64,000 nt of DNA. It comes from Ulvibacter algarum (GTDB taxonomy: Bacteria; Bacteroidota; Bacteroidia; Flavobacteriales; Flavobacteriaceae). How positions within the stretch are numbered: position 1 is the first letter of the stretch; every line of letters starts with the position of its first letter. Position numbers and translations under genes: made by a program. Of this stretch, positions 1 through 64,000 are shown piece by piece. The DNA lies in assembly GCA_947488905.1 (NCBI GenBank), contig CANLBJ010000001.1, positions 806,001 to 870,000 on the forward strand, in the 5' to 3' direction. Below the pieces are notes generated by a model that saw nothing but the letters and a program-made list of their open reading frames with translations, did no database searches and had not been told where the DNA came from.

Positions 1-199
1 TATTCTTTTCCATCCACGCTAGTTTCTCATCAAGAAAGAAACTAGAATCTGTCACTGGGCGACTCCAATCTTTTTGTAGCATAAATTTACGGTCTTTGTC
101 TACCCAAAAAATGCCTTTGTCTTGCATAAATTGAGGAATTTCTTCTGGATAAGGTAGAAGGTGTGAGTGACCATTTATTCTAAGCTTTCTTTTTTCCAT
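1..199 (-). CDS. 2-amino-3-carboxymuconate-6-semialdehyde decarboxylase (ACMSD), 5' part only
   Basis: This is the N-terminal 66 codons of a gene that runs off the left edge, read from an ATG at 197-199. It is an amidohydrolase-superfamily protein. The residues NGHSHLLPYPEE, with His11 and His13 as the HxH metal pair, and the following WVDKDRKFM are what I recall from ACMSD proteins of flavobacterial kynurenine clusters. ACMSD decarboxylates the ring-opened product of 3-hydroxyanthranilate and so diverts flux from quinolinate to 2-aminomuconate semialdehyde, the substrate of the dehydrogenase at 2664-4133. The context of kmo, kynU, dehydrogenase and deaminase supports the call strongly. The catalytic core is outside the window. 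Confidence 0.8.
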   Translation of the reverse strand, partial: MEKRKLRINGHSHLLPYPEEIPQFMQDKGIFWVDKDRKFMLQKDWSRPVTDSSFFLDEKLAWMEKN

Positions 200-309
200 G
201 TGACGTTTTCGCGTAAGCTAAATTAGTATTGGTTAGTAACAGACTGTCTGGTTAAAATTACAAATAATTCTATCAATTTGTCTTGAAGTTTAACGAAGAT
301 AAAAAGAGT

Positions 310-1095
310 TTATAAACTCTTTGTGCGACCACCGTCTACTGGTAGGTTGACGCCGTTAATATAGCTAGCAGCTTCACTTGCTAAGAAGGCTACTGCATTT
401 GCGATCTCCCCAGGCTGAGCAAAACGTCTTGCCGGCACTACACTTTTCATAAATTCTGTTGCTTTCTCTTCAGAGCCATCAAAACGTTTTGATGCGTTTT
501 TAATGATATCTGCAAGTCTGTCTGTTGCTGTAAAACCAGGCAACACATTATTTACGGTTATCCCGTATTGGCCTAGTTCATTTGCTAGTGTTTTACTCCA
601 GCTTGCTACTGCACCACGTATGGTGTTACTCACCCCAAGACCATCAATAGGTTGTTTTACTGAAGTAGAAATGATATTGATAATACGACCATAATCAGAC
701 TCTTTCATCCCAGGCACTACGGCTTGTACTAAAATTTGATTACACTCTAGGTGTTGTGAGAACGCTTTAATAAACTCTGCTGGTTCTGCAGAATAGATAG
801 GTCCTCCTTTTGGTCCTCCGGTATTATTAATTAATATGTGCCACGTTTTACGTTCGGCAGCAATTTTTACTTTCTCCTTAACTTCTGCAGGATTACTAAA
901 ATCTGCTACAAAGTAATTGTGTTTTTGACCTTTTTCGTGGGCCAATTCTATAAGTGTTTCTTTTAGTTTTTCTTCATTACGAGCCACTAATGTCACCGTT
1001 GCTCCATTTTCTGCTAACTGCATAGCAATTGCTTTACCTATTCCGGCAGTACTCCCGCAAACTAATGCGTTTTTTCCAGTTAAATCTATATTCAT
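310..1095 (-). CDS. SDR family oxidoreductase with altered catalytic dyad
   Basis: A 261-residue short-chain dehydrogenase/reductase. The Rossmann nucleotide site is clear (GSTAGIG, about residues 15-21), as are an NNTG motif in place of NNAG and the C-terminal PVDGG. The usual YxxxK catalytic pair is absent: thirteen residues after the first serine of the STS motif the sequence reads SNTIRG, giving S and R where Y and K belong. Such divergent FabG-like SDRs exist, and their chemistry is poorly known. It lies just upstream of the ACMSD gene (111 bp) on the same strand, so a role in late kynurenine or aminomuconate breakdown is plausible but only inferred from position. A cofactor-binding or non-classical role is the alternative. 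Confidence 0.85.
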   Translation of the reverse strand: MNIDLTGKNALVCGSTAGIGKAIAMQLAENGATVTLVARNEEKLKETLIELAHEKGQKHNYFVADFSNPAEVKEKVKIAAERKTWHILINNTGGPKGGPIYSAEPAEFIKAFSQHLECNQILVQAVVPGMKESDYGRIINIISTSVKQPIDGLGVSNTIRGAVASWSKTLANELGQYGITVNNVLPGFTATDRLADIIKNASKRFDGSEEKATEFMKSVVPARRFAQPGEIANAVAFLASEAASYINGVNLPVDGGRTKSL

Positions 1096-1177
1096 GTTAT
1101 AATTGAAATTTATTAGGCGTTTATTTACTTATTATTGTATTCAAAAATATACTAAAACTATCTAATTTAACACTGTT

Positions 1178-2683
1178 ATGAAAGTTATAAACCTTTTCGT
1201 TTTTTTATTTCTTATGTCAAATGGATTGATGCATTCTCAAAGCTCATTTTTCAATATATCTGAAACAGAGCCTTTCAAAGATGTTAAGTATAGTACGTCA
1301 ATTCTAGATGTCCATAATTTTGAAGGAGGAGAGGTTTTAGTGATTAGAAAGGCAAAGAAATTATTTTTGATAAATGATTTTTCTAAGGATCATGTTTTGT
1401 TGAATAATATAGAAATTGAAAGAGAAAAAAAAGAAACTTACCTAGGTAGTTATTCAACAGACGATGGAATTACGTTTTTTTCTAGTTTAAGGGTTTCAAA
1501 ATCAGAAATTGAAATGTATGCACATACTTACAATTACGAAAGTCAAAAGGCTGATAAAAAATTACTTTACAGTGTATCAAAAGGGAACAAGAAAAATAAG
1601 TTTAGTTTATTTAAGAGAGAGAAACACCAAGAAAACTTCAGAGTATCTCCTAATGGTCAATATGTAGCTTTTACTGTTGACCATATTAATAATAAGGTTA
1701 ATAATCAAGGAGTAAGAGTATACGATACTCAGCTTAATGAGTTGTATAGTAAAAGTTATGAGCTAAATGAAAAAAATATATTTGCTTTTGATGACTTTGT
1801 TGTTACTAATGATGCAGAGGTGATTTGTGCAGGAATTACATATATCACTGATAAAAAGCGTAAAAAAGATACTAAATCTGATTATGACTACACTTTGTTT
1901 AAAATTAATAAGGATCAACTCACAAAAAAGATAATTGAACTAGGTGATAACTATGTTAATGAGATTCGTTTTTCTCAATCAGAAAATAGTATTAGAATGC
2001 TAGGTTTTTATTCTGAAAGAAATAGTCGAGGTATGAAAGGTGGTGTCTCGTATTTACTCAACGGAAGTGATATTAATAGTGTGTCATTTAAAGAAACACC
2101 TTTTCCTGCAGAAGTATATCAAGATATTTATAATGAGAAAAAAGCTGACAGAAAAAAAGACAAGCAAAAAGAATTAAAAAGATATTACTTAGATTATTCG
2201 CTTACAGATGATGAGGGTAATGGCTATTTAATAGCAGAACAATTCTATATAACAACAAGAAGTGTAAGTACAGGTAATGGTGCTATGTACACAGAAAACA
2301 TATATCATTATGCAAATATCTTGGTTCTTAAGTTTAATATTGATGGGGAGCTTGTGTGGGGAAGAACTATATTAAAACACGATCTTTTTCCATCATATCA
2401 CCCTTTTATAGCAGGTAATAGATTACATATCTTATTAAATACTGGAAAAAATGTATCTGAAAAATCAGATGGTAGAAAAAAGCTAAAGAAAGGTTTGTTT
2501 GAAAAATTAAGCCTATTTGATGTTTCTTTTGATCCAGAAACAGGAGAGCAAAAGATGGAATCGTTAAGAGAAGGTAGTAAAGGTTATTATCAGCCTAACC
2601 ATGGTAGTTATGGCTATGATAGCTTTGTGATGACTAACTTTTCTAAAAAAAATAAACGGTTTTTTATTTTGACAAAGAAGTAG
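1178..2683 (+). CDS. Hypothetical secreted protein, about 500 aa
   Basis: I do not recognise this family. The ATG at 1178 opens a hydrophobic Sec signal (MKVINLFVFLFLMSNGLMHSQ), cut probably after HSQ with no lipobox. The mature part is rich in Lys, Tyr, Asn and aromatic beta-type segments such as FRVSPNGQYVAFTVD, which resembles blades of periplasmic beta-propellers. A lysine-rich stretch lies near residue 335. It is the only plus-strand gene inside the kynurenine island and looks more AT-rich than its neighbours. Its last 20 bp overlap the 3' end of the convergent aldehyde dehydrogenase gene. No link to the pathway can be seen. Confidence 0.75.
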   Translation: MKVINLFVFLFLMSNGLMHSQSSFFNISETEPFKDVKYSTSILDVHNFEGGEVLVIRKAKKLFLINDFSKDHVLLNNIEIEREKKETYLGSYSTDDGITFFSSLRVSKSEIEMYAHTYNYESQKADKKLLYSVSKGNKKNKFSLFKREKHQENFRVSPNGQYVAFTVDHINNKVNNQGVRVYDTQLNELYSKSYELNEKNIFAFDDFVVTNDAEVICAGITYITDKKRKKDTKSDYDYTLFKINKDQLTKKIIELGDNYVNEIRFSQSENSIRMLGFYSERNSRGMKGGVSYLLNGSDINSVSFKETPFPAEVYQDIYNEKKADRKKDKQKELKRYYLDYSLTDDEGNGYLIAEQFYITTRSVSTGNGAMYTENIYHYANILVLKFNIDGELVWGRTILKHDLFPSYHPFIAGNRLHILLNTGKNVSEKSDGRKKLKKGLFEKLSLFDVSFDPETGEQKMESLREGSKGYYQPNHGSYGYDSFVMTNFSKKNKRFFILTKK

Positions 2684-4133
2684 GGAGCGACTCATAACTA
2701 ATACAAACATTCTTAGGCTCTGTAAAAAACCGAAGCGCTTCAAAACCTCCTTCGCGACCTACGCCACTTTCTTTCATACCGCCAAAAGGGGTTCTCAAAT
2801 CTCTATTGAGCCATGTGTTTACCCATACAATTCCAGCTTCTAGTTTTTTAGAAAGACGCATGGTGCGGTCTAAGTCTTTTGTCCAAACCGTTGCAGATAG
2901 TCCATATTTTACATCATTTGCCATCTCGAGTGCTTCTGTTTCAGTCTTAAATGGAATCAAGGTAACTACCGGTCCAAAAATCTCTTCTTGGTTTACGCGA
3001 CATTTATTATTTGGTATTTCTATCACGGTAGGAGCGAGGTAATATCCATTCTCTTTTCTGGGTACTGTAACTTTTTTACCGCCACAGAGTACCGTACCGC
3101 CTTCTTCTTTTGCAAGCTCAATATAAGAGATCACTTTTTCTAGATGAGGTTGAGAAACAAGAGCTCCCATTTTTGTGTCAGCATCAAAAGGGTCTCCCAC
3201 TTTCATAGCAGATACTTTAGCTACAAAGTCTTTTTTAAACTTCTCATAGATAGTTTCTTCAATAAAAATACGACTTCCACAAAGGCATATTTGTCCTTGA
3301 TTAGCAAAAGAAGATTTTAGAGTTACCGCTAGCATCTTATCATAATTGCAATCTGCAAAGATGAGGTTTGGGTTTTTACCTCCTAACTCTAATGATAGTT
3401 TCTTAAACATAGGTGCCGCTGTCCTGGCAATATGCTCTCCTGTTTTTGTGCCTCCCGTAAAAGAGATGGCTTTAATTTTTGGGTGCACCACAATAGCTTC
3501 TCCAGCTTGTGGACCATTACCGTGCACAATGTTTAATACGCCAGCAGGTAAGCCAGCTTGAGTGCAAATTTTGCCCAGTAAATAAGCTGTCATTGGAGTG
3601 ACTTCACTTGGCTTTGCCACCACGCAGTTACCAGCGGCTAGTGCAGGTGCTATTTTCCAAGTAAAAAGATATAATGGTAAGTTCCAAGGGGAGATGCATC
3701 CCACAACACCTAGGGGTTCACGTAAGGTAAAATTCATTGTTTGCATCCCAACACTTTCGTGCGCTTGTGATGCAAATTGAGTAATTGCATTCCCAAAAAA
3801 TCGAAAATTAGAAGACGCTCTCGGGATGTCTACCGCAGTGGCAAGGCTTAATGGTTTTCCATTGTCTTTGGCTTCTGCAGCGGCAAGTTTATCAAGGTTG
3901 GCTTCAATAAGGTCAGCAATCTTAATTAAAATTCTACTACGAGTGTCTATGGTGCTATTGCTCCAAGATGGAAATGCTGTAGAAGCTGCTTTATATGCTT
4001 CGGAAATATCATCACCATCACTATCAGGTATTTTAGAATACACCTCGCCCGTACTCGGGTTGTAGTTATCCAGCCATTTTCCCGAAATAGGTTCGCAATA
4101 CGCGCCGTTTATGTAGTTTAGAATTTTTTCCAT
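2664..4133 (-). CDS. 2-aminomuconic 6-semialdehyde dehydrogenase (ALDH8-like)
   Basis: A 489-residue NAD-dependent aldehyde dehydrogenase with all core residues: Asn151 in SPWNLP, Lys174 in AKPSE, the FTGGTKTG turn (about 225-232), Glu249 in LELGGK, Cys283 in NQGQICLCGSRIF and EEIFGPV. The CLC-x-SRIF context around the nucleophile is the one found in ALDH8/AMSDH and in bacterial 2-hydroxymuconic and 2-aminomuconic semialdehyde dehydrogenases. It would oxidise 2-aminomuconate semialdehyde to 2-aminomuconate. The esterase gene upstream ends 9 bp before its start, so they are probably cotranscribed. The RidA-type deaminase for its product is encoded three genes upstream. Confidence 0.9.
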   Translation of the reverse strand: MEKILNYINGAYCEPISGKWLDNYNPSTGEVYSKIPDSDGDDISEAYKAASTAFPSWSNSTIDTRSRILIKIADLIEANLDKLAAAEAKDNGKPLSLATAVDIPRASSNFRFFGNAITQFASQAHESVGMQTMNFTLREPLGVVGCISPWNLPLYLFTWKIAPALAAGNCVVAKPSEVTPMTAYLLGKICTQAGLPAGVLNIVHGNGPQAGEAIVVHPKIKAISFTGGTKTGEHIARTAAPMFKKLSLELGGKNPNLIFADCNYDKMLAVTLKSSFANQGQICLCGSRIFIEETIYEKFKKDFVAKVSAMKVGDPFDADTKMGALVSQPHLEKVISYIELAKEEGGTVLCGGKKVTVPRKENGYYLAPTVIEIPNNKCRVNQEEIFGPVVTLIPFKTETEALEMANDVKYGLSATVWTKDLDRTMRLSKKLEAGIVWVNTWLNRDLRTPFGGMKESGVGREGGFEALRFFTEPKNVCISYESLPTSLSK

Positions 4134-4142
4134 TGCTGTGTT

Positions 4143-4952
4143 TTAATCGTTTAAAGTCCACACTAAAGCTTTCTCTTTAGTGGCTCTAAAAATGGTGTTG
4201 TGTTGTTCGTTTGGCTCATTAGAATATTTCCATTTTAACTGAGCTGGGGCATTATTTTTAAGCGTTTCAGATAATTTAATTGTGTGTTGCGCAATGTCTT
4301 CTACGCTTGAACCTGCAAACCACAGTTTTGTTTGATTGCTTGGTAGATTTTTAAGGAATGTATCTGCGTTTTTAACAAGGTAGTTGTCATTCCACCATAA
4401 TGAAGGATCCATAGCGATATAAAAATCAAATGATTCTGGTTTTTGTAAAAAGGTTTCTACCACAAATAGACCCGATAATGATTCGCCAATGATTCCTTTT
4501 TTATCTGTTGTTCTGTACTTGTTGTTTATTTCAGAAAATAATTCTTCTGTAATAAAGCTTCTAAAATCACTTGCTCCATCTGTAAGAGGACAATATTGCT
4601 CGTCTTCTTTTACTTCTGAAGGTCCAGATAAATCTCTATGTCTATCTGTGTTTTCAATTCCCACAAGTATAAAAGGAGGTATGCTATTTTCTTCAATAAG
4701 CTTTGCTAAAGTATTTGCGATATGTGGAAAATCTTCTTTTATACCTCCGTCTGGCATATATAAAACAGGAAACGAGTCTTTACCAGTTTTATAAGATGGA
4801 GGTGTCCAAACAGTAATCACTCTGGTCTCATTTACCTTTTTTGAATCTAGAGTAAAACTCTCGTGCTCAGGAATAGGATCGTTATATTGAACATTGTTTC
4901 CACATCCTAAAAAAGATGTTACTGCTAAAAAGACTAAAAAGATATTTTTCAT
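4143..4952 (-). CDS. Predicted esterase, lipoprotein
   Basis: A 269-residue alpha/beta-hydrolase of the putative esterase (esterase D / Fes-like) type. The N-terminus MKNIFLVFLAVTSFLGC is a lipoprotein signal, with Cys17 as the likely lipidated residue, so it should sit in the envelope. PVLYMPDGG (about 62-70) is the oxyanion-side strand typical of the family, IIGESLSG carries the candidate nucleophile Ser158, and His near residue 251 (EQHNTIF) is a plausible third member of the triad. It lies between the aldehyde dehydrogenase and a membrane protein with gaps of about 9 bp, so it is probably in the same transcript. The substrate is unknown. A kynurenine formamidase role is tempting but its location argues against it. 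Confidence 0.8.
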   Translation of the reverse strand: MKNIFLVFLAVTSFLGCGNNVQYNDPIPEHESFTLDSKKVNETRVITVWTPPSYKTGKDSFPVLYMPDGGIKEDFPHIANTLAKLIEENSIPPFILVGIENTDRHRDLSGPSEVKEDEQYCPLTDGASDFRSFITEELFSEINNKYRTTDKKGIIGESLSGLFVVETFLQKPESFDFYIAMDPSLWWNDNYLVKNADTFLKNLPSNQTKLWFAGSSVEDIAQHTIKLSETLKNNAPAQLKWKYSNEPNEQHNTIFRATKEKALVWTLND

Positions 4953-4961
4953 TTTGAAGTT

Positions 4962-5561
4962 TTAATTTGGTTTAATGTCTTTTACGACTTTGGTTTTAGA
5001 TAAATTATCGTGAATTCCATTTTGCATAAATAGAAATGTAAAGCGGTCAAAAGGAATAAGACGGCACAGGGTTCTCATTAATATATCTGAATCTTCTGGT
5101 TTATCTCCGTTCAACTTTACCACCTTAGTTTTAGTGATAAATTTAGCAACCGTTTTTTGAAATTTGATTTCCATAATAGCATAATAGGCTAAAAAAGATC
5201 CTAATAATAAAAATAAAGAGATAAGTGGGAGAAAGTTAATAATAAGTTCATTCAAAATAAATCCAATAATAGAAACAATTATCATTGCTGCGGTGATCCA
5301 AATTATTGAATCTATTATATGATGCAGTAGCCTTGTTAGTTGTCCAACAGAATTAGCTTCAACTGTATCTTGAGCCTTTCTTTCTAAAGTTGTTTTTTCT
5401 TTAATTTCTTCAAATTTACTAGTATCAATATTACGACTGTTAACCTCAGCCTCTGCAGCGGCAATTGCATCTTGATTGTATTTGTCTCTTTCTGCGGTGA
5501 CAATTTTTATTAAATCGTCATCACTTCTCTTCGACATCACTTCTGTAAACTCGTTTTTCAT
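4962..5561 (-). CDS. Hypothetical membrane protein, 199 aa
   Basis: No family recognised. Residues 1-65 are charged and helical, rich in Glu, Lys and Asp, with no signal peptide, and should be cytoplasmic. They are followed by two or three hydrophobic spans between about residues 85 and 135 (SIIWITAAMIIVSIIGFILN and LIINFLPLISLFLLLGSFLA). A polar tail of about 60 residues follows. It starts 6 bp after the deaminase stop and ends 9 bp before the esterase start, so it belongs to the same operon. Its function in the kynurenine island is unknown. Confidence 0.7.
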   Translation of the reverse strand: MKNEFTEVMSKRSDDDLIKIVTAERDKYNQDAIAAAEAEVNSRNIDTSKFEEIKEKTTLERKAQDTVEANSVGQLTRLLHHIIDSIIWITAAMIIVSIIGFILNELIINFLPLISLFLLLGSFLAYYAIMEIKFQKTVAKFITKTKVVKLNGDKPEDSDILMRTLCRLIPFDRFTFLFMQNGIHDNLSKTKVVKDIKPN

Positions 5562-5567
5562 ATATTT

Positions 5568-5978
5568 CTATAATGGCTTGTAAGCCGTTACTTTAATCTC
5601 CACTACTAGATGTGGATGCGGCAATTGATGCACCGCAACCGTAGTTCGTGCCGGTCCCGTTTCTTTACTAAAAAACTCTCCGTAGACTTGGTTGTAGCCT
5701 CCAAAATCGTTCATGTTTACAAGAAAACTACCTACATCAACCACATCTTCAAGAGTTGCTCCTTCTGTGGCAAGTGTGTCTTTTATGTTGTTTAAAACGG
5801 CACGCGTTTGCTCTTTAATATCCAGAAAAATGGTGCCCATCTCATCAATCTTATTTGCTCCCGCGATGGTATTATCTGGTAAGCGCGAACTTGTTCCGCT
5901 CACAAATAAGAAATCTCCTGCGCGTTTAATGTGTGGATATGCTCCGCGAGGTGTTGCTTTGTCTTTTACTATTCCCAT
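5568..5978 (-). CDS. RidA-family 2-aminomuconate deaminase
   Basis: A 136-residue YjgF/YER057c/UK114 (RidA) protein. The features that place it with 2-aminomuconate deaminases rather than housekeeping RidA are the N-terminal segment [18 protein letters not shown], the following [10 protein letters not shown], and the neighbours. The conserved Arg of the family is in GPARTTVAV (about residue 112) and the C-terminal strand [11 protein letters not shown] is intact. It would hydrolyse 2-aminomuconate to 4-oxalocrotonate and ammonia, after the dehydrogenase at 2664-4133. An inverted repeat and 96 bp separate it from kmo upstream. Confidence 0.85.
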
Positions 5979-5988
5979 ACTATTGTTT

Positions 5989-6056
5989 GGTCGAGCGCAG
6001 TCGATACCTAATATTTAATTTGGTATTTTAAAATAACCTCTCGACTGCGCTCGAGG
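5989..6056. repeat. Interspersed inverted-repeat element, copy 1
   Basis: The arms TCGAGCGCAGTCGA (5991-6004) and TCGACTGCGCTCGA (6041-6054) are a perfect 14-bp inverted repeat around a 36-bp AT-rich centre. The element fills most of the gap between kmo and the deaminase gene. A related copy lies at 7498-7561. As RNA it would form a strong hairpin, so it may also terminate or process the transcript. Confidence 0.85.
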
Positions 6057-6074
6057 GGACATAGTGATTTGTTT

Positions 6075-7481
6075 CTATAAACTCCCTACTACATCATCAT
6101 CGTGTAGTATGGCAAGTGTTTCACTTTTTACAATTTTCAATAATTCGTCTGATGCGTCTTCTGTGCTTATCTTCTTATCATCTAGTAAATTTAAGATTGC
6201 TTTGTCTTGAGCTCGCCCTCGTCTTAAAGCTTCTGCATACCCTATGTCTTCATTAAAGGTTACTAGGGAGTACTTGCTAGAATATTCTGTTGGGAACTGA
6301 GATTCTAATAGCATTTCAATCTTTCTTTTTTCTTGAAATAATGGGCTTGCTGTATGCTCTTTCATTTCGTGAAAGTTATCTACGGCAAGATCTGCAATAG
6401 CATCTGTGTCAAATTTACGTGCTTGCTCATATTCGTAAAATACTTTTTTCCAGTCTAGTTTGCCTTCTGTTTGTTTCTCTAAAATTTCATCAAATACAAC
6501 GACATCTTCAAAAGAGGCATTCATACCTTGCCCGTAAAAAGGTACAATGGCGTGAGCTGCATCTCCTAAAATCAGGGCTTTTCCGTAGCTATTCCATGGA
6601 GAGCATTTTATGGTTCCTAAAGGTCCTGTTGGGTTGTCAAAAAACTCTTCGACAAGATTAGGCATTAGGGCAACTGCGTCTGGGTATTCTTGATTAAAAT
6701 AGGCATTCACCATTTCTGGTGTTGTGAGATTGTCAAAACAATAATCACTATTTGAGTACGGCAAGAATAAAGTAACGGTAAAACTTCCGTCAAGGTTAGG
6801 TAAAGCAATTAACATATCTTCACCTCTAGGCCAGATGTGTAATGCCCCTTTTTCTGTGCGATAACCACCCCCTTCTGCTGCAGGTATTGTGATCTCTTTA
6901 TAGCCGTGCGTTAAATAATCTTGAGAAAAACTGAACAAAAAGTTTCTGTCATTAAACATGCTTTTACGTACCACAGAACCTGCGCCATCTGTACCTAAAA
7001 TTACATCACCTTTTAGTGTTAATCTTTCTTTTGTGGTGTAATCTTCAAATACGGCACTTGCATTTTCTAGATCTACAGAGACGCATCCTTTATTAAATAT
7101 AATGTTGACGTTTGGCAAAGCTTCTGCTGCATCAAGTAGCATCATATTAAGACCGGGTCTTGAGATAGAGTTAATATACTCACCTTCGCGACCACTGTAT
7201 TTACTTAAAAAAGTATTCCCCGCTTTATCGTGAATCATTCTCCCCAGCATTGGGATGCATAATTTTTTTGCTTCCTCTTCAACACCTGCTAGGCGAAGTC
7301 CACGCAGTCCTCGATCACTTAATGCAAGATTTATAGACCGTCCTGCATCTTGTGTTACATCACGTAAATCTGGACGTTTTTCTACAAGGGTTACTTGATG
7401 GCCACGTTGTCCCATTCTTAAAGCAAGGAGACTTCCGCAGAGTCCTGCGCCAACTATTAGTATGTTTTGATTTTGTGTCAT
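6075..7481 (-). CDS. kmo: Kynurenine 3-monooxygenase
   Basis: An FAD-dependent aromatic hydroxylase of 468 residues that turns kynurenine into 3-hydroxykynurenine with NADPH and O2. The FAD dinucleotide fold is at the N-terminus (ILIVGAGLCGS, then VTLVEKRPD). The KMO signature DAGRSINLALSDRGLRGL follows, then the DG motif (ILGTDGAGS, about 160-170) and the GD motif GDAAHAIVPFYGQGMNASFED (about 305-325). I chose the ATG at 7481 because the upstream in-frame extension to 7511 is encoded by the arm of the inverted repeat and precedes the conserved start of the fold. It sits between two copies of that repeat and downstream of kynU. Confidence 0.93.
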   Translation of the reverse strand: MTQNQNILIVGAGLCGSLLALRMGQRGHQVTLVEKRPDLRDVTQDAGRSINLALSDRGLRGLRLAGVEEEAKKLCIPMLGRMIHDKAGNTFLSKYSGREGEYINSISRPGLNMMLLDAAEALPNVNIIFNKGCVSVDLENASAVFEDYTTKERLTLKGDVILGTDGAGSVVRKSMFNDRNFLFSFSQDYLTHGYKEITIPAAEGGGYRTEKGALHIWPRGEDMLIALPNLDGSFTVTLFLPYSNSDYCFDNLTTPEMVNAYFNQEYPDAVALMPNLVEEFFDNPTGPLGTIKCSPWNSYGKALILGDAAHAIVPFYGQGMNASFEDVVVFDEILEKQTEGKLDWKKVFYEYEQARKFDTDAIADLAVDNFHEMKEHTASPLFQEKRKIEMLLESQFPTEYSSKYSLVTFNEDIGYAEALRRGRAQDKAILNLLDDKKISTEDASDELLKIVKSETLAILHDDDVVGSL

Positions 7482-7497
7482 TCTATATTTTGTCTGG

Positions 7498-7561
7498 TCG
7501 AGCGCAGTCAAGACCTAATTTAATATTAGGAATAATTAATAGACCTCTCGACTGCGCTCGA
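7498..7561. repeat. Interspersed inverted-repeat element, copy 2
   Basis: The arms TCGAGCGCAGTCA (7498-7510) and TCGACTGCGCTCGA (7548-7561) are nearly perfect inverted repeats around a centre of about 37 bp. The outer flanks match copy 1: GGTCGAGCGCAGTC at one end and CTCGAGGGGACAT at the other. The two copies lie on either side of kmo in the same orientation. Confidence 0.82.
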
Positions 7562-7573
7562 GGGGACATGGTT

Positions 7574-8221
7574 TTAGTCATTTTTAACTCCTGCTTGTTG
7601 TCTCAATCTTATTTTTCGCATCCAGTAATAGATGTAAAACCCTCCTATGATACCTGGAGTAAACCAGTTATACATTCCGGGTAATATTTGATTAACTACG
7701 GCAAATGCTGAAACTGCTGCGATATAGCCGCCCATCATATTACCTAAGTGCATTCTTAACCAATGTTTTTTTAATGTATCTTTTTTCCTTAAAACTCGTA
7801 GCGTATTTAACGATGCTAGTATCCCGAAAACACCAAATACTAAAAGTACAATATTTACTGTTCCATTAGAAATTATAGGGTAAAGTATCATTGCTGCAGA
7901 AATAATTAACATTACAATATTGCCAATAATTTCTATAGCTACGCTTTCTACTTTTTTCTTGTATTTGAGTGCTCGATATCCAGTTAGCAAAAAATACATG
8001 CTAAACAAACCGATAGAAAATAAGAATGGGCTATGATGCCCAGGAAGACATGAAATAACTAATGCAATTATAGCAGAACTCATCATGGCATAAAAGAAAT
8101 ACTTTCCCGTTGCTTTATGCTTTTGGCTTCCTTTTTTAAATATAATAGCTAATGCACCCATAAGTAATGCAATACCTCCAAGGCCTGCATGAATATAAAT
8201 GAGTAGAGTAGCTATGTCCAT
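7574..8221 (-). CDS. DUF2306-like integral membrane protein
   Basis: A 215-residue protein that is almost all hydrophobic, with about six or seven predicted membrane spans. The N-terminal pattern IHAGLGGIALLMGALAI followed by KGSQKHKATGKYFF (about 8-42) matches what is known of the DUF2306 family, whose function is not established. It starts 3 bp after the kynU stop and so is translationally close to it. A copy of the inverted repeat separates it from kmo. A transport or quinone-linked role for the pathway would be pure inference. Confidence 0.75.
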   Translation of the reverse strand: MDIATLLIYIHAGLGGIALLMGALAIIFKKGSQKHKATGKYFFYAMMSSAIIALVISCLPGHHSPFLFSIGLFSMYFLLTGYRALKYKKKVESVAIEIIGNIVMLIISAAMILYPIISNGTVNIVLLVFGVFGILASLNTLRVLRKKDTLKKHWLRMHLGNMMGGYIAAVSAFAVVNQILPGMYNWFTPGIIGGFYIYYWMRKIRLRQQAGVKND

Positions 8222-8224
8222 AAA

Positions 8225-9484
8225 TTATAGTAATGCTTTTAATCGTTGTACAAACTCAAACACATCTTCATAGCTATTGTACAATGGAGCCGGAGCTATG
8301 CGTATTACATCTGGCTCTCTCCAGTCACTTATTACGCCTGACTCTGTGAGTTTTGTATGCATTTTTTTATCTGCACTTTTTACTTGAATACTTAATTGAG
8401 CACCACGCTCTTCTTTGTTTCTAGGTGTTATAATGTTAATCTGGTCGTTGTTTAGTTCGTCAAGTAGAAACTCTAAAAAGCCAGTGAGTTTTTCTGACTT
8501 TGCTCTTATGTTTTTAAAACCTGCTTCTGCAAATGTGTCTAGACTGGCTCTAATAGCTGCCATAGATAAAATAGGAGGATTGCTCAATTGCCACCCTTCT
8601 GCTCCCGGTAATGGATCAAAATCGTGACGCATATTAAAACGTGTGTCTTTGTTGTGACCCCACCAACCCGCAAAACGGTTTAGTTTTTCATTGTTAGCAT
8701 GACGCTCGTGTACAAAGCATCCGCCTAGACTTCCTGGGCCACTATTAAGATATTTATACGTACACCACACGGCAAAATCTGCACCTACATTATGTAAATC
8801 TGGTGCAATGTTTCCTGCTCCGTGGGCAAGATCAAAACCAACCATGCAGTTGTGTGAATGTCCTAAATCTGTTATTTTTTTTAATGGGAAATGTTGACCA
8901 CTATAATAATTAGTGCTCCCTATCATTAATAGCGCAATCTCATCACCTTGCTCATCCATTATTTTTTCAAGGTCTTCAAACCTGCAAATGTCTTCGCCTT
9001 CTCTTGGTTTCCATAAAATGAGCCCGTCTTTAGGGTCTACACCGTGAAATTTTAATTGACTCTCCATTGCATATTTGTCGCTAGGGAAAGCGTCACTTTC
9101 AATCACAATTTTATACTTGGTCTTTGTAGGTTGGTAAAAAGACACCATCATTAAATGAAGGTTTGTTGTCAAGGTATTCATTATAACCACCTCAGAAGGT
9201 TTTGCGCCTACAATTTCTGCCATATTTTTGGCAAGAAACTCGTGATATGGTAACCATGGGTGTTTTGCATCTGTATGTCCTTCTACGCCATATTTTGCCC
9301 AGTCTTTTAATTCACTCTCAATATAACTTGCAGTAGCACTAGGTTGCAAGCCTAGAGAATTTCCGCAGAGATATATGAGTTGATTACCCTCGCTATCTGT
9401 AGGGTGTAAAAATTTATTTCTGAAATGCGCTAGCTCGTCTTCACGATCACATTGTTGCGCATAGGCTAAAGAGTTTGTGTACAT
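8225..9484 (-). CDS. kynU: Kynureninase
   Basis: A 419-residue fold-type I PLP enzyme that hydrolyses kynurenine or 3-hydroxykynurenine to anthranilate or 3-hydroxyanthranilate plus alanine. Visible signatures are IYLCGNSLGLQP (about 37-48), NTLTTNLHLMM (about 103-113), the PLP-ring aspartate Asp218 in VGFDLAHGAGN and the Schiff-base Lys244 in CTYKYLNSGPGS. The length is normal for the family. It is the first gene of the minus-strand run, with a promoter -7 box at 9511-9518, and is followed closely by the DUF2306-like gene and kmo. Confidence 0.95.
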   Translation of the reverse strand: MYTNSLAYAQQCDREDELAHFRNKFLHPTDSEGNQLIYLCGNSLGLQPSATASYIESELKDWAKYGVEGHTDAKHPWLPYHEFLAKNMAEIVGAKPSEVVIMNTLTTNLHLMMVSFYQPTKTKYKIVIESDAFPSDKYAMESQLKFHGVDPKDGLILWKPREGEDICRFEDLEKIMDEQGDEIALLMIGSTNYYSGQHFPLKKITDLGHSHNCMVGFDLAHGAGNIAPDLHNVGADFAVWCTYKYLNSGPGSLGGCFVHERHANNEKLNRFAGWWGHNKDTRFNMRHDFDPLPGAEGWQLSNPPILSMAAIRASLDTFAEAGFKNIRAKSEKLTGFLEFLLDELNNDQINIITPRNKEERGAQLSIQVKSADKKMHTKLTESGVISDWREPDVIRIAPAPLYNSYEDVFEFVQRLKALL

Positions 9485-9510
9485 CTGTTGGTTTAAATAA
9501 TGAACTCCCT

Positions 9511-9518
9511 CAAAAATA
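9511..9518 (-). promoter_or_regulatory. -7 box of the kynU promoter
   Basis: On the minus strand the sequence reads TATTTTTG, an exact TAnnTTTG, 26 bp before the kynU ATG. No clear -33 TTG was seen at the usual distance. Confidence 0.5.
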
Positions 9519-9643
9519 ATGATTAATATGGTATCGTAGTCTATTTCTAATACTTGATTATGATAAAATTATGTGATAGTAACTTCTATACTTTATTTAC
9601 TTTTCAGTAAACTTGTAGTACACAATATTTATTAGCCATTTTT

Positions 9644-11797
9644 ATGCGCACTATTTTATTTTCAATCATCTGTTTATTTTTTGTGACTATAAGTTTATCA
9701 CAAACTATAGCTCGTGAATGGAATGAAACTGTGCTTACTGGGGTAAGAAATGATTTTGCGAGACCTACAGTGCACGCTCGTAATTTGTATCATAGTTCTG
9801 TTTTAATGTATGATGCCTGGGCAGTCTTTGATGATACTGCGCAAACTTTCTTTTTAGGAAAACAACTAGGAACATATTTTTGTGAATTTGAAGGTTTTAA
9901 GCCATCAGAATCTATAGAAAAATCTAGGGAAAAAGCAATAAGTTATGCCGTGTATAGACTTATGAAACATCGTTTTGAAAATTCGCCACGAGTAGATGTG
10001 ATTTTTAATAGTATGGATGATCTAATGCAGCATAAAGGATTTGATATTGCTAATACAAGTGTAAATTATCAATCTGGCGATGCAGCGGCATTGGGTAATT
10101 ACATGGCGCAAGAGATGATTGCTTATGGTTTACAAGATGGAGCAAATGAGATTAATGATTATGCAAACCAGTTTTATGAGCCAGTAAATGATGAATTAAA
10201 TACAGATATTTCTGGAAATGATATGTTAGAATTTCCTAACAGATGGCAACCGCTCAAGATTGAAAACTTTGTAGACCAAAGCGGTAATACAATTGCTGGA
10301 GGTACTCCAGAGTTTTTGGGACCAGAATGGGGTTTTGTCACTCCCTTTGCATTAACAGATGATGACTTGTCTGTTGTAGAGAGAGATGGAGACACTTACT
10401 GGGTGTATAATGATCCTGGTGTTCCATCATTGATTAAAGAAGGTTTAGGTATAGAAGATCCTTATAAATGGGGATTTGCTATGGTTGCTGTGTGGTCATC
10501 ACACTTGGGTGAAGAAAATGAAACAATGATTGACATATCTCCCAGAACTATAGGTAACACAAATTACTTTCCTGATACTTTTGAAGACTTTAAAGAGTAT
10601 TACAATTATATAGATGGTGGTGATCCTAGTCAGGGTAGAGAATTAAATCCTGTTACTAATGCCCCTTATGTAGAACAGTTAGTTAAACGCAGTGATTATA
10701 CAAGAGTACTTGCAGAGTTTTGGGCAGATGGTCCTGATAGCGAGACACCTCCCGGACATTGGTTTACTATTTTAAATTATGTGAGTGATCAGCCAGAGTT
10801 GATTAAAAAATATAAAGGAGAAGGAGAGGTGTTGTCTGATCTAGAATGGGATATTAAATCTTACTTCACGCTAGGAGGAGCTATGCATGATAGTGCAATT
10901 TCTGCTTGGGGTATTAAGGGTTATTATGATTATATAAGACCTATTAGTGCTATAAGATATATGTCTTTTAAAGGCCAATCTACAGATGTTAATTTGCCAA
11001 GATTTGATCCTCACGGGATACCTTTAATCGACGGTTATATTGAACTAGTTGATGAAAATGACCCACTAGTGGGAGCATTTCAAGAAAATTTAAATAAGAT
11101 AAAGTTGTATGCTTGGCGAGGTCCAGACTTTATTATTGAGCCTACCACAGATAGGGCAGGAGTAGATTGGATTCTTGCAGAAGATTGGTTTCCTTATCAG
11201 CGAGCTTCTTTTGTGACACCTCCATTTGCAGGTTATGTAAGTGGTCATTCTACTTACTCTAGGGCAGCAGCAGAGGTGCTAACTAGGTTTACAGGAAGTG
11301 AGTATTTTCCGGGAGGGATGGGTGTTTTTGATATTGATAAAAATGATTTTTTAGTTTTTGAAATAGGACCAACAGAAAACATGCAACTGCAGTGGGCAAC
11401 TTATAGAGATGCTAGCGATCAAACAAGTTTGTCACGCATTTGGGGTGGAATTCACCCTGCTATAGATGATATTCCAGGTAGAAAAATAGGAGTAGAAGTA
11501 GGTAATCAAGCTTTTGACTTTGCAGACCGTTGTTTTTCTGGTGGAGCAAATGTTGACCCCTTAGTATTTCCGAATCCAGTAAATGATGTGCTCACTATTT
11601 TATACAATCACAATAGTGCCACACTAGTTAGTGTGTATGACACAAGTGGCAGGAGAGTCTCTAGAACAGCTACAGACTTAGATAAAGACTCAAGTATGCA
11701 GTTAGATGTAAGCAATTTGCCAAGAGGTCTTTACTTTGTCTCTATAGAAAATGAAAAAGGGAAAAACCTAAAAGTGATGCGTTTTATAAAACGCTAG
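9644..11797 (+). CDS. Secreted PAP2/vanadium-haloperoxidase-like protein with T9SS sorting domain
   Basis: A 717-residue exported protein. The N-terminus is a Sec signal ending LSQ. The PAP2/haloperoxidase active-site set is complete: Lys-x6-Arg-Pro in KGYYDYIRP (about residues 424-432), SGHS (about 531-534) and SR-x5-H in SRIWGGIH (about 597-604). In vanadium haloperoxidases these residues bind vanadate, and in acid phosphatases phosphate. Residues from about 641 form a type A T9SS tail (VFPNPVNDVLTI and SNLPRGLYFVSI), so it should be secreted through the gliding/T9SS outer-membrane machine. The substrate cannot be told from sequence. Its stop overlaps the end of the convergent lipoprotein gene by 4 bp. 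Confidence 0.88.
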   Translation: MRTILFSIICLFFVTISLSQTIAREWNETVLTGVRNDFARPTVHARNLYHSSVLMYDAWAVFDDTAQTFFLGKQLGTYFCEFEGFKPSESIEKSREKAISYAVYRLMKHRFENSPRVDVIFNSMDDLMQHKGFDIANTSVNYQSGDAAALGNYMAQEMIAYGLQDGANEINDYANQFYEPVNDELNTDISGNDMLEFPNRWQPLKIENFVDQSGNTIAGGTPEFLGPEWGFVTPFALTDDDLSVVERDGDTYWVYNDPGVPSLIKEGLGIEDPYKWGFAMVAVWSSHLGEENETMIDISPRTIGNTNYFPDTFEDFKEYYNYIDGGDPSQGRELNPVTNAPYVEQLVKRSDYTRVLAEFWADGPDSETPPGHWFTILNYVSDQPELIKKYKGEGEVLSDLEWDIKSYFTLGGAMHDSAISAWGIKGYYDYIRPISAIRYMSFKGQSTDVNLPRFDPHGIPLIDGYIELVDENDPLVGAFQENLNKIKLYAWRGPDFIIEPTTDRAGVDWILAEDWFPYQRASFVTPPFAGYVSGHSTYSRAAAEVLTRFTGSEYFPGGMGVFDIDKNDFLVFEIGPTENMQLQWATYRDASDQTSLSRIWGGIHPAIDDIPGRKIGVEVGNQAFDFADRCFSGGANVDPLVFPNPVNDVLTILYNHNSATLVSVYDTSGRRVSRTATDLDKDSSMQLDVSNLPRGLYFVSIENEKGKNLKVMRFIKR

Positions 11798-12477
11798 TGT
11801 ACTTTAATACCTGTAAAAGAAAGTTTAAAATCACCTAAGCTATCTTTATGCATAGATGCTATTTTAACCCCATTATATTCTTTATAATCTTCCCAAGTAG
11901 TGGTCATTGATGGCAAAGAATCATTGCCTTTTCTGTACACCCATTCTTTTAATAATAAGTCATCCCCATAGTATAAATCATATGCGTCACCGGGAGTGTA
12001 GCCTCCTTCATTGCTATAAGTCACTGTTAATAAATTTGTTTCTTTTCCAGAAATAGGGGCTGTTGCTTTTTTAGGTTTGCTAAAAGAAGTCCCTTCATCC
12101 CAGACAAGATTAAAAGGAGCTAAAAGCCAGTATTTGTCATTAATAAATGCACTGTCATATTGCAATGAAATACTATCTAACTTACTGCGATTATAAGTAG
12201 TAGTGTCTTTTGCAGTAATGTATGTTACTTCGTTAGTCTTTGGTTTCCATTGCCAAGAACGCTCAAAATGATTATCATCTCTATCTACATTAAATGTAAA
12301 ATCTATTTGGTGAAGAGCTTCAAACTCCTTAAGCCCATTTTTATAAGCAATTTTTTCTGCTGTAGATAAGTTGCTATTGCTGTTTTCTTCGGAAATGTTA
12401 ACGTTTTTTTTATTTGAATCATTACAAGATACTAATGTAAAAGCTGCAAATAGAAATGGAAATAGTATTTTCATCAT
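11794..12477 (-). CDS. DUF6503-like lipoprotein
   Basis: A 227-residue predicted lipoprotein: signal MMKILFPFLFAAFTLVSC with the lipobox LVSC. The mature part contains tryptophan- and tyrosine-rich beta segments (FERSWQWKPKTNEVTY, YWLLAPFNLVWD, YDLYYGDDLLLKEW) that resemble DUF6503-type flavobacterial lipoproteins of unknown function. The start could be either of two adjacent ATG codons at 12477 and 12474. Convergent with the haloperoxidase-like gene. Confidence 0.75.
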   Translation of the reverse strand: MMKILFPFLFAAFTLVSCNDSNKKNVNISEENSNSNLSTAEKIAYKNGLKEFEALHQIDFTFNVDRDDNHFERSWQWKPKTNEVTYITAKDTTTYNRSKLDSISLQYDSAFINDKYWLLAPFNLVWDEGTSFSKPKKATAPISGKETNLLTVTYSNEGGYTPGDAYDLYYGDDLLLKEWVYRKGNDSLPSMTTTWEDYKEYNGVKIASMHKDSLGDFKLSFTGIKVH

Positions 12478-12602
12478 TAAAAATTTTAGTAAAAATACAG
12501 AAATGACGTTTGCTAATTTTATCTTTAGGCGATCAATAATAATAAGAGTCTCTTTTTTTAAGAAGATAATTTAAAATGCACCCACGAGCGTGGACGATAA
12601 AT

Positions 12603-12767
12603 ATGACAAAAGTAAACTTAATAGAAAACGGTCCTATGATAGTGTTAGGAGAAATAACTATCACTCATGAAGACGGTAGAGAAGAAATAAAAGAAACCAG
12701 AGCCTCTTTTTGCAGATGTGGTAAAAGTGAGAATATGCCATTTTGTAATGGGAGCCATAAAAATTAA
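12603..12767 (+). CDS. CDGSH iron-sulfur domain protein
   Basis: A 54-residue protein whose C-terminal half carries the CDGSH [2Fe-2S] ligand pattern, three Cys and one His, as CRCGKSENMPFCNGSH. The family transfers clusters or electrons, usually in the cytoplasm. I chose the ATG at 12603 (MTKVNLIENGP) over the in-frame ATG at 12576, because the nine extra residues precede the conserved part and look like untranslated leader. It is a single gene with no partner in view. Confidence 0.85.
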   Translation: MTKVNLIENGPMIVLGEITITHEDGREEIKETRASFCRCGKSENMPFCNGSHKN

Positions 12768-12807
12768 GGAGTAAAAAAAGGCTTTATTTTTTTGCAAATA
12801 ATAAAAC

Positions 12808-12832
12808 GCCCAACAATTTTATATTGCTGGGC
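12808..12832. terminator. Hairpin between the CDGSH gene and the small lipoprotein gene
   Basis: GCCCAACAAT (12808-12817) pairs with ATTGCTGGGC (12823-12832) with one mismatch. It lies between convergent genes, with a T-rich run on the minus-strand side. Confidence 0.6.
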
Positions 12833-12855
12833 ATTTATTGTTATTAAGCAAATGT

Positions 12856-12972
12856 TTAATCTATAGCGTCTTCTACGTCATCTGCTACTTTTTCTATTGT
12901 AGATTTTTCTCTACAACTTACTGTTCCTGTTAAAAGCCCTAGGGCCATTATTGCGACAAAAAATCTTTTCAT
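12856..12972 (-). CDS. Small predicted lipoprotein, 38 aa
   Basis: A short ORF that is easily missed. The ATG at 12972 starts MKRFFVAIMALGLLTGTVSC, a textbook lipoprotein signal with Cys20. It is followed by only 18 acidic residues (REKSTIEKVADDVEDAID) and a stop at 12856-12858. The mature peptide would be a tiny lipid-anchored acidic helix, similar in design to entericidin-type lipoproteins, though no homology is claimed. A terminator-like hairpin lies after its stop. Function unknown. Confidence 0.65.
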   Translation of the reverse strand: MKRFFVAIMALGLLTGTVSCREKSTIEKVADDVEDAID

Positions 12973-13129
12973 GATGTTTGTTTTTTTATTGGTTACTTTC
13001 ACTAATGTATCTAGATTTAATAGCTAAACAAGTTGGTTTAACACTGATTAACATGACATGTTAAGAAGAAATTAAATATATTACATAAAAATAAAAGCTG
13101 TTTTAATACTATTATCACAATTAAAGAAG

Positions 13130-13933
13130 ATGAATATTTCAGAAGCATTTAATACAAATAAAGAAACCTGGAACCAAAAAGTAGATGCACATGCCAATAG
13201 TGATTTCTATTTTATTGAAGAGTTTAAAGCTGGGAGGTCAAGTTTAAATAAATACGAACTTGAAGCGCTTGGTGAAGTCTCTGGTAAGACTTTGTTGCAT
13301 TTGCAATGTCATTTTGGGCAAGATACTTTAAGTTGGAGTAGAATGGGGGCTACCTGCACTGGAGTAGATTTGTCTGATAAAGCAGTGGTGCTCGCACAGC
13401 AGTTAAATAATGAGCTAGATCAAGACGCAACATTTGTGTGTTGTAATGTTTTAGACACATCGCAGCACGTTCTTAAAACCTTTGATATTGTTTTTACAAG
13501 CTACGGAACCATAGGGTGGTTGCCAGATTTAAAGCCTTGGGCACAAATGATAAGTGAGCGTTTAAATGATGGAGGTTTTTTTTATATTGTAGATTTTCAC
13601 CCTATAGCGTGGATGTATGATTACACTTCAGGAAAGCCTATTATGAAATACGCTTACCATCATAAAGGTGCTATTTATGAAGAGTATGAAGGTACCTATG
13701 CAGATGATAAAGCAGCAATAACAAGCAAAGAATATGGCTGGAACCACAGCATGAGCGAAGTAATACAGTCTCTCATTGACGCAGGCCTGACTATAGAAAA
13801 ATTTAATGAGATGGATGCTTCTCCTTATGATGTGTTTCCAGATCTTGAGAAAAATAAAGAAGGGTTATACGAGTTAAAAGATAAAATGTATCCACTTCTT
13901 TTTGAAGTTAAAGCCACAAAAAAAAGTCGCTAA
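13130..13933 (+). CDS. Class I SAM-dependent methyltransferase
   Basis: A 267-residue Rossmann-fold methyltransferase. Motif I is LLHLQCHFGQDTLSWSRMG (about residues 54-72), followed by the acidic end of strand 2 in CTGVDLSD and by TFDIVFTSYGTIGWLPD (about 120-136) as the motif IV region. The substrate is unknown. The type is common in flavobacteria as a stand-alone gene. Its last codons form the left arm of a rho-independent terminator. Confidence 0.85.
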   Translation: MNISEAFNTNKETWNQKVDAHANSDFYFIEEFKAGRSSLNKYELEALGEVSGKTLLHLQCHFGQDTLSWSRMGATCTGVDLSDKAVVLAQQLNNELDQDATFVCCNVLDTSQHVLKTFDIVFTSYGTIGWLPDLKPWAQMISERLNDGGFFYIVDFHPIAWMYDYTSGKPIMKYAYHHKGAIYEEYEGTYADDKAAITSKEYGWNHSMSEVIQSLIDAGLTIEKFNEMDASPYDVFPDLEKNKEGLYELKDKMYPLLFEVKATKKSR

Positions 13934-13958
13934 ATAATAAATTTAGCGACTTTTTTTT
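13921..13958. terminator. Bidirectional terminator
   Basis: GTCGCTAAAT (13926-13935) and ATTTAGCGAC (13941-13950) form a perfect stem flanked by an A run and a T run. It therefore serves both the methyltransferase and the convergent msrA gene. The methyltransferase stop codon is inside the stem. Confidence 0.85.
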
Positions 13959-13972
13959 GGATTATCAAATTT

Positions 13973-14656
13973 CTAATGGTCTCCACCTTCTTTTAATAAT
14001 TGAGGAAATTTTTTCTTAAACTTATTTAATCTAGGAACAGAAACCCCTTTTATATATGATTGATTAGGGTGAAGACGTTCATAGTTTTGGTGATAGTCTT
14101 CCCCAACCCAAAATTTCTGAAAAGGCATTACTTGCGCGGCAACTTTGCCTACACCCACTTCTTTTTCTAATTCGGCAATTTTTGAGTCAATGATTTTCTT
14201 TTGTGCATCATCTTGATAAAAGATAATAGAGCGGTATTGAGAGCCATTATCTGGGCCTTGACCATTAACTTGTGTGATAACTTGTGAGCCAAAATAAACA
14301 TCTACAAGATCACTAAAGCTTACTTCTTTTGGATTATATATAATCTCAACAGCTTCTGCGTGCCCGGTTCTACCTGTGTTACTGGCTTCATAAGTTGGGT
14401 TGTCTGTGTGACCACCACTATAACCAGAGATAGACTCTTCAACTCCCTTTACACTTTCATAAACTGCCTCTACACACCAGAAACATCCACTAGCAAAGTA
14501 TGCTTTTTCTAGGCCATTTTCTGTAGCCACTTTTACGGGAGTTTGTTTTTGTGCTATTGCAGCAGCTTCTTTATTCATCTCATTTGTTTTAGACTGGCAC
14601 GAGACGTTTAGCGCTACTAGTAATGAGAATGAAGTTAATAAAATATATTTTTTCAT
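13973..14656 (-). CDS. msrA: Peptide-methionine (S)-S-oxide reductase MsrA, lipoprotein form
   Basis: A 227-residue methionine sulfoxide reductase A, which repairs the S-epimer of oxidised methionine in proteins. The catalytic motif is GCFWCVEAVY, and GYSGGHTDNPTY and the Tyr/Asp-rich QYRSIIFY segment are typical. The N-terminus MKKYILLTSFSLLVALNVSC is a lipoprotein signal, so this copy should act in the envelope rather than the cytoplasm. I chose the ATG at 14656. The in-frame extension to 14692 runs through a promoter-like TATATTTC at 14681-14688. Confidence 0.92.
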   Translation of the reverse strand: MKKYILLTSFSLLVALNVSCQSKTNEMNKEAAAIAQKQTPVKVATENGLEKAYFASGCFWCVEAVYESVKGVEESISGYSGGHTDNPTYEASNTGRTGHAEAVEIIYNPKEVSFSDLVDVYFGSQVITQVNGQGPDNGSQYRSIIFYQDDAQKKIIDSKIAELEKEVGVGKVAAQVMPFQKFWVGEDYHQNYERLHPNQSYIKGVSVPRLNKFKKKFPQLLKEGGDH

Positions 14657-14680
14657 AATATCAATTTTAAAAATTTGGTC

Positions 14681-14688
14681 GAAATATA
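14681..14688 (-). promoter_or_regulatory. -7 box of the msrA promoter
   Basis: On the minus strand this reads TATATTTC followed by G, a close variant of TAnnTTTG, 24 bp before the chosen msrA ATG. Confidence 0.4.
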
Positions 14689-14852
14689 GCAAGCTACATT
14701 ACACATACAATTTATGAAATACACTTTTAATTTTATGTGAAGGCTTTGTTATAATTACGCAATATTACAGTAGTTGGTTTTTTGAGTGGGGCAGAAGGTT
14801 CCCGCTCGTGTCTTTCATGGCTTTTGGATTAAGGAGCTAAATTAGTTTCAAT

Positions 14853-14888
14853 AAAAAACCGCTTAACATTTCTGTTAAGCGGTTTTTT
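14853..14888. terminator. Strong terminator downstream of the coiled-coil gene
   Basis: A perfect 16-bp inverted repeat (14853-14868 and 14873-14888) with a 4-nt loop, made of an A6 run, CCGCTTAACA and its complement ending in T6. It follows the minus-strand gene at 14908-15690. Confidence 0.88.
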
Positions 14889-14907
14889 ATATTTTAAAAG
14901 GAAATAA

Positions 14908-15690
14908 TTATTTAACTTTCTTAAATACTTTTTCCATTTTTTCTTGTTCTTCAAAAGCTAGTGCTGCATCAACTAAAACACGACCACTGTGCTCATCTGT
15001 GATAATTTTTTTACGAGAACCAATCTCCATAATTACTTGAGGTGGTATTGTAAAGAAAGAACCTCCAGAAGCACCACGCTCTACTGCTACAACGGCAAGA
15101 CCGTTTTTCACGTTAGTACGTATACGCTTGTAAGCTTTTACAAGACGCTCTTCTATTTGCTTTTCATACTTTTCAGATTCTTTAACAAGTGCAGCTTCTT
15201 CCTTTTCAGTTTCGCCTAATATCTCGTCAAGTTCTTTTTGCTTATGCTTTAAGTGATCTTCGCGCTTTACAAGTTGCACTTTAGTATCTTCAATCACAGC
15301 TGTTTTTTGCTCAATCTGTGCTTTAAATTCTCTAATGTGCTTTTCTGCAAGTTGCATCTCTAATTCTTGAAACTCAACTTCTTTTGTTAAAGAGTTAAAC
15401 TCACGATTGTTACGCACGTTGTCTTGCTGCTTTGTGTATTTTTTAATAAGCTCTTTAGCTTCTTCAATCAATAGTTTTTTTCCTTTGATATCATCTTCTA
15501 TAGTGTCAAGGCCGCTTACAAGTTTTTCTAATCTTGTCTTCATTCCTTCTACCTCATCTGCAAGGTCTTCAACCTCTAATGGAAGTTCTCCACGTACATT
15601 ACGGATCTCGTCAATACGAGAATCTATAAGCTGTAAATCGTACAGTGCTCTTAACTTTTCTTCAACCGTAATTTCTTTCTTTGCTGCCAT
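14908..15690 (-). CDS. CT398/COG1579-type coiled-coil protein that has lost its zinc ribbon
   Basis: A 260-residue protein made of long coiled coils (about 40-170, Glu/Lys heptads) and a C-terminal small domain. In the wider family the C-terminal domain is a C4 zinc ribbon, with CxxC before PPQ and CxxCGRIL after it. Here the frame is kept (ASGGSFFTIPPQ, then IITDEHSGRVLV, about 208-243) but all four cysteines are replaced by Ser, Asp and Ser. The fold may survive without zinc. It starts 3 bp after the Nif3-like gene, a pairing common in Bacteroidota. Its function is unknown; nucleic-acid binding was suggested for relatives. Confidence 0.85.
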   Translation of the reverse strand: MAAKKEITVEEKLRALYDLQLIDSRIDEIRNVRGELPLEVEDLADEVEGMKTRLEKLVSGLDTIEDDIKGKKLLIEEAKELIKKYTKQQDNVRNNREFNSLTKEVEFQELEMQLAEKHIREFKAQIEQKTAVIEDTKVQLVKREDHLKHKQKELDEILGETEKEEAALVKESEKYEKQIEERLVKAYKRIRTNVKNGLAVVAVERGASGGSFFTIPPQVIMEIGSRKKIITDEHSGRVLVDAALAFEEQEKMEKVFKKVK

Positions 15691-15693
15691 ATA

Positions 15694-16809
15694 TTAGAAA
15701 TAACTAATAGGATTTGTATTTATTTTAGATAAAATCACTCTACCTCGCGGTAAAGCAGGTGCAAAATTACTAATTTTTTTGCTAAGAAACGTATGTAAAA
15801 GTTCTTTTGTGAATTGCTCGCTTTCATAGTGCCCAATATCTGCAAGAAGTATCTCGTTTTCAGCAGTGTAGAAGTCGTGGTATTTAAGGTCTGCAGTGAT
15901 AAAAATATCTGCCCCTGCTCCTTTAGCTGCACCAATGGCAAAACTCCCGCTACCGCCTAGTACCGCAACCTTTTCTATCTTTTTGTTTCTAAAATTTGAA
16001 TGCCTCACCACTTGTGCATTCATTTGTTTTTTGAGATAGGTTAAAAAGACGGCTTCATCCATGGGTTTTTCAAGTGTACCTATCATTCCCATTCCTATAT
16101 TTTGATTGGTATTTTCTAATGTTAAGACCTCATAAGCCACTTCTTCATAAGAATGGGCGTCGTGTAATGCCTTGATTACGGCTTTTTCTAAGTGCTTCGG
16201 AAAAGTCACAGAAATTTGAGTTTCATCTGCAGAAATAAACTCGTGCTTTGTGCCTACAACAGGGTTAGAGTCTTCGTTGCCTCTATAAGTGCCAATACCT
16301 GTATTGCTAAAACTACAGTCGTCATAATTGCCTAAACTACCTGCACCTGCTTTAAATAATGATTGTTTTAATGCTTCTGCTTCTTGGGTGGGAGCATAAG
16401 CAACTAGTTTTTTTATAGTACCTTTTTGTGGTATTAGTATTTTACGGTTTGTAAGTTTAAGTCTGTCGCAAATACCGGCGTTTACACCATTAAAGCTATT
16501 GTCAAGTGCTGTGTGTATTGCATAAATAGCAATGTCATTTTTTATAGCTTTGAGTACAACACGTTCTACATAGCTTGTGCCTGTAATTTTTTTTAAACCA
16601 GAAAAAATAATGGGATGAAAACTAACGATGAGGTTGCAGTTGTTGGCAATAGCTTCGTCTACAACCGTTTCTAGGGTGTCTAGGGCAATTAAAACCCCAG
16701 AAACCTGAGCGTTAGCATCACCTACTAATAATCCAGTATTGTCAAAACCTTCTGCATAGGCTCTTGGTGCTAGCAATTCTAATTCTTTTAAAATTTCAGA
16801 AATTATCAT
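15694..16809 (-). CDS. Nif3-like dinuclear metal centre protein
   Basis: A 371-residue NIF3 / GTP cyclohydrolase I type 2-like protein. The metal ligands are in LIVSFHPIIF (His about 66), the IYAIHTALDN motif (about 95-104) and the C-terminal DIGHYESEQ. The central insertion (about 125-235, a PII-like/CutA-like domain) gives the long form of the family. Function is unsettled; family members bind two metal ions as a hexameric ring. It is the first gene of a pair with the coiled-coil protein. Confidence 0.88.
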   Translation of the reverse strand: MIISEILKELELLAPRAYAEGFDNTGLLVGDANAQVSGVLIALDTLETVVDEAIANNCNLIVSFHPIIFSGLKKITGTSYVERVVLKAIKNDIAIYAIHTALDNSFNGVNAGICDRLKLTNRKILIPQKGTIKKLVAYAPTQEAEALKQSLFKAGAGSLGNYDDCSFSNTGIGTYRGNEDSNPVVGTKHEFISADETQISVTFPKHLEKAVIKALHDAHSYEEVAYEVLTLENTNQNIGMGMIGTLEKPMDEAVFLTYLKKQMNAQVVRHSNFRNKKIEKVAVLGGSGSFAIGAAKGAGADIFITADLKYHDFYTAENEILLADIGHYESEQFTKELLHTFLSKKISNFAPALPRGRVILSKINTNPISYF

Positions 16810-16925
16810 TTTGTGGTATTTGTCGTAAAGATAGCAGAAAGGTACTTTTTGCAGAAATATTTTACAAATATGTGACGTTTCAGAAATAATACGAGCGCCC
16901 TAAAACTCGGGTCATCTTATTTTAG

Positions 16926-16933
16926 TACTTTCG
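16926..16933 (+). promoter_or_regulatory. -7 box of the lpxK promoter, leaderless arrangement
   Basis: TACTTTCG, one base off TAnnTTTG, ends 4 bp before the lpxK ATG at 16938. If used, transcription would begin at or next to the start codon. Confidence 0.45.
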
Positions 16934-16937
16934 TTTT

Positions 16938-17954
16938 ATGCATATTTTAAGAGCACTATTGTTTCCGTTTGCCGTCATATATGACTTGATCACTCGATTG
17001 CGCAATTTCTTATTTAACAAAGGCTACTTAAAGAGTGTGTCTTATCCTGTGCCAGTTATTTGTGTGGGTAACTTATCTGTGGGGGGTACCGGAAAATCAC
17101 CAATGATTGCCTATCTCGTTGAATTGTTGTCAAAAGAGTATGATGTTGCTGTGTTGAGTAGAGGTTATGGTAGAAAAACAAAAGGATATCTAGAAGTTAC
17201 AGTAGATTCTACTTCACAAGAAGTAGGGGATGAGCCCTTGCAATTAAAGAGGAGTTTTCCGTCTATTAAGGTGGTGGTTTGTGAGGATAGAAGGACTGCT
17301 CTAGAGAAGTTAAAACATAAAGTAGATGTTGTGTTAATGGATGATGGTTTTCAGCATCGTAAAGTTAAACCTGCATTTAACGTGCTTCTAACGGCTTTTG
17401 ATTCTAGATATGACACAGACTATTTATTGCCTACCGGTAATTTAAGAGAGTCAAGAAAAGGGGCTAAAAGAGCAGATGTTGTAATAGTTACTAAATGTCC
17501 AGTAAATGTGCCATACGCTACAACTCAAAAAATAGAACTTGATTTAAATAAAACACCATCTCAAAAAGTGTTTTTTACTACCATAGGGTATGCTCCAAAC
17601 ATCATAGGTGCTTCTGAAATTTTATCGCTTGATTATTTAAGAGGTAAAAATTTTACTTTGGTTACTGGTATTGCAAAGCCTGAACCATTGGTTAAGTTTT
17701 TAAACACACAGAATTTTAATTTTACGCACAAGAAATTTGCAGATCATCACGATTTTTCTCCAGTAGAGATTTCTGCTTTAAAAGAGGAGGAGCTAATTAT
17801 AACTACAGAAAAAGATTTTGTGCGTTTACAGCCTAAGCTTAAGAAGTTTGCTCTGTACTATTTGCCTATAAAGACACAATTTTTATACAGTCAATCTCCT
17901 TTTTTTGATGCAAGGATACAGGATGTAATTGTAAGCTTTGATAAGAATAAATAA
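16938..17954 (+). CDS. lpxK: Tetraacyldisaccharide 4'-kinase (lipid A synthesis)
   Basis: A 338-residue LpxK that phosphorylates the 4' position of the lipid A precursor at the inner membrane. The P-loop VGNLSVGGTGKSP (about 43-55), the following AVLSRGYGRKTKG and the VLMDDGFQHR motif (about 131-140) are the family's signatures. The N-terminus has the usual membrane-associating hydrophobic helix. It ends 9 bp from the stop of the convergent histidine kinase gene. Confidence 0.95.
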   Translation: MHILRALLFPFAVIYDLITRLRNFLFNKGYLKSVSYPVPVICVGNLSVGGTGKSPMIAYLVELLSKEYDVAVLSRGYGRKTKGYLEVTVDSTSQEVGDEPLQLKRSFPSIKVVVCEDRRTALEKLKHKVDVVLMDDGFQHRKVKPAFNVLLTAFDSRYDTDYLLPTGNLRESRKGAKRADVVIVTKCPVNVPYATTQKIELDLNKTPSQKVFFTTIGYAPNIIGASEILSLDYLRGKNFTLVTGIAKPEPLVKFLNTQNFNFTHKKFADHHDFSPVEISALKEEELIITTEKDFVRLQPKLKKFALYYLPIKTQFLYSQSPFFDARIQDVIVSFDKNK

Positions 17955-17963
17955 TAAAAGACG

Positions 17964-20207
17964 TTAAGCTTTTGTTTCTTTCTTACGTAGAATGTTGTGA
18001 ATTTTTTCAAAAAACTCTTCTGTCTTAAACGGTTTTGGTATTATGTCATTAAAACCAGCCTTATAAAACTCATCTAGATTTTCATCAATTGTCACAGCTG
18101 TTAAAGCAACGATAGGTATGTCTAAATCAAATTTACGAACTCTCTTTGTTGCTTCTATACCGCTTATGCCTGGCATGTGTATATCCATTAAAACAACGTC
18201 AAAATCATTTTCTTCAATTAGTTTTATGGCATCTAACCCGTTATCTACAACTTGACATATAATTCTATTTTTTTCAAGAATTTTGCGGGTTATCATTTGG
18301 TTTATTTTGTTGTCTTCAACAACAAGAATGTTTTTGTTCTCAAATAAAGAATAATTAATTAGGGCTTTAGAGCTTTTCTTAACTATATCAAATCCTTGTT
18401 GGTCTACCTTTTCAAAAGCAATATTAAACCAAAATTTAGAACCCTTGCCTAATTGACTTTCTAAATTTATTTTACTATTCATTAATTCTAATAAATTTTT
18501 AACGATAGCAAGCCCTAAACCTGTGCCGCCAAATTTTCTGTTTACTTGTAAAGATGCTTGTGAGAAAGATTCGAAAATTGTGTCTTGTTTCTTTTTAGAG
18601 ATGCCAACACCATCATCTTCAATTTCAAAATGAAGCATAATACGGTCTCCTTTTTCTTCAATTTTATTAACTCTTACGGTAACAAAACCATTTTGTGTAA
18701 ACTTTAAACTGTTACCTATTAAGTTTATTAATACTTGAGATAACTTTACAGAATCACCTATTAATTTTTCTGGTAATGCAGAGTCAAACTCTAAGGTAAC
18801 TTTGTTGTTTTTATCTACAGCAGATTTTTTGAGAGCTATAAGTACGTCGTTAATTCTCTTTTTAAGATTAAAGGTGGTGTGCTCAATTTCTACTTTATTA
18901 GCTTCAAGTTTATTTAGGTCAAGTATGTTGTTAATAAGTGAAAGAAGGTATTCTCCAGAAAACTTTAAAGAGTTTAAGTGTTCTTTTTGGTTTGGTTTTG
19001 GGTCTTCTTCTTGTAGTAGATGTGTTAGACCTGTAACGGCATATAGTGGTGTTCTTAACTCGTGAGTTACAGTAGATAAAAACTGAGCTTTTGCTAAAGA
19101 CGCTTGTTCTGCTTTCTCTTTAGATAGTTGAAGTTCTGTGTTTTTGTCAAGTAATAAGTTGTTTGCTTTTGCTCTTAAATTATTGTTTTTATAAAGAGAA
19201 AGCGTTAATAATGAGAGGATCACAATAAGTGCCACACTCAGCCCTGTAGTGTATTTTATAAAATTTATAGACTGTTGGTCTTTCTCCATCTCTATTTCTT
19301 GTAGTGCAAGTTTTTCTTCTAAATCTGCAATCTTAGGAGTCTCTTTTGCATCTATGGCAATCACTGAATAATGATCCCTATAATTTTTACTTTGAGCATT
19401 TGCAAACTTTTCAAGGTTTTGCATTGCACTAGTTGTATTGCCATTTGCCGCATCAATTTGAGAGGCAATACGGTAACTGTCTATCTCTAGTCTTTCTACT
19501 GGATATGTGTTCAGTTGACTTTTAGCCTCATTATAGGCGGCTTGTGCAGCTTTTATATTGTTACTGTTTTGTGGTGTTATAGCTAGAAGTGTTTCTGCTT
19601 TACTAAGCAGAGTAGCTATTAATTGGTAGTATTTTGAGTTTTTTCTAAAAACAGGTAGTGCCGCGTCAAGGTAATTAAGTGCTTTATTGTATTCTGCTCT
19701 TTTTAACTCTAAGATACCCAAGCCAAGTAGAACATTTGCTCTTTCCTTTTCGTCGTTTTTGTCTACATATATTCTGTCAGCTTTTGCCAAGTTGCTTTCT
19801 GCACTATTAAGGTCTCCCTGTTCTAGGTTGATAATACCTTTAAGAAAATAAGCAGCTGCAAATAAACTAGAGCTTTCGTTATCTGAAAGTATGTTCAGCG
19901 CATTTTCTACCTCTACGTTTGCCTTATCATAATTTTTAATGTAATAATGAAGCTCTGCAATTCTTAACTTAACGTCATATTTTATAGAATCACGATCTGC
20001 AATCACAGAAACGCGATAGGCTTGATTAAGCTCTTTTAATGCATTGCTGAAATCTTTTTTTAAGGAAAACGATAATGAGGATTCTTTTAGCTGTACAACT
20101 TGATTTAAAATAGTATCTGTCGTCACTTCTTCCTGAGCTTGCAGGTTAAGAGCGAAAAACAGGAGGAAGAGGTACGTTAATAAAAGATGATTCTTTACGA
20201 AATTCAA
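17964..20207 (-). CDS. Hybrid sensor histidine kinase/response regulator with TPR sensor region
   Basis: A 747-residue protein. A TTG start gives a Sec signal ending LQAQ; periplasmic TPR-like helices run from about 30 to 315. One membrane span (about 318-338) and a short coiled coil follow, then HisKA with the phospho-acceptor His in VTHELRTPL (about 382), HATPase_c with DDGVGISKKK and GGTGLGLAIV (about 510-545), and a receiver domain with the acceptor Asp in VVLMDIHMPG (about 670). There is no output DNA-binding domain, so it must signal through a phosphotransfer partner not in view. The architecture is common in flavobacteria. The input signal is unknown. Confidence 0.92.
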   Translation of the reverse strand: MNFVKNHLLLTYLFLLFFALNLQAQEEVTTDTILNQVVQLKESSLSFSLKKDFSNALKELNQAYRVSVIADRDSIKYDVKLRIAELHYYIKNYDKANVEVENALNILSDNESSSLFAAAYFLKGIINLEQGDLNSAESNLAKADRIYVDKNDEKERANVLLGLGILELKRAEYNKALNYLDAALPVFRKNSKYYQLIATLLSKAETLLAITPQNSNNIKAAQAAYNEAKSQLNTYPVERLEIDSYRIASQIDAANGNTTSAMQNLEKFANAQSKNYRDHYSVIAIDAKETPKIADLEEKLALQEIEMEKDQQSINFIKYTTGLSVALIVILSLLTLSLYKNNNLRAKANNLLLDKNTELQLSKEKAEQASLAKAQFLSTVTHELRTPLYAVTGLTHLLQEEDPKPNQKEHLNSLKFSGEYLLSLINNILDLNKLEANKVEIEHTTFNLKKRINDVLIALKKSAVDKNNKVTLEFDSALPEKLIGDSVKLSQVLINLIGNSLKFTQNGFVTVRVNKIEEKGDRIMLHFEIEDDGVGISKKKQDTIFESFSQASLQVNRKFGGTGLGLAIVKNLLELMNSKINLESQLGKGSKFWFNIAFEKVDQQGFDIVKKSSKALINYSLFENKNILVVEDNKINQMITRKILEKNRIICQVVDNGLDAIKLIEENDFDVVLMDIHMPGISGIEATKRVRKFDLDIPIVALTAVTIDENLDEFYKAGFNDIIPKPFKTEEFFEKIHNILRKKETKA

Positions 20208-20240
20208 TAGCTGTAGGTTGCTGTTAAGCAGTAAATATAC

Positions 20241-21239
20241 TTATTTACTTGAGATAACACGTATCAAATCGATGATTCTTGCCGAATAACCGATTTCGTT
20301 ATCGTACCACCCTATAATTTTGACCATTTTGCCAATAACAGAAGTCATACCCGAGTCAAAAACACAAGAATGTTGATTGCCTTTTATGTCAATAGACACT
20401 ATAGGGTCTTCTGTATATTCTAATATTCCTTTTAAAGAGTTTTGAGCAGCATTATTAAATGCATTATTAACTTCTTCAATAGAAACTTCCTTTTTTACAT
20501 TTAGAGTAATATCTGTTAAAGAACCATTAGGGACAGGTACTCTAATGCCGCAACCTCCTATAACATTTGCTAGATCAGGGAAAATTTTTGTGAGTGCTTT
20601 TGCAGCTCCAGTGGTAGTGGGAACAATAGATTGACCCGCAGCCCTTGCGCGACGAAGATCGCGATGCGGTTGGTCGTGTAAACTTTGATCTGTTGTGTAA
20701 CTGTGTATTGTAGTGATGTATGCTTGTTCTATACCGCAAAGCTCGTTAATCACTTTTAGCATAGGTGCTGCATTGTTTGTAGTGCAAGAAGCGTTAGAGA
20801 TTATTGTATCTTCTCTAGTAATAATCTGTTCATTTACCCCTAAGACTACCATTTTAATGTCGTCTTCTGCTGGCGGTACACTTAAGATTACCTTGCTTGC
20901 TCCATTATCAATGTGTTTTTGTAATTGATCACGTTGCTTAAATTTTCCGGTACACTCTATAACAAAATCTACATCTTTCCATTTAAGCTTATCTAGCTCT
21001 ATTTCTTGAGTAAAAATGACCTCTTGCTTATTTATAGTGAGCAAATTGTCTTTCTGTGATATTTCCGAAGAAAGAACGCCGTGAATACTGTCGTATTTTA
21101 ATAGGTGTGCAAGTGTGGTCAATGGAGCAATATCATTTACTGCCACCACTTTTATGTCTGGGTTCTGTAGTAGTAATCTAAAGAGGTTTCTACCTATACG
21201 ACCAAAACCGTTAATCCCAACTGTGATTTGTTTTTTCAT
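20241..21239 (-). CDS. gap: Glyceraldehyde-3-phosphate dehydrogenase, type I
   Basis: A 332-residue GAPDH of glycolysis/gluconeogenesis. NAD site GINGFGRIGRNLF (about 8-20), the catalytic Cys in SNASCTTNNAAP (about 147-158), and the C-terminal WYDNEIGYSARI are all intact. It starts 10 bp after the lipA stop, so the two are probably cotranscribed. Flavobacteria often carry more than one gap gene, so this may be the gluconeogenic or the glycolytic copy; the sequence alone does not tell. Confidence 0.95.
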   Translation of the reverse strand: MKKQITVGINGFGRIGRNLFRLLLQNPDIKVVAVNDIAPLTTLAHLLKYDSIHGVLSSEISQKDNLLTINKQEVIFTQEIELDKLKWKDVDFVIECTGKFKQRDQLQKHIDNGASKVILSVPPAEDDIKMVVLGVNEQIITREDTIISNASCTTNNAAPMLKVINELCGIEQAYITTIHSYTTDQSLHDQPHRDLRRARAAGQSIVPTTTGAAKALTKIFPDLANVIGGCGIRVPVPNGSLTDITLNVKKEVSIEEVNNAFNNAAQNSLKGILEYTEDPIVSIDIKGNQHSCVFDSGMTSVIGKMVKIIGWYDNEIGYSARIIDLIRVISSK

Positions 21240-21249
21240 TACCTCGAGT

Positions 21250-22122
21250 TTATGTGAGGTGCTTTTGTGCTTTATAAGAAGATCTTACAAGAGGGCCGCT
21301 CTCAACATGTCTAAAGCCCATTTCTAGGCCTATTTCTTCATATTTTTTAAACTGCTCTGGAGTGATAAATTCTTTTACTGGTAGGTGTCTTTTAGACGGT
21401 TGTAAATATTGTCCTATAGTTATAATATCTAGCTTTACGTCTCTTAAGTCTTGCATAGTCTGCAATACTTCATCTTCTCTCTCGCCTAGTCCAAGCATAA
21501 TACCGCTCTTTGTGCGCTGCATTCCTTGTTGTTTAAGGTAGTTTAAGACTTCAAGACTTTTCTCGTATTTTGCTTGTATGCGCACTTCTCGAGTAAGTCT
21601 TCGCACTGTTTCCATATTGTGAGAAACCACTTCTGGTGCAACAGCAATAATGCGGTCTATGTTTCTAGTGTTACCCTGAAAATCTGGAATTAAAGATTCT
21701 ATAGTCGTTTCTGGATTAAAACGTCTAATCGCTTTTATCGTTTCTGCCCAGATAATAGAACCCATGTCTTTTAAATCATCACGATCTACAGATGTGATTA
21801 CGGCATGTTTAATGTCCATTAATTTAATAGAACGCGCTACTTTTTCAGGTTCGTCCCAATCTACGGTTTCAGGTCTTCCGGTTTTTACACCACAAAAGCC
21901 ACAAGAACGTGTGCAAATGTTTCCTAAAATCATAAAAGTTGCAGTACCTTCTGTCCAGCATTCTCCCATATTTGGGCAGCTTCCAGAGGTGCAAATTGTG
22001 TGAAGATCGTACTTGTCTACTAAGCCACGAAGCGAGGTGTATTTTTTACCAGTAGGTAATTTTACACGTAGCCACTTGGGTTTTGGAGCAGGTCTAGTAA
22101 GGGTAGGGTTTTGTGTTTCCAT
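21250..22122 (-). CDS. lipA: Lipoyl synthase
   Basis: A 290-residue radical-SAM enzyme that inserts two sulfurs into octanoyl groups on lipoyl domains. Both cluster motifs are present: the auxiliary Cx4Cx5C ([12 protein letters not shown], about 42-53) and the radical-SAM Cx3Cx2C (CTRSCGFC, about 70-77). The C-terminal RSSYKA serine ligand is also there. The ATG at 22122 stands 6 bp after a -7 box, so the transcript would have almost no leader. It is followed by gap. Confidence 0.97.
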
Positions 22123-22128
22123 CTAACG

Positions 22129-22136
22129 CAAAGATA
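22129..22136 (-). promoter_or_regulatory. -7 box of the lipA promoter
   Basis: On the minus strand TATCTTTG, an exact TAnnTTTG, ends 6 bp before the lipA ATG. This implies a leaderless or nearly leaderless mRNA. Confidence 0.55.
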
Positions 22137-22185
22137 CAATTTCTACTTCTGAAATAATAATACTTGCTCAATTGTCAAGTGTATT

Positions 22186-22755
22186 TTATTTATTGTTACT
22201 CGTGATAATTTCTGCCAGTAATTTTCTGGCTCTAAGTAATCTTACTTTTACATTGCTAAGTGGTTCTCCTATAGTCTCGCTAATCTCTTTATAGCTTTGT
22301 TCTTGAAAGTAAAATAGATTTATTACTTCTTGATAATGTGGCTTGAGCATTTTAATAAAGCGTAAAAGTTCTGCTAGGTTTTGCTCTTTAATTAGTTGAT
22401 CTTCTGCAGACATAGAGCCGTCTGCTATTTTTTTAAGAAGATCCTCGCTTAGGTCTGTTGTCCTGTTTAATGGCGTGTTTTTTTTCTTGCGATATCTATC
22501 TACCTGCAAGTTTTTTGAAATTGTTATAAGCCAGGTGTTAAAAGAGTATTTCTGGTCGTACAGAGCTATTTTGTCAAATGCCTTTGAGAAAGTCTCTATA
22601 GCTATCTCTTCTGCTTCATACTCATTGTTAACACGTTTAAGTAGAAAGCCAAAAACTTGGTTCCAATATGAGTCTAATAAAAATTTATAAGCGCTTTGCT
22701 TGCCTTTTGTGGCCTCTTCTATTTGAGATTTTAAAATGTCTTTTGCTATTTCCAA
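22186..22755 (-). CDS. ECF-type RNA polymerase sigma factor
   Basis: A 189-residue sigma-70 family protein with only regions 2 and 4: region 2 is around EYEAEEIAIETFSKAF (about 41-56) and region 4 around YKEISETIGEPLSNVKVRLL (about 155-174). The TTG start overlaps the end of the glycosyltransferase gene by 10 bp, so the two are probably translationally coupled. No anti-sigma gene is adjacent, which is unusual for ECF factors in this phylum. Its regulon is unknown. Confidence 0.88.
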   Translation of the reverse strand: MEIAKDILKSQIEEATKGKQSAYKFLLDSYWNQVFGFLLKRVNNEYEAEEIAIETFSKAFDKIALYDQKYSFNTWLITISKNLQVDRYRKKKNTPLNRTTDLSEDLLKKIADGSMSAEDQLIKEQNLAELLRFIKMLKPHYQEVINLFYFQEQSYKEISETIGEPLSNVKVRLLRARKLLAEIITSNNK

Positions 22756-23840
22756 CTGGCAGGTTTAGAAGTCGAGTTCTTGATAAAGATAGCTAATTGA
22801 AACAAAATTAAAAATAAGTCTAAAAACGGAATGTAATACCTCAAATCTTTTTCATTAAGAACAGAGGCGCTACCTCCATAAATAACCCATTGTACACCTA
22901 AGCGTAAAATAACGAGTGCAGTAACCATCATCCAAGGAGAGAAAATAAAACATAATACTAAGAAAATCCAAAAAAGAAGATTAAAAGTAAAAAAACTTCC
23001 CAATAAAAATTGATGTGACTTTTTGTATAAATGTGCGGTGGTTACGTGCCTCCTTTTTTGTTGCATCCATTCAGAAAATGTAGTTTTTGGTTCTGATACC
23101 GTAAACCCTACTTTTTCTAGACATACAGAGGTATTCTCTTTTGTGGCGGCTTCGTTCACAAAAAGATCATCATCACCAGAGGGTATTTTTATATGAGATA
23201 TAAAACCGTTAACAGAATAGTAAAGATCACTAGTATAACCAAGATTTCTGCCTACCCCCATATAAGGAATACCCGCTTTTGCGTAAGAGAGATATTGTAC
23301 TGCTGTTGCTAGTGTTTCATATCTAATAAGCTTATTGAGTAATCCTTTTCTTTTGTCATAGGCACCGTAGCCTAAAACCAGTTGTTTTTTGCTGCTAAAT
23401 TTATTGCTCATAGAGCTAATCCAGTATGAACTGCTAGGCCAGCAATCTGCGTCAATAAAAAGCATGTGCTCGTGCTGAGCTTTTTTTATACCTAATGTAA
23501 GTGCGTATTTTTTATTTCCCCAAAAAGCCTCGTTTGGTGCGACATCAACTATCTTAATACGGTCATCTTTTTCTTGAAAAGCCTCCATAACCTCAAGCGT
23601 ATCATCAGATGAGCGATCATTTATTAGAATAATCTCAAAATCAGGATATTGTTGCTCTAATAAAAGTGGGATTGTCTTTTGTAAGTTTTTAGCCTCATTT
23701 TTTGCACATACTATAACAGAGACAGGAGTACTGTTCTTATTTGTTACAGAAGTAGCTCTATAAAAGGCAACTTTAGAAAATAATAGGTAATAGAGTATGT
23801 TAATGCAAATAATACTTGCAAAAATGTAAAGTAAAATCAT
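22746..23840 (-). CDS. Family 2 glycosyltransferase, membrane-bound
   Basis: A 364-residue GT2 enzyme. The N-terminal helix (about 1-18) anchors it. The GT-A fold shows SVIVCAKNEAKNL (about 42-54), ILINDRSSDDT (about 73-83), the metal-site FIDADCW (about 121-127) and a QQKRRHVTTAH segment in place of QxxRW. Two to three C-terminal spans follow (about 275-355). The architecture is that of envelope polysaccharide or glycolipid transferases; donor and acceptor are unknown. The downstream sigma gene overlaps its stop. Confidence 0.88.
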   Translation of the reverse strand: MILLYIFASIICINILYYLLFSKVAFYRATSVTNKNSTPVSVIVCAKNEAKNLQKTIPLLLEQQYPDFEIILINDRSSDDTLEVMEAFQEKDDRIKIVDVAPNEAFWGNKKYALTLGIKKAQHEHMLFIDADCWPSSSYWISSMSNKFSSKKQLVLGYGAYDKRKGLLNKLIRYETLATAVQYLSYAKAGIPYMGVGRNLGYTSDLYYSVNGFISHIKIPSGDDDLFVNEAATKENTSVCLEKVGFTVSEPKTTFSEWMQQKRRHVTTAHLYKKSHQFLLGSFFTFNLLFWIFLVLCFIFSPWMMVTALVILRLGVQWVIYGGSASVLNEKDLRYYIPFLDLFLILFQLAIFIKNSTSKPASWK

Positions 23841-23876
23841 AAGTCAACGTACTACAGCTATATTTTAGCTTTTTAT

Positions 23877-24080
23877 TTAGGCGTGTTTTTCTTCAGAGCA
23901 GTTCTCAAATTGATCTGGTGTTTTGCCGCAAAAGCCACAAGCTTCACCATCTTTATTTAAAAAAGGAGATTGGCTAGCACAAGTACCAGCAAATTTACCG
24001 TCTTTTTTTGCCCATATTTTAATGGCAATACCTCCTACGGCTAGTAATAGTAAAACAAGTGTGATAATAAATAGTTCCAT
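23877..24080 (-). CDS. Small membrane protein with Cys-rich tail
   Basis: A 67-residue protein with one N-terminal span (IITLVLLLLAVGGIAIKIW) followed by a polar tail containing CASQ, CGFCGK and ENCS cysteines. The CxxC pair plus two further cysteines could bind a metal or form disulfides. Short proteins of this type occur across flavobacteria under uninformative names. No function is assigned. It lies alone, upstream of the glycosyltransferase gene. Confidence 0.7.
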   Translation of the reverse strand: MELFIITLVLLLLAVGGIAIKIWAKKDGKFAGTCASQSPFLNKDGEACGFCGKTPDQFENCSEEKHA

Positions 24081-24178
24081 AATAAATGCGTTTTAAGCGA
24101 TAAGAATCTAATGCAAAAATACGATGTTTCTTTGTTAAATGCTCCCAAAAAATCAGTACTTTTAAACTTATTAAATGT

Positions 24179-24748
24179 ATGCAAATGATTTATAGATGGA
24201 GTCTTTTATTAATACTAACAGCAGTGTTACTTTCTTCTTGTGATGACACCACGGTTAAGACTAATACCCCGGTTATAAATTCTACTACTACAGAAGAGGC
24301 CCTTGTAGTTTCAGACCATATATTACCTTATAATCTTGTCTCGCGTATAAAATCTACAGATGATTTGACGTTACTGTATGCGCAAATAGAAGAGTCATCA
24401 ATTGTTGATCAACTCACAAAAGAGAAAGGCCCTTTTACATTATTTGCCTTGTCTAATGAAGCCTTAGAAGAAATTGATCCATTAGAAGAGGGTGTTGAAA
24501 TAGAAAATCTACTTAAAAAATATATGGTTAAAGGTAAAATAACAACTGTTGCTTTGACCAAAAAAATAAGAAGTAACGGTGGCAGCTATTCAATGAATAC
24601 CTTAGGCGGTACCACATTAGTTGCGTATAAGGTGGGTAATATATTGTACCTTAAAAATATTAAGGGAGATAAAGCAGAGATAGGTAAAAGTGATATTGTA
24701 GCCTCAAACGGGATTATCCATGTGGTAAAGTCACCACTTGATATTTAA
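24179..24748 (+). CDS. Fasciclin-domain lipoprotein
   Basis: A 189-residue lipoprotein: signal ending in VLLSSC (Cys21), then a linker and one FAS1 (fasciclin) domain of about 130 residues, with GPFTLFALSNEAL (about 88-100) and the C-terminal NGIIHVVKSPL. FAS1 domains mediate adhesion or bind small hydrophobic ligands. A second FAS1 lipoprotein is encoded in the nos operon at 58182. Its stop overlaps the end of murB by 4 bp. The role is unknown. Confidence 0.85.
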   Translation: MQMIYRWSLLLILTAVLLSSCDDTTVKTNTPVINSTTTEEALVVSDHILPYNLVSRIKSTDDLTLLYAQIEESSIVDQLTKEKGPFTLFALSNEALEEIDPLEEGVEIENLLKKYMVKGKITTVALTKKIRSNGGSYSMNTLGGTTLVAYKVGNILYLKNIKGDKAEIGKSDIVASNGIIHVVKSPLDI

Positions 24749-25758
24749 AAGATATTTACTTCGGGAGAGATAACGACCCCAAACTTTTTGTAAACAGCAT
24801 CCTTAACTTTCATAGCTAAAGCCCAGATTTCTTTTCCAGTGGCATTTCCGTAGTTAACAAGCACTAAGGCTTGATTTTTATGCACGCCAGCATCGTTAAA
24901 ACGCTTGCCTTTAAAGCCAGCTTGTTCTATAAGCCAACCTGCAGGTATTTTAAACTGTGTTTCTGAAACTTTATAAAAAGGAGCTTCAGGAAACTTGTTT
25001 TGAAATATTTTAAAAGTATCAATATCCACCACAGGGTTTTTGAAAAAACTACCACTATTCCCCAATTTTTCTGGGTCTGGCAACTTAGATTGGCGTATGG
25101 CAATTACAGCTTCGGAAATATTCTTGATGGTAGGCAGCTCTATTTTTTTAGCATCTAGTGCTTCTTGAATAGCACCATAACTTGTGCGAAGTTGGTGGTT
25201 TTTCTTTGTCAACTCAAAATTCACCGAAGTAATAATGTATTGACCTTTTAATTCGTTTTTAAAGATACTGTTGCGATACCCAAACTCACATTGTTCTTTT
25301 GTGAATATGCGTGTTTCTTGAGTGTTGATATTAATGGCTTCGCAGCTATAAAAGCAGTCTTTAAGTTCTACGCCATACGCACCTATGTTTTGAATAGGGG
25401 CGGTACCAACATTACCAGGAATTAGAGACATGTTTTCTAATCCGCCATAGTTTAAATCTATACAGTGTAATATAAAGTTGTGCCAGTTTTCTCCTGCTGC
25501 AGCTTTAATAATGATGGTGTCATCTGTTTGAGAGACCTCTTCAATACCTTTTAAATCTATATGTAAAACAGGGGGCTTTATGTCTTGTGTGAGTAGCATA
25601 TTGCTGCCGCCACCTAGAATAAAAAGTTTTTTGTTTTTGTACTCCTTTAAAAGTTCTTTTAATTTTTCTGTTGTAGTAATATTATAGAATGTTTCTGCAG
25701 CAACATCAATACCAAATGTATTGTATTTTTTTAAAGAGATGTTGTGAGTTGCTTCCAT
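24745..25758 (-). CDS. murB: UDP-N-acetylenolpyruvoylglucosamine reductase
   Basis: A 337-residue MurB that makes UDP-N-acetylmuramate, using FAD and NADPH. Seen are YNTFGIDV (about 12-19), LGGGSNMLL (about 48-56), PGNVGTAPIQNIGAYG (about 114-129), the YRNSIFK segment, the catalytic GNSGSFFKNP (about 231-240) and the terminal Glu in SPEVNIF. The length fits the long type I MurB. It begins immediately after the stop of the aminotransferase gene, so they form one unit. Confidence 0.96.
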   Translation of the reverse strand: MEATHNISLKKYNTFGIDVAAETFYNITTTEKLKELLKEYKNKKLFILGGGSNMLLTQDIKPPVLHIDLKGIEEVSQTDDTIIIKAAAGENWHNFILHCIDLNYGGLENMSLIPGNVGTAPIQNIGAYGVELKDCFYSCEAININTQETRIFTKEQCEFGYRNSIFKNELKGQYIITSVNFELTKKNHQLRTSYGAIQEALDAKKIELPTIKNISEAVIAIRQSKLPDPEKLGNSGSFFKNPVVDIDTFKIFQNKFPEAPFYKVSETQFKIPAGWLIEQAGFKGKRFNDAGVHKNQALVLVNYGNATGKEIWALAMKVKDAVYKKFGVVISPEVNIF

Positions 25759-26949
25759 TTAGTCTTTATAAACTTTAAGTGCTTCTTTAAGTATGTTTAC
25801 AGCTTTAATTAAGCTCTCTGTGTTAAGAACATAGGCAATACGAATTTGATTTTTACCAACACCAGGTGTAGAGTAAAAACCTGCTGCAGGTGCAACCATA
25901 ATAGTCTCTCCGTTTACATCAAAAGATTCTAATAGCCATTGAGCAAAATCGTCTGAGTTTTTTACGGGCAGTTCTGCAATACAGTAAAAAGCTCCTTTAG
26001 GGTGTCCTACTTTTACTCCTGGGATAGCCTCAAGATGTTTAACTAAAGTGTCTCTTCTTTCTTTATATTCTACAATCACATCATCAAAATAACTTTGAGG
26101 TGTGTTTAGGGCTGCTTCACTTGCTATTTGAGCAAATGTAGGCGGGCTTAATCTTGCTTGGGCAAACTTTAATGCGGTTTTTAGTACTTCTTTGTTTTTT
26201 GTTACTAAACATCCTATGCGCGCACCGCACATACTGTATCTTTTAGAAACTGAGTCAATAATAATAGCATGCTCATCAAGCCCTTCTTCTTCTAGAATAG
26301 AATAGTGTTTTGCACCATCATATGTAAATTCTCTATACACTTCATCTGCAACTAAAAATAAATCGTGTTCTTTTACAATTTTTGCTAGTTTTTGTATTTC
26401 TTCTTTGCTGTAAAGGTATCCGGTTGGGTTACCTGGGTTGCAAATTAATATAGCTTTGGTTTTTGGGGTAATTAGTTTTTCAAACTCTTCTATAGGCGGC
26501 AAAGCAAAATTGTCTTCTATTTTAGAATTTACAGGTACTATATTAACGCCAGATGCAGTGGCAAAACCATTGTAGTTTGCGTAAAATGGTTCTGGAATGA
26601 TGATTTCATCTCCTACATCTGCGATGCTACCCATTGCAAAAAGTAATGCTTCACTACCACCAGTTGTTACAATAATTTCTTCTCCAGAAACCATTATGTT
26701 GTTGCGGTGGTAATATTGAGAAATTTTATTTCTATATGCTTCACTACCTTCAGATCTGGTATATGCTAGTATCTCAAGATGGTGAGATGCAACAGCTTCC
26801 ATCGCTATTTGTGGTGATTTTATATCTGGTTGTCCTATATTAAGATGAAATACAGTTTTATTAGCTTTGTAAGCTTTTTCTGCAAAAGGGACTAATTTTC
26901 TAATAGGGGACTCAGGCATTGATAAGCCTTTTTTAGATACTGCTGGCAT
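25759..26949 (-). CDS. Class I/II PLP-dependent aminotransferase
   Basis: A 396-residue fold-type I aminotransferase. The PLP-binding features are NPGNPTGY (about 171-178), DEVYREF (about 202-208), the Schiff-base Lys in DSVSKRYSMCGARIG (about 232-246), and RIAYVLN near the C-terminus. It belongs with the aspartate/alanine aminotransferase-like group; the substrate pair cannot be set from sequence. It is directly joined to murB. Confidence 0.9.
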   Translation of the reverse strand: MPAVSKKGLSMPESPIRKLVPFAEKAYKANKTVFHLNIGQPDIKSPQIAMEAVASHHLEILAYTRSEGSEAYRNKISQYYHRNNIMVSGEEIIVTTGGSEALLFAMGSIADVGDEIIIPEPFYANYNGFATASGVNIVPVNSKIEDNFALPPIEEFEKLITPKTKAILICNPGNPTGYLYSKEEIQKLAKIVKEHDLFLVADEVYREFTYDGAKHYSILEEEGLDEHAIIIDSVSKRYSMCGARIGCLVTKNKEVLKTALKFAQARLSPPTFAQIASEAALNTPQSYFDDVIVEYKERRDTLVKHLEAIPGVKVGHPKGAFYCIAELPVKNSDDFAQWLLESFDVNGETIMVAPAAGFYSTPGVGKNQIRIAYVLNTESLIKAVNILKEALKVYKD

Positions 26950-27043
26950 AGTTAAGTTTTTGTGTTACAAAGTTGAGAAATATATTTTATATTTTCTAAT
27001 GATTAGTTGTGACAATTGCCCTCATTTTTGTAAATTAATTGCA

Positions 27044-28378
27044 TTGAAAAACAACACACGTCATATTTTATTTTTAGTAGTTTTTACTCTTTTTGGGCCA
27101 ACCTTTTTGTGGTCGCAAACAGGTTTTACATTGCCTAAAGATTCTAAAGGAGGGAAAATAAAATTTGAGTTAGTAAATAATTTAATTTTATTGCCAGTAG
27201 AGGTTAATAATGTTAAGCTTTCTTTTGTGCTTGATACTGGAGTGTCTTCTACATTGCTATTTGGCGCTGCAAAAGATAGTCTGCAACTCAAGCAAACTTC
27301 AAAAGTAATGTTTCGCGGGCTTGGAGGTGGCGATGAGGTAGAGGCTATAAAAAGTAATGGTAATAATATACGAGTAGGAAAGGCGGTTGATAAAGAGCAT
27401 TCGCTTTATGTTGTTTTTAATGAAGATCTCAATTTTTCTCATAGAATGGGAGTGCCTATACATGGGGTTTTAGGGTACGACTTTTTTAAGAATTTTATAG
27501 TTTCAATTAATTATCAAAAGAAAATAATAAGGTATGATGCTCCAGAATATTTCAGAAAAAAGAAACTAAAAGGTTTTGAGACTTACCCCTTGTTTATAAA
27601 TAAAAGGAGGCCGTTTATTAATAATGTAACTGTTAATAATGAGGCAAATATGCTAATGCTTATAGATACGGGTTCTAGTGATGGTGTATGGGTTTTTAAA
27701 GATGATGATATTACTTCAGAAAAAAGCAAGAATTACTTTACAGATTTTTTAGGTTTAGGGTTAAGTGGGAGTATTTATGGTAAAAGGTCTAGAGTAAATG
27801 AGGTGAAGTTAGGTAGTTTTAGTTTTGAGGATGTAAACGTAGCAATCCCAAACAATGACGCTTTAGTTAATACTAGAATGCTAGAAGAAAGAAAAGGAAG
27901 CATTGGTTCACAAATAATGAAGCGATTTACAGTGGTTTTTAATTATCCTAATGACAAAGTTAGTTTTAAGAAAAACAGCTATTATGATGATGCGTTTTAC
28001 TACAATATGAGTGGTCTCACACTAGAGCATATTGGGGTTTCTCTTATTAAGAATGAAATAACAAATACAAATGCATTAACTCGTAATGCAGAAATAGGTG
28101 GTAATGGAGGCACACTATTTAGCCTTATTCCTACTTATGATATATTTATAGCACCAGCGGTAGTTGTTGCAGATGTAGGTGATAACTCTGCAGCAGCTCT
28201 TGTAGATGTGAGGGTTGGCGATAAGTTACTGCAAATAAATGGTAAGCCTGTTTATGAGTTTAAATTACATGAAATAACATCCATTTTTAGTTCTAAAGAG
28301 GGGAAGCTCATTAATCTCAAATTAGAACGAAATGGTGTAGAGCTTAAAAAGAAGTTTTTTCTTAAAAAATTATTTTAA
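27044..28378 (+). CDS. Secreted aspartyl-protease-like protein with PDZ domain
   Basis: The mature protein carries two retropepsin-type lobes, each with an Asp-Thr-Gly motif: FVLDTGVSST (near residue 65 of the chosen frame) and MLIDTGSSDG (near 205). A C-terminal PDZ domain follows (VRVGDKLLQINGKPV onward). Two DTG motifs in one chain suggest a single-chain aspartic peptidase. The start is uncertain: an in-frame ATG at 26999 would place a cysteine-rich stretch before the signal peptide, so I prefer the TTG at 27044, which gives a normal n-region (KNNTRH) and a signal ending in SQ. A TTG at 26960 is also open. Divergent from the aminotransferase gene. Confidence 0.8.
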   Translation: MKNNTRHILFLVVFTLFGPTFLWSQTGFTLPKDSKGGKIKFELVNNLILLPVEVNNVKLSFVLDTGVSSTLLFGAAKDSLQLKQTSKVMFRGLGGGDEVEAIKSNGNNIRVGKAVDKEHSLYVVFNEDLNFSHRMGVPIHGVLGYDFFKNFIVSINYQKKIIRYDAPEYFRKKKLKGFETYPLFINKRRPFINNVTVNNEANMLMLIDTGSSDGVWVFKDDDITSEKSKNYFTDFLGLGLSGSIYGKRSRVNEVKLGSFSFEDVNVAIPNNDALVNTRMLEERKGSIGSQIMKRFTVVFNYPNDKVSFKKNSYYDDAFYYNMSGLTLEHIGVSLIKNEITNTNALTRNAEIGGNGGTLFSLIPTYDIFIAPAVVVADVGDNSAAALVDVRVGDKLLQINGKPVYEFKLHEITSIFSSKEGKLINLKLERNGVELKKKFFLKKLF

Positions 28379-28403
28379 ATATTTAAAATACAAAGCATAA
28401 AAA

Positions 28404-28436
28404 AAAATGTCCTTTCAATACTTGAAAGGACATTTT
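28404..28436. terminator. Bidirectional terminator
   Basis: AAAATGTCCTTTCAA (28404-28418) pairs perfectly with TTGAAAGGACATTTT (28422-28436). It lies between the convergent protease-like and DUF1573 genes. Confidence 0.85.
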
Positions 28437-28455
28437 AACTTTATTGATTTTAAGA

Positions 28456-28851
28456 TTACTTAGTTTTCTCAAGCATGCTTTTTGCATCACTTTTTACTTC
28501 ACCTTTAATCTTTAACGCTTTAATAGGTTCGTCTGAGTTAGAATAAACAGTAACTGTTTTTCTAATAGGACCTACACGATTAGTGTCATATTTCACTTCA
28601 ATTTTACTTGAAGCTCCTGGAGCTACAGGTCCAGAAGGTTTTTTAGGTACAGTGCAACCACAACTAGACTTTACATCTGTTACAATTAGTGGAGCATCAC
28701 CAGTGTTAGTGAACTCAAATACACGCACACCATCAGATCCTTTTGCTATTTCACCATAATCTACAGTGTCAGACTTAAATGTCATTTTTGCTTGAGCAGT
28801 TGCAGATAAACCTACAAAAGCCATAATTGCAACTAAGATTAATTTTTTCAT
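28456..28851 (-). CDS. DUF1573 domain protein, exported
   Basis: A 131-residue exported protein: signal MKKLILVAIMAFVGLSATAQA, then a single DUF1573 (Ig-like, ASPM/SPD2/hydin-related) domain with FEFTNTGDAPLIV (about 49-61) and SSCGCTVPKKP (about 67-77). The CGC pair is a hallmark of the family in Bacteroidota. Function is not established. It is a stand-alone gene facing the convergent protease-like gene across a terminator. Confidence 0.88.
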   Translation of the reverse strand: MKKLILVAIMAFVGLSATAQAKMTFKSDTVDYGEIAKGSDGVRVFEFTNTGDAPLIVTDVKSSCGCTVPKKPSGPVAPGASSKIEVKYDTNRVGPIRKTVTVYSNSDEPIKALKIKGEVKSDAKSMLEKTK

Positions 28852-28950
28852 AATTTCTATAATTTTACAGGTTTGCTAAAGTAGGCACTTTTTACCCATT
28901 AAGCAAGCCATTAATACATATTAACAGTTTCATAATATAGTAGATATAAC

Positions 28951-28958
28951 TACTTTTG
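28951..28958 (+). promoter_or_regulatory. -7 box of the valS promoter
   Basis: TACTTTTG, an exact TAnnTTTG, ends 27 bp before the ATG at 28986. An in-frame TTG at 28956 lies inside the box and so cannot be the start if this promoter is used. Confidence 0.55.
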
Positions 28959-28985
28959 TATACTTATTTCAAAAATCAGACCAAA

Positions 28986-31619
28986 ATGGCAGAAGAAGCA
29001 AAATATATTGCTAAAAACGTAGAAGACAAGTGGTATTCCTATTGGATGGAGCACAACTATTTTCATAGTGAAGTAGATGACAGAGAGCCATACACTATAG
29101 TAATACCCCCACCAAACGTGACAGGAATACTGCACATGGGGCATATGCTTAATAACACATTGCAAGATGTTTTAATACGTCGCGCTAGATTAAAAGGCTT
29201 CAACGCTTGCTGGGTGCCTGGTACAGATCACGCCTCTATTGCAACAGAAGCAAAAGTTGTTGCTCGTTTAAAAGAGCAAGGTATTGAGAAGGCAGATCTT
29301 ACAAGAGAGACTTTTTTAAAACACGCTTGGGACTGGACAGATGAATATGGCGGTGTGATATTAGATCAACTAAAAAAACTAGGAGCATCATGTGATTGGG
29401 AGCGAACTAAGTTTACGTTAGACCCCTCTATGTCAAAACAGGTGATTACGTCATTTGTAGATTTATATAATAAGGGGCTTATTTATCGTGGTTACCGTAT
29501 GGTAAATTGGGATCCAGAGGCAAAAACAACTTTGAGTGATGAGGAGGTAAATCATGTAGAGCAACAAGGAAACCTGTATTTCATTGAATACAAAATAGAA
29601 GGTTCTTCAGAAACTTTAACGATTGCAACTACACGCCCAGAAACAATATTTGGTGATACGGCAATCTGTATCAATCCAAATGATGAGCGTTTTACACACT
29701 TAAAAGGCAAAAAAGCAATAGTGCCTATTTGTAATAGAGTGATTCCTATTATAGAAGATGAATATGTTGATGTTGAGTTTGGTACAGGTTGTTTAAAAGT
29801 AACCCCTGCACACGATGAGAATGATAAAGTACTAGGAGATAAGCATAAACTTGAAGTAATTGATATTTTTAATGATGATGCGAGTTTAAATAGTTTTGGA
29901 CTTCATTATCAAGGTAAAGACCGTTTTGTAGCGCGTAAAGAAGTTTCTAAAGAGCTTGAAAACCTTGGTGTATTGTTAAAAACAGAACAGCATTTAAATA
30001 AAGTAGGTACAAGTGAGCGTACTAAAGCTGTAATAGAGCCTAGACTAAGTGATCAATGGTTCTTAAAAATGGAAGATCTTGTAAAGCCCGCTATTAAAGC
30101 TGTTTTAGAAGATGGTGATGTAGTTTTGCACCCTAAGAAGTTTGAGAATACATATCGTCATTGGTTATCAAATATTCGTGATTGGAACATCTCTCGACAA
30201 TTATGGTGGGGACAACAAATACCAGCTTACTTTTATGGAGATGGTAAAGAAGATTTTGTGGTTGCTGAAACGTTAGAACAAGCAGTTTTGTTAGCACAAG
30301 AAAAAACAGGTAAAAAAGATTTAAAAGCTGAAGATTTAAAACAAGATCCAGATGCACTTGATACTTGGTTTTCATCTTGGTTATGGCCTATGAGTGTTTT
30401 TGATGGGTTAAACAATCCAGATAATGAAGAGTTTAAGTATTACTATCCTACTAATGATCTAGTAACCGGTCCAGATATTCTGTTTTTCTGGGTAGCGCGT
30501 ATGATTATTGCTGGTTATGAGTATACAGGAAAACGTCCTTTCAAAAATGTTTATTTAACAGGATTAGTGAGAGATAAGCAACGTCGTAAGATGAGTAAGT
30601 CTTTAGGTAACTCGCCAGATGCATTAAAATTAATAGAAGATTATAGTGCAGATGGTGTGCGTGTTGGGTTATTGCTTAGTGCACCAGCAGGTAACGATTT
30701 AATGTTTGATGAAGGCCTGTGTCAACAAGGTAAAGGTTTTAGTAATAAAATCTGGAATGCTTTTAAGTTAACACAGTCATGGAAACAAGATGCTTCTATC
30801 CCGCAACCAGAAGCTTCAAAGCTAGCCATAGAATGGTATCGCTCTAAACTTCAGCAAACTTTAATTGAAATAGAAGATCATTTTAATAAGTATAGAATAA
30901 GTGATGCTTTAATGGCTACTTATAAGTTGGTTTGGGATGATTTCTGTGGTTGGTTACTTGAGATTGTAAAGCCAGCTTACCAAGCGCCCATTGATACTAA
31001 AACCTATAATGAGATTATAGCTATTTTTGAAGATAACTTAAGAATCTTACACCCTTTTATGCCTTTCTTGACAGAAGAGTTGTGGCATACTATTGCAGAC
31101 CGTACCCCAGAAGAGGCATTAATTGTAAATCACTGGCCAGTAACAGAAGAAGTGGATGCGGTTTTACTTGCAGACTTTGATTTTGCTTCAGAGGTTGTTT
31201 CGGGTATTAGAACAATTAGAAAAGAGAAAAACATTGCTTTTAAAGACGCTATTGAGATGATGGTGCTTAATCAAGAGAACAGCAGTGGTAAATTTGATAG
31301 CATAATTAAGAAATTGGGTAATATTTCAGAAATGAATATTGTAGATACTGCAGTAGAAGGAGCGCTAACATTTAGGGTGAAATCTAATGAGTACTTTATC
31401 CCTATGGAGGGTGCTATTAATGTAGAAGAAGAGATTGCTAAACTAGAAGAAGAGTTAAAATACACAAAAGGGTTTTTGCGATCTGTACAAGGAAAGTTGA
31501 AAAACGAAAAATTTGTGAATGGAGCTCCAGAGCAAGTTGTTGCAAATGAAAAGAAGAAAGAGGCAGATGCCTTAGCTCAAATAGAAACTATTGAAGCTTC
31601 ATTAAAAAGTTTAAAATAG
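28986..31619 (+). CDS. valS: Valine--tRNA ligase
   Basis: An 877-residue class Ia synthetase. The HIGH motif is in PPPNVTGILHMGHM (about 41-54), the editing domain holds TTRPETIFGDTA (about 215-226), KMSKS is in RRKMSKSLGNSP (about 536-547), and the C-terminal arm is a Glu/Lys-rich coiled coil typical of ValRS. The ATG at 28986 (MAEEAKYIAKNVEDKWY) is preferred to a TTG at 28956, which lies in the -7 promoter box. A monocistronic gene with its own terminator. Confidence 0.97.
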   Translation: MAEEAKYIAKNVEDKWYSYWMEHNYFHSEVDDREPYTIVIPPPNVTGILHMGHMLNNTLQDVLIRRARLKGFNACWVPGTDHASIATEAKVVARLKEQGIEKADLTRETFLKHAWDWTDEYGGVILDQLKKLGASCDWERTKFTLDPSMSKQVITSFVDLYNKGLIYRGYRMVNWDPEAKTTLSDEEVNHVEQQGNLYFIEYKIEGSSETLTIATTRPETIFGDTAICINPNDERFTHLKGKKAIVPICNRVIPIIEDEYVDVEFGTGCLKVTPAHDENDKVLGDKHKLEVIDIFNDDASLNSFGLHYQGKDRFVARKEVSKELENLGVLLKTEQHLNKVGTSERTKAVIEPRLSDQWFLKMEDLVKPAIKAVLEDGDVVLHPKKFENTYRHWLSNIRDWNISRQLWWGQQIPAYFYGDGKEDFVVAETLEQAVLLAQEKTGKKDLKAEDLKQDPDALDTWFSSWLWPMSVFDGLNNPDNEEFKYYYPTNDLVTGPDILFFWVARMIIAGYEYTGKRPFKNVYLTGLVRDKQRRKMSKSLGNSPDALKLIEDYSADGVRVGLLLSAPAGNDLMFDEGLCQQGKGFSNKIWNAFKLTQSWKQDASIPQPEASKLAIEWYRSKLQQTLIEIEDHFNKYRISDALMATYKLVWDDFCGWLLEIVKPAYQAPIDTKTYNEIIAIFEDNLRILHPFMPFLTEELWHTIADRTPEEALIVNHWPVTEEVDAVLLADFDFASEVVSGIRTIRKEKNIAFKDAIEMMVLNQENSSGKFDSIIKKLGNISEMNIVDTAVEGALTFRVKSNEYFIPMEGAINVEEEIAKLEEELKYTKGFLRSVQGKLKNEKFVNGAPEQVVANEKKKEADALAQIETIEASLKSLK

Positions 31620-31650
31620 GTTTTGATTTTTTGGGATACATTTAAAAATA

Positions 31651-31676
31651 AAAAAGAGAGCGATAGCTCTCTTTTT
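31651..31676. terminator. Terminator between valS and the ACBP gene
   Basis: AAAAAGAGAGC (31651-31661) and GCTCTCTTTTT (31666-31676) form a stem with a GATA loop. It works on the valS side and touches the stop of the convergent ACBP gene. Confidence 0.82.
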
Positions 31677-31948
31677 TATTTTCTATATAAGAAATATCTG
31701 TTTACTGTATCTATATAAAGTTGTTTTGCTTCGTCTTCAGATAGGTTTCTAGTTTGGAATAGTGCATTAGTTTTAAATGCGCTAATTAATGGTTTGTTGC
31801 CTTCAGATGCAGATGAGCCTTGCGAGTCTGTTGCTCGTTTGTAGTAGGCGTAAAGGTTAAGTAATACGTCTGCAGGAAATGGGTCTGTGTGCTCATTGAT
31901 GCTTTCTACAGCTTTTTTAAAGGCGATATCTAGCGCATCACTTTCCAT
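31676..31948 (-). CDS. Acyl-CoA-binding protein
   Basis: A 90-residue four-helix ACBP that binds medium and long acyl-CoA in the cytoplasm. LNLYAYYKRATDSQG (about 26-40) is the conserved YKxAT ligand loop, and the N-terminal FKKAVESIN helix and the final helix are intact. One base separates its start from the psd stop. Its place at the end of a phospholipid gene run (cdsA, psd) suits a role in feeding acyl groups to lipid synthesis. Confidence 0.92.
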   Translation of the reverse strand: MESDALDIAFKKAVESINEHTDPFPADVLLNLYAYYKRATDSQGSSASEGNKPLISAFKTNALFQTRNLSEDEAKQLYIDTVNRYFLYRK

Positions 31949-31949
31949 A

Positions 31950-32600
31950 TTACTTACTTGCTAATACTGTTATACCTCCTTTAACTACTTGGTTTAACTC
32001 AACATCAATCTTAGTGCCAAGAGGTAGAAAAACATCTACTCTTGACCCAAATTTTATAAAACCACTATCACTTGCTTGTTCTACTTTCTGTCCTTTTTCT
32101 GCATAGTTAACAATCCTTCTAGCAAGTGCTCCGGCAATTTGTCTATGTAAGATCTCGCCAAAAGATGATGATTTTACTACTACAGTAGTGCGTTCGTTTT
32201 CTTCAGAAGATTTAGGGTGCCATGCTACTAAAAATTTACCAGGGTGGTATTTGCTAAATACCACTTCACCGCCAGCAGGATAACGAGTAACGTGTACGTT
32301 TATAGGTGACATAAAAACAGATACTTGTAATCTTTTGTCTTTAAAATATTCTTTTTCAAATACCTCTTCAATCACTACTACTTTACCATCTACCGGAGAC
32401 AATAATTGTTCTTCGTTTAAAATGAAGTTACGTTTTGGATTTCTGAAAAACTGAAGAACCAAAAACAGAAAAATCATTAATGTAACAATGATAACTCCCT
32501 TTATATATATGTTAGGTACAAATGAGTCTGCAGCAATACTACCAAGAATGGCGATTGTAAGCATTCCGAAAATAATTTTATGTCCTTCTTTATGAAACAT
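31950..32600 (-). CDS. psd: Phosphatidylserine decarboxylase family protein
   Basis: A 216-residue short-form Psd that makes phosphatidylethanolamine. Near the N-terminus are one or two membrane spans (about 8-50). The MSPINVHVTRYPAGG stretch (about 101-115) is characteristic, and the self-cleavage site giving the pyruvoyl cofactor is the Gly-Ser in FIKFGSRVDVFLP (about 185). I use the ATG at 32600 (MFHKEGHKI) rather than the in-frame TTG at 32609. It overlaps the cdsA 3' end by 11 bp, indicating translational coupling. Confidence 0.92.
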   Translation of the reverse strand: MFHKEGHKIIFGMLTIAILGSIAADSFVPNIYIKGVIIVTLMIFLFLVLQFFRNPKRNFILNEEQLLSPVDGKVVVIEEVFEKEYFKDKRLQVSVFMSPINVHVTRYPAGGEVVFSKYHPGKFLVAWHPKSSEENERTTVVVKSSSFGEILHRQIAGALARRIVNYAEKGQKVEQASDSGFIKFGSRVDVFLPLGTKIDVELNQVVKGGITVLASK

Positions 32601-33393
32601 TAGTTGCAATTTCTAAAAATGAATAAATAAATGGGCTGGCGTAAATAATACTATCTAGTCTGTCATAAATACCACCGTGACCTGGCATAATTGTTCCGCT
32701 ATCTTTAACACCTGCCTGTCTTTTAAATTTTGACTGTACAAGGTCCCCAACGGTTCCAAATACAGAGGCTATTAGGGCTATTACTAACCAAATCCAAAGT
32801 TCGTAAATCTCAGTGAATTTGTGAATAAAAAAGGCGGCTATTAATGCTCCAGCTATTCCGCCTAAAAAACCTTCAACGGTTTTCTTTGGGGATATACGTT
32901 CCATAAGCTTAGTTCTCCCAAAATTTTTACCAACTAAGTATGCAAATGAATCATTTGCCCATATTAATATAAATACTCCTAATATCACAAAAGGTTCATA
33001 GCCTGAGAGAGAAACAGGGATGAGTGTTAAAAATATAAACCCGCTCATTAAATAAAAGATAACGGTTATGTATTTTTTCTTTTCGAACATGGGTATTTTA
33101 TTGACCCACAGAATGTCTTTCAGTAAAAATAAATTGACAAATACAGCTAGAATTAATAGTAGGTAAATTGCTCTATGGTCAAAAACAGTATAGCTTAAGA
33201 AGTAAAAGGCAGCAGCAAAAAGAAAATAAGCTAAATAACTTTTTAAATGTACTAGTTTTAAAAACTCAAACATTGTGATAATTCCCAGAATAAAGAACAA
33301 CGCAATAAACCATTCGCGCGAAGCAAACATAGCTAGTATTACCAACGCGACATAAATAAGTCCCGATAAGCCTCGCACAACAAGTTCTTTCAT
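32590..33393 (-). CDS. cdsA: Phosphatidate cytidylyltransferase
   Basis: A 267-residue membrane enzyme that makes CDP-diacylglycerol, with about eight spans. The family signature lies at the C-terminus: SKFKRQAGVKDSG (about 221-233), then MPGHGGIYDRLDSI (about 236-249) with its essential acidic residues. NDSFAYLVGKNFGR (about 147-160) is the second conserved loop. It follows the LUD-domain gene by 3 bp and is followed by psd with overlap. Confidence 0.94.
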   Translation of the reverse strand: MKELVVRGLSGLIYVALVILAMFASREWFIALFFILGIITMFEFLKLVHLKSYLAYFLFAAAFYFLSYTVFDHRAIYLLLILAVFVNLFLLKDILWVNKIPMFEKKKYITVIFYLMSGFIFLTLIPVSLSGYEPFVILGVFILIWANDSFAYLVGKNFGRTKLMERISPKKTVEGFLGGIAGALIAAFFIHKFTEIYELWIWLVIALIASVFGTVGDLVQSKFKRQAGVKDSGTIMPGHGGIYDRLDSIIYASPFIYSFLEIATNVS

Positions 33394-33396
33394 AAA

Positions 33397-33999
33397 TTAA
33401 AGGTCTTCTAAGAGCAGCAAATATAAGTTTTTTGTGCTTCTGCCGTAATTCATAAAGTCCTTTTCCTTTTCAGATTCTATTTCAAAATCCTTAATAGTAG
33501 TGATATTTGAAGGGATATTACCGGCGCATTTGTTTTTGATAATACGCATTCCTTCGCTAATATTGTCTACAAACTGGCTTGTGGTGGCAAATACAACTAT
33601 ATTTTCTGGTAGTTCATGCATCTTCTTTTCTTTCATTTGATTAGAAGAAAAAAGGATAGCGCCGTCATTAGCGACAAGTGATTCACATTTAGTAAGAAAA
33701 AATTTACTAGAAATGTTTTTATTAAAGGCTAAATTAAAACCTTCAAAGCGAGAGGTTAGCTCTTGTTCAAGACAAAAGACTTCTTGCTCATACCAATCAT
33801 TTTCTAATAAAATGTTGTCAAATGCTTCTAGAATCTCTTGTGGTGTAATGCAGTATAAGAATTTCCCTCCGTTTTTCCTGAAGTTATAAGTGAACTTCTC
33901 ATCTAATGGAAGCGTTTCTTCTGGAACGTATTTACTCGATCTGTCATCTTTAGATGACTGACTAGATTTAGATTTTAAAAGTCTTTTAAACAGACCCAT
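33397..33999 (-). CDS. LUD-domain (LutC/YkgG-like) protein
   Basis: A 200-residue LUD-domain protein. The core pattern is SLVANDGAILFSSNQ followed by PENIVVFATTSQFVDNISEG, as in LutC-like proteins. LutC proteins take part in lactate oxidation, but this solitary flavobacterial form sits between ftsH and cdsA and is unlikely to be part of a lactate system; its function is unknown. I chose the ATG at 33999 (MGLFKRLLKSK) over a TTG at 34041. Confidence 0.82.
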   Translation of the reverse strand: MGLFKRLLKSKSSQSSKDDRSSKYVPEETLPLDEKFTYNFRKNGGKFLYCITPQEILEAFDNILLENDWYEQEVFCLEQELTSRFEGFNLAFNKNISSKFFLTKCESLVANDGAILFSSNQMKEKKMHELPENIVVFATTSQFVDNISEGMRIIKNKCAGNIPSNITTIKDFEIESEKEKDFMNYGRSTKNLYLLLLEDL

Positions 34000-34113
34000 G
34001 GATCTTAGAGGTTGAGGAGGTGACAAAACATTATCCCTCAAAGATATTAAATCTAAACCAAAATATTTTATGGTAAGAGTTAATCTTTGAGGAATTTTGA
34101 ATATTCAAGTTTG

Positions 34114-36078
34114 TTATGATGATGTTTTTTCTGGAATCACTTCTTTTACAAAAGGTCTTTTTCCAAAAATAACTTCAAGGCTTTCTTTAAAAATAACCTC
34201 TTTTTCTAGTAGCTCTTCAGCTAGAAGAGCAAGTTTGTCTTTGTTGTCTTCTAATAGTTTTATAGCTCTTTGGTACTGCTCTTCAATAATATTAGAAATT
34301 TCTTGATCTATTAAAACTGCAGTTGCTTCACTATAAGGTTTTGAGAAGCCATATTCAGACTGTCCAGAAGAGTCATAATAAGTAACATTACCTACCTTCT
34401 CGTTAAGACCGTAAATTGTTACCATAGCTCTAGCTTGCTTTGTTACTTTTTCTAAGTCACTTAATGCACCTGTAGATATTTGATTAAAAATCACCTTTTC
34501 TGCAGCACGACCACCCATAGTTGCGCACATCTCGTCAAGCATTTGTTCTGGTCTTACAATTAAGCGTTCTTCTGGTAAATACCAAGCAGCACCTAATGAT
34601 TGACCTCTAGGTACGATAGTAACTTTTACAAGTGGAGCAGCATGTTCTAACATCCAGCTAACAGTAGCGTGTCCTGCTTCGTGGTATGCAATTGCTTTCT
34701 TCTCACTAGGAGTTACAATTTTATTTTTCTTTTCTAGTCCACCTACAATTCTATCAACAGCGTCTAAGAAGTCTTGCTTACCAACTGCTTTTTTCTCTTT
34801 ACGAGCAGCAATTAAGGCAGCCTCGTTACAAACGTTTGCGATATCAGCACCAGAGAATCCTGGGGTTTGTTTTGATAAAAAGTCTGTGTCTAAGCCTTCT
34901 TCTTTTTTAATAGGGCGAAGGTGTACTTCAAAAATTTCTTTACGTTCTCTAACGTCCGGTAAGTCTACATAAATCTGTCTATCAAAACGACCTGCACGCA
35001 TTAATGCTTTATCTAAAACATCTGCTCTGTTTGTCGCTGCAATAACAATTACGTTAGTTCCAGTACCAAAACCGTCCATTTCTGTTAGTAATTGATTTAG
35101 TGTGTTTTCACGTTCATCATTAGAACCAGACATGTTGTTCTTTCCTCTTGCGCGACCAATAGCGTCTATCTCATCAATAAAGATGATAGATGGTGACTTC
35201 TCTTTTGCTTGTTTAAAAAGATCACGTACTCTAGAGGCACCAACACCTACAAACATCTCTACAAAATCTGATCCAGACAATGAGAAGAAAGGAACTTTTG
35301 CTTCACCAGCAACTGCTCTTGCAAGTAATGTTTTACCTGTCCCAGGAGGACCTACTAATAGGGCTCCTTTTGGTATTTTTCCACCTAGAGAGGTGTATTT
35401 TTCTGGGTTTTTTAAGAAATCTACTATTTCTTGTACTTCTTCTTTAGCTCCTTCTAGTCCAGCTACATCTTTAAAAGAAGTTTTAACGTCTACTTTTTCA
35501 TCAAAGAGTTTTGCTTTAGATTTTCCTATGTTAAAAATCTGTCCTCCAGCACCACCGCCAGCACCACCAGACATACGCTTCATGATAAAAATCCAAATAC
35601 CAATAATTACAGCAAAGAAAATAATAGAAGGTAAAAATTCTGCCACTAGATTAGTCTCAGAAGAGTTACTTAAAGTTGCAGGATCATTCTGTCCTTTAAC
35701 AATATCTTTAAAATCGTTTTCAAAATTTTGACGATCTCCTATTTCAAATTGGTAGTCAGGGTCATTAGGTCCAGGGTCAAGAATACCTTTTCCTTTTTTT
35801 GCGTTATGAACCTGTTTTTCTTTAGCCTCTGTAGTAAGATATACTTTTGCAATTCTTCCGTTAACAAGAACTACTTTGTCAACGTCACCGTCGCTAAGGT
35901 AAGATTCAAACAGAGCTTGGTCTACTTTTTTTGGCTGTGTTAACGCGTCACCACCTAATAAATTAAACGCAATTAAAGCAACAAGTACTGCTGCTGTTAT
36001 CCAATATGGGCTAAACTTAGGTTTTTTAACCTCCGGTTTTTTGTTGTCTTTTTTTGGAACTTTATTTTTTTCTGCCAT
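34114..36078 (-). CDS. ftsH: ATP-dependent zinc metalloprotease FtsH
   Basis: A 654-residue membrane-anchored AAA+ protease. Two N-terminal spans (about 26-43 and 150-166) flank a periplasmic domain. A glycine-rich linker ([10 protein letters not shown]) follows. The AAA module has Walker A GPPGTGKT (about 242), Walker [12 protein letters not shown] and the [23 protein letters not shown]; the peptidase domain has the zinc site HEAGH (about 465). It degrades misfolded membrane proteins and regulators such as LpxC in other bacteria. It starts 15 bp after the rsfS stop. Confidence 0.97.
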
Positions 36079-36093
36079 GTGGCTTCAATGTTT

Positions 36094-36465
36094 TTAGTTT
36101 GTAGTATTTATTTTAACCGATTTTGCATCTCCCCATAATCCTTCTATATCATAGTATTCACGTATATGTTTCTGAAAAACGTGAACAACAACGTGCACAT
36201 AATCCATTAACACCCACTCAGAATTGTCGCTGCCTTCTATATGCCACGCTTTTTCTTGGATTGCTTTACTAACGGTTTTTTGAATTGAATTTACAATCGC
36301 ATTTACATGCGTGTTTGAAGTACCATTACATATAATAAAATAGTCAGTAACTGTATTCTCTAATTCTCTTAAATCTAGTATTTCTATATCTAGTCCTTTA
36401 ACATCTTCTATTCCTCTAATAGCCTCTGTAATAAGGTGGTCTGTGTCTGCGTGCTTTTTAGCCAT
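36094..36465 (-). CDS. rsfS: Ribosomal silencing factor RsfS
   Basis: A 123-residue RsfS/Iojap protein that binds ribosomal protein L14 and blocks subunit joining when nutrients are low. Diagnostic are LRELENTVTDYFIICNGTS (about 35-53), SEWVLMDYVHVVVHVF (about 87-102) and the YYDIEGLWGDA ending. I use the ATG at 36465; the ORF could be extended to a TTG at 36471. First gene of the rsfS-ftsH-LUD-cdsA-psd-ACBP run. Confidence 0.93.
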   Translation of the reverse strand: MAKKHADTDHLITEAIRGIEDVKGLDIEILDLRELENTVTDYFIICNGTSNTHVNAIVNSIQKTVSKAIQEKAWHIEGSDNSEWVLMDYVHVVVHVFQKHIREYYDIEGLWGDAKSVKINTTN

Positions 36466-36484
36466 TAACAATTTTTAATTTATG

Positions 36485-36492
36485 CAAAAGTA
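36485..36492 (-). promoter_or_regulatory. -7 box upstream of rsfS
   Basis: The minus strand reads TACTTTTG, an exact TAnnTTTG, 19 bp before the rsfS ATG. It probably drives the rsfS-ftsH-cdsA-psd run. Confidence 0.5.
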
Positions 36493-36551
36493 TTACTTTT
36501 TTAATTGTTGAATGCCTTAGTTTTGATAATCCTAACAGACATTTAACTCTT

Positions 36552-37283
36552 TTGAATATTATCAAACTTAGTGCCATCGACTCTACTAACACTTATCTTA
36601 CTCAATTAGTAAGAAATAGTGAGCTTACAGACAACACAGTTGTTGTTGCAAAACACCAAGAAAAGGGCAGGGGGCAGCGTGAGGCTGTGTGGCAATCTCA
36701 ACCATCAAAAAGCTTAACTTTTAGCGTGTTTAAAAGGGTGAGCGGTTTGTCTGCGCAACAACAATTTGCTATATCTGTAGCCGTCTCTGTTGCTGTCACT
36801 AATTTTTTAAATTCATTTGTGGCTACTGACATCCAGTTAAAATGGCCTAACGACATTATGGCAGCCGGCAAAAAGTGTGGGGGTATATTAATTGAAAACC
36901 AAGTAAGAGCAGCGTCTATTAACTCTACTATAGTTGGTGTTGGACTCAATGTTAATGAGGTTAGTTTTGATAATTTACCTCAGGCAACATCATTAAAATT
37001 AACAACAGGTCTTACTTTTAACTTAGATGAACTTCTTATCGGTATTTCTTCTGAAATATTCTCGATTTTAAATAGGTTAGATGAAGATAGTGTAGACTTA
37101 CGTCATAAAGAATATGAGCAATTGTTGTTTAAAAAAGATAAGCAATCACTTTATAGATTGCCAGGTGGAGAAGAGTTTTTGGGTACAATTACTGGAGTGA
37201 CTACTTCTGGGCAATTGTTAATGGACCTACCAGATGGCAGGTCCTTAAAATTTTGGAACAAAGAAATAGAAATGGTCTATTAA
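36552..37283 (+). CDS. birA: Biotin--[acetyl-CoA-carboxylase] ligase, catalytic domain only
   Basis: A 243-residue BirA that attaches biotin to carboxylase carrier domains. DSTNTYL (about 9-15), the biotinyl-AMP loop EKGRGQREAVWQS (about 37-49), KWPNDIM (about 99-105) and GILIENQ are all present. It has no N-terminal HTH, so it should not act as a repressor. The start is a TTG (36552-36554). Divergent from rsfS. Confidence 0.94.
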   Translation: MNIIKLSAIDSTNTYLTQLVRNSELTDNTVVVAKHQEKGRGQREAVWQSQPSKSLTFSVFKRVSGLSAQQQFAISVAVSVAVTNFLNSFVATDIQLKWPNDIMAAGKKCGGILIENQVRAASINSTIVGVGLNVNEVSFDNLPQATSLKLTTGLTFNLDELLIGISSEIFSILNRLDEDSVDLRHKEYEQLLFKKDKQSLYRLPGGEEFLGTITGVTTSGQLLMDLPDGRSLKFWNKEIEMVY

Positions 37284-37285
37284 AA

Positions 37286-37678
37286 TTAAAGAGCTTCCAT
37301 ATTTTCTGAAAGAGTATCAATAAATTTTGAGACAGGCCCTTTTACCATCATCTTCATCATCATATTAAACTTACCAGTAAATTCTAGGTCTACTTTACAG
37401 TTTTCTGCATCAACCTCTACAATGTCTGCGGTAAGATTAAAAGGTATTTTGTCGCTAATAGCACCAAGAACTACTTTATTAGGAGCCACAACTTCTTTAA
37501 CTTCTAGAGCGATCTCTGGCATTCCGCTAAGTGCAAAAAGAAATCCGTTTTCACGAATCATTTCAAACTTGCTTATAGTGTCTGGCATTATTTGCTCAAA
37601 GTTTTTAGCTTCTGCCAAGAAAGCACACATATCTGCGGCAGATTTATTTACGTTTGCGGTATTGCTATTTAGGATCAT
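37286..37678 (-). CDS. SRPBCC-fold protein
   Basis: A 130-residue protein with the polyketide cyclase/START-like (SRPBCC) pattern: an N-terminal strand, then AEAKNFEQIMPD (about 21-32), central strands with EVKEVVAPNKVVLGAI, and a long C-terminal amphipathic helix after KMMVKGPVSKFIDTL. The fold binds hydrophobic ligands; the specific ligand is unknown. Its gene lies 3 bp from the stop of convergent birA and downstream of pyrE on the same strand, with a gap of 37 bp. Confidence 0.82.
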   Translation of the reverse strand: MILNSNTANVNKSAADMCAFLAEAKNFEQIMPDTISKFEMIRENGFLFALSGMPEIALEVKEVVAPNKVVLGAISDKIPFNLTADIVEVDAENCKVDLEFTGKFNMMMKMMVKGPVSKFIDTLSENMEAL

Positions 37679-37715
37679 TAGGTTTGTTGTTTTTTTATAG
37701 TTTACTGATTACTTT

Positions 37716-38357
37716 CTACTGTTTCCAAATAGATGGGTTTTCTCGCCAAGTGCTAAGAATGTCCTTTTCGTCATTAGAAATATAATTTGTTTTTTCTGCT
37801 TGTATAAGTAAATGCTGATAATCACTTAAAGTGTTAAGTTCAACATTAGCTTTTTCAAAATTTTCTACTGCAAAATCAAAGCCATAAGTAAAAATAGCAA
37901 GCATACCTTTAATGTTTACGCCAGCAGATCTTAGAGCATCTACAGCCAATATACTGCTTTTTCCTGTGCTTATTAAGTCTTCTACAACAACTACATTTTG
38001 GCCAGCTTCAATTTTTCCTTCTATCTGGTTTTGTCTTCCGTGTTTTTTTGCTTCTGGTCTTACATAGCAAAAAGGCACATTCATATAGTCTGCAACCAGC
38101 ATACCTATGCCTATTGCACCTGTTGCTACACCTGCAATTGCATCTGGTTTTCCATATAATTTTTCAATTTGGTTTGCCATTTGTTCTCTCAGATAGTTCC
38201 TGATGGTTGGGTATGAGAGGGTTATTCTATTATCACAATAGATAGGTGATTTCCATCCAGAAGCCCATGTAAAAGGAGTTTGTGGTTGTAATTTAATTGC
38301 ATTAATTTGCAAGAGCAATTCGGCAGTTTTTTGAGCTGTTTCTTTATCTAAAATCAT
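37716..38357 (-). CDS. pyrE: Orotate phosphoribosyltransferase
   Basis: A 213-residue PyrE of pyrimidine synthesis. Signatures are FTWASGWKSPIYCDNR (about 25-40) and the PRPP-binding loop VVVVEDLISTGKS (about 117-129). The ATG at 38357 (MILDKETAQ) is the only sensible start: the ORF can be read further upstream, but that stretch is antisense to the NUDIX gene and has no PyrE-like features. The start lies 7 bp from the start of the divergent NUDIX gene, so its promoter must lie within that gene's start region. Confidence 0.95.
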   Translation of the reverse strand: MILDKETAQKTAELLLQINAIKLQPQTPFTWASGWKSPIYCDNRITLSYPTIRNYLREQMANQIEKLYGKPDAIAGVATGAIGIGMLVADYMNVPFCYVRPEAKKHGRQNQIEGKIEAGQNVVVVEDLISTGKSSILAVDALRSAGVNIKGMLAIFTYGFDFAVENFEKANVELNTLSDYQHLLIQAEKTNYISNDEKDILSTWRENPSIWKQ

Positions 38358-38369
38358 TTTGCAAATGTA
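38354..38369. promoter_or_regulatory. Interlocked -7 boxes of pyrE and the NUDIX gene
   Basis: On the minus strand TACATTTG (38362-38369) is an exact -7 box ending 4 bp before the pyrE ATG. It contains the NUDIX ATG (38365-38367). On the plus strand TCATTTTG (38354-38361), one base off consensus, ends 3 bp before the NUDIX ATG and contains the pyrE start codon. A TTTG at 38330-38333 stands 20 bp upstream of the plus-strand box. Confidence 0.5.
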
Positions 38370-38988
38370 TAAAGTTTTTGTCAATGACATTCCAATAATT
38401 CTTTCTACCGAAAAGAAAATAGGTAAGAAGTATACTACTATCCCGTTAAAGGAGGTTAAATTTAAATCTTTGATCAAGCAAATCATTGCTGGTGAGTTGA
38501 TGTACATCAACCTCTATCACAAGAATGAGGAGAAGTTAGAAAAATTTCTTCGGAAAAAACTACCGGTTGTAGAAGCTGGAGGTGGGATGGTTTATAATGC
38601 CAAAAAAGAAATTCTATTTATTCGCCGAAATGGCAAGTGGGACCTTCCGAAGGGAAAAATAGAAAAAGGAGAAAGTCCTCAAGAAGGCGCTATAAGAGAG
38701 ACTGAAGAGGAAACCGGTGTTCAAGGTCTAGAGATTAGAAAATTTATTACCCAAACGTATCACGTATTTAAGCGTAACGATAAGTTTAAGTTAAAGGTGA
38801 CTTACTGGTATGAAATGTATACAGATTTTACTGGAGATCTTGTGCCAGAAGCGAGTGAGGGGATTAAAAAGGCAAAATGGAAAAATTTTGCTCAATCACA
38901 AAAGGCACTTACAGAATCTTACGAAAACATAAAATTACTATTTCCGAAGGAATACTTAACCACCCACCCTAATGATAGGGTATCTTAA
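38365..38988 (+). CDS. NUDIX hydrolase
   Basis: A 207-residue protein with an N-terminal domain of about 65 residues and then a NUDIX fold. The Nudix box is complete: G-x5-E-x7-REtxEExGv in GKIEKGESPQEGAIRETEEE (about 93-112) followed by TGVQ. It hydrolyses a nucleoside diphosphate linked to an unknown group. I use the ATG at 38365 rather than a TTG at 38359. The last 33 bp overlap the end of the convergent M14 peptidase gene. Confidence 0.9.
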   Translation: MYKVFVNDIPIILSTEKKIGKKYTTIPLKEVKFKSLIKQIIAGELMYINLYHKNEEKLEKFLRKKLPVVEAGGGMVYNAKKEILFIRRNGKWDLPKGKIEKGESPQEGAIRETEEETGVQGLEIRKFITQTYHVFKRNDKFKLKVTYWYEMYTDFTGDLVPEASEGIKKAKWKNFAQSQKALTESYENIKLLFPKEYLTTHPNDRVS

Positions 38989-40716
38989 ATGTGCTTGCTC
39001 ATAATTGGGAGAATTTTTATGAAGCCAGTCTAATTGAGCATACCAGCTCTCTGAAAAGTCAGGTTCGTTATTTCTTTTTTCTTGAAATTCTTTATTAAGT
39101 GTTGGGTTGTTTTCTAGAAGCTCTTTTGCTTTGTCTTCCCAAACGTATGGAGAAAACCCTTCTTTTTGTTGCAAAATAGTATCGAAAAAGTTCCAGTTAA
39201 AAAAGCTATCTGTTGCTGCTGGCTCTAGTGTTTCTAGTAAATAACGCATTCCTTCTTGGTTGGTTTCTACTGTAACATCGCCTTTTTTTACAAGCGTATT
39301 CTCTTTACTAGAATTAACTGTCGTGTTGTAGTGAAGGTAATGCCCCTCATAAGGAGATTGTCTAGTTTTAAAATCTGCTATGTGATAGACTGTGGCTTCT
39401 ATTAAGGTGTCTTTTGTAGCCGTGGTCATTTTTATCTTATTCTGCTTTAGCCTGTCAATTACATTCCAGTATCCTTTAGGGATAATATATTTTTCAGGTA
39501 TGGTTACAGTGTTTGTTGGCTTAAAATAATTTTGATAGCTTACCTCTTTTGTAAATGGTTTTTCTCTATCATATTTAAGTCGCTTTTTTCCTGTGATGTC
39601 GCTGTCAATAAAAGTTCCTTCATAGCCTTTAAATGATAATGTAGAATTCTGTGTTGTGTCTACTGCCCATGTTATTGGGTAGTTACCGCCTACTTTAAAA
39701 TGATTAAAGTTTTCTTTACGCTTAGTAATAATCTTTTGAGCATCTGCATCAACAATGTAGATCATACTTTTCATTAACTCATAGGTTCCTTCTACTCTTT
39801 GTTTGTATGGTTTAAGCATATGAGTTTCAACCATCATCCCAAGTGTATTGTATAAAGTAGTATATCCAGTAGAGTATCGCGGAGAATCTTTAAACTGGCT
39901 AAACCCTTTTTCTGGCGTGCTATTAAATACATTTACATAAGGAGTGATGTCCCATTTTTTTTGAGCTAAAGAATCTTCTAGTTGCGGCATAAGAGAAGTA
40001 TGAAGGTAATCGCTAAGAGGTCCGCCTAGTTTGTTGTGTTGTGTAAACAAGTGGGTGAGTGTGTACTGGTAATCAGCTCCATTACTAACGTGATTGTCTA
40101 TAAAAACATCTGGTTTTACAGTTCTAAAAAGATTGGTAAAAGCTAAAGCGTTCTTAGTGTCAGTCTTAATAAAATCTCTGTTAAGGTCGTAGTTACGAGC
40201 GTTTCCTCTAAAACCGTATTCTTTTGGGCCATTTTGATTTGTTCTAGTGCTGCTGTTTCTGTTTAATGCCCCTCCTATATTATAGACAGGAATTACGGCG
40301 ACAATAGTATTAGATGGGCTTGTGGTTTTTCCTTCTGCAAGATCACGCATCAACATCATAGATGCGTCAATGCCATCACTTTCTCCTGGGTGTATGCCGT
40401 TATTAATTAAAATAAGTGCTTTGTCTCTTTCTCCAGAAAATTCTGACTCAAAGGTTCTGTTTGGGTTGTATGTAACTAATTGTAATCGTTCTCCGCTATC
40501 TGTCTTTTGCATGTCGTAGACAGATATGGTTGGGTATTCTGCTGCGAGTTGTTCATAAAAAGTGACTATCTCGTCGTAAGTTGCGGTTTCAAAACCTTCT
40601 GATTGTTCAAATTTGGTTTCAAAATTGAATTTAACATTTGTTTTGTTACTACAAGAAGTTAAAGTCAATATTGCGGAAGTGATAACTATTATTGGGATTA
40701 GGGCTTTTTTATTCAT
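38956..40716 (-). CDS. M14-family zinc carboxypeptidase, lipoprotein
   Basis: A 586-residue predicted lipoprotein: signal ending LTLTSC (Cys22), then a M14 catalytic domain. The zinc ligands are HPGE (His and Glu, about 113-116) and the His in VFIDNHVSNG (about 210). MMVETHML (about 294-301) is a candidate for the catalytic Glu. The M14 part is followed by about 270 residues of flavobacterium-type extension. It probably trims peptides or peptidoglycan in the envelope. Tail-to-tail overlap with the NUDIX gene. Confidence 0.88.
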   Translation of the reverse strand: MNKKALIPIIVITSAILTLTSCSNKTNVKFNFETKFEQSEGFETATYDEIVTFYEQLAAEYPTISVYDMQKTDSGERLQLVTYNPNRTFESEFSGERDKALILINNGIHPGESDGIDASMMLMRDLAEGKTTSPSNTIVAVIPVYNIGGALNRNSSTRTNQNGPKEYGFRGNARNYDLNRDFIKTDTKNALAFTNLFRTVKPDVFIDNHVSNGADYQYTLTHLFTQHNKLGGPLSDYLHTSLMPQLEDSLAQKKWDITPYVNVFNSTPEKGFSQFKDSPRYSTGYTTLYNTLGMMVETHMLKPYKQRVEGTYELMKSMIYIVDADAQKIITKRKENFNHFKVGGNYPITWAVDTTQNSTLSFKGYEGTFIDSDITGKKRLKYDREKPFTKEVSYQNYFKPTNTVTIPEKYIIPKGYWNVIDRLKQNKIKMTTATKDTLIEATVYHIADFKTRQSPYEGHYLHYNTTVNSSKENTLVKKGDVTVETNQEGMRYLLETLEPAATDSFFNWNFFDTILQQKEGFSPYVWEDKAKELLENNPTLNKEFQEKRNNEPDFSESWYAQLDWLHKNSPNYEQAHLRYPIIRVGG

Positions 40717-40777
40717 GAAACAACTTTAGATGTAATTGTATTCTGCAAAAATCGATGTAATTTTTAACATAACAATA

Positions 40778-40807
40778 TTGTTTATAATATCTCTTTGATT
40801 ATATTTG
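40778..40807 (+). promoter_or_regulatory. Consensus promoter of the first T9SS cargo gene
   Basis: TTG (40778-40780), a 19-bp spacer, then TATATTTG (40800-40807): both boxes and the spacing match the Bacteroidota consensus. The ATG follows at 40831, leaving a short leader. Confidence 0.7.
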
Positions 40808-40830
40808 ATATTCAACTTAAACCTTTTATT

Positions 40831-41751
40831 ATGAAAAAAATTACATTAACACTAGCGGCAACTCTTTTTGCCTTAACATCTTCTTTTGCTCAAGCTTCAC
40901 TTGAGGGTTCTGCAACCGGTGGACAATCTGTTGAAAGTCGTGATGCATGTTCTACTACTTTTGCTGAAGGTGATTTGACTTTAGCAAATGCTGTAACTGA
41001 TCACGGTCCTTTTTCTGTGGCAAATGATTTAATAGTAGATGCTGAGTCTTCTTTATCTTTAGAAACTTTAAATATCTTATTATTACCATTAGCGGGAGAC
41101 AGCGCAGATGTTTCTGCTCTTACTGCAATTGTACACGAAGATAATGGGACTGGTCCAGGAGCAGTTGTGGCTACAACTACTCTTACTATTGATGGTATGA
41201 CTGATCATCCAGAAACTTTTGCTAATTTCACTCAGACATATTTTGACCTAACTCTAGATACTCCTGTGTTACTTGAAAATGAAGATGCAGAAGCTAAAAC
41301 TTTCTGGGTAGAAATATCTGTTACTTCAGCTTCAGCTCAACACATATACTGGACAGGTTATGTTTGGGATGATACTATGGCAACTCAAGTAAATTACCAA
41401 TCTCAAGATGCAGGTGTAACTTTTGCTCCTATAGATAATGCTAATGCACCTGGTGAGCAGTATGATAGTGAGTGGACATATAGTGGGGACTGTGTTTCTC
41501 TTTTAGGAGTTGATTCTGCTGCTTTAGCACAGGTTTCAGTATACCCTAACCCTGCTTCAGATGTTTTAAACATTAAAGTTCCTTCTTCTGTTGAGTTAAA
41601 CGGAGTGGTTTTATATGATGTATTAGGAAAAGCAGCAAATGTTACTTTATCTAACGGACAAATAAACGTAGCTTCTTTATCAAGAGGAATGTACATCTTA
41701 AACGTTTCTACTTCTGCAGGAACACTTACAGAAAAAGTTATTATCGAGTAA
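40831..41751 (+). CDS. T9SS-secreted protein, copy 1 of tandem pair
   Basis: A 306-residue secreted protein: Sec signal MKKITLTLAATLFALTSSFAQ, an unrecognised beta-rich domain (about 22-225) and a type A T9SS sorting domain (about 235-306) with SVYPNPASDVLNI, VVLYDVLGKA, LSRGMYILNV and the terminal EKVIIE. The start at 40831 is favoured because the in-frame upstream extension runs through the promoter. The next gene shares the signal, the C-terminal domain and the downstream terminator, so the pair arose by duplication. No enzyme motif was seen; a binding or structural role is likely. Confidence 0.88.
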   Translation: MKKITLTLAATLFALTSSFAQASLEGSATGGQSVESRDACSTTFAEGDLTLANAVTDHGPFSVANDLIVDAESSLSLETLNILLLPLAGDSADVSALTAIVHEDNGTGPGAVVATTTLTIDGMTDHPETFANFTQTYFDLTLDTPVLLENEDAEAKTFWVEISVTSASAQHIYWTGYVWDDTMATQVNYQSQDAGVTFAPIDNANAPGEQYDSEWTYSGDCVSLLGVDSAALAQVSVYPNPASDVLNIKVPSSVELNGVVLYDVLGKAANVTLSNGQINVASLSRGMYILNVSTSAGTLTEKVIIE

Positions 41752-41779
41752 TCACACTCTTTAAATTAAATAAATTAAA

Positions 41780-41807
41780 GCCTTCTGCATTGCAGAGGGC
41801 TTTTTTT
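41780..41807 (+). terminator. Terminator after T9SS copy 1
   Basis: GCCTTCTGC (41780-41788) and GCAGAGGGC (41792-41800) form a stem with one G-U pair, followed by T7. It is nearly the same as the terminator at 43043. Confidence 0.88.
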
Positions 41808-42091
41808 GTGATTAGAAAAAACATAAGTTACTTGCAGTTTTTCTACTATAAGATGTGCCAATTATTCTTGAATATTTAAAAAAGAGATAAATATGAATCG
41901 GTTAAAAATGTTCAAAAGTCGTTTCAAAATTAGAATCATCTTTTTTTTTTCTTTATAAGAGACTAAGAATAATGAAAGGAAAAGTAGTTCTAGTTAAGAA
42001 TATGTAATGTAAAATCTCATAATTATATCATTATTGGGCAAAAGCGTGGTTGTATTTAACATATCAGTGTAGTGACATTAATCTCTTTTTT
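41808..42091. other. Intergenic gap between the T9SS paralogues
   Basis: An AT-rich stretch with no credible gene. A 21-codon plus-strand ORF (MNRLKMFKSRFKIRIIFFFSL, about 41893-41958) has no homologue that I recognise and was not called. The next promoter begins at its right end. Confidence 0.5.
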
Positions 42092-42099
42092 TATCTTTG
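42092..42099 (+). promoter_or_regulatory. -7 box of the second T9SS cargo gene
   Basis: TATCTTTG, an exact TAnnTTTG, stands 30 bp before the ATG at 42130. No clear TTG was seen at the -33 position. Confidence 0.5.
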
Positions 42100-42129
42100 T
42101 TATCTATTATAAACTTAAAATAATTTATT

Positions 42130-43014
42130 ATGAAAAAGATTACATTATTAGCTGGAGCACTACTTATGTCTTTAGCGTCTTTTGCACAAGTTACATTGTC
42201 TCAAAGTGTAGATCCTTTAACTATTGATACTGGTGGAGTAGCTTGTTGGAGTTCACCTGCGTCTGGAGGAACTGGAGAGTATAGAGATAACACTTTTGCA
42301 AGAACTTATGACTTGTCAGAATTTGGTATTGTAGACGGATTTAGTCTTACTTCAGTAGAATTTGGTCAAGCCGCTGCAGACGAAGGAAAAGTTGTTACTA
42401 TTATTATTTCAACAGTGGATACAGAAGATTTATCTACAGCTGTTTTTACAGAAGTTGGAACTCAAGATGTAACTTTAAGTGCTGCTAATGATATGACTTT
42501 AGTTACCGCTGTTTTTGATACTCCAGTTCTTGTATCTAGTTCTTCAATTGTTGCAGTGCAAGTTTTTGCACCGGATTCTGGTACGAATACTGGCGAAACA
42601 TTTTTCCCTGGATATAATCTTTCTGGAGAAAATGGAACACCTTGGTTAAGATCTGATGGAACAGGAACTGCTGGAGCGCAAGCAGGGTGTAGTATTCCTT
42701 GGAGTGATGCAAATTCAGTTGTTGCAGATCAAAACTATGTTATCAACATAGTTGGTGAAGATGTACTTGGTGTAAATGATCTTGCTTTATCTCAAGTGTC
42801 TATCTACCCTAATCCTGCTACAGATGTATTAAATATTAATGTTCCTTCTTCTATTGAGTTGGCTGGTGTTACTGTTTATGATGTATTAGGTAAAAAAGTA
42901 AATACTGAAGTTTCAAATGATCAAGTAAACGTTTCTGGATTATCTAGAGGAGTTTATGTTGTTAACGTTATTACTAACGCTGGTACTTTAACTGAAAAAT
43001 TAATCATCGAGTAA
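42130..43014 (+). CDS. T9SS-secreted protein, copy 2 of tandem pair
   Basis: A 294-residue paralogue of the preceding product. The signal is MKKITLLAGALLMSLASFAQ. The N-terminal domain (about 21-215) is beta-rich and differs in sequence from copy 1. The T9SS domain (about 220-294) is closely alike: SIYPNPATDVLNI, VTVYDVLGKKV, LSRGVYVVNV and EKLIIE. A CWSSPASGGTGEYRD stretch near its start resembles exported beta-sandwich binding modules. Function unknown. Confidence 0.88.
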   Translation: MKKITLLAGALLMSLASFAQVTLSQSVDPLTIDTGGVACWSSPASGGTGEYRDNTFARTYDLSEFGIVDGFSLTSVEFGQAAADEGKVVTIIISTVDTEDLSTAVFTEVGTQDVTLSAANDMTLVTAVFDTPVLVSSSSIVAVQVFAPDSGTNTGETFFPGYNLSGENGTPWLRSDGTGTAGAQAGCSIPWSDANSVVADQNYVINIVGEDVLGVNDLALSQVSIYPNPATDVLNINVPSSIELAGVTVYDVLGKKVNTEVSNDQVNVSGLSRGVYVVNVITNAGTLTEKLIIE

Positions 43015-43042
43015 TCACACTCTTTAATTAAAATAAATTAAA

Positions 43043-43070
43043 GCCTTCTGCATTGTAGAAGGCTTTTTTT
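43043..43070 (+). terminator. Terminator after T9SS copy 2
   Basis: GCCTTCTGC (43043-43051) and GTAGAAGGC (43055-43063) form a stem followed by T7. The preceding bases are nearly identical to those after copy 1. Confidence 0.88.
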
Positions 43071-43298
43071 ATGTTTTATTCTCAGCCCACTACATATTGG
43101 TTTGTGATAATTAGTGAGTAGTTAGTGTCTGCTAAGGGCTTGTTGTAGAGGGTTTTTAAGTAACTGTAAAATTCTATTATTAGTGAGTCTTCCTTTTAAT
43201 ATGTACTAGCCAGAGAGGTGTTTTAAGAAGAGTAATAAGTGTTTGTTTACATATAATAAGTAATGGCCTAAATTGCTTTTAGCCTTAATATTTCGGCA
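43071..43298. other. Gene-free gap before the rho terminator
   Basis: About 230 bp with stops in all frames, no tRNA fold and no known repeat. I see nothing functional in it apart from the rho terminator at its right end. Confidence 0.5.
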
Positions 43299-43330
43299 TA
43301 AAAAAAGACCCGATATTGCTATCGAGTCTT
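43299..43330 (-). terminator. Terminator downstream of rho
   Basis: GACCCGATA (43307-43315) and TATCGAGTC (43320-43328) form a stem with a G-U pair. On the minus strand it is followed by a T7 run. Confidence 0.82.
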
Positions 43331-43358
43331 TAGTTATTTCTTAGAATGAACTATGATG

Positions 43359-45056
43359 CTATCCATTCATAGATATTAAGAATTCTTCATTATTACGAGT
43401 TTGCTTAAAGCGCTCATTAATAAATTCCATAGCTTCTACAGGGTTCATGTCTGCAAGATACTTACGCATCACCCACATACGTTTTATCGTAGTGTCATCA
43501 AGTAAGATATCATCGCGACGCGTACTAGAAGAAGTAAGATCAATGGCAGGGAAAATACGTCTATTAGATATTTTTCTATCTAACTGTAGTTCCATGTTAC
43601 CAGTACCTTTAAACTCTTCAAAGATAACTTCGTCCATTTTAGATCCAGTTTCTGTAAGTGCCGTTGCGATAATACTTAAAGAACCACCGTTCTCAATATT
43701 ACGGGCAGCACCAAAGAAACGTTTTGGTTTGTTTAAAGCAGCTGCATCCACACCACCAGAAAGTATTTTACCACTTGCGGGTTGTACAGTGTTATAAGCA
43801 CGTGCTAGACGTGTAATTGAATCTAATAAGATTACTACATCGTGACCACACTCAACAAGACGCTTTGCTTTATCTATTACTAGATTTGCAATACGTACGT
43901 GCTCAGAAGGTTCTTTGTCAAATGTAGAGGCGATAACTTCACCACTCACATTACGTTGCATATCTGTAACCTCTTCTGGACGTTCGTCAATAAGAAGAAT
44001 AATTTGGTATACCTCTGGGTGATTTGCTGCAATAGCATTTGCAATGTCTTTTAATAACATTGTTTTACCTGTCTTAGGTTGCGATACAATCATACCACGT
44101 TGTCCTTTACCTATAGGGGCAAAAAGATCAATAATTCGTGTTGATATGGTGCTTTGCTTTTCGGCAAGTTTAAATTTTTCTGTTGGGAATAATGGCGTTA
44201 AGTGCTCAAAAGAAACACGATCGCGAACCACACTTGGTGATTGACCATTAATCATATTAACCTTAATAAGTGGAAAATATTTTTCACCTTCTTTAGGTGG
44301 TCTTACTTCTCCAAGTACGGTATCACCAGATTTTAAACCAAAAAGTCTAATCTGAGATTGAGATACATAAATATCATCTGGAGATGAAAGGTAATTATAA
44401 TCACTAGAACGCAAAAAGCCGTAGCCATCTTGCATAATGTCTAGTACACCTTCGCTTGAGATAATGCTGTCAAACTCATAATCAGGCTCTTTATAGCGAT
44501 TACGGGTATCTTTATTGCCGTTTTTACCGGCATTGCGATTATTGTTTTTGTCTCTGTTGTTATTGCGATTATTAGGCTTGTTATCGTTGCTGTTATTGCT
44601 TGATTTTTTGTCCTTATCATCATTGTTTTTTTGATGATTGTGTCGCGGAGTTTTTGGAGCAGGACGGGTGTCTTTTCTTGGCTCGTTTCTTTTAACATCG
44701 CTCTTAGAAGGTTTTTCCTTTCTAGGATTTTCTTCTTTTTTAGAAGTTTCAACTACTTTATCTGTAGGTGTTTCTGTTTCTGTTTTTGGAGCTTCTTGTT
44801 TGTTTTTTGCAGGAGCGGCTTTACGCGGAGCTCTAGGCTTAGGTGCGGGTCTAGGTTTTGGAGCCTCTTTAACTGGAGCGCTCTCGTCACTAGTTACTAC
44901 TGCTTTAACTTTGTTTGGGTTTGCTGCTTGGTAATCAAGTATTTGATATACCAAGTCTAATTTTTTCATGCTTTTGTACTTAGGTACTTTTAAAGCTGAA
45001 GCAAGTTCCTGTAGTTCAGGCAACTTTTTTGCTTTTAATTCTGAAATGTCTAACAT
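43359..45056 (-). CDS. rho: Transcription termination factor Rho with long disordered insert
   Basis: A 565-residue Rho helicase. The N-terminal SAP-like region (about 1-50) is followed by about 145 residues of low-complexity sequence rich in Lys, Pro, Glu, Asn and Arg, ending in an Asn/Arg/Lys stretch (about 150-190). Then come the RNA-binding domain ([14 protein letters not shown]), Walker A QPKTGKT (about 327) and the R-loop and Q-loop of the motor domain. Rho of Bacteroidota is known to carry such disordered inserts; in Bacteroides thetaiotaomicron the insert drives condensate formation. Stand-alone gene with its own terminator. Confidence 0.95.
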
Positions 45057-45247
45057 CTAAAAATGTATAAGTTTGAATTGTAATTAGGAAGGATTCCTGA
45101 GGAGGAATTTCTTTTGAAAATTTATTGAAGACTAAGTAACCTTATTTGAAGTGGTTACGAATAGATAATGCAATAATACAATATTATTTTAGATTTCGCA
45201 TTTATATTCTAGTAAAGAAGGTTATTTTTGCTATTAACACATTATTT

Positions 45248-45655
45248 ATGTTACAACGTATTCAAACAATTTATATGATAATCGCCATCCTTTTGATGGG
45301 GGCGCTTTATTTATGGTTTCCTGCGATAACAGATGGTGACACTGTGATTATAGATCGCAATGAAGTGCTTGTTTTTGGTCTAATTTTTGGGTCAATAGCA
45401 CTAACAATTATATCAATTTTAAGTTTTAAAAAGCGACAGTTTCAATTTGTGCTCAATCGCTTATCAATTATATTAAACTTTGTATTACTGGGAGTTTTCG
45501 TTTACAGGGCACTAAGTATATCTGGAGAGACCTTGGTCTCAGAGAAGGGTATTGGGGTGTTGATTCCTATCATTTCTATCGTTTTTTTAGTGATGGCAAA
45601 TAAAGCCGTCAAAAAGGATGAAGACCTTGTCAAATCTGTTGACCGTTTACGATAA
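45248..45655 (+). CDS. DUF4293 membrane protein
   Basis: A 135-residue protein with four predicted spans. It starts at the ATG at 45248 (MLQRIQTIYMIIAILLMG), which is the conserved start of the DUF4293 family. The in-frame extension to a TTG at 45146 has no support. Function unknown; the family is restricted to Bacteroidota as far as I know. It is followed by a terminator. Confidence 0.87.
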   Translation: MLQRIQTIYMIIAILLMGALYLWFPAITDGDTVIIDRNEVLVFGLIFGSIALTIISILSFKKRQFQFVLNRLSIILNFVLLGVFVYRALSISGETLVSEKGIGVLIPIISIVFLVMANKAVKKDEDLVKSVDRLR

Positions 45656-45682
45656 ACTATTACTTAGTATTATTAGTGCAAG

Positions 45683-45717
45683 ACCCTTCCATAATGCCAT
45701 TTGGAAGGGTTTTTTAT
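45683..45717 (+). terminator. Terminator after the DUF4293 gene
   Basis: ACCCTTCC (45683-45690) pairs with GGAAGGGT (45703-45710), followed by T5 and AT-rich sequence. Confidence 0.75.
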
Positions 45718-45735
45718 TTCTGAAATATTCTAGTT

Positions 45736-45788
45736 AGAAGAAAGAAGACAGAAGAAAGACCGCTTCGCTGTAAGAAGAAAGAGAGAAG
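45736..45788. repeat. Purine-rich intergenic repeat
   Basis: AGAAGAAAGAAGACAGAAG and AGAAGAAAGAGAGAAG surround a CCGCTTCGCTG core. The strand bias and imperfect GAAGAAAGA units are unlike coding sequence. It lies between the terminator and the phosphoesterase gene. Confidence 0.55.
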
Positions 45789-45823
45789 CATCTTTATCTT
45801 CGTTTTTAAGTTCGAGTTCAATT

Positions 45824-46315
45824 TTATTTTTTATACTCAATCACTTCAAGATTATCAATTTTACCAGCATCTATTGTAAACCGTAGCATTGTTCTTACTT
45901 GATGAAAACCGTGAGTGCCCACTGCGCCAGGATTCATATGTAATAATCCTGTTTTTTTATCATTCATTACTTTTAAAATGTGAGAATGTCCTGTTATATA
46001 TAGTTTGGGAGGGTTTGCATAAATAGCCTCTCTCACTCTTTGGTTATATTTTCCGGGGTAACCACCTATGTGTGTAATCCAGACATCAACACCTTCACAA
46101 GTAAAGCGATTGTCTAATGGAAACTCTAACCTTGCTTTATCATCGTCTATATTGCCGTAAACCGCTCGCAAGGGTTTCAGTTTTTTTATTGCATCTGTAA
46201 CTTTAAGATTTCCTATATCTCCTGCGTGCCAAACCTCGTCAGCATTTTTTACATGTTTTAAGATACGGTCATCTATATAACTATGGGTGTCGCTAAGGAG
46301 TAAGATTTTTTTCAA
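45824..46315 (-). CDS. Metallophosphoesterase, YfcE/MJ0936 type
   Basis: A 163-residue calcineurin-like phosphoesterase. The metal ligands are spread in the usual motifs: LLLSDTHSY (about 4-12), HAGDIGN (about 35-41), VYGNIDDD (about 53-60), and YITGHSHI (about 106-113). It is a small cytoplasmic enzyme, probably a phosphodiesterase, with unknown substrate. It stands alone, divergent from truA. Confidence 0.9.
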   Translation of the reverse strand: MKKILLLSDTHSYIDDRILKHVKNADEVWHAGDIGNLKVTDAIKKLKPLRAVYGNIDDDKARLEFPLDNRFTCEGVDVWITHIGGYPGKYNQRVREAIYANPPKLYITGHSHILKVMNDKKTGLLHMNPGAVGTHGFHQVRTMLRFTIDAGKIDNLEVIEYKK

Positions 46316-46451
46316 GAGAAATGATTAAATTAATGATTTGTAAAATTACATTTTTTTGAAATTTCTATAAGTGTTAAGTGTAACTATACTTCATTAAATA
46401 AACACAAATTAATGGATATTGAAATTGACATTCTTCAATTTGTTTTTGGGG

Positions 46452-46480
46452 TTTGATATCGATATCATTTTGTAATTTTG
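46452..46480 (+). promoter_or_regulatory. Promoter of truA
   Basis: TTTG (46452-46455), a 17-bp spacer, then TAATTTTG (46473-46480), an exact -7 box. It overlaps an in-frame TTG at 46478, and so decides for the downstream TTG at 46496 as the start. Confidence 0.6.
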
Positions 46481-46495
46481 CTCAAAACAGAACAC

Positions 46496-47257
46496 TTGAG
46501 ATATTTCTTAGAAATAGCATATAATGGTAAAAACTATTGTGGTTGGCAAAAACAACCCGATGAGAATACCGTGCAACAAGAAATAGAGCATTTTTTGTCT
46601 ACCGTTTTACAGCAAGAAATTAACACTATGGGTGCCGGAAGAACAGATGCGGGTGTTCACGCAAGACAGATGTATCTTCATTTTGACGTTTCCGAAGCTA
46701 TTAATATCCCTAACTTCTTATATAAAGCAAACTCCTTTTTACCGCCAGATATTAGTGTTTTAAATTATTATCAAGTTAAGGACGATGATCACACACGGTT
46801 TGACGCCGTTGCCAGGGAGTATGAATATCACGTGAGCATTGCAAAAGACCCTTTTTCTATAGATGCAGCTTACCAACTCAAAAATTTTCCAGATATAAAA
46901 TTAATGAACGAGGCGGCGGCTTCACTACTGAAATATTCAAACTTTCAAGCTTTTTCTAAAGTACGTACAGAGGTTAAAACCTTTAATTGTAAAGTAACAA
47001 AGGCAGAGTGGGTATTAAAGAATAATAAGTTAGTATTTACGATTTCTGCAGATCGTTTTTTACGCAATATGGTACGTGCTATTGTAGGGACTTTACTTGA
47101 AGTGGGGAGCAGAAAAATAACAATAGAAGATTTTCATAAAATTATAGCGAGTAAAAATAGAGGGAATGCTGGGACATCTGTACCTGCCCATGGGCTTTAT
47201 TTAACAAAGGTTATCTACCCAGAAACCGTATCTTTACAACCCATTAAAACAACCTAA
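46496..47257 (+). CDS. truA: tRNA pseudouridine(38-40) synthase
   Basis: A 253-residue TruA that isomerises uridines 38-40 in the anticodon arm. The N-terminus RYFLEIAYNGKNYCGWQKQ and the catalytic Asp in GAGRTDAGVHARQ (about 46-58) are diagnostic, as is FLRNMVRAIVGTL. I start at the TTG at 46496: the family begins with M-R-Y-F and the alternative TTG at 46478 lies inside the promoter -7 box. One base separates its stop from the ABC transporter start. Confidence 0.93.
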   Translation: MRYFLEIAYNGKNYCGWQKQPDENTVQQEIEHFLSTVLQQEINTMGAGRTDAGVHARQMYLHFDVSEAINIPNFLYKANSFLPPDISVLNYYQVKDDDHTRFDAVAREYEYHVSIAKDPFSIDAAYQLKNFPDIKLMNEAAASLLKYSNFQAFSKVRTEVKTFNCKVTKAEWVLKNNKLVFTISADRFLRNMVRAIVGTLLEVGSRKITIEDFHKIIASKNRGNAGTSVPAHGLYLTKVIYPETVSLQPIKTT

Positions 47258-47258
47258 A

Positions 47259-49019
47259 TTGGCAGATTCTGGAAAAGCATTTGATCTCAAGTTATTTAAG
47301 CGCCTCATTGCGTTTGCAAACGCCTATAGATTTATATTTTATTTTGTAGGCTTTGCTGCGGTTGCTATGGCGGCACTTTCTGCTGTAAGACCTTATATCT
47401 TAAAGGTAGCAATTGATGAGTCTATTATAGGTAAAGACAGTGATGGATTGCTTGTTTTTGTACTATTAATGGCTGGGGTGTTATTGCTTGAAGTCTTATT
47501 TCAGCTAGCTTTTATTTATTACGCAAACTGGCTGGGGCAACATGTTGTTAAAGACATACGTGTCAAGCTTTTTAAGTTGATGACAAGCTTTAAAATGCAG
47601 TATTATGATAAGAGTGCTGTAGGGAGATTAACTACACGAGCGGTGAGTGATCTTGAGACGATCTCTGCAATTTTTAGTCAAGGCTTGTTTATGATTATGA
47701 GTGATCTACTTAAGATGCTTGTAATTGCTGGTGTTATGTTATTTATGAGCTGGAAACTAGCGCTCATTGTTTTCTTGATTTTACCAGTAATTTTAGTCGC
47801 AACACGTTTGTTTCAGCGTGCTATGAAGACTGCCTTTGAGGAAATTAGATTACAGGTTTCTAACCTTAATTCTTTTGTGCAAGAGCGTATCACGGGGATG
47901 AAAATCTTGCAAATTTTTAATAGAGAAGAAACAGAATTTAGAGAGTTTGAAAAAATAAATGAGAAACATAAAAAAGCTTGGGTAAAGGCGGTGTGGTATA
48001 ACTCTATCTTCTTTCCTATTGCCGAAATGTCAAGTTCTGTGGCTATTGGGCTCGTTGTTTGGTACGGTGGGCTTAATGCAGAAGGAGGCTTAGTAACCCT
48101 GGGTATTATCTCTGCGTTTATAGATTTTGCTCAAATGCTCTTTAGGCCTTTACGTCAAATTGCAGATAAATTTAATACCCTGCAAATGGGGATGGTGGCA
48201 GCAAAACGTGTTTTTGCCATTCTAGACACTCACTCACACATTGAAGATAACGGTGCTTTAATGCTAGAAAATGCAAAAGGAAAAATAGATTTTGAGAATG
48301 TTCATTTTGGGTATATCCCAGATGAAGAGGTTATTAAAGGAATTTCATTTTCTGTAAATCCTGGCGAAACCGTTGCCATAGTAGGAGCTACTGGGGCTGG
48401 AAAATCTACAATTATTAATTTGTTAAATCGTTTTTACGAAATTAATAGTGGTATAATATCTATAGATGATAAATCTATAAAAGACTATAAGTTAGCTTCT
48501 TTACGTAGCCAGATTGCTATTGTTTTACAAGATGTTTTCTTGTTTGCAGATACGATATTAAATAACATTACTTTAAATGACCCTAGTGTTTCCGAAGCAG
48601 AAGTGAAAGCCGCTGCTGTAGCTATTGGGGTAGATAAATTTATTGAAACATTACCTGGCGGTTATCATTATAATGTGAAAGAACGCGGCGCGATGTTATC
48701 TTCTGGACAACGTCAATTGATTGCTTTTTTGCGCGCTTATGTGAGTAAACCGAGTATTTTAATTCTTGACGAAGCTACATCAAGCGTAGATAGTTATAGT
48801 GAAGAACTCATACAGACTGCCACAGAAAAAATTACAAAAGGACGAACTTCTATCGTCATTGCCCACAGGCTTGCCACCATTAAAAAAGCAGACAAAATCA
48901 TCGTGATGGAAGCTGGTAAAATTGTAGAAATGGGCACACACAGTGACCTACTACAAAAAGAAAACGGGCATTATCGTAATCTTTACGAAGTCCAGTTTAT
49001 GGTAGATGAGGCGATGTAG
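47259..49019 (+). CDS. ABC exporter, fused permease and ATPase (MsbA-like)
   Basis: A 586-residue half-transporter with six spans (about 20-300) and one nucleotide-binding domain. Walker A GATGAGKST (about 376-384), Q-loop VLQDVF, signature LSSGQRQL (about 484-491), Walker B ILILDEATSSVD (about 504-515) and the H-loop IAHRL are complete. It works as a homodimer or with a partner. Substrate unknown; lipid or drug export is usual for the group. The start is a TTG, 1 bp after the truA stop. The 3' end overlaps the convergent DUF3667 gene by 37 bp. Confidence 0.92.
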   Translation: MADSGKAFDLKLFKRLIAFANAYRFIFYFVGFAAVAMAALSAVRPYILKVAIDESIIGKDSDGLLVFVLLMAGVLLLEVLFQLAFIYYANWLGQHVVKDIRVKLFKLMTSFKMQYYDKSAVGRLTTRAVSDLETISAIFSQGLFMIMSDLLKMLVIAGVMLFMSWKLALIVFLILPVILVATRLFQRAMKTAFEEIRLQVSNLNSFVQERITGMKILQIFNREETEFREFEKINEKHKKAWVKAVWYNSIFFPIAEMSSSVAIGLVVWYGGLNAEGGLVTLGIISAFIDFAQMLFRPLRQIADKFNTLQMGMVAAKRVFAILDTHSHIEDNGALMLENAKGKIDFENVHFGYIPDEEVIKGISFSVNPGETVAIVGATGAGKSTIINLLNRFYEINSGIISIDDKSIKDYKLASLRSQIAIVLQDVFLFADTILNNITLNDPSVSEAEVKAAAVAIGVDKFIETLPGGYHYNVKERGAMLSSGQRQLIAFLRAYVSKPSILILDEATSSVDSYSEELIQTATEKITKGRTSIVIAHRLATIKKADKIIVMEAGKIVEMGTHSDLLQKENGHYRNLYEVQFMVDEAM

Positions 49020-49831
49020 CTTATTGTGTCAATATCTTCTTTTTTTGGTGCAAAATCTTGAAGATCAATAACTCCTATAGCGATAAGTATAATAAATATT
49101 AAAATGTAAAACCCTACAAAAAGTATAGTTCCAATAAAAGAGAACCATAAGGTTTTGAGTACTATTTGTGTCATGCTTAGAGAGAAAACACGTTTGTATA
49201 CGTATGCAGAATAAACTATCATCATTGGCATCAAAAAAAAGTACGTTAGTTTGAAATAGTTTACGCCAAACGTTAGAGCAACCATTGAAGGTATAAATAA
49301 AATAATACTAAGATGTGCTTGTGTATATGCCGTAATTATTATGTGGTGTAAATAGCTGTGAATCTTTTTGTTATAAAAAACTACTTTACCTATAAGAGCA
49401 TAAAAAGGTAAAAATAGGACATACATAATACTTTGGTATTCAGAAAAACTACTAAAAAATCCCTCATTTGAATTTTGCGCCATAGGGTTATTCTTATCTA
49501 TCATCCAAGACATATCTAAATTTTCAGTAAAAAACTTATTTAGTAAGAATATTTGAATTCCAGATATTGTTATAGCAAGGGCTAGATAATTTGCGACATT
49601 GAGGTGTTTCTTTCTAGTTCCATTGATATAGCCTCTAATAACCTTCTCTGGGCCTATAGTCATTTGTTTTATAGTCCTTAAAATTAGATTATTTTCAAAA
49701 TTGAAAAACCTTTCAGACATTTCAGTCGCCAAAAACCTGTAAGAAATAACCTCATTAATAACACGTCCACCACATTCTTTACAAAACTTTGCTTCTTGTT
49801 CTAGTGGTGTTTTACAATTTTTACACTCCAT
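48983..49831 (-). CDS. DUF3667 membrane protein with zinc ribbon
   Basis: A 282-residue protein: an N-terminal CxxC...CxxC zinc ribbon (MECKNCKTPLEQEAKFCKEC, residues 1-20), a soluble segment with TIGPEKVIRGYINGTRKKH typical of DUF3667, and about five membrane spans (about 78-260). Function unknown. It lies 5 bp downstream of cdaA on the same strand and may be cotranscribed with it. Confidence 0.85.
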   Translation of the reverse strand: MECKNCKTPLEQEAKFCKECGGRVINEVISYRFLATEMSERFFNFENNLILRTIKQMTIGPEKVIRGYINGTRKKHLNVANYLALAITISGIQIFLLNKFFTENLDMSWMIDKNNPMAQNSNEGFFSSFSEYQSIMYVLFLPFYALIGKVVFYNKKIHSYLHHIIITAYTQAHLSIILFIPSMVALTFGVNYFKLTYFFLMPMMIVYSAYVYKRVFSLSMTQIVLKTLWFSFIGTILFVGFYILIFIILIAIGVIDLQDFAPKKEDIDTISYIASSTINWTS

Positions 49832-49836
49832 GTGTC

Positions 49837-50610
49837 TTAACTTAAATCTTGGGTTAGGTTTTCTTTTAGTTCTTCCATTGTATCAAAAAGGGAGAAGTTA
49901 CCTTCTTTCACGTATGATATTTGTCCGTTTTCTTCAGATACTACTAAGCAAACCGCGTCTGTTTTTTCTGACACTCCCACCGCAGCGCGATGACGTAGCC
50001 CAAAACGTAACGGAATGTTTCTACTGTTTGAAACAGGTAGAATAACACGAGTAGCAGTAATGTTATTACCTTCTACAAGCATAGCGCCATCATGTAATGG
50101 GCTATTTTTATAGAATACAGACTCAATAATAGGTTGGTTTACCTCCATTGCCATAGCGTCACCGGTATCTTTTACAAAATCTAAACTATTGTTTCTTTTA
50201 ATAACTATGAGGGCCCCTGTTTTTTGTTTTGCCATTTTATAACAAGCGTCAATAATAGCATCAACATTAGTTTCAGGACCTTCAGTACTATTAAAGAGGT
50301 TAAATTTTTTGAAAATTCGTTTACGAGATGAGAAGTTAGTAGACCCCAACATCAATAAAAATTTACGTATTTCTTGCTGAAATACTACTATCAATGCAAA
50401 CATACCCACACCTAAAAAACCTCCCAGAATATTACTCAAGAGTTGCATTTCTAGAAACTCTGTGAGTTTCCAGATTCCGTACACAATCACGATACCAATA
50501 AAAATATTGATAGCAACCGTCCCTTTTACAAGTTTATAGATGTAATACAATAGAAAAGCCACTAGTACAATGTCTACAATGTCAATGAGTCTAGGATTGA
50601 GAATTTCCAA
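49837..50610 (-). CDS. cdaA: Diadenylate cyclase CdaA
   Basis: A 257-residue membrane-bound DAC-domain enzyme that makes cyclic di-AMP from ATP. Three N-terminal spans (about 10-80) precede the DisA_N domain, in which the DGA motif (SPLHDGAMLV, about 170-179) and RHR motif (FGLRHRAAVG, about 203-212) form the active site. The start is a TTG at 50610. It lies 46 bp downstream of folP, a neighbourhood common in Bacteroidota. Confidence 0.95.
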   Translation of the reverse strand: MEILNPRLIDIVDIVLVAFLLYYIYKLVKGTVAINIFIGIVIVYGIWKLTEFLEMQLLSNILGGFLGVGMFALIVVFQQEIRKFLLMLGSTNFSSRKRIFKKFNLFNSTEGPETNVDAIIDACYKMAKQKTGALIVIKRNNSLDFVKDTGDAMAMEVNQPIIESVFYKNSPLHDGAMLVEGNNITATRVILPVSNSRNIPLRFGLRHRAAVGVSEKTDAVCLVVSEENGQISYVKEGNFSLFDTMEELKENLTQDLS

Positions 50611-50656
50611 GTGATTAGTGGTTTAGGTGGGTTAAAAGTAGTTACTTTTTTTAGTA

Positions 50657-51490
50657 TTAGTGAGCAGAATTCATCTTTGTTACAAGCAAAACACATTCTA
50701 CGGCTTCTTTCACGTCGTGTACTCGCAGTATTTTTGCTCCTTTTTGTAAGGCAATTGTGTGTAATACAGAGGTGCCGTTTAATGCTTCTTTTGCTGAAAT
50801 ATTAAGGGTTTTATAAATCATAGATTTTCTTGAAACTCCAGCTAAAATAGGCACGTTTAAAGATTTTAATAATTCAAGATTGTTTAAAAGCTCAAAACTA
50901 TGGTCTGCTGTTTTTGCAAAACCAAATCCTGGGTCTATTATAATATCGTTGATGCCTAATTTTCTTGCTTCGGCGAGTTTTTGAGTAAAGTAGAATATGA
51001 CTTCTTTAGTAACAGAATCATAATTAGCTTTCTCAGTCATATTTTGTGGTGTCCCTTTCATATGCATCGCTATGTAGGGTACTTGTAACGATGCAACGGT
51101 CTTTAACATTTTTGTATCAAGTGAGCCGCCAGAAATATCGTTTATTATACAAGCTCCCGCTTCAATCGCTTTTTTTGCCACCTGACTTCTAAAGGTGTCA
51201 ATGGATATTAACGCAGTGGGAAAATTTTTTAAAATTTCAGAAATTACAGGAGTTACACGAGCTATTTCTTCTTCTTCAGAAATATTAACCGCATTTGGTC
51301 TTGAGCTATAACCGCCTATGTCTAAAAACGTGGCGCCATCTGTAAGCATTTGTTCTGCTTGTAATAGAGCGGTTTTGATGTTTGTAGTATTTCCGCCGTC
51401 ATAAAAAGAGTCTGGGGTGACGTTAATAATCCCCATTACACGTGGTGTAGTGAGGTCAATGAGGGTGCCTTTACAATTGATAGTCTGCAA
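50657..51490 (-). CDS. folP: Dihydropteroate synthase
   Basis: A 277-residue folate synthesis enzyme that joins the pterin diphosphate and p-aminobenzoate. Seen are MGIINVTPDSFYDGG (about 19-33), the FLDIGGYSSRP loop (about 55-65), DPGFGFAKT (about 187-195) and LAGVSRKSMI. It starts with a TTG at 51490. cdaA follows on the same strand. Confidence 0.95.
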   Translation of the reverse strand: MQTINCKGTLIDLTTPRVMGIINVTPDSFYDGGNTTNIKTALLQAEQMLTDGATFLDIGGYSSRPNAVNISEEEEIARVTPVISEILKNFPTALISIDTFRSQVAKKAIEAGACIINDISGGSLDTKMLKTVASLQVPYIAMHMKGTPQNMTEKANYDSVTKEVIFYFTQKLAEARKLGINDIIIDPGFGFAKTADHSFELLNNLELLKSLNVPILAGVSRKSMIYKTLNISAKEALNGTSVLHTIALQKGAKILRVHDVKEAVECVLLVTKMNSAH

Positions 51491-51543
51491 TTTTTAATTC
51501 TGATTAATTATAGCGAAATTTACGCAAATTATTAGAACTCCCT

Positions 51544-52083
51544 ATGGCAGATACGTCTAAACAATATAATGAAGTAATCACTACCTGCAGATCACTGTTT
51601 ATCAATAAGATGAAAGACTATGGGAGCGCCTGGCGCATCTTGCGTTTGCCTTCATTGACAGACCAGATTTTTATAAAAGCGCAACGCATAAGAGGATTGC
51701 AGCAAAACAAAGAGCAAAAAGTAGACGAAGGGCAGCAAAGTGAGTTTATAGGCGTGATTAATTATTGCATTATGGCGCTTGTACAACTAGAAAAAGGAGT
51801 TGTGGAGCAGCCAGATTTATCTCTTGAAGAAGCAATTGTTTTATATGACCAGAAAGTGGCTATCACAAAACAATTAATGATGGACAAAAATCACGATTAT
51901 GGTGAGGCTTGGAGAGATATGCGTGTGAGTAGCTTGACAGATTTAATACTTCAAAAGCTCTTGCGTGTAAAACAAATAGAAGACAATCAAGGAAAAACAC
52001 TTGTGAGCGAAGGGATTGATGCTAATTATCAGGATATGATTAATTATTCTGTCTTTGCTTTGATTCATTTAAACGAAGAATAA
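51544..52083 (+). CDS. DUF1599 protein with internal duplication
   Basis: A 179-residue protein made of two similar halves. DYGSAWRILRLPSLTDQI (about 23-40) in the first recurs as DYGEAWRDMRVSSLTDLI in the second (about 118-135), and VINYCIMALVQLE recurs as MINYSVFALIHLN. This is the DUF1599 (nucleotide modification-associated) pattern. Function unproven. Divergent from folP; an inverted repeat lies after it. Confidence 0.88.
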   Translation: MADTSKQYNEVITTCRSLFINKMKDYGSAWRILRLPSLTDQIFIKAQRIRGLQQNKEQKVDEGQQSEFIGVINYCIMALVQLEKGVVEQPDLSLEEAIVLYDQKVAITKQLMMDKNHDYGEAWRDMRVSSLTDLILQKLLRVKQIEDNQGKTLVSEGIDANYQDMINYSVFALIHLNEE

Positions 52084-52100
52084 TTGTGCCTTTGTTGCCC

Positions 52101-52168
52101 TTTGACAAGCTCAGGGTGACAGTTAACATTAATAAACAAAGTGATCTTGTCACACTGAGCTTATCATA
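52101..52168. repeat. Imperfect inverted repeat of the GACAAGCTCAG type
   Basis: Arm 1 (52101-52121) contains TTTGACAAGCTCAGGGTGAC; arm 2 (52148-52168) contains TGTCACACTGAGCTTATCA. They pair over about 18 of 21 positions around a 26-bp centre. It is a second class of interspersed repeat, unlike the one around kmo, and lies in the gap before the BT_3928-like gene. Confidence 0.75.
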
Positions 52169-52209
52169 GTACATGCCTATATTTTTAGGCAAGAATTAAA
52201 AAATAGAAT

Positions 52210-53394
52210 ATGAAAGTAATAATAGGATTTTTAAGAATATTTGTTGGGATATTATTCATCATAAGCGGGCTTATTAAATTAAATGACCCAGTAGGTTTCT
52301 CTTTTAAATTAGGAGATTACTTTGCACCAGATGTTTTAAACCTTGAGTTTTTAGTACCTTATGCATTACTTATAGCGGTAGTGGTTGTTATTTATGAAGT
52401 ACTGCTTGGAGTGATGTTAATCATTGGTTATGCAAAAAAATTCACCCTGTGGAGTTTGCTTATCATGATTGTTGGCTTTACGTTTTTAACTTTTTATTCT
52501 GCTTATTATAATAAAGTGACAGATTGTGGTTGTTTTGGTGATGCCTTGCCATTAGTGCCGTGGGAGTCTTTTATAAAAGATGTGGTGTTGTTAGTAATGA
52601 TCATTATTCTATTTTTAGGTAGAAAACATATTTGGCCATTTTTCACAAAAATGTCAAGAACCATTATTGTGTTTGTTGCGTTTGTACTTTGTTTATTATT
52701 AGGGATGCACGTGTTAGAGCATCTACCGGTTAAAGATTTTAGAGCCTATGCCATAGGTAAAAATATAAAAGACGGAATGGCATACCCAGAAGATGCACCT
52801 AAACCTATTTTTGATTATCACTGGAAATTTGAGATTGACGGTGAAGAACAAATTATCACTACACAAGGTGACTACCCTAAGGTAGACGGTACCTTTATAG
52901 AAGTAGAAACAATAGAGACACAAAAAGGATACGAACCACCAGTGCACGATTTTACTATGGAGCGTGATGGAGAAGATTATACAGAAACACTATTAAACGA
53001 TCCTAATCTATTAATAGTAATGGCTTATAGCCTTGAGAACACGGAGCACAACGGGTATGCAAATATCAAAGAAGCAACAGATAGAGCGATTGCTAAAAAC
53101 TATAAAGTAATAGGGATGTCTGCATCATCACAAGAAGAGACAGAAAAACTAAAAGAAAAGCATGGGCTTAATTTTGATTTCTACTTCTGTGATATGACTA
53201 CACTTAAGACAATTGTGCGTAGCAACCCAGGATTAGTAATGTTGCAGAATGGAACTATTACTCAAAAACTGCATTTTAATGATGCAGCAGATTTAAAATT
53301 AGAATCACTACCGGCTAGACCTAAAGTTATTGAACAGATAATGGAAGAAGTTGAGGCAGACTCTACACAGGTACAAATAGAAGTAACAGAATAA
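52210..53394 (+). CDS. DoxX/BT_3928-type membrane protein
   Basis: A 394-residue protein. Residues 1-170 hold four DoxX/MauE-like spans, with FIISGLIKLNDPVGF and the redox-type CGCFGD (about 110-115). After a further span the C-terminal half (about 180-394) is a soluble domain that looks like a thioredoxin-fold segment without a CxxC site. NCBI calls such proteins BT_3928 family. The function is unknown; redox work at the membrane is the likely area. It ends 2 bp before the next start. Confidence 0.83.
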   Translation: MKVIIGFLRIFVGILFIISGLIKLNDPVGFSFKLGDYFAPDVLNLEFLVPYALLIAVVVVIYEVLLGVMLIIGYAKKFTLWSLLIMIVGFTFLTFYSAYYNKVTDCGCFGDALPLVPWESFIKDVVLLVMIIILFLGRKHIWPFFTKMSRTIIVFVAFVLCLLLGMHVLEHLPVKDFRAYAIGKNIKDGMAYPEDAPKPIFDYHWKFEIDGEEQIITTQGDYPKVDGTFIEVETIETQKGYEPPVHDFTMERDGEDYTETLLNDPNLLIVMAYSLENTEHNGYANIKEATDRAIAKNYKVIGMSASSQEETEKLKEKHGLNFDFYFCDMTTLKTIVRSNPGLVMLQNGTITQKLHFNDAADLKLESLPARPKVIEQIMEEVEADSTQVQIEVTE

Positions 53395-53396
53395 AG

Positions 53397-54470
53397 ATGG
53401 GGCGGTATATACTTCAAAAATTAGGGTACGCGTTTTTGACGCTTTTTGGAGTAGTGACTGTGATTTTTTTATTGTTTACCATTCTACCGGGAGACCCTGC
53501 TAGTATGATGCTAGGGCAAAATGAAACGGCAGAGCAAGTAGCAATTGTAAAAAAGAAGTATGGTTTTGATAAGCCCGTTTATACACAGTATTTGTATTAC
53601 TTAAATGATCTGTCGCCACTCTCTTTTCATAGTACAAATGAGGAGGATTATACCTATTTAAGTAAAGGTAAGTATAGTGCTACAAAGCTATTTAATGCTT
53701 CAGAAACAGCAGTTGTTTTAAAATGGCCCTATTTGCGAGAATCCTTTCAAAAGAATGGCAAAAAAGTAAGTGCTGTCATTGCAGAGACCTTACCTAATAC
53801 TTTTATTCTAGCTGTTTCGGCAATAGTTATTGCGATGTTTTTAGGGGTGTTTTTAGGGATTGTTTCTGTACTTTTTAAAGATGGATGGATAGATAAGTTA
53901 ATCCAGCTAGTGAGTACACTAGGTATGAGTGTACCATCTTTTTTTAGTGCCATTATCTTTGCGTGGTTATTTGGTTTTGTATTACATAAATATACGGGTC
54001 TAAATATGACCGGTAGTTTATATGAAGTAGATGATTTTGGCGAAGGTTCAAGCATACAATGGAAAAATCTTATTTTGCCAGCCATCGTTTTAGGAATAAG
54101 ACCCCTTGCGGTTGTGAGTCAATTAATGCGTAACTCACTACTTGAAGTTTTAAACCAAGATTATATAAGAACCGCGAAGGCAAAAGGACTTTCCTTTGGT
54201 AAAATTATAAGAAAACACGCTTTAAAAAACTCTTTAAATCCTGTGATTACAGCAATTTCTGGTTGGTTTGCTTCTATGCTTGCAGGGGCAGTATTTGTAG
54301 AGTATATTTTTGGATGGAACGGCCTTGGTAAAGAAATAGTAGAAGCCTTAAACACCTTAGATTTGCCAATTATTATGGGCTCGGTAATTATTATAGCGAG
54401 TCTTTTTATAGTTATCAATATCTTTGTAGATCTTGCCTATGGTTGGTTAGACCCAAAGGTTAATGGATAG
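53397..54470 (+). CDS. ABC transporter permease, DppB/OppB type
   Basis: A 357-residue membrane permease with about six spans. The N-terminus YILQKLGYAFLTLFGVVTVI and FTILPGDPASMM (about 28-39), plus the EAA loop DYIRTAKAKGLSFGKI (about 253-268), are typical of the peptide/nickel importers. It carries an extra segment near residues 65-120 of uncertain role. The DppC partner, ATPases and binding protein are not adjacent, so it is an orphan here. It follows the BT_3928-type gene by 2 bp. Confidence 0.88.
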   Translation: MGRYILQKLGYAFLTLFGVVTVIFLLFTILPGDPASMMLGQNETAEQVAIVKKKYGFDKPVYTQYLYYLNDLSPLSFHSTNEEDYTYLSKGKYSATKLFNASETAVVLKWPYLRESFQKNGKKVSAVIAETLPNTFILAVSAIVIAMFLGVFLGIVSVLFKDGWIDKLIQLVSTLGMSVPSFFSAIIFAWLFGFVLHKYTGLNMTGSLYEVDDFGEGSSIQWKNLILPAIVLGIRPLAVVSQLMRNSLLEVLNQDYIRTAKAKGLSFGKIIRKHALKNSLNPVITAISGWFASMLAGAVFVEYIFGWNGLGKEIVEALNTLDLPIIMGSVIIIASLFIVINIFVDLAYGWLDPKVNG

Positions 54471-54489
54471 TACAAAATTTATAGTAATA

Positions 54490-54502
54490 GTATTTCCGAA
54501 GT
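54490..54502. repeat. 13-bp motif upstream of tpiA, matched downstream in inverted form
   Basis: GTATTTCCGAAGT, whose exact complement lies at 55304-55316 on the far side of tpiA. Confidence 0.4.
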
Positions 54503-54552
54503 TGTTATAACACTACAGAAATATAAGATTAACCCAAAAAGAGACACACATT

Positions 54553-55302
54553 ATGAGAAAAAACATTGTAGCCGGAAATTGGAAAATGAATAATGACCTC
54601 CCACAAACAGAGTCATTATTACAAGATTTAAAAAAACATGTGATTCCAGAAAATGTTTCTGTAATGGTGGCACCTGCTTTTACAAACCTATTTCAGGCTT
54701 TTGAGTATTTGAGAGAAACCCCAATAGAAGTAATCGCACAAAATATGCACCAATCTAAAAAAGGAGCATTTACAGGTGAGGTTTCTGCTCAAATGTTAAA
54801 AAGCGTTGGGGTAAATACGGTAATTATAGGGCATAGTGAGCGTCGTGCTTACTTTAATGAGACTAACGCGATATTAGCAGAAAAGGTGAGTGCTGCCTTA
54901 GATAGCGATATGCAAGTTATTTTTTGTTTTGGTGAAGAATTAAACGACAGAAAACAAGGAGAACATTTAGAGGTAGTTAATGCACAATTGGAGCAAGGAT
55001 TGTTTCATATAGAGGAGTCACAGATGAAAAATGTAATATTGGCCTATGAACCAGTTTGGGCTATAGGGACAGGTGAAACTGCAAGTCCAGATCAAGCACA
55101 AGAAATACATAAATATGTGCGTGAGCATGTAAAAAGAGCATATAACACTGCGATTGCAGAAAACATATCTATTCTTTATGGTGGGAGTGTAAAGCCTGCT
55201 AATGCTCAAGAGATTTTTGCTAAACCAGATGTTGACGGAGGTTTAATAGGTGGAGCAGCATTAAAAGCAGAAGACTTTATGGCGATAGTAAATGCTTTTT
55301 AA
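54553..55302 (+). CDS. tpiA: Triose-phosphate isomerase
   Basis: A 249-residue TIM-barrel enzyme of glycolysis. Lys and Asn of AGNWKMN (about 7-13), the catalytic His in IIGHSERR (about 93-100), the catalytic Glu in AYEPVWAIGTG (about 165-175) and the phosphate-binding ends GGSVKPAN and GGLIGGAALKAEDF are intact. Length normal. Confidence 0.97.
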   Translation: MRKNIVAGNWKMNNDLPQTESLLQDLKKHVIPENVSVMVAPAFTNLFQAFEYLRETPIEVIAQNMHQSKKGAFTGEVSAQMLKSVGVNTVIIGHSERRAYFNETNAILAEKVSAALDSDMQVIFCFGEELNDRKQGEHLEVVNAQLEQGLFHIEESQMKNVILAYEPVWAIGTGETASPDQAQEIHKYVREHVKRAYNTAIAENISILYGGSVKPANAQEIFAKPDVDGGLIGGAALKAEDFMAIVNAF

Positions 55303-55303
55303 T

Positions 55304-55316
55304 ACTTCGGAAATAC
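55304..55316. repeat. 13-bp inverted partner downstream of tpiA
   Basis: ACTTCGGAAATAC, the reverse complement of the motif at 54490-54502. It starts 1 bp after the tpiA stop. Confidence 0.4.
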
Positions 55317-55350
55317 GCTTGCATTAATATTGGTTAAAAGATTTTAAAAA

Positions 55351-56184
55351 ATGTCACAGATATATATAGAGTACGATTTTAAAGTGTCACCACTACAGCC
55401 AGGAAATGAAATCTTGATTGCTGAGTTAGGGAACGCGGGTTTTGAAAGTTTTGTAGAAAACGAATTTGGTGTAAAGGCTTACATCCAAAAAGAAGAGTGG
55501 AATGAAAACATTCTAGAAGGAATTTATATTCTTGGCTCAGATGAGTTTACTATCACAAGTGTTAAAACAGAAATAGATCAAGTAAACTGGAATGCAGAAT
55601 GGGAGAAAAATTTTACACCTATTCTAGTAGATGATACGTGTGCTGTGAGAGCAACATTTCACGAGCCATTTAATGTACCTTATGAGATTGTTATAGAGCC
55701 TAAAATGTCTTTTGGAACAGGTCATCACGAGACTACGCATATGATGATACAGCATATTCTGGATGAAGACTATACCGATAAAAGAGTACTAGATATGGGA
55801 TGTGGTACAGCTATACTGGCCATTCTCGCAGAAATGAAAGGGGCAAAGCCTCTTGATGCAATTGATATAGACCCTTGGTGTGTTGAGAACTCTGATGAAA
55901 ATATAAAGCGCAATAATTGTGAAGAAATCACAACAATACTTGGTGGTGCTGAGGTGATACCAGATGTGAAATACGATACTATTATTGCTAACATTAATAG
56001 AAATATACTTTTAGCTGATATGAAAACATATGTATCACGACTAAAAGAAGGTGGATCTCTATTTTTAAGCGGATTTTACACACAAGATTTACCAATTATT
56101 ACAGAATGTTGCAATAAACTAGGCGGAACTTTTGTTAATAATAAAGAGCGCAATAATTGGGTTGCGGCAAAGTTCACCTTTTAA
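55351..56184 (+). CDS. prmA: Ribosomal protein L11 methyltransferase
   Basis: A 277-residue enzyme that trimethylates ribosomal protein L11. The N-terminal substrate domain is followed by PKMSFGTGHHETTHMM (about 115-130), motif I in VLDMGCGTAILAI (about 147-159) and the NPPY-like TIIANINRNIL (about 210-220). clpS follows 11 bp later, a pairing often seen in Bacteroidota. Confidence 0.94.
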   Translation: MSQIYIEYDFKVSPLQPGNEILIAELGNAGFESFVENEFGVKAYIQKEEWNENILEGIYILGSDEFTITSVKTEIDQVNWNAEWEKNFTPILVDDTCAVRATFHEPFNVPYEIVIEPKMSFGTGHHETTHMMIQHILDEDYTDKRVLDMGCGTAILAILAEMKGAKPLDAIDIDPWCVENSDENIKRNNCEEITTILGGAEVIPDVKYDTIIANINRNILLADMKTYVSRLKEGGSLFLSGFYTQDLPIITECCNKLGGTFVNNKERNNWVAAKFTF

Positions 56185-56195
56185 AATTTTTAAGG

Positions 56196-56471
56196 ATGGG
56201 TATTAAAGAAAAACATGTAGAAGAAGTAGAAGTTGCTACTCTAGAGGATAAAGAAAACGTAATAGTCCTCTATAATGATGACGTAAACACATTTGATGAC
56301 GTGATAGATGCGCTTGTTTACGCGTGTGATCACACACCTATACAAGCAGAGCAATGTGCTACACTTGTTCATTATAAAGGGAAATGTACCGTTAAAACAG
56401 GTTCTTATGAAGATCTTGAGCCTAGATGCTCTATGTTATTAGAAGCAGGGCTTAGTGCAGAGATTAATTAA
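56196..56471 (+). CDS. clpS: ATP-dependent Clp protease adaptor ClpS
   Basis: A 91-residue ClpS, the N-degron adaptor of ClpAP/ClpCP. The ligand-binding motif is VLYNDDVNTFDDVIDAL (about 26-42); the HYKGKCTVKTGSYE stretch is also typical. An in-frame upstream start at 56157 was rejected because it reads through the prmA 3' end. The ATG at 56196 has an AAGG just upstream, one of few Shine-Dalgarno-like sites here. It ends 1 bp from the stop of the small convergent gene. Confidence 0.93.
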   Translation: MGIKEKHVEEVEVATLEDKENVIVLYNDDVNTFDDVIDALVYACDHTPIQAEQCATLVHYKGKCTVKTGSYEDLEPRCSMLLEAGLSAEIN

Positions 56472-56472
56472 A

Positions 56473-56652
56473 TTATTCCCAAGAGATAAACATAGAACTA
56501 GCGACAACTGCTAGAACCAAAATTATTAAAATTATAATAATAAAAGTTGCTCCAAATTTTGTTTTTGGATTGTCTTGTAAAAGATAATCACGTTCTTCAT
56601 TATTGTTAGCGTCTTTTACCATTTTTGGCATTTTTTGATCTTTATTAGTCAT
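56473..56652 (-). CDS. Small single-span membrane protein, 59 aa
   Basis: An ORF below usual length cut-offs. It reads MTNKDQKMPKMVKDANNNEE, a charged linker (RDYLLQDNPKTKFG), then one membrane span (ATFIIIILIILVLAVVASSM) and a short FISWE tail. The ATG is at 56652. It lies tail to tail with clpS with 1 bp between the stops. The charged N-terminus and single span look real; no family is recognised. Confidence 0.65.
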   Translation of the reverse strand: MTNKDQKMPKMVKDANNNEERDYLLQDNPKTKFGATFIIIILIILVLAVVASSMFISWE

Positions 56653-56764
56653 AATTTAGGTTTTTAATAAAGTTACAAGATATGATTGCCAACTACTCCC
56701 AAAGAATTACTAATAAATGTTATTATTTTTTTAAATTTTGATAGCATTGGTAAGTAAGAATTTA

Positions 56765-56772
56765 TATATTTG
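56765..56772 (+). promoter_or_regulatory. -7 box of the tRNA-Arg gene
   Basis: TATATTTG, an exact TAnnTTTG, 34 bp before the mature tRNA. TTG at 56747-56749 lies 15 bp upstream, shorter than the usual spacing. A CGAAACAA hairpin (56778-56785 with 56793-56800) forms in the leader. Confidence 0.5.
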
Positions 56773-56806
56773 CACCCCGAAACAAAAACATATTGTTTCG
56801 TAAATA

Positions 56807-56883
56807 GGCCTCGTGGCGCAACTGAATAGCGCACTTGATTACGGCTCAAGAGGTTACAAGTTTGAATCTTGTCGAGGTCACCA
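56807..56883 (+). tRNA. tRNA-Arg (anticodon ACG)
   Basis: A full cloverleaf: acceptor GGCCTCG/CGAGGTC with one G-U pair, D stem GCGC/GCGC, anticodon stem CTTGA/TCAAG with the loop TTACGGC, and T stem ACAAG/CTTGT. The anticodon is ACG, whose A is normally deaminated to inosine to read CGU, CGC and CGA. The 3' CCA is encoded. A terminator follows at once. Confidence 0.95.
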
Positions 56884-56885
56884 CT

Positions 56886-56928
56886 AAAACCAATACTTTA
56901 CAGCGATTTGTAAAGTGTTGGTTTTTTT
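56886..56928 (+). terminator. Terminator after tRNA-Arg
   Basis: AAAACCAATACTTTAC (56886-56901) pairs with GTAAAGTGTTGGTTTT with one G-U pair, followed by further T residues. Confidence 0.88.
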
Positions 56929-57062
56929 ATTTGCCCATAATTTGCAGTCTTTTGCTTAATTAGCCAATAATTAAAGAGAATTTTTTTTAAAATATTAGAG
57001 GGTTTTAATCAATAAAGCTCAAAAAACTAGCTTTAATTTATAGAGGTAATCTGTGATTTTAT

Positions 57063-57497
57063 TTACAGTTTGAGTAATGCATTACCGTTTTCTAATTGTT
57101 CTGCAAGATCTTTCAGTTTTGTTTTTTGAAGCATTTGTTTTAAATCATCTCGTATAGATTTAAACTTATAGTGAAGAGGGCAAGGTTTTAAAGCATTACA
57201 AACTTTTAAGCCAAGACCACAACCGGTAAAAATTTCATCTCCATCTATTAAGATAACAACGTCTGCAAGTGTTGCCGTTTCTATTGTACTCTCAGAAATA
57301 CAGAATCCTCCTTTAGGTCCTTTAACAGATTTTATAATAGACCCTTTTACTAATTTTTGTAAAACTTTTGCTGTAAAAGCAGGTGGAGAGTCAATTTCTT
57401 TTGAAATATCTGTAAGATTAACACGCTCACCATTATTAGATTTTGCGGTTATGAAAATTAAAGAGCGAATACCATACTCGCAGGCTTTTGAAAACAT
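57063..57497 (-). CDS. Rrf2-family transcriptional regulator
   Basis: A 144-residue Rrf2 protein with an N-terminal winged helix (MFSKACEYGIRSLIFI, VNLTDISKEI, VKGPKGGFCI). Three cysteines in GCGLGLKVCNALKPCPLH (about 92-109) are placed like the cluster-binding cysteines of NsrR and IscR, which sense nitric oxide or iron-sulfur state. It is transcribed away from the nos operon, so it is the likely regulator of that operon and of itself. Whether it represses or activates cannot be told. Confidence 0.88.
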   Translation of the reverse strand: MFSKACEYGIRSLIFITAKSNNGERVNLTDISKEIDSPPAFTAKVLQKLVKGSIIKSVKGPKGGFCISESTIETATLADVVILIDGDEIFTGCGLGLKVCNALKPCPLHYKFKSIRDDLKQMLQKTKLKDLAEQLENGNALLKL

Positions 57498-57522
57498 TAA
57501 GATATGTGTGAATTAAGAGAAA

Positions 57523-57530
57523 CAAATATA
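57523..57530 (-). promoter_or_regulatory. -7 box of the Rrf2-gene promoter
   Basis: The minus strand reads TATATTTG, an exact TAnnTTTG, 25 bp before the Rrf2 ATG. The 18-bp inverted repeat at 57548-57565 covers where its -33 element should be. Confidence 0.5.
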
Positions 57531-57547
57531 AAAGAATAAATTCAATG

Positions 57548-57565
57548 ATATGACTAAAATCATAT
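57548..57565. promoter_or_regulatory. Inverted repeat 1 in the Rrf2/nos control region
   Basis: ATATGA-N6-TCATAT, perfectly symmetrical. It lies at the -33 region of the Rrf2 gene and upstream of the nos promoter. A candidate operator; the binder is unknown. Confidence 0.5.
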
Positions 57566-57568
57566 TTT

Positions 57569-57593
57569 CGGACAAAAATGTCCGTTATTTTTG
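57569..57593 (+). promoter_or_regulatory. nos promoter -7 box with inverted repeat 2 in the spacer
   Basis: CGGACA-AAAA-TGTCCG (57569-57584) is perfectly symmetrical and directly precedes TATTTTTG (57586-57593), an exact -7 box. A bound protein would cover the promoter spacer, so this is a plausible repressor or activator site for the nos operon. Confidence 0.55.
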
Positions 57594-57659
57594 TCTTGTT
57601 AAAATAGATTAAATTATTATGTTTTGACTTAATACAACAATAACTAAAACAACACCATC

Positions 57660-58163
57660 ATGAAAACAATCCACCGTATTGCATTACTCTTTACTCTAGG
57701 CCTATTATTAAGCTGTGGAGGCAAAGAAGAAAAAAAGAATAAAAGACCAGAACTAGGTGAGGCACCAGTAGAAGCGGTTAAAAAAGAAGTGCCTAAGTCT
57801 ACAGAGGTTCCTGCATCAAAAAGAATAACATTAGATAATAAAGGAGTAGGTAGTATAAAAAACCTAGCTCTTAATGCAACCATAGATGATGCTATGGCAA
57901 AAAGAGGAGAGGCTATTTTTAAAACTAATTGTACCGCTTGTCATAAAACAACAAAACGTTTTATAGGGCCTAACCCAACAGGTATTTTAGAACGCAGAAG
58001 CCCAGAGTGGGTAATGAATATGATTCTTGACCCTAAGTTAATGACAGAAGAAGATCAATGTGCAAAAGATTTATTAGTTGAGTTTAACGGTGCTGCAATG
58101 TCTAACCAAAATTTAACTGAAACGCAAGCACGTGAAATTTTAGAATATTTCAGAACACTTTAA
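57660..58163 (+). CDS. c-type cytochrome lipoprotein of the nos operon
   Basis: A 167-residue lipoprotein: signal MKTIHRIALLFTLGLLLSC (Cys19), a Lys/Glu/Pro-rich linker (about 22-70) and a monohaem cytochrome c domain with CTACH (about 95-99) and a Met ligand in the GAAMSNQN region (about 147). It is the first gene of the nos operon and the likely electron donor to NosZ. Small cytochromes next to Sec-type nosZ genes are known in Bacteroidota. Confidence 0.88.
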   Translation: MKTIHRIALLFTLGLLLSCGGKEEKKNKRPELGEAPVEAVKKEVPKSTEVPASKRITLDNKGVGSIKNLALNATIDDAMAKRGEAIFKTNCTACHKTTKRFIGPNPTGILERRSPEWVMNMILDPKLMTEEDQCAKDLLVEFNGAAMSNQNLTETQAREILEYFRTL

Positions 58164-58181
58164 TATTAAAAACTAACCAAA

Positions 58182-58760
58182 ATGAAAATCAGACATTTTT
58201 TTAAAATCATCCCATTAGCTGCTCTTTTTGTCATTTTTTACAGTTGTAAAAATGAGGCAAATCAAGATGTAAGCGCAGATCAAACTAGCACAGAAGTTGC
58301 CCCAAAAGCTCGTAAGGGTCAGGCTTTTATTGAAGATGATGGGTCAACACCTAATGTATTGCAAATTGCAATTGGCTCTCCAGATCACACCACACTAGTA
58401 GCGGCAGTACAAGCAGCTGGGTTAGAAAATTCATTAGTAAATGCAGGGCCATTAATGGTGTTTGCTCCTACTAATGCAGCATTTGATGCACTACCAGAAG
58501 GAACTGTAGAAGAACTATTAAAGCCAGAAAACAAACAAAAACTTGCCGCTATTTTAAAACATCATGTAACAGCAGGTAACTATGATAAGAGTTTTATAAA
58601 GAAATTTAAAAAGCTAGGTCAAGCAGATGACACCAGTGCTATTGTAGAGGTGAAAGGAGAAGATGTTTACGTGGGCGGTGCAAAAATTATTGCAAGTATT
58701 AAAGCAGGAAACGGTATCGTACATGTAGTAGACAAAGTAATCTTACCTACATCAAATTAA
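58182..58760 (+). CDS. Fasciclin-domain lipoprotein of the nos operon
   Basis: A 192-residue lipoprotein: signal ending IFYSC (Cys21), a Thr/Ser/Glu-rich linker, then one FAS1 domain (about 60-190) with NAGPLMVFAPTNAAFDALPE and the ending NGIVHVVDKVILP. It lies 18 bp after the cytochrome gene and 41 bp before nosZ, inside the operon. FAS1 domains often mediate protein contacts. A role in placing NosZ or the cytochrome is an inference from position. Confidence 0.86.
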   Translation: MKIRHFFKIIPLAALFVIFYSCKNEANQDVSADQTSTEVAPKARKGQAFIEDDGSTPNVLQIAIGSPDHTTLVAAVQAAGLENSLVNAGPLMVFAPTNAAFDALPEGTVEELLKPENKQKLAAILKHHVTAGNYDKSFIKKFKKLGQADDTSAIVEVKGEDVYVGGAKIIASIKAGNGIVHVVDKVILPTSN

Positions 58761-58801
58761 AAAATACAATATCAAACACTAACAATTAAATTATAAAACC
58801 A

Positions 58802-60766
58802 ATGAAAAAATATAAAATTCAACTTTTATCACTCCTGGGTATGGCGATGTTCCTTACTAGTTGTGGTGATAACAATGGGAATAAGAAGTCGAGTGGAGCA
58901 TTAAATTCTAATAATGCAGAAAAAGTATATGTAGCGCCAGGTGAACACGATGAGTTTTATGCATTTATGTCTGGTGGGTATAGTGGTAACTTAACTGTTT
59001 ACGGCTTGCCTTCTGGTAGAATGTTTAAAGAGATTCCAGTATTCTCTCAGTTTCCTACTACGGGTTATGGTTATTCTGAAGAAACAAAACCAATGTTAAA
59101 TACGTCATATGGTTTTGTACCTGCAGATGATTCTCACCATCCAGATATTTCTCAAACAAATGGAGAACTTGATGGTAGATGGATATTTATAAATGGTAAC
59201 AATACACCTCGTATTGCTAGAATTGATCTACAAACTTTTGAAACAGCAGAGATCATTGAGGTGCCTAATAGTGCTGGTAACCACAGTTCTTCTTATATCA
59301 CAGAAAACACAGAATATGTTGTGGCTGGTACTCGTTTTTCAGTGCCTATACCTCAAAGAGATATGCCTATAGCAGACTACAAAGGAAACTTTAAAGGAGC
59401 CTTATCGTTCATTAGTGTAGATCCAGAAGATGGTGAGATGGCTATTAAATTTCAATTAATAATGCCAGGATTCAATTATGATTTATCACACCCAGGAAGA
59501 GATAAATCTCACGGTTGGTTCTTCTTTACTACTTATAATACAGAAGAATCTAATTCACTATTAGAAGTAAATGCATCTCAAAATGATAAAGATTTTATTG
59601 CTGCCGTTAACTGGAAGAAAATAGAAGAATATGTAAATAATGGTGGTGGTACAAAAATGCCTGCAAACTACGCACACAATGTGTATGATGAGCATACACA
59701 TACAGCTACTACGACAATGAACAAAGAAGTGTTGACAGTAGACCCAACAAAAGTTCCGGGAGCTGTATATTTCTTACCTACGCCAAAGTCACCTCACGGT
59801 GTTGATGTTGACCCTACAGGAAACTACATTATTGGTAACGGAAAATTATCTGCAGATTTAACAGTACACTCTTTTGACAAAATGCTTGCTGCTATAGAAG
59901 GCAAGAAGTTTGATGGAGAAGCTTACGGAATTCCAATTTTAAAATTTGAAGATGTACTAGCAGGTCAGGTAAAAAGTGGTGGTCTAGGACCACTCCATAC
60001 AGAGTTTGATGGTAAAGGAAATGCGTATACTACATTCTTTATTTCTTCGGAAGTAGTAAAATGGAAATTAGGAACTTGGGAAGTTCTTGACCGTAAGCCT
60101 ACATTCTATTCTGTTGGTCACGGTATGATTCCAGGTGGTAACTCTAGAAAACCTTTTGGTAAATATTTTGTGTCAATGAACAAGATTACTAAAGATAGAT
60201 ATTTACCTACAGGTCCTGAGTTAGAACACTCTGCTCAACTGTATGATATTTCTGGTGATAAGATGGAGCTTATTTATGATTTTCCTACACACGGAGAGCC
60301 GCATTATGCAGCAGCTATACCAGCTGAAATGTTAGCGCCAAAATCTAAGAAGATTTATAGATTAGATGATAATAAACATCCAGATGCAGTAACTACTCCA
60401 GATAAAGCGAGAGTTGTACGTAAAGGAAACGAAGTACACATTTATATGGCGATGATACGTAGTCACTTTACTCCAGATAATATAGAAGGTGTTAAAGTGG
60501 GTGATAAGGTGTATTTCCATATCACAAACCACGAGCAAGACTTTGATGTGCCACACGGTTTTATGATGATTGGTCAAAATACTTCTGGATTATTAATTAT
60601 GCCAGGACAAACAAAAACATCAGTTTGGGAACCAAAGCAACCAGGTGTATGGCCGTTTTATTGTACAGATTTCTGTAGTGCATTGCACCAAGAAATGCAA
60701 GGTTATGTAAGAGTTTCACCAGCAAGCTCAGATATTGAATTAAGTTGGACTCTAGATGGAGAATAA
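58802..60766 (+). CDS. nosZ: Nitrous-oxide reductase, Sec-type (clade II), lipoprotein signal
   Basis: A 654-residue NosZ that reduces N2O to N2. The signal MKKYKIQLLSLLGMAMFLTSC is a Sec lipoprotein signal (Cys21) rather than Tat, as expected of clade II enzymes. The beta-propeller holds the CuZ histidines: DDSHHPD (about 109-115), NHSSS, KSHGW (about 235), SPHGVDV, GPLHTEFD and EPHYA. The C-terminal cupredoxin domain has the CuA ligands in DVPHGF and CTDFCSALHQEM (about 619-630). All copper ligands look intact, so it should be active if matured by the NosDFYL system downstream. Confidence 0.97.
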   Translation: MKKYKIQLLSLLGMAMFLTSCGDNNGNKKSSGALNSNNAEKVYVAPGEHDEFYAFMSGGYSGNLTVYGLPSGRMFKEIPVFSQFPTTGYGYSEETKPMLNTSYGFVPADDSHHPDISQTNGELDGRWIFINGNNTPRIARIDLQTFETAEIIEVPNSAGNHSSSYITENTEYVVAGTRFSVPIPQRDMPIADYKGNFKGALSFISVDPEDGEMAIKFQLIMPGFNYDLSHPGRDKSHGWFFFTTYNTEESNSLLEVNASQNDKDFIAAVNWKKIEEYVNNGGGTKMPANYAHNVYDEHTHTATTTMNKEVLTVDPTKVPGAVYFLPTPKSPHGVDVDPTGNYIIGNGKLSADLTVHSFDKMLAAIEGKKFDGEAYGIPILKFEDVLAGQVKSGGLGPLHTEFDGKGNAYTTFFISSEVVKWKLGTWEVLDRKPTFYSVGHGMIPGGNSRKPFGKYFVSMNKITKDRYLPTGPELEHSAQLYDISGDKMELIYDFPTHGEPHYAAAIPAEMLAPKSKKIYRLDDNKHPDAVTTPDKARVVRKGNEVHIYMAMIRSHFTPDNIEGVKVGDKVYFHITNHEQDFDVPHGFMMIGQNTSGLLIMPGQTKTSVWEPKQPGVWPFYCTDFCSALHQEMQGYVRVSPASSDIELSWTLDGE

Positions 60767-60820
60767 CAAAAAGTATATCAATTGTTACTTAAGTGATTAT
60801 TGATATTGGTTAGTTGTTTT

Positions 60821-60852
60821 AACAGGCAGTTCTCTACAAGGTACTGCCTGTT
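60821..60852 (+). terminator. Hairpin between nosZ and the downstream nos genes
   Basis: AACAGGCAGT (60821-60830) and ACTGCCTGTT (60843-60852) form a perfect 10-bp stem with a 12-nt loop. The T run is short, so it may act as a partial terminator or an mRNA stabiliser for the nosZ part. Confidence 0.55.
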
Positions 60853-60951
60853 TATTTAAAACGTGTTTTAAATGGAGCAATCTATAAAACAACACTATGT
60901 GATTAAATGAAGAACAACAGTGAGATTACAATCATATTTAATTTTATTACA

Positions 60952-61563
60952 ATGAAAAAGGCAAGTATTCTAATGATTTTAGGTGCGTTACTATTAACCG
61001 GCCTCTTTGTATTCCCTTTATGGAATATTATGCTAGGTGCACCACAATATCCTGAGCCATTAGGGATGAATATCTATATAGATGGTATTAAAGGAATGAA
61101 TGAGTTTGATATAAAAAATATTGATGGTCTTAATCACTATATAGGTATGAAAACGATACCTAAGCCAGAAGATATGTGGGAGTTTAGCGTATTTCCTGTG
61201 GTTATAGGTACTATGGCGGCAGTAGGTTTTATTATAGGTCTATTGGGTTTTTTTGGTAAAGTTAGCTATCACTGGTTTTTAGGTTGGTTAATTGTTATGA
61301 CTATATTAGGCATACTTGGTATGTATGATTTTAATGCTTGGATGACAGATTATGGAACTAACCTAGATCCTCATGCTATTATGAAAATGGCAAACCCAGA
61401 CGGGACTCCTATGAGTTATAAACCGCCTTTATTAGGACATCAAAAAATGTTAAACTTTGATGCGTATTCATATCCTAGATTAGGTGGTTATTTAATGGGT
61501 GCAGGAATGTTTTTGACGCTTATTGCATATTTTGTTGGAAAACGATCTAAAAAAAATAACTAA
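60952..61563 (+). CDS. Membrane protein of the nos operon
   Basis: A 203-residue protein with about four predicted spans: about 5-25, 82-102, 108-130 and 172-194. Between the first and second span lies a periplasmic-looking loop with LGMNIYIDGIKGMN and GLNHYIGMKTIPKPE. The FNAWMTDYGTNLDPHAIMKM loop is His- and Met-rich. I chose the ATG at 60952, since 15 codons upstream have no hydrophobic pattern. The next gene, nosL, overlaps its stop. It is found with nosZ in Bacteroidota clusters, but its function is unknown; copper handling or electron entry are the likely options. Confidence 0.8.
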   Translation: MKKASILMILGALLLTGLFVFPLWNIMLGAPQYPEPLGMNIYIDGIKGMNEFDIKNIDGLNHYIGMKTIPKPEDMWEFSVFPVVIGTMAAVGFIIGLLGFFGKVSYHWFLGWLIVMTILGILGMYDFNAWMTDYGTNLDPHAIMKMANPDGTPMSYKPPLLGHQKMLNFDAYSYPRLGGYLMGAGMFLTLIAYFVGKRSKKNN

Positions 61564-62003
61564 TGAAAAATTTATTTAATATTTCCGTAGTAATTATGAC
61601 ACTGCTTTTTATGAGTAGTTGCAATACCGGCCCTCAAACTATAGATTATGGTAATGATGGTTGCCACTATTGCTCAATGACTATCGTAGATAAAATACAC
61701 GGTGCAGAACTAGTTACAGATAAAGGAAAAGTCTACAAATTTGATGCGACAGAATGTATGCTCAATTATTTAGATGAAAATAAAGAGCTGCCTGTAGGTA
61801 GTTTACTTACTAACTATTATGAAGGGCCAACAGAGTTTATTCATACTCGAGAGGCTACGTTTTTAATAAGTAAGGGATTGCCTAGCCCTATGGGAGCAAA
61901 TCTAACAGCTTTTAAAACTAAAGAAAGCGCTGAGAAGGTGTTGGCAGAAAAAGGAGGTGAATTATACACATGGGATGCGTTACAAACGTATCTCAAAAAA
62001 TAA
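61563..62003 (+). CDS. nosL: Copper chaperone lipoprotein NosL
   Basis: A 146-residue lipoprotein (signal ending LFMSSC, Cys20). The CHYCSMTIVD motif (about 35-44) with its Cys and Met residues is the copper-binding motif of NosL, which delivers copper(I) to apo-NosZ. FDATECMLNYL and PMGANLTAF are also family features. It starts at the stop of the previous gene. Confidence 0.93.
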   Translation: MKNLFNISVVIMTLLFMSSCNTGPQTIDYGNDGCHYCSMTIVDKIHGAELVTDKGKVYKFDATECMLNYLDENKELPVGSLLTNYYEGPTEFIHTREATFLISKGLPSPMGANLTAFKTKESAEKVLAEKGGELYTWDALQTYLKK

Positions 62004-62010
62004 TTAGCCA

Positions 62011-63261
62011 TTGATATTCTTCAAAACATTCTTAAAACATAAAGGGTTGCTCATTATTGCATGTTTGATAGCACAGTTTGCTTTTTCAAAAACATTAACA
62101 ATATGTCCCACTTGTGATGTCAATACCTTAAAAGGGGCTATTGCAATAGCAGAAGCTGGTGATACCATTTTAGTTAAAAAAGGGACTTATAAAGAGTATA
62201 ATATATTAATTGATAAACCACTCACTATTAAAGGCGAAAATTATCCAATAATTGATGGAGAGGATAAGGGTGAGATCATACGTATCATGTCTGATAATGT
62301 AACTGTTGATGGGTTATTTATTATCAATGTAGGTACAAGTTATACTAGTGATTATGCAGCAATACGTGTTGTAAGATGCGAAAATTTTGTGATACAAAAC
62401 GTTGTTCTAGAGAAGCTTTTTTTTGGTATTTATATTGAAAAATCAAACAATGGAATAATTTTTCATAACAAAGTAATAGGTGATGCTCAAGACGAGTACA
62501 ACTCAGGAAATGGTATCCAATTGTGGCATTCTAAAAATGTAGTAGTAGAACGCAATATTGTACAAAAAGTGCGGGATGGTATTTATCTAGAATTTTCAGA
62601 TAACATTATAATTAATGAAAATGTAAGTACAAACAACTTGCGTTATGGCTTACATTTTATGTTTTCTAATGATGATTTGTACACTAATAATACGTTTGAA
62701 AACAACGGGGCAGGCGTAGCTGTTATGTTTTCAAAACGTATAAAAATGAAAAATAATATTTTCAGAAAAAATTGGGGGTCTGCAGCATTTGGGTTATTGC
62801 TCAAAGAGATTAATGATGCAGAGATAAGCGGGAATACTTTTGAAGAGAACACGGTTGCTATTAATATAGAAGGCTCTAACAGGATAGTATATGCTGACAA
62901 TAACTTTATAAGAAATGGGTATGCTATAAAAGTATTAGGGGCTTGTTATTCTAATACATTTGAGAAAAATAATTTTCTTTATAACTCTTTTGATTTGTCT
63001 TATAACAGTAAGATTAACACCAATGTCTTTAAAAATAATTATTGGAGCAGTTATACGGGTTACGACTTAGACAAAGATGGTGTAGGTGATGTTGCCTACA
63101 GGCCTGTAAAACTATTCTCTTACATTGTAAATAAAACACCAGAAACTATAATATTAATGCGAAGTCTTTTTATTGATATTATTGACTTTTCAGAAAAAGT
63201 GTCACCTGTTTTTACGCCAGATAATTTATTAGACGAAAGTCCTCAAATGAAACGCTACTAA
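62011..63261 (+). CDS. nosD: Nitrous oxide reductase maturation protein NosD
   Basis: A 416-residue exported protein with a right-handed beta-helix of CASH/NosD repeats (about 70-330), such as NGIIFHNKVIGDAQDEYNSG and GIYIEKSNNGII. It starts with a TTG at 62011 giving the signal IFFKTFLKHKGLLIIACLI. NosD works with NosF and NosY to deliver sulfur for the CuZ cluster. The stop is at 63259-63261 and nosF starts at 63261, sharing one base. Confidence 0.93.
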   Translation: MIFFKTFLKHKGLLIIACLIAQFAFSKTLTICPTCDVNTLKGAIAIAEAGDTILVKKGTYKEYNILIDKPLTIKGENYPIIDGEDKGEIIRIMSDNVTVDGLFIINVGTSYTSDYAAIRVVRCENFVIQNVVLEKLFFGIYIEKSNNGIIFHNKVIGDAQDEYNSGNGIQLWHSKNVVVERNIVQKVRDGIYLEFSDNIIINENVSTNNLRYGLHFMFSNDDLYTNNTFENNGAGVAVMFSKRIKMKNNIFRKNWGSAAFGLLLKEINDAEISGNTFEENTVAINIEGSNRIVYADNNFIRNGYAIKVLGACYSNTFEKNNFLYNSFDLSYNSKINTNVFKNNYWSSYTGYDLDKDGVGDVAYRPVKLFSYIVNKTPETIILMRSLFIDIIDFSEKVSPVFTPDNLLDESPQMKRY

Positions 63262-63968
63262 TGATTGAGATAAAAGATGTACATAAGAAATTTGGTAAAA
63301 ACCAAGTACTCAAAGGGATTGATTTAGATATTTCAGAAAAAGGAATATTTGCAATTTTAGGTCCTAATGGTTCTGGTAAAACCACTTTAATTAAAGCTGT
63401 TTTAGGGATGGTGATTCCAGATAGCGGTAAATTAACTGTAGGAGGAATTCCTATAAAGAAAAGCTGGGAATATAGAGATCAAATAGATTACTTACCCCAG
63501 ATTGCAAATTTCCCACCTAATCTTAAAGTAAGTGAAATTATTGCGATGATTAAAGATTTGCGCAATCGTCCAGGAGACGATAAAAACCTTGTTGAGCTAT
63601 TTGGGCTAAAACCATTTATGTCAAAAAAAATAAGCAACCTTTCTGGTGGTACTAAACAAAAAGTCAATCTAGTTTTAACGCTTATGTTTGATAGCCCCAT
63701 TATTATACTAGATGAGCCTACATCAGGTTTAGACCCTATTGCAATGCTGCATTTAAAAGAACTCATTCTAGAAGAAAAAGCAAAGGGTAAAACCATATTA
63801 ATGACCTCTCATATTATGAGTTTTGTAGAAGAAATGGCAGATGAAATTGTGTTTCTTCTAGAAGGTAAAGTTTATTTTAAAGGAGATATTGAAACCTTAA
63901 AAAATCAAACAAATCAAGTAGTTTTTGAACGCGCTATTGCTCATCTTTTAACTCAAGAAAATGCTTAA
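63261..63968 (+). CDS. nosF: ABC transporter ATPase NosF
   Basis: A 235-residue ABC ATPase of the NosDFY complex. Walker A GPNGSGKTT (about 34-42), signature LSGGTKQKV (about 127-135), Walker B PIIILDEPTSGLD (about 146-158) and the H-loop TSHIMSF are intact. It should power NosY. nosY begins within its last 8 bp. Confidence 0.95.
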   Translation: MIEIKDVHKKFGKNQVLKGIDLDISEKGIFAILGPNGSGKTTLIKAVLGMVIPDSGKLTVGGIPIKKSWEYRDQIDYLPQIANFPPNLKVSEIIAMIKDLRNRPGDDKNLVELFGLKPFMSKKISNLSGGTKQKVNLVLTLMFDSPIIILDEPTSGLDPIAMLHLKELILEEKAKGKTILMTSHIMSFVEEMADEIVFLLEGKVYFKGDIETLKNQTNQVVFERAIAHLLTQENA

Positions 63969-64000
63969 AATATTAAAATATAGTTTTTATGATTTGATGC
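63961..64000 (+). CDS. nosY: Start of nosY (ABC permease), cut by the window edge
   Basis: ATG at 63961 opens MLKILKYSFYDLM before the window ends. It overlaps the nosF stop by 8 bp. NosY is the permease expected after nosF; the 13 visible codons end inside what would be the first N-terminal helix. Confidence 0.7.
   Translation, partial: MLKILKYSFYDLM

Follow-up and report, generated by a model that had tools for sequence, protein, structure and literature searches.

A predicted fasciclin-domain lipoprotein associated with the nos cluster in a subset of Bacteroidota, and predicted lipid-anchored NosZ

Organization of the nos locus

The window analyzed here is a 64,000 nucleotide stretch of the Ulvibacter algarum genome (contig CANLBJ010000001.1, positions 806,001 to 870,000). 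Open reading frames together with Pfam and NCBIfam profile searches gave the operon order cyt c-FAS1-nosZ-NosB-like-nosL-nosD-nosF-nosY, with a divergent rrf2 gene on the minus strand. The rrf2 gene (57063..57497, minus strand) encodes a Rrf2-family regulator (PF02082, 4.4e-23; rrf2_super over cut-off) which contains a C-x6-C-x5-C arrangement. A palindrome, ATATGA-N6-TCATAT, was read in the sequence upstream of the operon at 57548..57565. The first gene of the operon (57660..58163, plus strand) encodes a predicted mono-haem cytochrome c lipoprotein (Cytochrom_C PF00034, 2.4e-7) with a CxxCH inside and the lipobox LLSC, the cysteine codon being at 57714-57716. It is followed by a gene for a predicted fasciclin (FAS1) lipoprotein of the type here called nos-type (58182..58760, plus strand; Fasciclin PF02469, 1.1e-27; cysteine codon 58245-58247). 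This protein has a lead segment resembling GQ..V.D..S at residues 46-55 and its FAS1 domain at residues 68-189. The next gene, nosZ (58802..60766, plus strand), encodes a clade II N2O reductase which is also a predicted lipoprotein (lipobox LTSC, cysteine codon 58862-58864). It matches TIGR04246 over its full length (935 bits, cut-off 625; model positions 1-578) and possesses the CuA motif C-x3-C-x3-H-x2-M. Its signal is of the Sec and not the Tat type, with no twin arginine in MKKYKIQLLSLLGMAMFLTSC.

A NosB-like membrane protein is encoded at 60907..61563 (plus strand), where the start may be a later methionine. The open reading frame has no Pfam or NCBIfam match and hit no curated NosB model; the name is based on its place and membrane helices, and a relative adjoins nosZ in 207/207 loci. 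The gene list of the original prediction omits this protein between nosZ and nosL. Downstream on the plus strand lie nosL (61563..62003; NosL PF05573, 6.6e-15), which encodes a predicted lipoprotein with the lipobox MSSC and the cysteine codon at 61620-61622, then nosD (62011..63261; TIGR04247, 447 bits, cut-off 300) and nosF, an ABC ATPase gene (63261..63968; PF00005, 2.2e-28). The nosY gene follows nosF, extends beyond the end of the window and was seen at L002:7962-8744. The intergenic gaps are 18 bases between cyt c and FAS1, 41 between FAS1 and nosZ and 140 between nosZ and the NosB-like frame; thereafter the genes overlap or are separated by 7 bases.

The 80 nearest named NosZ proteins, which were kept for comparison, show 80-89% identity and are topped by Kriegella, Zobellia, Lutibacter and Maribacter; these relatives place the window in the Flavobacteriaceae. 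NirS was not found in the U. algarum genome and no NirK scored above the cut-off, so by gene content the organism looks like an N2O reducer without these nitrite reductases.

Lipoprotein signals across the phylum

The original prediction that NosZ, the cytochrome, the fasciclin protein and NosL all carry lipoboxes was confirmed, with the frames located, the identities assigned by Pfam and TIGR04246 and the signals scored by regular expression. In all four proteins a basic start precedes a hydrophobic stretch that leads to a lipobox cysteine. The predicted cleavage boxes (cleavage at the slash) are LLLS/CGG in the cytochrome, IFYS/CKN in FAS1, FLTS/CGD in NosZ and FMSS/CNT in NosL. Among them only the FAS1 box, FYSC, fails the strict lipobox, and it passes a looser one.

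The survey of signal type that had been proposed was carried out on 207 loci, comprising the own locus, the 80 nearest named ones and 126 from further genomes that scored above the NosZ cut-off within a sample of 395 from the phylum. N-termini were scored by a regular expression together with a hydrophobicity test. As L084 and L134 are one genome, 206 loci are distinct, the lipobox counts being the same over 207 loci; nosZ is truncated in L046 and L237, and the second row for L241 represents a CuA fragment. Lipoboxes were found in 195/207 NosZ, 186/201 cytochrome, 171/184 NosL and 87/107 FAS1 rows. The controls gave 0-3.4% (NosD 7/205, NosY 1/195, NosB 0/206, NosF 0/204, Rrf2 2/159). Among the rows missed by the regular expression, an N-terminal cysteine is still visible in 20/20 FAS1, 13/13 NosL, 9/12 NosZ and 11/15 cytochromes, the visible cysteine in the NosL misses L045 and L068 being that of the metal site. 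Outside the phylum sample, a plasmid NosZ of Thermomicrobium roseum has twin arginine together with a lipobox, and the signal of one Hymenobacter plasmid NosZ ends in GC.

The signals are genuine and recur throughout the phylum sample, which makes a membrane-tethered set of proteins their plain reading. Lipoboxes occur alike in NosZ of loci with and without FAS1. The predicted tethering of NosZ is thus a habit of the phylum, ordinary in the sample with or without FAS1, and singles out no FAS1 unit. Tether length also could not be tied to FAS1: the cytochrome showed no difference (P 0.1), and the NosZ medians in the same comparison, 17 and 16 residues (P 7e-6), differ too little to interpret.

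These results bear on the explanation that the four lipoboxes mean little, the phylum lipidating many periplasmic proteins so that the anchors are general and mark no joint unit. The presence of lipoboxes throughout the sample regardless of FAS1 fits this, as do lipidated redox proteins in related organisms such as ActE (described in passages of PMC5928083). However, NosD is exported from the same operon and seldom lipidated, and the link between FAS1 and nos described below would be left unexplained. This explanation is regarded as rather unlikely.

Predicted location of the anchored proteins

The surface-export signal of Capnocytophaga lipoproteins is C-X-K-(D/E)2, with the lysine mostly at +3, sometimes at +2 and never at +4, according to the passages considered of PMC5080379. 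This signal was found in 0/196 NosZ, 0/172 NosL and 1/88 FAS1 rows. K(D/E)2 is present in 58/187 cytochrome rows, but with the lysine at +4 or +5, positions that have no lysine in the Capnocytophaga set. The scoring covers the Capnocytophaga form of the signal, as distinct from the F. johnsoniae form SDDFE. Since nearly all NosZ, NosL and FAS1 proteins have no such signal, their N-termini favor the periplasmic side of a membrane.

NosDFY and quinol oxidation are located at the inner membrane. A passage of PMC11237620 presents NosL as a lipoprotein of the outer membrane, so that the membrane of the anchors may be the inner or the outer one. The consulted part of a paper on Lol (PMC11885536) gives no retention rule.

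FAS1 proteins of nos loci form a distinct family

It had been reasoned that absence of the FAS1 gene from most related operons would speak against a joint unit. Among near relatives the gene is the rule, with FAS1 at nos in 76/80 nearest named loci; it is absent in L037, L044 and L045, and L046 is truncated. Across the phylum, where that contrary observation does hold, nos-type FAS1 is the minority state, present anywhere in the genome in 46/127 NosZ-positive genomes. FAS1 lies within about 6 kb of nosZ in 25/39 NosZ-positive genomes of the own class (U. algarum included) and in 7/88 others, and slightly beyond this distance in G257 and G059. Six arrangements at nos were distinguished, besides FAS1 genes elsewhere in the genome. 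The gene may stand ahead of cyt c or between it and nosZ; it separates nosZ from nosB in G033 and G126, and nosL from nosD in G037. In the remaining two arrangements it follows nosY, either on the same strand (G281, G190, G283, G059) or on the opposite one (G150, G300, G383, G068, G057, G257, G168). A gene which changes place yet keeps the same partners usually suggests a shared function.

A profile built from 53 flavobacterial copies gave at least 155.4 bits for 55 held-out nos-linked copies and at most 135.1 bits for 52 other FAS1 proteins, where the latter are mostly one best match per genome and not every FAS1 gene, and 11 FAS1 loci repeating nos-linked copies were kept out of them. In a tree of the domain only (100 rows, 154 columns, quick method), 26 nos-linked copies, 13 off-site copies and the copy of G183 formed one clade with SH-aLRT 99 and a stem of 0.41. 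The FAS1 protein of the window falls inside this clade. C22 (the lipobox cysteine), G46, Q47 and D52 are invariant in a 28-row alignment, and N87 is present in 39/40 rows of the clade, the protein of the window included, and in 0/58 other FAS1 proteins.

The off-site genes showed no recurring neighbor except rrf2 (G076, G194) and flanks common to near relatives. Nos-type FAS1 was absent from the two plasmid records examined, a search which had no positive control, and the FAS1 matches on plasmids were all below 60% identity among the matches listed (12 of 202).

Co-occurrence of FAS1 with NosZ

With profile A1 at 218 bits or more, nos-type FAS1 was found in 47/395 genomes of the phylum sample; this line was chosen once the gap between scores of 218.7 and 197.5 had become apparent. 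NosZ is present in 46/47 carriers compared to 127/395 genomes overall (Fisher 1e-24). The sole carrier with no NosZ over the cut-off is G212. The genome next below the line, G183 (197.5 bits), has its FAS1 inside the clade and is NosZ-positive; counting it gives 47/48. Profile A1 was built from nos-linked copies and 24/47 carriers supplied rows to it, thus being NosZ-positive by choice, and among carriers outside the profile 22/23 are NosZ-positive. Off-site copies alone gave 12/13 NosZ-positive genomes (P 5e-7), where unlinked means more than about 7 kb away or on another contig; the copy of G076 shares the nos contig at a distance of 17 kb, and several genomes consist of many contigs. A shuffle within nine families gave 32 observed joint occurrences against 15.8 expected (P 4e-13). 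This test used named genomes only, NosZ-negative ones included, with G232, which has a NosZ fragment, counted as negative. Two families were significant by themselves (f1, 14/16 vs 0/25; f24, 10/25 vs 0/20), while 7/9 were not.

These distributions, together with the clade, make it very probable that FAS1 belongs to the Nos system. It is a real Nos accessory in part of the phylum and, in the literature searched, an unnamed one. FAS1 is not needed for NosZ as such, because 81/127 NosZ-positive genomes have no nos-type FAS1; no obvious substitute was found in them. The idea that FAS1-bearing loci are often without nosL did not hold, and FAS1 as a stand-in for NosL was rejected, as NosL is near nosZ in 36/46 carriers and 57/81 non-carriers.

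A conserved palindrome upstream of nos and FAS1

The palindrome, in the form ATGA-N6-TCAT, is present upstream of nos in 94/206 distinct loci, and single-base shuffles gave 2.25 of 207. Its median position is -70 from the first gene. It was found in 67/80 named loci, 26/39 of the own class and 1/88 others. The spacing is that of Crp/Fnr sites. A Crp/Fnr-like frame occurs in 21/207 nos loci, and the U. algarum genome has four Crp/Fnr-like proteins over the family cut-off, none of them in the window. The palindrome is not enriched in this genome (10 sites vs 15 for a reversed control) and the case for it therefore rests on its conserved place.

A slightly looser form of the palindrome precedes separate FAS1 genes in 7/10 genomes with a nos site compared to 1/12 without (Fisher 0.005), three genomes with the nos palindrome having none at FAS1. 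The background was 6.6% of 1100 random windows from the tested loci. The 22 separate genes include four same-strand copies after nosY, which are possibly cotranscribed with nos. None of 14 FAS1 genes situated outside a nos cluster or at its end has the FNR box TTGA-N6-TCAA upstream. The palindrome is unlikely to be a Rrf2 site, because among the own and the 80 named loci it is as common without an upstream rrf2 (25/30) as with one (43/51). A perfect repeat at 57570-57583, GGACA-N4-TGTCC, lacks conservation (1/207 loci).

Structure and possible role of FAS1

The AlphaFold model of FAS1 is a plain FAS1 domain with a mean pLDDT of 85.7 and blocks of 92-98 over residues 61-190. Foldseek against the PDB gave 32 matches at E <=0.001, including algal, human and bacterial FAS1 structures. 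Within the domain of the clade, only H69, H128 and H181 are common positions with cysteine, histidine or methionine, and other FAS1 proteins share them. The lack of such a site peculiar to nos-type FAS1 argues against a role as copper chaperone or carrier. CupS, the FAS1 subunit of cyanobacterial NDH-1MS (6tjv, 2mxa), has a FAS1 domain serving a membrane redox complex and provides a precedent for such service. The nos FAS1 superposes on its fold with an rmsd of 1.3 at 37% identity (profile E 1.6e-34). CupS differs in belonging to another complex with other partners, the partners of nos FAS1 being only putative.

The best reading of the locus, to which a probability of about 0.5 is given, is that of tethered NosZ, cytochrome c and NosL with a co-inherited FAS1 as docking or holding partner. 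The four lipoproteins would lie on the periplasmic face of a membrane. The cytochrome, the likely donor of NosZ, would reach NosZ on its tether of about 60 residues by diffusion in the plane of the membrane, and the cofactor-free FAS1 would dock or hold NosZ, the cytochrome or both. A docking or holding role for FAS1 in particular, as opposed to one in copper assembly or sensing, is put forward tentatively, at slightly under even odds. The earlier proposal of a membrane-tethered unit for electron transfer and assembly therefore stands as far as the conserved lipoprotein signals are concerned; that the proteins form one unit and that FAS1 takes part in transfer or assembly is putative.

FAS1 could instead be an assembly factor, a chaperone aiding NosL and NosDFY in loading copper into NosZ at the membrane. 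Its constant company with NosZ agrees with this, and it is sometimes placed amid maturation genes, for instance downstream of nosY or, in G037, flanked by nosL and nosD. The protein has, however, no conserved cysteine, histidine or methionine beyond those general to FAS1, and it does not replace NosL. Assembly is considered unlikely. Another possibility is a membrane-bound complex for N2O respiration, composed of a quinol:cytochrome c oxidoreductase, the lipoprotein cytochrome c, FAS1 as a structural subunit and lipoprotein NosZ, which would be the N2O counterpart of an oxidase supercomplex and unlike the soluble NosZ of textbooks. This is a speculative and unlikely reading. A sensing or protecting role, in which FAS1 would adjust NosZ, or shield it, during stress from oxygen, NO or copper, is improbable. 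CupS is labelled a sensory subunit of the NDH-1 complex in 2mxa, and rrf2 adjoins the off-site FAS1 in G076 and G194; but these two belong to the same genus and count as one case, no ligand site or cofactor is visible in FAS1, and the present evidence does not separate sensing from docking.

FAS1 domains are often adhesive and a flavobacterial symbiont FAS1 transcript has been interpreted as adhesion (passages of PMC10199937), but a cell-adhesion protein beside nos by chance is highly improbable given the co-occurrence with NosZ even when unlinked, the single clade, the promoter site common to FAS1 and nos and the absence of a surface-export signal in 87/88 FAS1 rows.

Relation to known systems

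In textbooks NosZ is a soluble enzyme. The N2O reductase of Flexibacter canadensis was reportedly membrane-bound (1992). For Kordia antarctica, passages of PMC7477175 describe, as found here, a Sec-type NosZ and a clade II nos cluster with the order nosZ-L-D-F-Y, which related flavobacteria are stated to share; they place NosZ in the periplasmic space, and neither a lipid anchor nor a cytochrome or FAS1 gene is mentioned for the locus. Membrane anchoring has been suggested for haloarchaeal NosZ, which has a Tat/lipobox signal (passages of PMC8301774). This enzyme shares the predicted anchored lipoprotein form but is archaeal, Tat-exported and classed as clade I, with no FAS1 partner in those passages. 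Lipoprotein NosZ is therefore not a new idea, as this precedent is in print; the new part is FAS1, a family found almost exclusively in genomes with NosZ. In Bacillota, clade II NosZ is treated as a Sec/SPI protein and called membrane-associated, while NosB is called a membrane lipoprotein (passages of PMC11388526). ActE of alternative complex III shares a mono-haem cytochrome with a lipobox which passes electrons to a terminal enzyme; it differs in lying within a stable quinol-oxidizing complex with the caa3 oxidase as partner (passages of PMC5928083).

In the passages on NosZ and lipoproteins that were covered, all from open-access papers and PMC9562985 among them, no Bacteroidota NosZ is called a lipoprotein. 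Among 5.39 million open-access papers nosZ was paired with fasciclin or FAS1 in a single one, PMC10199937, and a wider search added PMC9620832 (fasciclin) among the 20 of 698 matches listed. According to passages of PMC10199937, nosZ ranked 11th in transcript abundance in a Urechidicola symbiont, with a FAS1 gene also within the top 20; this FAS1 may be of the nos type.

Significance

Clade II N2O reducers receive attention as sinks for N2O (passages of PMC7477175). If NosZ of Bacteroidota is lipid-anchored and has a dedicated partner in many lineages, soluble NosZ would be a poor guide to its electron supply and assembly, and the annotation of nos clusters would be overlooking one gene, FAS1, the role of which would be easy to test in a cultured flavobacterium.

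Nos-type FAS1 genes and their surroundings

The window possesses a second FAS1 ORF (24179-24748), the start of which resembles a lipobox. Because it gives just 41.9 bits against the nos FAS1 profile, this ORF was placed outside the nos type, the clade of nos-linked fasciclin lipoproteins.

Between the rrf2 and cytochrome c genes of the window, a palindrome, ATATGA-N6-TCATAT, was found at 57548-57565. Many flavobacterial loci conserve it 5' of nos, and it also precedes displaced FAS1 genes. The perfect inverted repeat adjoining it, GGACA-AAAA-TGTCC (57570-57583), showed no conservation across the other nos loci (1 of 207).

In two loci, L305 (5228-6327) and L306 (5020-6123), representing two genomes of a single genus, rrf2 adjoins a nos-type FAS1 gene distant from nosZ, and this rrf2 is of the same kind as the nos-adjacent one. 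In a Flavobacteriaceae genome (G257; L316, 8071-12267), nos-type FAS1 lies near the nos cluster and is flanked by two ORFs, one Crp/Fnr-like and the other resembling an iron-sulfur repair protein, a name given by eye only. The nos cluster of a Hymenobacter plasmid (L325, 4379-8004) carries ric and a Crp/Fnr gene immediately 5' of nosZ, and its annotation shows neither FAS1 nor cytochrome.

N-terminal signals of cytochrome c and NosZ

GGKEE is frequent after the lipobox cysteine of cytochrome c, both in the window (57714-57740) and in other loci; it is similar to a surface-export signal but shifted in register by one position. NosZ of Thermomicrobium roseum (L326, 3779-5806), annotated as Sec-dependent, possesses SRRGLLG followed by LASC, a combination which looks like a Tat lipoprotein signal.
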